Assembly: GCA_003560175.1 (NCBI GenBank)
Contig: PWIZ01000021.1
Location: 1 to 10,482 of the forward strand
Reading direction: 5' to 3'
Length of the DNA: 10,482 nt
From: Halomonas sp.
GTDB taxonomy: Bacteria > Pseudomonadota > Gammaproteobacteria > Pseudomonadales > Halomonadaceae
Shown here: in pieces, positions 1-10,482 of the stretch
Layout of the letters: every line of letters begins with the position of its first letter
Position numbering within the stretch: position 1 is the stretch's first letter
Translations under genes and position numbers: made by a program
The notes under the pieces: generated by a model
Databases searched by the model: none
The model's input: the letters and a program-made list of their open reading frames with translations, nothing else
Told to the model about the DNA's origin: nothing

Positions 1-696
1 CAGGCGCACCCAGATGCCGAGTTCGCTGAGGGCTTCGCAGAGCTCGGTCATGCGGGTCTTGACCGGGCGGCCGTTCCAGAAACCGGTGCGGTACTTGAGA
101 TCGACTCCGTAGGCGCTGGTGTCCTGGGAGATCACCAGCAGCTCCTTCACGCCGGCGCGGGCCAGGCCCTCGGCCTCCTTGAGCACCTCGCCCACCGGGC
201 GGCTGACCAGCTTGCCGCGCATGCTGGGGATGATGCAGAAGCTGCAGCTGTGGTTGCAGCCCTCGGAGATCTTCAGGTAGGCGTAGTGGCGCGGGGTGAG
301 CTTGACGCCCTGGGGCGGCACCAGATCGATGCGCGGGTCGTGGTCCTGGCTTGGTGGCACGACGTCGTGCACGGCGTTCACCACCTGCTCGTACTGCTGC
401 GGGCCGGTCACCGCCAGCACGCTGGGGTGCACGTCGCGGATGGCGCCTTCCTCCACACCCATGCAGCCGGTGACGATCACCCGGCCGTTTTCGGCGATCG
501 CCTCGCCGATGGCGTCCAGAGATTCTGCCTTGGCGCTGTCGATGAAGCCGCAGGTATTGACCACCACCACGTCGGCGTCGTCGTAGTTGGGCACGATCTC
601 GTAGCCCTCGGTGCGCAGCTGAGTGAGGATGCGTTCTGAATCCACCAGCGCCTTGGGGCAACCCAGCGAGACGAAACCGACCTTGGGTGTGGACAT
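1..696 (-). CDS. rimO: Ribosomal protein uS12 methylthiotransferase RimO (5' part, cut by window edge)
   Basis: RimO is a radical-SAM enzyme that adds a methylthio group to the conserved aspartate of ribosomal protein S12. Translating the minus strand from the ATG at 696 gives [20 protein letters not shown], the typical start of the N-terminal UPF0004 domain. That domain has cysteines in LGCPK, NTCGF and TGCMG. The radical-SAM domain follows, with its CxxxCxxC cluster motif in [17 protein letters not shown] near 250-200. Exactly 232 codons are visible, about half of the usual 440 or so; the remainder lies left of the window. An AAGG sequence about ten bases upstream supports the start. The gene diverges from the toxin-antitoxin-like pair to its right. 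The family assignment is clear from the motifs. The related enzyme MiaB is the only real alternative, but the [12 protein letters not shown] start is RimO-like. Confidence 0.95.
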
Positions 697-880
697 GCAA
701 TTGACCTTGGCTTGATGATACGTGGCAAGTAAGCGCAGGATTCTACCGGTACAGCCGGCTGCGTGGAACATCTGCAGGGCATCTGGGGACAGATAGCCTG
801 CTGAAGCTTCTGTCGGTCAGCCAAGGATGGGTCGCTTTCTGGTATCAGAGCCATCCCGAGGGGCGAATGGTTGGTCGATT

Positions 881-889
881 TGCTATGCT
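881..889 (+). promoter_or_regulatory. Possible extended -10 promoter of the toxin-antitoxin pair
   Basis: TGCTATGCT resembles an extended -10 element (TGnTATAAT) and lies about 45 bases before the first ATG of the pair. No good -35 hexamer is visible at the usual spacing. This is a weak, position-based suggestion. The rest of 697-933 is an intergenic region in which I see no gene. Confidence 0.25.
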
Positions 890-933
890 GGGCGGAGTGC
901 TCTTTGAGTGATGGGAGTTGGAGGTAAGTGCTT

Positions 934-1173
934 ATGCAGCTTGAAGAACTTATTGCCAAGGTAAGTCGTCTACCGGAGTTCCGGCAGCAGGAAGTGTTGG
1001 ACTTCGTCACTTTCCTTGAGCAGCGTTATGGCCATGCCGAGCCCGCTGAGGTGGAACAGCTCGACTGGTCGGAACATCAGTTCCGCGCCATGAGCATCGA
1101 GCAGGCCATGCGTGATGAGGAGGCCGAGCCCGACCTCTACTCGGAGGATGATCTGAGGGAAAGGTGGCAATGA
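934..1173 (+). CDS. DUF2281-type small protein, probable antitoxin
   Basis: This is a 79-residue acidic protein. Its N-terminal half (MQLEELIAKVSRLPEFRQQE followed by VLDFVTFLEQR) matches the usual DUF2281 pattern of a short helix, LPE, then a second helix ending in FLxxR. The C-terminal half is rich in Glu and Asp (RDEEAEPDLYSEDDLRERWQ), as is common for antitoxin tails that wrap the partner toxin. The start at 934 is preferred over a GTG at 928 because GGAGGT at 920-925 sits eight bases before the ATG but only two before the GTG. The stop overlaps the start of the downstream PemK/MazF-type gene in an ATGA (1170-1173), so the two are almost certainly co-translated. The antitoxin role is inferred from this arrangement. 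DUF2281 proteins are found beside toxins, but no DNA-binding domain is obvious here. Confidence 0.75.
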   Translation: MQLEELIAKVSRLPEFRQQEVLDFVTFLEQRYGHAEPAEVEQLDWSEHQFRAMSIEQAMRDEEAEPDLYSEDDLRERWQ

Positions 1174-1523
1174 AGCGTGCCGGACAGATTGCGCTCATGC
1201 CATTTCCTTACACGAACCTCCAAAACGCCAAGAAGCGCCCGGTGTTATTACTCCGGCGCCTCCAAAACGATCAGGATGACTGGCTCGTCTGCATGGTGTC
1301 ATCTCGCTTGCACCAGGCTGAGTCAGGACTTGATTGGGTAGTGGGTCCGCAGGACGAGGAGTTCTCGGAGTCGGGCCTCAAGGTGGCCAGCGTTTTCCGG
1401 CTGTCTCGACTGGCGGTCCTGGATGGTGCCCTGCTCCTTGGTCAGTTGGGCTCAATTTCTGACGCCCGTCTTCAGTTTCTCAGGCAGCGCTTGGCGACAT
1501 GGTTGCTGAGTGAGTCTCAATGA
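1170..1523 (+). CDS. PemK/MazF-family toxin (probable endoribonuclease)
   Basis: This 117-residue protein has the PemK/MazF beginning: a basic N terminus, then GQIALMPFPYTNLQNAKKRP (residues 5-24), equivalent to the family's GdivlvpFPfTdl...krRPalvl segment. A beta-rich body follows (WLVCMVSSRL). A late motif, LKVASVFRLSRLAVLDG, corresponds to the conserved 'sgLkkpSvv..dqi..ld' strand, and the C terminus is helical. Family members are ribosome-independent mRNA interferases neutralised by a co-encoded antitoxin. The ATG at 1170 overlaps the upstream stop as ATGA. A GTG at 1164 is in frame, but the purine-rich AGGGAAAGG just upstream suits the ATG better. The PemK-like fold is a confident call. 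Toxicity and cleavage specificity are inferred. Confidence 0.85.
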   Translation: MKRAGQIALMPFPYTNLQNAKKRPVLLLRRLQNDQDDWLVCMVSSRLHQAESGLDWVVGPQDEEFSESGLKVASVFRLSRLAVLDGALLLGQLGSISDARLQFLRQRLATWLLSESQ

Positions 1524-1527
1524 TCTT

Positions 1528-1543
1528 CTCAAGTGGTAACTAA
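1528..1543 (+). other. Candidate replication-terminator (Ter-like) site
   Basis: GTGGTAACTAA at 1533-1543 differs at one position from GTTGTAACTAA, the core of the Escherichia coli Ter consensus. The outer bases at 1528-1532 match poorly. It lies between the toxin stop and the SRPBCC start, about 1 kb from the end of the Tus-like gene. One near-match in 10 kb is weak statistical evidence, and a divergent Tus could recognise a different site. Confidence 0.2.
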
Positions 1544-1547
1544 CTCC

Positions 1548-1958
1548 ATGGCCACCATCGAACACAGCGCGATTCTCAATGCACCGCCGGAGCGGGTTTT
1601 CGCCCTGCTGGAGCGGGTTGAGGACTTCGCTGACTATTCCGATCTGATCCATGCCATCGAGCCGCTGGGGGATGAACGTTACCGCTGGCACGTCCACGCG
1701 GTGGGGCGCGACTGGCACTTCGACGTGGCGGTGACGGAGTCTCGTTCGCCGGAGGTGCTGGCCTGGGAGTCGCTGGATGGCGTCAAGAACCAGGGGTGCT
1801 ATCGGCTGCGGGCAGTGGAGGGGGGCACCGAGGTTGCGCTGACGCTCACCTATGTGCTGCGCAACAAGCTGGTGGAGAAGGCCGTCAACAAGGCCGCCAA
1901 GCCCCTGGTGAGTCGGGTTAGCCGGCAGATTCTCGAGCGGGTCGGGGAGCGGCTATGA
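1548..1958 (+). CDS. SRPBCC family protein (START/polyketide cyclase-like fold)
   Basis: This 136-residue protein begins with a beta strand and a helix typical of the SRPBCC superfamily (IEHSAILNAPPERVFALLER, residues 4-23). DFADYSDL follows, then alternating strands (YRWHVHAVGRDWHFDVAV; GCYRLRAVEGGTEVALTLTY). A long C-terminal helix (KLVEKAVNKAAKPLVSRVSR) would cover the hydrophobic cavity. The family binds lipids, quinones or other hydrophobic ligands. Relatives include the COQ10/RatA type and cyclase/dehydrase-type proteins, but the ligand here cannot be read from sequence. The ATG at 1548 matches the domain start. An in-frame GTG at 1533 would add only five residues, and neither start has a strong ribosome site. 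The gene begins 24 bases after the toxin stop and may be transcribed with the pair, without any evident functional link. Confidence 0.8.
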   Translation: MATIEHSAILNAPPERVFALLERVEDFADYSDLIHAIEPLGDERYRWHVHAVGRDWHFDVAVTESRSPEVLAWESLDGVKNQGCYRLRAVEGGTEVALTLTYVLRNKLVEKAVNKAAKPLVSRVSRQILERVGERL

Positions 1959-2067
1959 GGACTCCCCTTGCGATCAGGAAATTCTATTAGGCTGCTATCT
2001 GCTTATTCCTCATCGATGGCCCTATGATGATGGTATCGAGGCCGCCGGTCTCAAAGAGGAATCCGCC

Positions 2068-2280
2068 ATGATCAAGGGGCTCCTGTGGTGCTTCGCCATC
2101 CTGGGGTTGCAGCTTGGCTTGTTGCGCTATGTCGATCTGCGTGTGGCCGCCATGCCGAGGCTGCAGGATCCTCCTGAGGAGCCGGGGGAGTCCAGCCCCC
2201 ATCAATTGCCTGCTGCCACCGAGGCTGTTGATTCTGGTGGGAGCCACGCTCTGCGGGCGGTCCGACGGTTCGGCGAATAG
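2068..2280 (+). CDS. Small single-pass membrane protein; C terminus encoded by a repeat
   Basis: This 70-residue ORF has a good ribosome site (AAAGAGGA a few bases before the ATG). It opens with a hydrophobic segment (GLLWCFAILGLQLGLLRYV, residues 4-22) that is likely one membrane helix. A Pro/Glu-rich tail follows. I do not recognise a family. The last residues (about SGGSHALRAVRRFGE) are encoded by the left arm of a REP-like element that starts at 2235 and recurs at 6866. The current stop at 2278-2280 is therefore probably secondary, and an ancestral protein may have ended elsewhere. The gene converges on the Tus-like gene. The good start and the membrane helix argue that it is real, but expression is unproven. 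Confidence 0.5.
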   Translation: MIKGLLWCFAILGLQLGLLRYVDLRVAAMPRLQDPPEEPGESSPHQLPAATEAVDSGGSHALRAVRRFGE

Positions 2281-2347
2281 ATGAATGGCGACACCGCCGG
2301 GCGGCTACGCCGCCATTCGCCGGGCAAAGCCCAGCTCCCACCAGTAG
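2235..2347. repeat. REP/BIME-like palindromic repeat element, copy 1
   Basis: The outer ends are an inverted repeat: TGGTGGGAGC at 2235-2244 and GCTCCCACCA at 2334-2343. The left arm continues GCGGGCGGTCCGACGGTTCG. The right arm holds two short hairpins, GGCGGC-TAC-GCCGCC and GGGC-AAA-GCCC. The same two-arm design recurs at 6866-6986. It sits between convergent genes, the usual place for REP-like elements. Function is unknown; mRNA-end protection, gyrase binding or a RAYT transposase substrate are all known for such repeats. Confidence 0.85.
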
Positions 2348-2353
2348 ATTGAT

Positions 2354-2406
2354 GCGGCAGCGACGCCGCCCATTCGCCGGGCACAAAGCCCAGCTCCCAC
2401 CAGTAG
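2354..2406. repeat. REP-like right-arm unit, tandem copy 2
   Basis: This is a direct repeat of the right arm of the preceding element: GCGGC...GCCGC, CATTCGCCGGGC, then a GGGC/GCCC hairpin with a longer loop, ending CAGCTCCCACCAGTAG. It lies 59 bases after the matching end of copy 1. Confidence 0.8.
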
Positions 2407-2411
2407 CTTGA

Positions 2412-2462
2412 AGCGGCAGCGACTCCGCCATTCGCAGGGAATAACCCAACTCCCACCAGTAA
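2412..2462. repeat. REP-like right-arm unit, degenerate tandem copy 3
   Basis: This third right-arm unit is spaced 56 bases after copy 2 and more diverged. GCGGCAGCGACTCCGCCATTCG is followed by a decayed hairpin and ends in AACTCCCACCAGTAA. It stops 23 bases short of the Tus-like gene's stop codon, so readthrough from that gene would put all three units in its mRNA 3' end. Confidence 0.75.
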
Positions 2463-2485
2463 CGTAAATGCATACCCGTTCCCGC

Positions 2486-3364
2486 TTACCGGTAGCGATA
2501 CACTCGCAGGCTAGCCAGAAAGGGTTCGTCTTCGAGCTTCTCGTCGCGGCGGCGGGCGCGGGTGCGCTGTTCGGGCGGGTGCGGCGGTGGGAGGTTGTGG
2601 TCGGGCAGGCGGCCGTCGGCGCTGGGTACGAACAGCGGCAGGGCGACGTTCATGGCGCGGCGGGTACGGCCGTCGTCCAGCGGCTCCCGGTAGAAGAGGT
2701 TGGCGCGCATCAGCGGGGCCTGGCGCTGTACCTGGGCCAGGGGTTCGCCGCTGGGGATGCCGGCGAGTCGGCGCAGCTGGATCCGCACGTGGGCGGCGTC
2801 GGTGTCGAGCTTGAGCAGCTTCTGCTCGGCCTCCTGCACCGTCATGCGCTTGATGGAGCGCCCGCTGGAGTACCAGGCCAGCCGCACCCGGGCCAGCGGG
2901 GCCTCGGCCAAGGGAATCGCTCGCCAGCACTGCTTGAGGTGAACACGGGCCAGGCCCTGCCCACGCAGGTGGTCGTGCAGTTCCGGATGGCGGAAGGGCA
3001 GCACCGCTTTTGCCTCGGGAATCAGCTCGGGTTCGCTCTCCTTGATGCGGGCAAGCAGGGCAGAGAAGGCTGCTTTGGTGGCGTTGGCCCGTGCGACCGC
3101 TTCGACAAGCGCCTCTCCGGCGGCCACCAGTCCGATGTGGGTGCGGGTGGCGCGCCCGTCCTGACCATCCTGGTACCACACATCCAGTAGGGCGCGGCGC
3201 AGCCAGGCGCAGGCGCGCTCGGCGCTTACCGGTTCCGGCTCGCCGAAGATCCAGCAGTCGGCGGGTTTCTGTTGATAGGCGGCGGCCACTGCCTCGCCGG
3301 CCTCGAGCAGGGCGTCGAAGGCGGCCTCCAGCTCGGCCAGCAGGCGGTATTCGGGGCGGGGCAT
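2486..3364 (-). CDS. tus: Tus-like DNA replication terminus site-binding protein (divergent)
   Basis: This 292-residue protein aligns along its length with Escherichia coli Tus (309 residues). The N-terminal helix YRLLAELEAAFDALLEAGEA matches YDLVDRLNTTFRQMEQELA. LPFRHPELHDHLRGQGLARV matches the segment around RFEWVHRHLPGL. VRLAWYSSGRSIKRMTVQEA matches LRFGWANKHIIKNLHRDEV. A conserved C-terminal block (NLFYREPLDDGRTRRAMNVA, LPLFVPSADGRLPDHNLPPP) corresponds to [20 protein letters not shown] and LINRDNGAGVPDVGELL. Tus binds Ter sites and blocks the replicative helicase from one side. The ATG at 3364 is chosen because it aligns with the Tus N terminus; a GTG at 3415 would overlap the DUF2283 gene. 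It is the last gene of the coaE-yacG operon, 16 bases after the DUF2283 stop. Ribosome-site support is weak. Fork-arrest activity is inferred from homology. Confidence 0.8.
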   Translation of the reverse strand: MPRPEYRLLAELEAAFDALLEAGEAVAAAYQQKPADCWIFGEPEPVSAERACAWLRRALLDVWYQDGQDGRATRTHIGLVAAGEALVEAVARANATKAAFSALLARIKESEPELIPEAKAVLPFRHPELHDHLRGQGLARVHLKQCWRAIPLAEAPLARVRLAWYSSGRSIKRMTVQEAEQKLLKLDTDAAHVRIQLRRLAGIPSGEPLAQVQRQAPLMRANLFYREPLDDGRTRRAMNVALPLFVPSADGRLPDHNLPPPHPPEQRTRARRRDEKLEDEPFLASLRVYRYR

Positions 3365-3380
3365 GGTGCTCAACGACACA

Positions 3381-3572
3381 TCACGCTGCAGCACTCTTGA
3401 GAAGAGGCCAGGCACCCTGCTTGGATGCTTCCAGAATCACGACTTCCACGATGGAGCCATCCTCGGCGTAGCTGATATGGGTATTCCAGTCTTGGGAGGC
3501 TTCCTTCACGATCGGCTTGTCTGCCAGGTGGAGCACCAGGATATCGTCTGCTTCGTCATAGGTGGTTCTCAT
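3381..3572 (-). CDS. DUF2283 domain-containing small protein
   Basis: This 63-residue protein matches the DUF2283 pattern throughout: MRTTYDEADDILVLHL at the start, then IVKEASQDWNTHISYAEDGS, then a VEVVILEAS strand. It is likely a small beta-rich domain, with no enzyme motif or membrane segment. Function is unknown for the family, some members of which are found near toxin-antitoxin loci. The ATG at 3572 lies one base after the yacG stop (TGA at 3576-3574), and its ribosome site (GGGAGG) is inside the end of yacG, so the two are probably translationally coupled. The Tus-like gene follows 16 bases later. Confidence 0.85.
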   Translation of the reverse strand: MRTTYDEADDILVLHLADKPIVKEASQDWNTHISYAEDGSIVEVVILEASKQGAWPLLKSAAA

Positions 3573-3573
3573 T

Positions 3574-3807
3574 TCAACCCTCCCGGTCCTGCAGTCCGCG
3601 CTCGGCGCGCATGATCATCTCGTCGATCTCGGTCTCGTCCATGGCGGGCTCGCCGGCGATGCGGCGGGTGCCGTCGGCCCAGGCGCCGAGATCGAGCAGG
3701 CGGCATCGCTCGCTGCAGAAGGGGCGGTCGGGATTCTTCTCGCTCCACACGACCTTCTTGCTGCACTGGGGGCAGGCGACTTCCAGGGGGCGGCTTACTT
3801 CACTCAT
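3574..3807 (-). CDS. yacG: DNA gyrase inhibitor YacG (zinc-binding)
   Basis: This 77-residue protein has the YacG zinc motif: C12-x2-C15 (CPQC), 15 residues, then C31-x3-C35 ([17 protein letters not shown]). The family's small zinc ribbon binds GyrB and inhibits DNA gyrase. It is slightly longer than the Escherichia coli protein of about 65 residues, with an acidic C-terminal tail. GAGG seven or so bases before the ATG supports the start. It follows coaE, a widespread gammaproteobacterial pairing. It is coupled to the DUF2283 gene downstream, so a gyrase inhibitor and a replication-terminus protein may share one mRNA. Confidence 0.95.
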
Positions 3808-3834
3808 GCGTAACCTCGATGTCGGGCGGAAGTT

Positions 3835-3948
3835 TCACAAGTCCTCCAGGGACACAGGAATTTCCGGCTGGGAACTGCGCTGATCGGCTAGACGATTCAG
3901 CTCCTCATCTTCCAGCTGCTCTTCAAGTGCATCTGTTTCATTTTCCAT
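3835..3948 (-). CDS. Possible 37-residue acidic small protein overlapping coaE
   Basis: A short ORF (MENETDALEEQLEDEELNRL, then ADQRSSQPEIPVSLEDL) starts at 3948, overlapping the last 11 bases of coaE in another frame. It ends 27 bases before yacG. It is strongly acidic and has no recognised domain. The overlap and placement are typical of translationally coupled operon genes, but the ribosome site is weak and the ORF is short. If it is not a gene, this stretch is simply the coaE-yacG spacer. Confidence 0.4.
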   Translation of the reverse strand: MENETDALEEQLEDEELNRLADQRSSQPEIPVSLEDL

Positions 3949-4558
3949 GGGATTGATCACTCGTAATCTGTCGATACTGCCGGTCCAACTCGGCGACCCG
4001 GCGCTGCATCTGCGCTTCGCTGCCGCCATTGTCCAGCACATCGTCGGCGCGGGCCAGGCGCTCGGCGCGGGGCATCTGGGCGGCGACGATAGCGCGGGCC
4101 TGGGCTTCGTCCACGTCGTCCCGGGCGGCGGTGCGTTCGATCTGCAGCGCCTCGGGCACGTCGATCACCAGCGTCCGGTCAGTCATCTCGCTCTGTCCGG
4201 ATTCGAACAGCAGCGGTGAGACCAGCAGCACATAGGGCGCGCCGCTTGCCTCGAGCCTCGCCAGGTGCTCGGTCAGCCGAGCCCGGATTCGCGGATGGGT
4301 GGCGGACTCCAGCCAGCGACGCTCTGCGGAGTCGGCGAAGACGATCTCGCGCAGGGCGCGGCGGTTCAGGGTGCCGTCGTCGTTGAGCACCCGTGCCCGG
4401 GAATAGCGCGCAGTGATCTCTGCAAGCGCGGGTTCGCCGGGCTCGACCACCTCGCGGGCCACGTCGTCGGCGTCCACCCAGGGCGCGCCCAGCGCCGCGA
4501 AGGCCCTGGCCACGGTGGACTTCCCCGAGGCGATGCCGCCGGTCACGCCTATGATCAT
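3938..4558 (-). CDS. coaE: Dephospho-CoA kinase CoaE
   Basis: CoaE phosphorylates the 3' hydroxyl of dephospho-CoA in the last step of coenzyme A synthesis. The 206-residue protein starts with the P-loop MIIGVTGGIASGKST (Lys13), followed by the conserved DADDVAREV. A substrate-binding HPRIR follows, then the family's PLLFE in VSPLLFESGQ, and near the end QMPRAERLARADDVLDNGG. The length is normal for the family. It is the first gene of the operon leading to yacG, DUF2283 and tus. In many gammaproteobacteria coaE follows pilD; here it is instead divergent from cstA. Upstream on its own strand lie two short palindromes, GGGAGCTCCC (4575-4584) and CGCCG-ATG-CGGCG (4591-4603), which could fold in the leader. 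Confidence 0.96.
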   Translation of the reverse strand: MIIGVTGGIASGKSTVARAFAALGAPWVDADDVAREVVEPGEPALAEITARYSRARVLNDDGTLNRRALREIVFADSAERRWLESATHPRIRARLTEHLARLEASGAPYVLLVSPLLFESGQSEMTDRTLVIDVPEALQIERTAARDDVDEAQARAIVAAQMPRAERLARADDVLDNGGSEAQMQRRVAELDRQYRQITSDQSHGK

Positions 4559-4574
4559 CGTTTTGCTCTCATCC

Positions 4575-4603
4575 GGGAGCTCCCGCCTTCCGCCGATGCG
4601 GCG
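4575..4603 (-). promoter_or_regulatory. Paired palindromes in the coaE leader
   Basis: A perfect 10-base palindrome (GGGAGCTCCC) and a 5-bp hairpin with a three-base loop (CGCCG-ATG-CGGCG) lie 17-45 bases upstream of the coaE start. They could be operator sites or leader stem-loops. No T-run follows them, so a terminator is unlikely. The evidence is structural only. Confidence 0.25.
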
Positions 4604-4759
4604 CTAATTGTTTGAGTTCAGGAGTCCATACAGTCTACCAGCCTATGGATCGGGGCCGTAATGTTCGATCCCGTTCTACGACTTTTGGCGTAAGTTGATG
4701 ATTTGTTGAGGCAGGGTCATGGACTTGCTGAGGATGAGGTAAGACCATTAGACCGCAAG

Positions 4760-4775
4760 ATGCCCTCAGAGGCAT
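4760..4775. promoter_or_regulatory. Inverted repeat upstream of cstA (possible operator)
   Basis: ATGCC-CTCAGA-GGCAT is an inverted repeat with 5-base arms and a 6-base centre, 45 bases before the cstA start in the 261-base divergent region shared with coaE. Its placement suits a regulator-binding site or 5' leader structure. cstA-type genes are usually tightly controlled by carbon supply. No clear sigma-70 or sigma-54 promoter could be placed, and a chance palindrome of this size is plausible. Confidence 0.2.
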
Positions 4776-4819
4776 TAGATGTTCCATGACACCCCATCAC
4801 GTCCAGCTAGGAGAGCCGC

Positions 4820-6493
4820 ATGAGTGCCATTGTCCTTCTGGTCCTGGGTCTTGCCGCGATGGCAGCCGGGTACTTCGTGTACTCGAAGTTCATCGCCGAG
4901 AAGATCTACCGACTGGATCCCGACTTCAAGACGCCTGCCCATGAGTATGAAGACGGCGTCGATTTCGTGCCCACCAACCGCTTCGTGCTGTGGGGCCACC
5001 ACTTCACCTCGGTGGCCGGGGCCGCGCCTATCGTGGGACCGGCCATCGCCGTGATCTGGGGCTGGGCGCCGGCCTTCCTGTGGGTGGTGTTCGGCACCAT
5101 CTTCTTCGCCGGGGTACATGACTTCGGCGCCATCTGGGCCAGCGTGCGCAACAAGGCCAAGTCCGTCGGCGCCCTGACCGGTGACGTGGTGGGCAAGCGT
5201 GCCCGCAGCATCTTCATGATCGTCATCTTCCTGGTGCTGTTGATGGTCAACGCGGTGTTCGCCGTGGTGATCGCCGGCCTGATGATGAACTTCCCCAGTG
5301 CCGTGGTGCCGGTGTGGGGCGCCATCCTGGTGGCGCTGGTCATCGGCCAGCTGATCTACCGTCGTATGATCAGCCTGCCGATGGTCTCCATCGTCGGCGT
5401 GATCTGCCTCTATGCGCTGATCGGCATCGGGCCGTCGGTGCCGATCCAGATGCCCGCCGAGGTGGGCGTCCTGTCCGGTAACGCCACCTGGATCCTGATC
5501 CTGTTCGCCTATGCCGCCGTCGCCTCGCTGCTGCCGGTGTGGGTGCTGCTTCAGCCCCGCGACTACATCAACGGCCTGCAGCTGTTTATCGGCCTGATCG
5601 TGCTCTACGGCGCCATCGTGCTGATGAACCCCACCCTGGTGGCTCCGGCCTTCAACGCCAATGTGCCCGCCGGCACGCCGTCGCTGTTGCCGCTGCTGTT
5701 CGTGACTATCGCCTGCGGTGCTATTTCAGGCTTCCACGGCCTGGTCTCCTCCGGCACCACCTCCAAGCAGCTCAACAAGGAGACCGACGCCCGTTTCGTG
5801 GGTTACTTCGGGGCCGTTGGCGAGGGCATGCTGGCCCTGGCCGCGATACTGGCCGCCACCGCGGGCTTTGCCACCTTCGGCGACTGGGAGGCGATGTACA
5901 GCGCCTTCGGCCAGGGCGGCGTGAACGCCTTCGTGGAGGGCGGTGCCTTTATCATTCATAACGGCATCGGCCTTCCGGAAGCCACCGCGGCGACGCTGCT
6001 CACCGTGATGGCGGCGCTGTTCGCCGGCACCACCATGGATACCGGCCTGCGCCTTCAGCGCTATATCTTCCAGGAGTGGGGCGAGATCTATCACCAGCCG
6101 TGGATGAAGAAGCCGGCCATCGCCACCCTGCTGGCGGTGGGCAGCTGCCTGCTGCTGGCCTTCGGTGCCGGCGGCGCGGATGGCTCCGGTGGCCTGATCA
6201 TCTGGCCGCTGTTCGGTACCACCAACCAGCTGCTGGCGGGTCTGACCCTGCTGGTGATCACGGTGATGCTGGTGCGCCTGCGCCGCCCGATGTGGTTCAC
6301 CCTGGTACCGCTGGTCTTCCTGCTGGTGATGACCATCGCGGCGCTGCTGATCCAGCTGCGCACCTTCTATGAGCAGGGCAACATCTTCCTGCTGGTGCTC
6401 GATATCGTGGTGCTGGTGGCCGCGATCATGGTGGCCATGGAGTGCGCCTCGGCGCTCAAGCGTTCCCGCGCGGAGATGGCCGCCGAGCAATAG
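4820..6493 (+). CDS. cstA: CstA-family carbon-starvation / pyruvate-type transporter
   Basis: This 557-residue polytopic inner-membrane protein begins with a membrane helix (IVLLVLGLAAMAAGYFVYSK). The CstA N-terminal signature follows: FVPTNRFVLWGHHFTSVAGA, then APIVGPAIAVIWGWAP and GTIFFAGVHDFGA. Later family blocks are ISGFHGLVSSGTTSKQLNKE (residues about 300-320), LFAGTTMDTGLRLQRYIFQE and IIWPLFGTTNQLLAGLTLL. The rest is mostly hydrophobic helices. Family members take up pyruvate (CstA and BtsT in Escherichia coli) and CstA has been linked to peptide use. This is the shorter form, compared with about 700 residues in Escherichia coli. AGGAG at 4809-4813 fixes the start. The RCC-tail protein follows 19 bases later, so the two are probably in one operon. 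Substrate is inferred from the family. Confidence 0.93.
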   Translation: MSAIVLLVLGLAAMAAGYFVYSKFIAEKIYRLDPDFKTPAHEYEDGVDFVPTNRFVLWGHHFTSVAGAAPIVGPAIAVIWGWAPAFLWVVFGTIFFAGVHDFGAIWASVRNKAKSVGALTGDVVGKRARSIFMIVIFLVLLMVNAVFAVVIAGLMMNFPSAVVPVWGAILVALVIGQLIYRRMISLPMVSIVGVICLYALIGIGPSVPIQMPAEVGVLSGNATWILILFAYAAVASLLPVWVLLQPRDYINGLQLFIGLIVLYGAIVLMNPTLVAPAFNANVPAGTPSLLPLLFVTIACGAISGFHGLVSSGTTSKQLNKETDARFVGYFGAVGEGMLALAAILAATAGFATFGDWEAMYSAFGQGGVNAFVEGGAFIIHNGIGLPEATAATLLTVMAALFAGTTMDTGLRLQRYIFQEWGEIYHQPWMKKPAIATLLAVGSCLLLAFGAGGADGSGGLIIWPLFGTTNQLLAGLTLLVITVMLVRLRRPMWFTLVPLVFLLVMTIAALLIQLRTFYEQGNIFLLVLDIVVLVAAIMVAMECASALKRSRAEMAAEQ

Positions 6494-6512
6494 TGAGACA
6501 AAGGAGTGAGTG

Positions 6513-6815
6513 ATGAACGACGATCATGGCCGCGGTCATGATCCTCGTCTCGAACGGATTCGGGCCTGGCTTAGCCAGGCCCGTTTCTTCACGGAGGAGG
6601 TCTACTCCTCCCGCTACCGGGGCGCCATCGCCCGGGCCCGTCGAGACGAGGACGACCTCTTCATGCTGCTGGTGTTCTCCGAGATGATGGGAGTGCCCAA
6701 CCCGGCGGCCTACTACACCCTGGAACTGCAGCCGCTGCTGCTGGAGCGCTTCCACGACTGGCATCGGCGCATGGGCATGGAGCGCTCGCCGCTGGATCAT
6801 TTCAGGTGTTGTTAG
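6513..6815 (+). CDS. Small protein with C-terminal Arg-Cys-Cys, cstA-linked (cory-CC-star type)
   Basis: This 100-residue, soluble-looking protein is charged at both ends. Its core contains an aromatic-rich helix (AWLSQARFFTEEVYSSRYRG), DDLFMLLVFSEMMGVPNP, then AYYTLELQPLLLERFHDWHR. It ends in FRCC directly before the stop (TGT TGT TAG). I recall a family named 'cory-CC-star' for such a terminal Cys pair, but cannot check it here. AAGGAG six bases before the ATG at 6513 decides that start over a GTG at 6510. It follows cstA by 19 bases and precedes an ArsA-like ATPase. YbdD and YjiX, which follow cstA and btsT in Escherichia coli and assist pyruvate uptake, also end in RCC but otherwise look unrelated. 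An accessory role for CstA is therefore a reasonable inference. Confidence 0.75.
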   Translation: MNDDHGRGHDPRLERIRAWLSQARFFTEEVYSSRYRGAIARARRDEDDLFMLLVFSEMMGVPNPAAYYTLELQPLLLERFHDWHRRMGMERSPLDHFRCC

Positions 6816-6865
6816 TAGCCGGAAGCCTTGGAGGTTATTCAGTTACCGCTGAGGCTTGTTCTTTC

Positions 6866-6986
6866 TGGTGGGAGCCACGCTTTGCGGGCGGTTCGACGCT
6901 TCGACGAAGGTAGAGTCCGCGGCACAGGCCTATAACACTGCCGGGCGGCTTTGCCGCCATTCGCCGGGCGGAGCCCAGCTCCCACC
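6866..6986. repeat. REP/BIME-like palindromic repeat element, second locus
   Basis: This has the same two-arm design as 2235-2347. TGGTGGGAGCCACGCTTTGC opens it, and GCTCCCACC (6978-6986) closes it as the inverted complement. The inner hairpins are GGCGGC-TTT-GCCGCC and GGGC-GGA-GCCC. Stems are kept while loops differ from the first locus, which suggests the structures are under selection. The spacer between the arms is unrelated to the first locus. A CTCCCACCGGTAG remnant follows at 6993-7005. It lies between the RCC-tail gene and the ATPase gene, both on the plus strand, and could separate their transcription or stabilise the upstream mRNA. Confidence 0.85.
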
Positions 6987-7040
6987 TGTAGCCTCCCACC
7001 GGTAGCCTGATCCCTTGCCTCGTCGGAACTGGAGTCTTGT

Positions 7041-8048
7041 ATGAAGGAATTGCTGAACAAACGCCTGCTGTGGGTAGGCGGCAAAGGCGGGGTGGGCAAG
7101 ACCACCGTTGCCGCGGCACTGGCGGTGCTGGCGGCGCGGCGCGGGCGGCGGGTGCTGGTGGTCTCCACCGACCCGGCCCACAGCCTCGGCGATGTCTACG
7201 ACCGCGAGCTGGGCGATACCCCGCGTCGGTTGCTGCCCAACCTGGACGCCATGGAGATCGATCCGGACGTCGAGGTGGAGGCCCACCTGGCCCGGGTCAC
7301 CGAGCAGATGCGCCGCTATGCGGCCCCGGAGATGATGAAGGAGCTGGAGCGCCAGATGCGTCTGACTCGCCAGTCGCCGGGCACCCAGGAGGCGGCGCTG
7401 CTGGAGCGGCTGTCGCGGTTGATCGTCGACGATGACAGCGACTGGGACCTGATCATCTTCGACACCGCGCCCACCGGTCACACCCTGCGCCTGTTGACCC
7501 TGCCCGAGGCCATGGCCGCCTGGACCGACGGCCTGCTGGCCCACAATCGCAAGTCGGAGGAGCTGGGCAAGGTGCTCTCCCACCTGACGCCCAAGCGCGG
7601 CCGAGACGTGGCCACCCCCTTCGACGACCCCCAGGAGGATCCCCTCGCCGATCTGGACGACAAGACCCGCGACGTGGCGAAGACCCTGATCGATCGCCGA
7701 CGGCTCTTCCATCAGGCGCGTCGTCGCATCGAGAACGCCGAGGAGACCGGCTTTCTGTTCGTGTTGACCCCGGAGCGGCTGCCGATCCTCGAGACCGCCC
7801 GGGCCGTGGCCACCCTGGAGGAGGCTCACGTGCCGGTGGCCGGTGTCCTGGTCAACCGGGTGATTCCCGAAGATGCCGATGGGGATTTCCTGCGCGCCCG
7901 CCGCGAGCAGGAGGCGACCTATCTGACCCGCATCGACAAGGAGCTGGGCCACCTGCCGCGCCCGCGGCTGCCCTGGCTGCCTACCGACGTGCAAGGCATC
8001 GAGAACCTCGAGGAACTCGCCGAGCGCCTGGAGGGCCAAGGGTTCTAG
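7041..8048 (+). CDS. ArsA/Get3-family ATPase lacking cysteines
   Basis: This 335-residue protein has the full nucleotide-binding set of the ArsA/Get3/TRC40 family. It carries a deviant Walker A with signature lysine (VGGKGGVGKTT, residues 12-22), switch I (VVSTDPAHSLGDVYD), switch II (LIIFDTAPTGHTLRLLTLPE) and a late nucleotide-contact strand (VAGVLVNRVIP). It is a single ATPase domain, so it probably works as a dimer. I find no cysteine in the protein, so neither the ArsA arsenite-binding thiols nor the Get3 CxxC zinc motif is present. Arsenic resistance is therefore unlikely, and no arsB, arsC or arsR gene is nearby. GGAG seven bases before the ATG supports the start. It follows cstA and the RCC-tail gene on the same strand, across a REP-like element. 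A role linked to those proteins is inferred. Confidence 0.9.
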   Translation: MKELLNKRLLWVGGKGGVGKTTVAAALAVLAARRGRRVLVVSTDPAHSLGDVYDRELGDTPRRLLPNLDAMEIDPDVEVEAHLARVTEQMRRYAAPEMMKELERQMRLTRQSPGTQEAALLERLSRLIVDDDSDWDLIIFDTAPTGHTLRLLTLPEAMAAWTDGLLAHNRKSEELGKVLSHLTPKRGRDVATPFDDPQEDPLADLDDKTRDVAKTLIDRRRLFHQARRRIENAEETGFLFVLTPERLPILETARAVATLEEAHVPVAGVLVNRVIPEDADGDFLRARREQEATYLTRIDKELGHLPRPRLPWLPTDVQGIENLEELAERLEGQGF

Positions 8049-9118
8049 CCTTGGCTGGCCTCGAGCAGGTCCAGGCGCCGGGTAGACCAGTGAACGACGG
8101 CGGTGTGGCGGTGCATGCGCTCGGCCAGCCAGGGGTGACGCTGGTGGATCACCTTGCTGGCGAAGTCGGCCAGGAAGCGCGACTTGAGCTCGGCCCGGGC
8201 GCGATCCACGCCCACCGCCTGGAAGGGGGTGGAGGCGAGCAGCATGAAGCCGTCATTGGGAATGCGCCCGGCCGCCATATTGGCGTCGATGATATCCGCG
8301 GCGGTGCCGATGGGCTCGGCCAGGTCCGGGCCATAGGGGCCGACGATCAGCGCCGTGTTGGGCAGGTGCAGGAAATCGAAGCCGCGGCCCACGCAGATCA
8401 CCCATTCCCGGTGTTCGATATCGAGTTTCCGAGCCACGCCACGCAGGCTCGCCGCGTGGGCCAGGTTGCCCTCCAGCAGGGGCAGCAGGTCGCGGCGGAT
8501 ATCGGCGGGCATGTCCGGGCAGAGCGCGGCGATGCGGGCGCTCAGGCTGTCGCCGTCGGCCGCATCGATCTCGCCGATATCCAGGGTGTCATCCCCCTCG
8601 CCGTGAAGGATCAGGACATCGCCGTCGGTCTCGAAGCCGCACACCAGCGGGTAGACGTGCTGGTGGTCCTGCCCGAACAGCTGCTCGGCCTGGGCGCGGA
8701 TCTGGCGGGCGTGGGCCAGGGCGGCGCCGGCATCACAGCCGAAGCCGGCGCAGCCCCGCAGGCGCTCTCCGCGGGAGAAGTGATAGGTGATCATCAACAG
8801 CGCCCCGTGGCCGGCGCGGATGCCTTCGGCCACCTCCTCGGTGATCAGCTCTCCCAGGTAGGGCCAGCCCAGGTCGAAGATGCCGCCCAGGTTGCGAAAG
8901 GGGGTGATGATGCCCAGCGGCGTGCGGGTGGCGTGGGGAATGTGGATGCGCCCGTCCATGCACTTGAGCACGAGCAGGCGGGTGGGGTGCTGGGCCAGGT
9001 AGCGCTCCCTGGCCAGGCTGGCCGAGGGGCTGCAGAAGGTGTCGGCGTGCTGCCGGGAGAGGGCCAGCAGCGCCTCGATGCGCTCGGCGATGGGGCGATC
9101 GTGGAGTGGAATGGGCAT
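8045..9118 (-). CDS. Beta-carbonic-anhydrase-like protein, CsoSCA-type zinc-ligand spacing
   Basis: This 357-residue protein contains CMDGR (Cys53, Asp55, Arg57), which fits the CxDxR zinc and catalytic motif of beta-class carbonic anhydrases. It is followed by FRNLGG, like the family's RNAGG. Further candidate ligands are His113 and Cys123 in ITYHFSRGERLRGCAGFGCD, spaced H-x9-C. Ordinary beta enzymes use H-x2-C; the carboxysomal CsoSCA has a wide H-x10-C spacing, so this looks closer to that branch. The C-terminal half (ICVGRGFDFLHLPNTALIVG) has no motif I recognise. No signal peptide is seen. The gene starts 8 bases after nth and is probably co-transcribed; its stop shares CTAG with the convergent ATPase gene. 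Catalysis (CO2 hydration) is likely but unproven. No carboxysome genes are visible. Confidence 0.6.
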   Translation of the reverse strand: MPIPLHDRPIAERIEALLALSRQHADTFCSPSASLARERYLAQHPTRLLVLKCMDGRIHIPHATRTPLGIITPFRNLGGIFDLGWPYLGELITEEVAEGIRAGHGALLMITYHFSRGERLRGCAGFGCDAGAALAHARQIRAQAEQLFGQDHQHVYPLVCGFETDGDVLILHGEGDDTLDIGEIDAADGDSLSARIAALCPDMPADIRRDLLPLLEGNLAHAASLRGVARKLDIEHREWVICVGRGFDFLHLPNTALIVGPYGPDLAEPIGTAADIIDANMAAGRIPNDGFMLLASTPFQAVGVDRARAELKSRFLADFASKVIHQRHPWLAERMHRHTAVVHWSTRRLDLLEASQG

Positions 9119-9126
9119 GGGGCTGA

Positions 9127-9762
9127 CTATAGCTCAGTCTTCTCCTTGAATTCGCAGAGATCCTCGATCACACAGCTGCCGCAGCGCGGCTTGCGCGCCA
9201 CACAGGTGTAGCGGCCGTGGAGGATCAGCCAGTGGTGGGCGTCCTGGCGAAACTCCCGAGGCACATGGCGGATCAGCTTCTTCTCGACCTCGACCACGTC
9301 CTTGCCCTTGGCAATTCCGGTGCGATTGGCGACCCGGAAGATATGGGTGTCCACGGCGATGGTGGGCTGGCCGAAGGCGGTGTTGAGGATGACATTGGCG
9401 GTCTTGCGGCCCACGCCGGGCAGCGCCTCCAGAGTGGCGCGGGTCTCAGGCACCTCGCCGCCGTGCTTCTCGATCAGCAGGTGGCAGGTCTTCATCAGGT
9501 TCTCGGCCTTGGTGTTGTAGAGGCCGATGGTCCTGATGTGCTCCTTGAGCCCATCGATGCCAAGATCGATGATCGCCTGGGGCGTGTTGGCGACCGGGAA
9601 GAGTCGCGCGGTGGCCTTGTTGACGCCCACATCCGTGGCCTGGGCGGAGAGCAGCACCGCGGCGAGCAGCTCGAAGGGGCTCTCCCAGTTCAGCTCGGTG
9701 GTGGGCTCGGGGGTGTGTTCGCGCAGCCGCGCGAAGATCTCGAAGCGTTTCTGGGCGTTCAT
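9127..9762 (-). CDS. nth: Endonuclease III (DNA glycosylase/AP lyase)
   Basis: Nth removes oxidised pyrimidines from DNA and cuts the abasic site. The 211-residue protein aligns without gaps with Escherichia coli Nth. It has the helix-hairpin-helix LEALPGVGRKTANVILNTAF with catalytic Lys120, then TIAVDTHIFRV with Asp138. A C-terminal 4Fe-4S cluster follows: C187-x6-C194-x2-C197-x5-C203 in TCVARKPRCGSCVIEDLC. The ATG at 9762 is chosen because it gives the family's usual length and N terminus. In-frame starts at 9810 (ATG) and 9849 (GTG, overlapping the rnfB stop) would add 16 or 29 residues that the family lacks. It lies downstream of rnfB, matching the well-known linkage of the rsx/rnf genes with nth, and 8 bases before the carbonic-anhydrase-like gene. 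Confidence 0.96.
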   Translation of the reverse strand: MNAQKRFEIFARLREHTPEPTTELNWESPFELLAAVLLSAQATDVGVNKATARLFPVANTPQAIIDLGIDGLKEHIRTIGLYNTKAENLMKTCHLLIEKHGGEVPETRATLEALPGVGRKTANVILNTAFGQPTIAVDTHIFRVANRTGIAKGKDVVEVEKKLIRHVPREFRQDAHHWLILHGRYTCVARKPRCGSCVIEDLCEFKEKTEL

Positions 9763-9811
9763 GGCGTCTTTTTCGTTTCTTGTGGACTCGGCCACGGGCG
9801 TGTCGCTCATT

Positions 9812-9828
9812 GGGCGCCGAAGGCGCCC
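9812..9828 (-). other. Perfect hairpin between rnfB and nth
   Basis: GGGCGCC-GAA-GGCGCCC is a perfect 7-bp stem with a 3-base loop (TTC loop on the transcribed minus strand). It lies 17 bases after the rnfB stop and 50 bases before the nth start. No T-run follows, so it is not a standard terminator. It might slow ribosome or polymerase passage or protect the rnfB message end. Confidence 0.5.
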
Positions 9829-9845
9829 AGCGGCGTTGGTTTGCC

Positions 9846-10482
9846 TCACTCGGCCTTGCCTGTCTGCTCCAGCGCACTGCGGGCATCGGCCAGTAGCCGC
9901 TCCGCTTCGGGAAGCTGGGCTCTGGCGGTAGCTTCGGCTGGGGCGTCGCCGCGGCGCTGGGCGCTCTCCAGCTGCTGTCGCATGCGCTTGACGGACTGTT
10001 CGGCGGCGTTGACGGCCATCTGCCGCTGACGCAGCCGGCCGGGGCCGGCGGCGGCGTTCGAGCCGGCACCCCCTGCGCTGCCCGGCTGGCGACGCTGCTG
10101 CATCAGACGCTTCTGGCGCTCCAGGCGTTTCTCTTTGGCCTGCCGAGCGAGGCGCGCCTGGCGGGCGCGATGACGACGGCGGCCCAGGTCCGCCCGGCGC
10201 GCCAGGTAGGTCTCGCGGTCAGCCTCGCTCTCGGCGGCTTCCCAGGCGGGGTGGGACACCAGGTCGATGCAGTCCACCGGGCAGGGCGCCACGCACAGTT
10301 CGCAGCCGGTGCACTCGTCGACAATCACCGTATGCATGCGCTTGGCTGCGCCGAGGATGGCGTCCACCGGGCAGGCCTGGATGCACTTGGTGCAGCCGAT
10401 GCATTCGGCTTCTCGGATCACCGCGGTCAGCGGCGGCTGGGCGGGCTCGGCCAGGGGTTGCACCGGCTGGCCCGTTAGCCCG
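9846..10482 (-). CDS. rsxB: Electron transport complex subunit RnfB/RsxB (C-terminal part, cut by window edge)
   Basis: The Rnf/Rsx complex is a membrane ferredoxin:NAD oxidoreductase that in enteric bacteria also resets the SoxR sensor. The visible frame is open to the right edge. It carries two 4Fe-4S motifs, [15 protein letters not shown] and [15 protein letters not shown], separated by [15 protein letters not shown], the hallmark of RnfB's ferredoxin domain. The membrane anchor and first cluster lie outside the window. After the second cluster come about 130 residues rich in Arg, Gln and Ala (such as [20 protein letters not shown] and [20 protein letters not shown]), likely helical or coiled coil. 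This tail is longer than in Escherichia coli RsxB. A GTG at 10463 is in frame, but it falls inside the domain linker and is not the real start. Confidence 0.9.

Follow-up and report, generated by a model that had tools for sequence, protein, structure and literature searches.

A Halomonas operon of CstA, a Cys-Cys-tailed small protein and a Get3-like ATPase carries a covarying hairpin

The window, by which we mean the whole 10,482-nt stretch of Halomonas sp. DNA analysed here, contains a conserved three-gene operon in which a short-type CstA carrier precedes a small protein with two cysteines at its C-terminus and an ATPase of the ArsA/Get3 family that lacks cysteines for binding a metal or metalloid. 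In our sample, the small family and YbdD exclude one another, and a covarying hairpin lies directly after cstA. We regard it as an evenly balanced proposition that these parts form one carrier system, in which the Get3-like ATPase acts on a YbdD-like partner of CstA and the hairpin lowers the output of these two helpers.

The module itself is not new. Castillo and Saier described cstA-cstX-arsA operons in 2010, with 26 examples, found the CstA, CstX and ArsA trees to have coevolved and suggested an energising role for the ATPase on CstA (PMC2963123); the idea of an ATPase that acts alongside a carrier of the CstA family, which the earlier note had presented as unusual, has thus been in print since then. 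Like the window, the cstA-cstX-(cstY)-arsA operons of that paper, which covers bacteria and archaea, combine CstA, a partner of ~90 aa and a single-domain ArsA homologue of ~330 aa in one operon free of ars genes; the window has no CstY, and nothing essential differs. Because size and position agree, our small protein is probably CstX, which the paper terms 'single TMS'. YbdD is not mentioned in the main text of the paper, and we found no mention of the Cys-Cys tail or the hairpin in the part of it available to us. No follow-up of the ArsA link is apparent from the titles and abstracts in our literature search.

The locus and its gene order across genomes

As the earlier note had read them, the three genes stand in a row on the plus strand (Table 1), the first two separated by 19 nt. 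The ATPase gene begins 225 nt after the small gene, a distance peculiar to the lineage: a dispersed repeat makes up most of it, and in near relatives (L010-L013) the same two genes are separated by 7 nt. The repeat, taken as 6860-7035, has 33 matches in its own assembly, the self-match counted and many of them partial, and related copies lie within the window at 2226-2277, 2291-2347 and 2406-2462. A separate arsA transcription unit is not supported by a gap that a dispersed repeat partly fills. Across 85 measured loci, with start codons picked by rule, the two genes overlap or are at most 30 nt apart in 38, are 31-100 nt apart in 29 and more than 100 nt apart in 18. A scan of 4550-8250 gave no sigma-70-like promoter, a result that says little for Halomonas.

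Table 1. Features of the cstA operon, in positions of the window
Feature	Position	Strand	Evidence
cstA, short type, 557 aa	4820..6493	+	PF02554, 467.7 bits
Small Cys-Cys-tailed protein gene, 100 aa, cory-CC-star	6513..6815	+	NF041419, 136.3 bits
10-bp hairpin with 3-nt loop, within the small gene	6561..6583	+	Scan, covariation, codon null
Dispersed repeat, most of the gap between small gene and ATPase gene	6857..6991	no strand	Repeat matches in own assembly
Single-domain ArsA/Get3-family ATPase, 335 aa, no cysteine	7041..8048	+	TIGR00345, 269.6 bits

The order cstA, small gene, arsA on one strand recurs in 89/89 further loci retrieved through the small protein, whose family (cory-CC-star) we call CC_star. 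These loci comprise 80 genome contigs (L010-L089), six Pseudomonadota genomes and three plasmids. The contig loci are the best 80 of 398 and therefore lean towards Halomonadaceae and Halopseudomonas; the six genomes are the other members of seven matching genomes in a sample of 398 from Pseudomonadota, and the plasmid loci were taken from six plasmid records. Some loci, L045 and L088 among them, have genes truncated by the contig or spread over different frames, and in Cytobacillus (L090) an extra 95-aa gene separates cstA from the small gene. Annotation agrees with the operon order in the Cytobacillus, Pseudochrobactrum and Paracoccus plasmids, and the module reaches Alphaproteobacteria and Bacillota. 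Such linkage is far beyond chance and rules out chance neighbours, for loci chosen by the small protein and mostly from close relatives. The earlier note had held that rare co-occurrence outside close relatives would undo its proposal; we looked for co-occurrence beyond them and found it. The operon ArsA is furthermore the sole near-full-length PF02374 match in each of the seven CC_star genomes.

A survey of 80 CstA loci, hand-chosen among the matches listed so that both clades are represented, and hence non-random, contained no locus with both small families and none with ArsA but not CC_star. Inside the CC_star clade of CstA, four genomes of one genus keep CstA but have neither helper, and 26 of the 80 surveyed loci have no recognised partner; many CstA thus do without one. 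One large partnerless clade enters the survey with 14 rows only, and the complete listing of ORFs behind partnerless loci covers L150, L151, L152 and L154. Below the matches from which the survey was drawn lies a third set, most of its members broken into three fragments with E values of ~1e-30 to 1e-36; G046, G050 and G314, in the window's own family, are examples. Neither CC_star nor ArsA was found at seven further plasmid CstA loci, those of Natrinema, Acetoanaerobium (unannotated), Deinococcus, Streptomyces, Azospirillum, Priestia and Methanosphaera. At the Streptomyces locus, an unannotated ORF has a YbdD-like RCC end. For archaeal loci, the basis is the 2010 paper and one sub-cut-off control match in Haloferax. 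Together, gene order, spread across phyla and the joint absence of the helpers in one genus give good support to the single functional module that the earlier note had suggested.

A hairpin kept by compensating changes

Directly after cstA, the hairpin is followed by TTTCTTC and resembles a terminator or attenuator. In the 79 loci L010-L088 (L089, where the frame is shifted, was left out), its stem is perfect in 49, against 4.07 expected under a null model in which amino acids and the codon usage of each locus are preserved, which rules out a by-product of protein coding. Among distinct 24-mers, the stem is perfect in 26/55, with 2.64 expected; these perfect-stem counts are inflated by related sequences. 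In an alignment of 73 distinct rows, 18 cells have changed on both sides of the stem, compared with 2.6 in shuffles, and none of 500 shuffles reaches 18. Four stem pairs change on both sides (8/500 shuffles reach four), and one pair is seen as GC, CG, AU and UA. Ten of the 18 double changes fall at third codon positions on both sides and eight involve other positions; 21 cells are G-T and 13 are A-C. The hairpin is thus kept by compensating changes. It is not a dispersed repeat, the palindrome occurring once with 0 mismatches and once more with 2 in its own assembly, and no Rfam family was found for it.

Structure directly after cstA (z < -2) is present at 50/80 of the loci L010-L089, as compared with 5/80 inside cstA and 3/80 after the small gene. 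YbdD loci show no such enrichment, with 16/48 after cstA and 15/48 after the small gene, and we therefore limit the claim to CC_star operons. Outside L010-L089, the window excluded, four of nine CC_star loci have z < -2, and in five of the same nine the best hairpin, here assessed with no shuffle control, lies within 60 nt after cstA. Judged from its sequence, the element looks like an attenuator after cstA. It is a clear case of an RNA or DNA structure under selection within a coding sequence.

The carrier and its two helpers

The window's CstA belongs to PF02554 (cut-off 27 bits) and scores 249 bits against NF011590, the equivalog model for E. coli-type CstA, far from its cut-off of 1188. 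Its relatives fall in a short-CstA clade together with the other CC_star/ArsA loci; the tree lacks the window's own row, and its placement is through these relatives.

The small protein exceeds the NF041419 cut-off of 80 bits and ends in RCC. C99 and C100 are invariant in an alignment of 43 sequences, and 314/318 CC_star sequences carry the Cys-Cys tail, as do 43/47 distinct YbdD relatives, the remaining four of which end in CPC. The two families also have a GxP turn in common and an alignment in register (GxP..Y...F..W..R.G...RCC). In position, too, the small gene follows a CstA-family gene, as YbdD and YjiX do. The earlier note had raised the possibility that this family replaces YbdD, and the sampled genomes bear this out: PF04328 (YbdD) is absent from 7/7 CC_star genomes and present in 5/5 tested long-CstA genomes. 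Searched against Pfam, PF04328 included, the small protein has no match at E 0.001. A first, narrow profile matched YbdD over 10 columns only (probability 3.2%), whereas wide profiles compared with hhalign score 20.3, above the maximum of 16.6 among 100 column-shuffled controls. Homology between the two families is suggestive and not established, given a profile probability of 13.8% and a pairwise E of 0.002; from these likenesses, the small protein looks like a counterpart of YbdD/YjiX. Structure models of both families are weak (pLDDT 69 and 67), and in that of the small protein the near-invariant cysteine pair is predicted to lie in a tail outside any long helix. A membrane protein seems less likely, since the best 19-residue Kyte-Doolittle means of the window protein (1.16) and its Cytobacillus relative (1.28) lie under the usual membrane threshold of 1.6.

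The ATPase passes the cut-off of TIGR00345 (GET3/ArsA/TRC40; 135 bits) and scores 158.4 bits against the arsenical pump model, whose cut-off is 650. It has one P-loop. With the ArsA arsenite pump ATPase it shares family, P-loop and switch regions; unlike it, the window ATPase is a single domain with no cysteine. Profile scans of 13 of the window's proteins returned no arsenic-resistance family besides the ATPase's own, in line with the earlier note, and among these proteins the three genes stand together without ars genes, as in the 2010 operons. With no other ars family among these proteins, no cysteine and the arsenical-pump cut-off missed, an arsenic role was rejected. Like Get3/TRC40, the ATPase is a single domain that passes TIGR00345, and among solved structures its best relatives are 3zq6 and 3ug6, single-domain proteins that we take to be archaeal Get3-like ATPases. 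Get3 carries a CXXC zinc motif at its dimer interface, in contrast to the operon ATPases, in which CXXC is absent from 89/89. Having no cysteine, the window ATPase lacks both the metalloid site of ArsA and the CXXC of Get3.

Two E. coli systems, CstA-YbdD and BtsT-YjiX(-YjiA), resemble the window in that a carrier of the CstA family comes before a small protein with an RCC end, and in BtsT-YjiX a P-loop NTPase comes next, as it does here. They differ in having long CstA (701 and 716 aa) from another clade and a small protein of PF04328 rather than cory-CC-star. In btsT-yjiX and its relatives, the position of our ATPase is taken by YjiA, a metal-binding GTPase and P-loop NTPase, which occupies it in 12 of the 46 YbdD loci surveyed; the other 34 have no YjiA- or ArsA-like gene downstream. 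This NTPase, a G3E GTPase, carries CxCC in 13/13, as against the cysteine-poor ArsA/Get3 type of the window. In Salmonella, transcripts of cstA1, t4581 and yjiA drop in yehU and yehT mutants (PMC3875573).

How the operon may work

In the reading that we prefer, CstA would belong to the pyruvate/H+ family of secondary carriers and the small protein would be its dedicated cytosolic partner, the equivalent for short-type CstA of what YbdD/YjiX would be for the long type in E. coli. The partner may dock on CstA through its helices, leaving a flexible RCC tail free. The ATPase, as a homodimer, would act on the small protein or on its complex with the carrier, and would load, deliver or reset the small protein rather than pump substrate. 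Lying after cstA, and inside the small gene in Halomonadaceae and relatives, the hairpin would reduce helper output relative to cstA.

The published alternative, that the ATPase acts via the small protein to make CstA ATP-driven in the manner of ArsA-ArsB, seems to us somewhat unlikely. It can draw on the coevolving trees from 26 operons (PMC2963123), on the family name of TIGR00345, 'transport-energizing ATPase', and on the P-loop KGGVGK[ST] present in 88/89 operon ATPases. Against it, the window ATPase is a single domain without metalloid cysteines, and the same slot is held in YbdD loci by YjiA, which is not known to drive transport; an NTPase serving the small protein is favoured over an ArsA-style pump for the latter reason. 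One lineage, moreover, retains CstA without the ATPase. A carrier able to work alone is compatible with energisation, however, because ArsB functions in the absence of its ATPase, as CstA does. In the long-type relative, E. coli CstA, the protonophores CCCP and DNP inhibit uptake, which therefore runs on the proton gradient (PMC7730263). E. coli also depends on YbdD for CstA-mediated pyruvate uptake, which speaks for the preferred reading: uptake is at 20% of wild type upon ybdD deletion and at 13% upon cstA deletion (PMC5847655).

An improbable third reading would have the helpers regulate CstA as a brake or sensor; redox, metal or energy state would be sensed by the RCC tail together with the ATPase, and CstA gated accordingly. 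The near-invariant cysteine pair, in a tail predicted to lie outside long helices, would suit this, as would a hairpin that suggests a lower output of the helpers than of the carrier, whereas the three annotated plasmid loci have no recurring regulator or redox partner beside the operon. Only at the Pseudochrobactrum locus do ahpC, ahpF and a LysR-type gene lie upstream. It is very improbable that the ATPase targets unrelated tail-anchored proteins and sits here for co-expression only, as its closest solved relatives and the Get3 family profile might suggest, given that it stays with cstA in 89/89 loci, is absent together with the small gene where cstA remains and belongs to a set of ATPases with CXXC in 0/89.

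Our preferred reading of an ATPase acting on the partner can be widened, tentatively, to a general CstA architecture of carrier, Cys-Cys-tailed protein and an NTPase of the P-loop class SIMIBI acting on the tail, with a hairpin that limits the helpers; we hold this wider form to be unlikely as it stands. The NTPase slot would have been filled twice independently, once by ArsA/Get3 alongside CC_star and once, alongside YjiX, by the COG0523 metal GTPase YjiA, a history that we find doubtful at present; on this argument the NTPase would therefore act on the Cys-Cys tail and not power transport. It might conceivably, with similar reserve, serve in metal or thiol loading of the tail or bring the small protein to the carrier. 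Likewise, we put forward with little confidence that the helpers are held at lower levels than the carrier by the hairpin, which in Halomonadaceae, Halopseudomonas and Zobellella falls within the coding region of the small gene.

CstA-family carriers import pyruvate in E. coli (PMC5847655, PMC7730263) and probably in other bacteria, such as Desulfovibrio. The links from the small partner to YbdD and from the ATPase slot to YjiA make the question of the partner and that of the ATPase testable in both E. coli and Halomonas and, if the general architecture is true, the orphan GTPase YjiA would gain a client.

A known operon and its spread

The earlier note had read three consecutive plus-strand genes here, cstA, a small Cys-Cys gene and an ArsA/Get3 ATPase gene, and both coordinates and family profiles bear this out, on a contig (C146) of an assembly that is 72% complete and has Halomonas as its closest relatives with a name. 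Such a cstA-small gene-arsA module is already known: Castillo and Saier (2010, PMC2963123) described 26 operons combining cstA with an arsA homologue, 24 of them (24/26) with cstX, a small gene of ~90 aa, reported that the CstA, CstX and ArsA trees largely agree, and proposed that CstX couples CstA to ATP hydrolysis by ArsA. The window operon is one more instance, and we infer that CstX and the cory-CC-star family (NF041419) are the same protein family. An ATPase working with a CstA-family carrier, which the note had thought unusual, is thus not a new idea, both operons and proposal dating from 2010. The name cory-CC-star did not occur in the literature searched; many public records label the small protein 'DNA helicase', a name backed by no family match here.

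Features of the window
Feature	Position	Strand	Basis
Overlapping DUF2281/VapB-like and PemK/MazF-like genes	928-1523	+	
Dispersed REP-like repeat	2226-2462 and 6857-6991		
309-aa protein	2489-3415	-	Pfam and NCBIfam without match at E 0.001
cstA	4820-6493	+	PF02554 profile, 467.7 bits
Small gene, cory-CC-star protein, 100 aa	6513-6815	+	NF041419, 136.3 bits (cut-off 80)
Hairpin within small gene (10-bp stem, 3-nt loop, T-rich tail)	6561-6583		flagged by scan
TRC40/GET3/ArsA ATPase gene, 335 aa	7041-8048	+	TIGR00345, 269.6 bits (cut-off 135)
357-aa protein	8048-9118	-	weak match to carboxysome shell carbonic anhydrase, 20.9 bits (cut-off 241)

The DUF2281/PemK-like pair is likely a type II toxin-antitoxin system, and carboxysome families had no match among the other window proteins scanned. 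The repeat has 33 matches in its own assembly, itself included, and one copy separates the ATPase gene from the small gene in the window lineage.

The co-occurrence on which a three-family module would depend is consistent: all three genes stand together, in the order cstA, small gene, arsA on one strand, in 89/89 loci besides the window, alphaproteobacterial and Cytobacillus plasmids included, some with genes truncated at a contig edge or split across frames (e.g. L045, L088). Both alphaproteobacterial plasmids show a 10-nt overlap between the small gene and arsA, and the Cytobacillus locus has an additional 95-aa gene, without a Pfam family, between cstA and the cory-CC-star gene (L090:9630-9917, plus strand). 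An unverified 'Bacteriophage sp.' record that holds all three genes (MT836486, L182) is probably bacterial DNA rather than phage. The small protein is present in 7 of 398 sampled Pseudomonadota genomes (the window's own counted) and on six plasmid records, three of them examined for gene context; a GTDB contig scan gave 398 loci with it, and the best 80 of these, retained with organism names, are chiefly from Halomonadaceae and Halopseudomonas. The three-gene module is real, conserved and functionally coherent.

Small partners of CstA

In E. coli, ybdD follows cstA, and btsT is followed by yjiX and then yjiA; YbdD and YjiX (PF04328) end in RCC, as does the window small protein. Among 80 CstA loci of the 398-genome sample, chosen by hand among the matches listed, 34 have YbdD alone, 12 YbdD with YjiA, and 6 cory-CC-star with ArsA; in 26 no partner was recognised and in 2 there is only a tail-motif ORF, which reads like a YbdD relative in L135 and is probably chance in L151. 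None of the 80 has both small families at one locus, or ArsA without cory-CC-star. Four YbdD relatives (L113, L118, L119, L138) end in CPC, not CC. The suggestion that the small family replaces YbdD was upheld by a genome-wide search covering 20 genomes, with PF04328 missing from 7/7 cory-CC-star genomes against its presence in 5/5 tested long-CstA genomes; it was also missing from four genomes of genus g21 and four of family f39. When the two family profiles are compared, a GxP turn, an aromatic helix and the RCC end align in register (score 20.3 versus a maximum of 16.6 in 100 column shuffles), but the probability is 13.8% and E is 0.002, so that homology is no more than suggested. In AlphaFold2 models of both, each weak, the GxP turn lies between two helices and no long helix takes in the Cys tail. 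We read the small protein as a YbdD counterpart, by homology or convergence.

A quick tree of 105 CstA proteins, with several long branches flagged and the window's relatives standing in for its own row, places 22/22 cory-CC-star/ArsA rows within a single clade that holds 26 short CstA (support 96) and the YbdD loci within the long-CstA clade. The remaining members of the short clade are four partnerless g21 genomes. The CstA of L150, L151, L152 and L154 (genomes G375, G015, G288, G276) is nested inside the cory-CC-star clade, and these genomes have neither an NF041419 match nor a full-length ArsA; they are a natural knock-out of both. That no partner was recognised at 26/80 surveyed CstA loci counts against either helper being indispensable.

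A hairpin within the small gene

Across the 79 loci L010-L088 the perfect stem occurs in 49, versus 4.07 expected when amino acids and local codon usage are held constant. The 62 relatives encoding RAWLxQAR at this place use CGG for the Arg in 51 (background 0.23) and GCC for the two Ala in 58 and 54 (background 0.47), and leave the loop Leu codon unconstrained. Over 73 distinct rows, 18 cells are altered on both sides of the stem versus 2.6 in shuffles, 10/18 at third codon positions, and one pair is seen as GC, CG, AU and UA. Zobellella retains the stem despite different amino acids, and a draft genome in which the upstream part of the small gene is frame-shifted retains a longer version (L089:9977-10033). 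These comparisons indicate that the hairpin is kept by compensating changes.

The fold of 6490-6620 has a z of -4.9, and as a single strand this segment shows a further hairpin on each side. In the 90 nt past the cstA stop, z is below -2 in 50/80 loci (L010-L089), against 5/80 inside cstA and 3/80 past the small gene. The other cory-CC-star loci have their best hairpin ≤60 nt past cstA in 5/9 cases and z below -2 in 4/9; YbdD loci show no excess of structure after cstA, and Rfam has no family at the hairpin. We take it as a candidate attenuator or 3′-end stabiliser, which would make the carrier outnumber its helpers.

The ATPase and YjiA

The window ATPase is a single domain, nearest by sequence to the solved structures 3zq6 and 3ug6. 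A P-loop is present in 88/89 operon ATPases and a CXXC motif in 0/89; 41/89 have no cysteine, 42/89 one and 6/89 two to six. The operon ATPase is the sole near-full-length PF02374 match in each of the 7 cory-CC-star genomes; in the four g21 genomes all such matches are short and weak. The window ATPase is thus not an ArsA that binds arsenite, nor a Get3 bridged by zinc.

That the ATPase is a pump energising CstA, along the lines of the 2010 proposal, we consider rather unlikely. E. coli CstA relies on the proton gradient (PMC7730263), and CstA-dependent pyruvate uptake needs YbdD (PMC5847655). At 12/46 of the YbdD loci surveyed, the slot of the ATPase holds YjiA, a different P-loop NTPase; 13/13 YjiA-like proteins at these loci carry CxCC, and YjiA is described as zinc-binding with its role undefined (PMC7895991). 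YjiA (L094:3-953), an orphan COG0523 metal GTPase, lies downstream of btsT-yjiX in E. coli. The Salmonella counterparts drop jointly when a single two-component system is mutated (PMC3875573). We found no mention of the ATPase/YjiA parallel in the searched literature on yjiA, btsT/yjiX and COG0523, judged mostly by title and the start of the abstract.

To the 2010 module this analysis adds the mutual exclusion with YbdD, the parallel to YjiA and the hairpin. YjiA may serve the Cys-tailed YjiX, and the simplest reading common to both cases would be that the NTPase works for the Cys-Cys-tailed protein instead of pumping.
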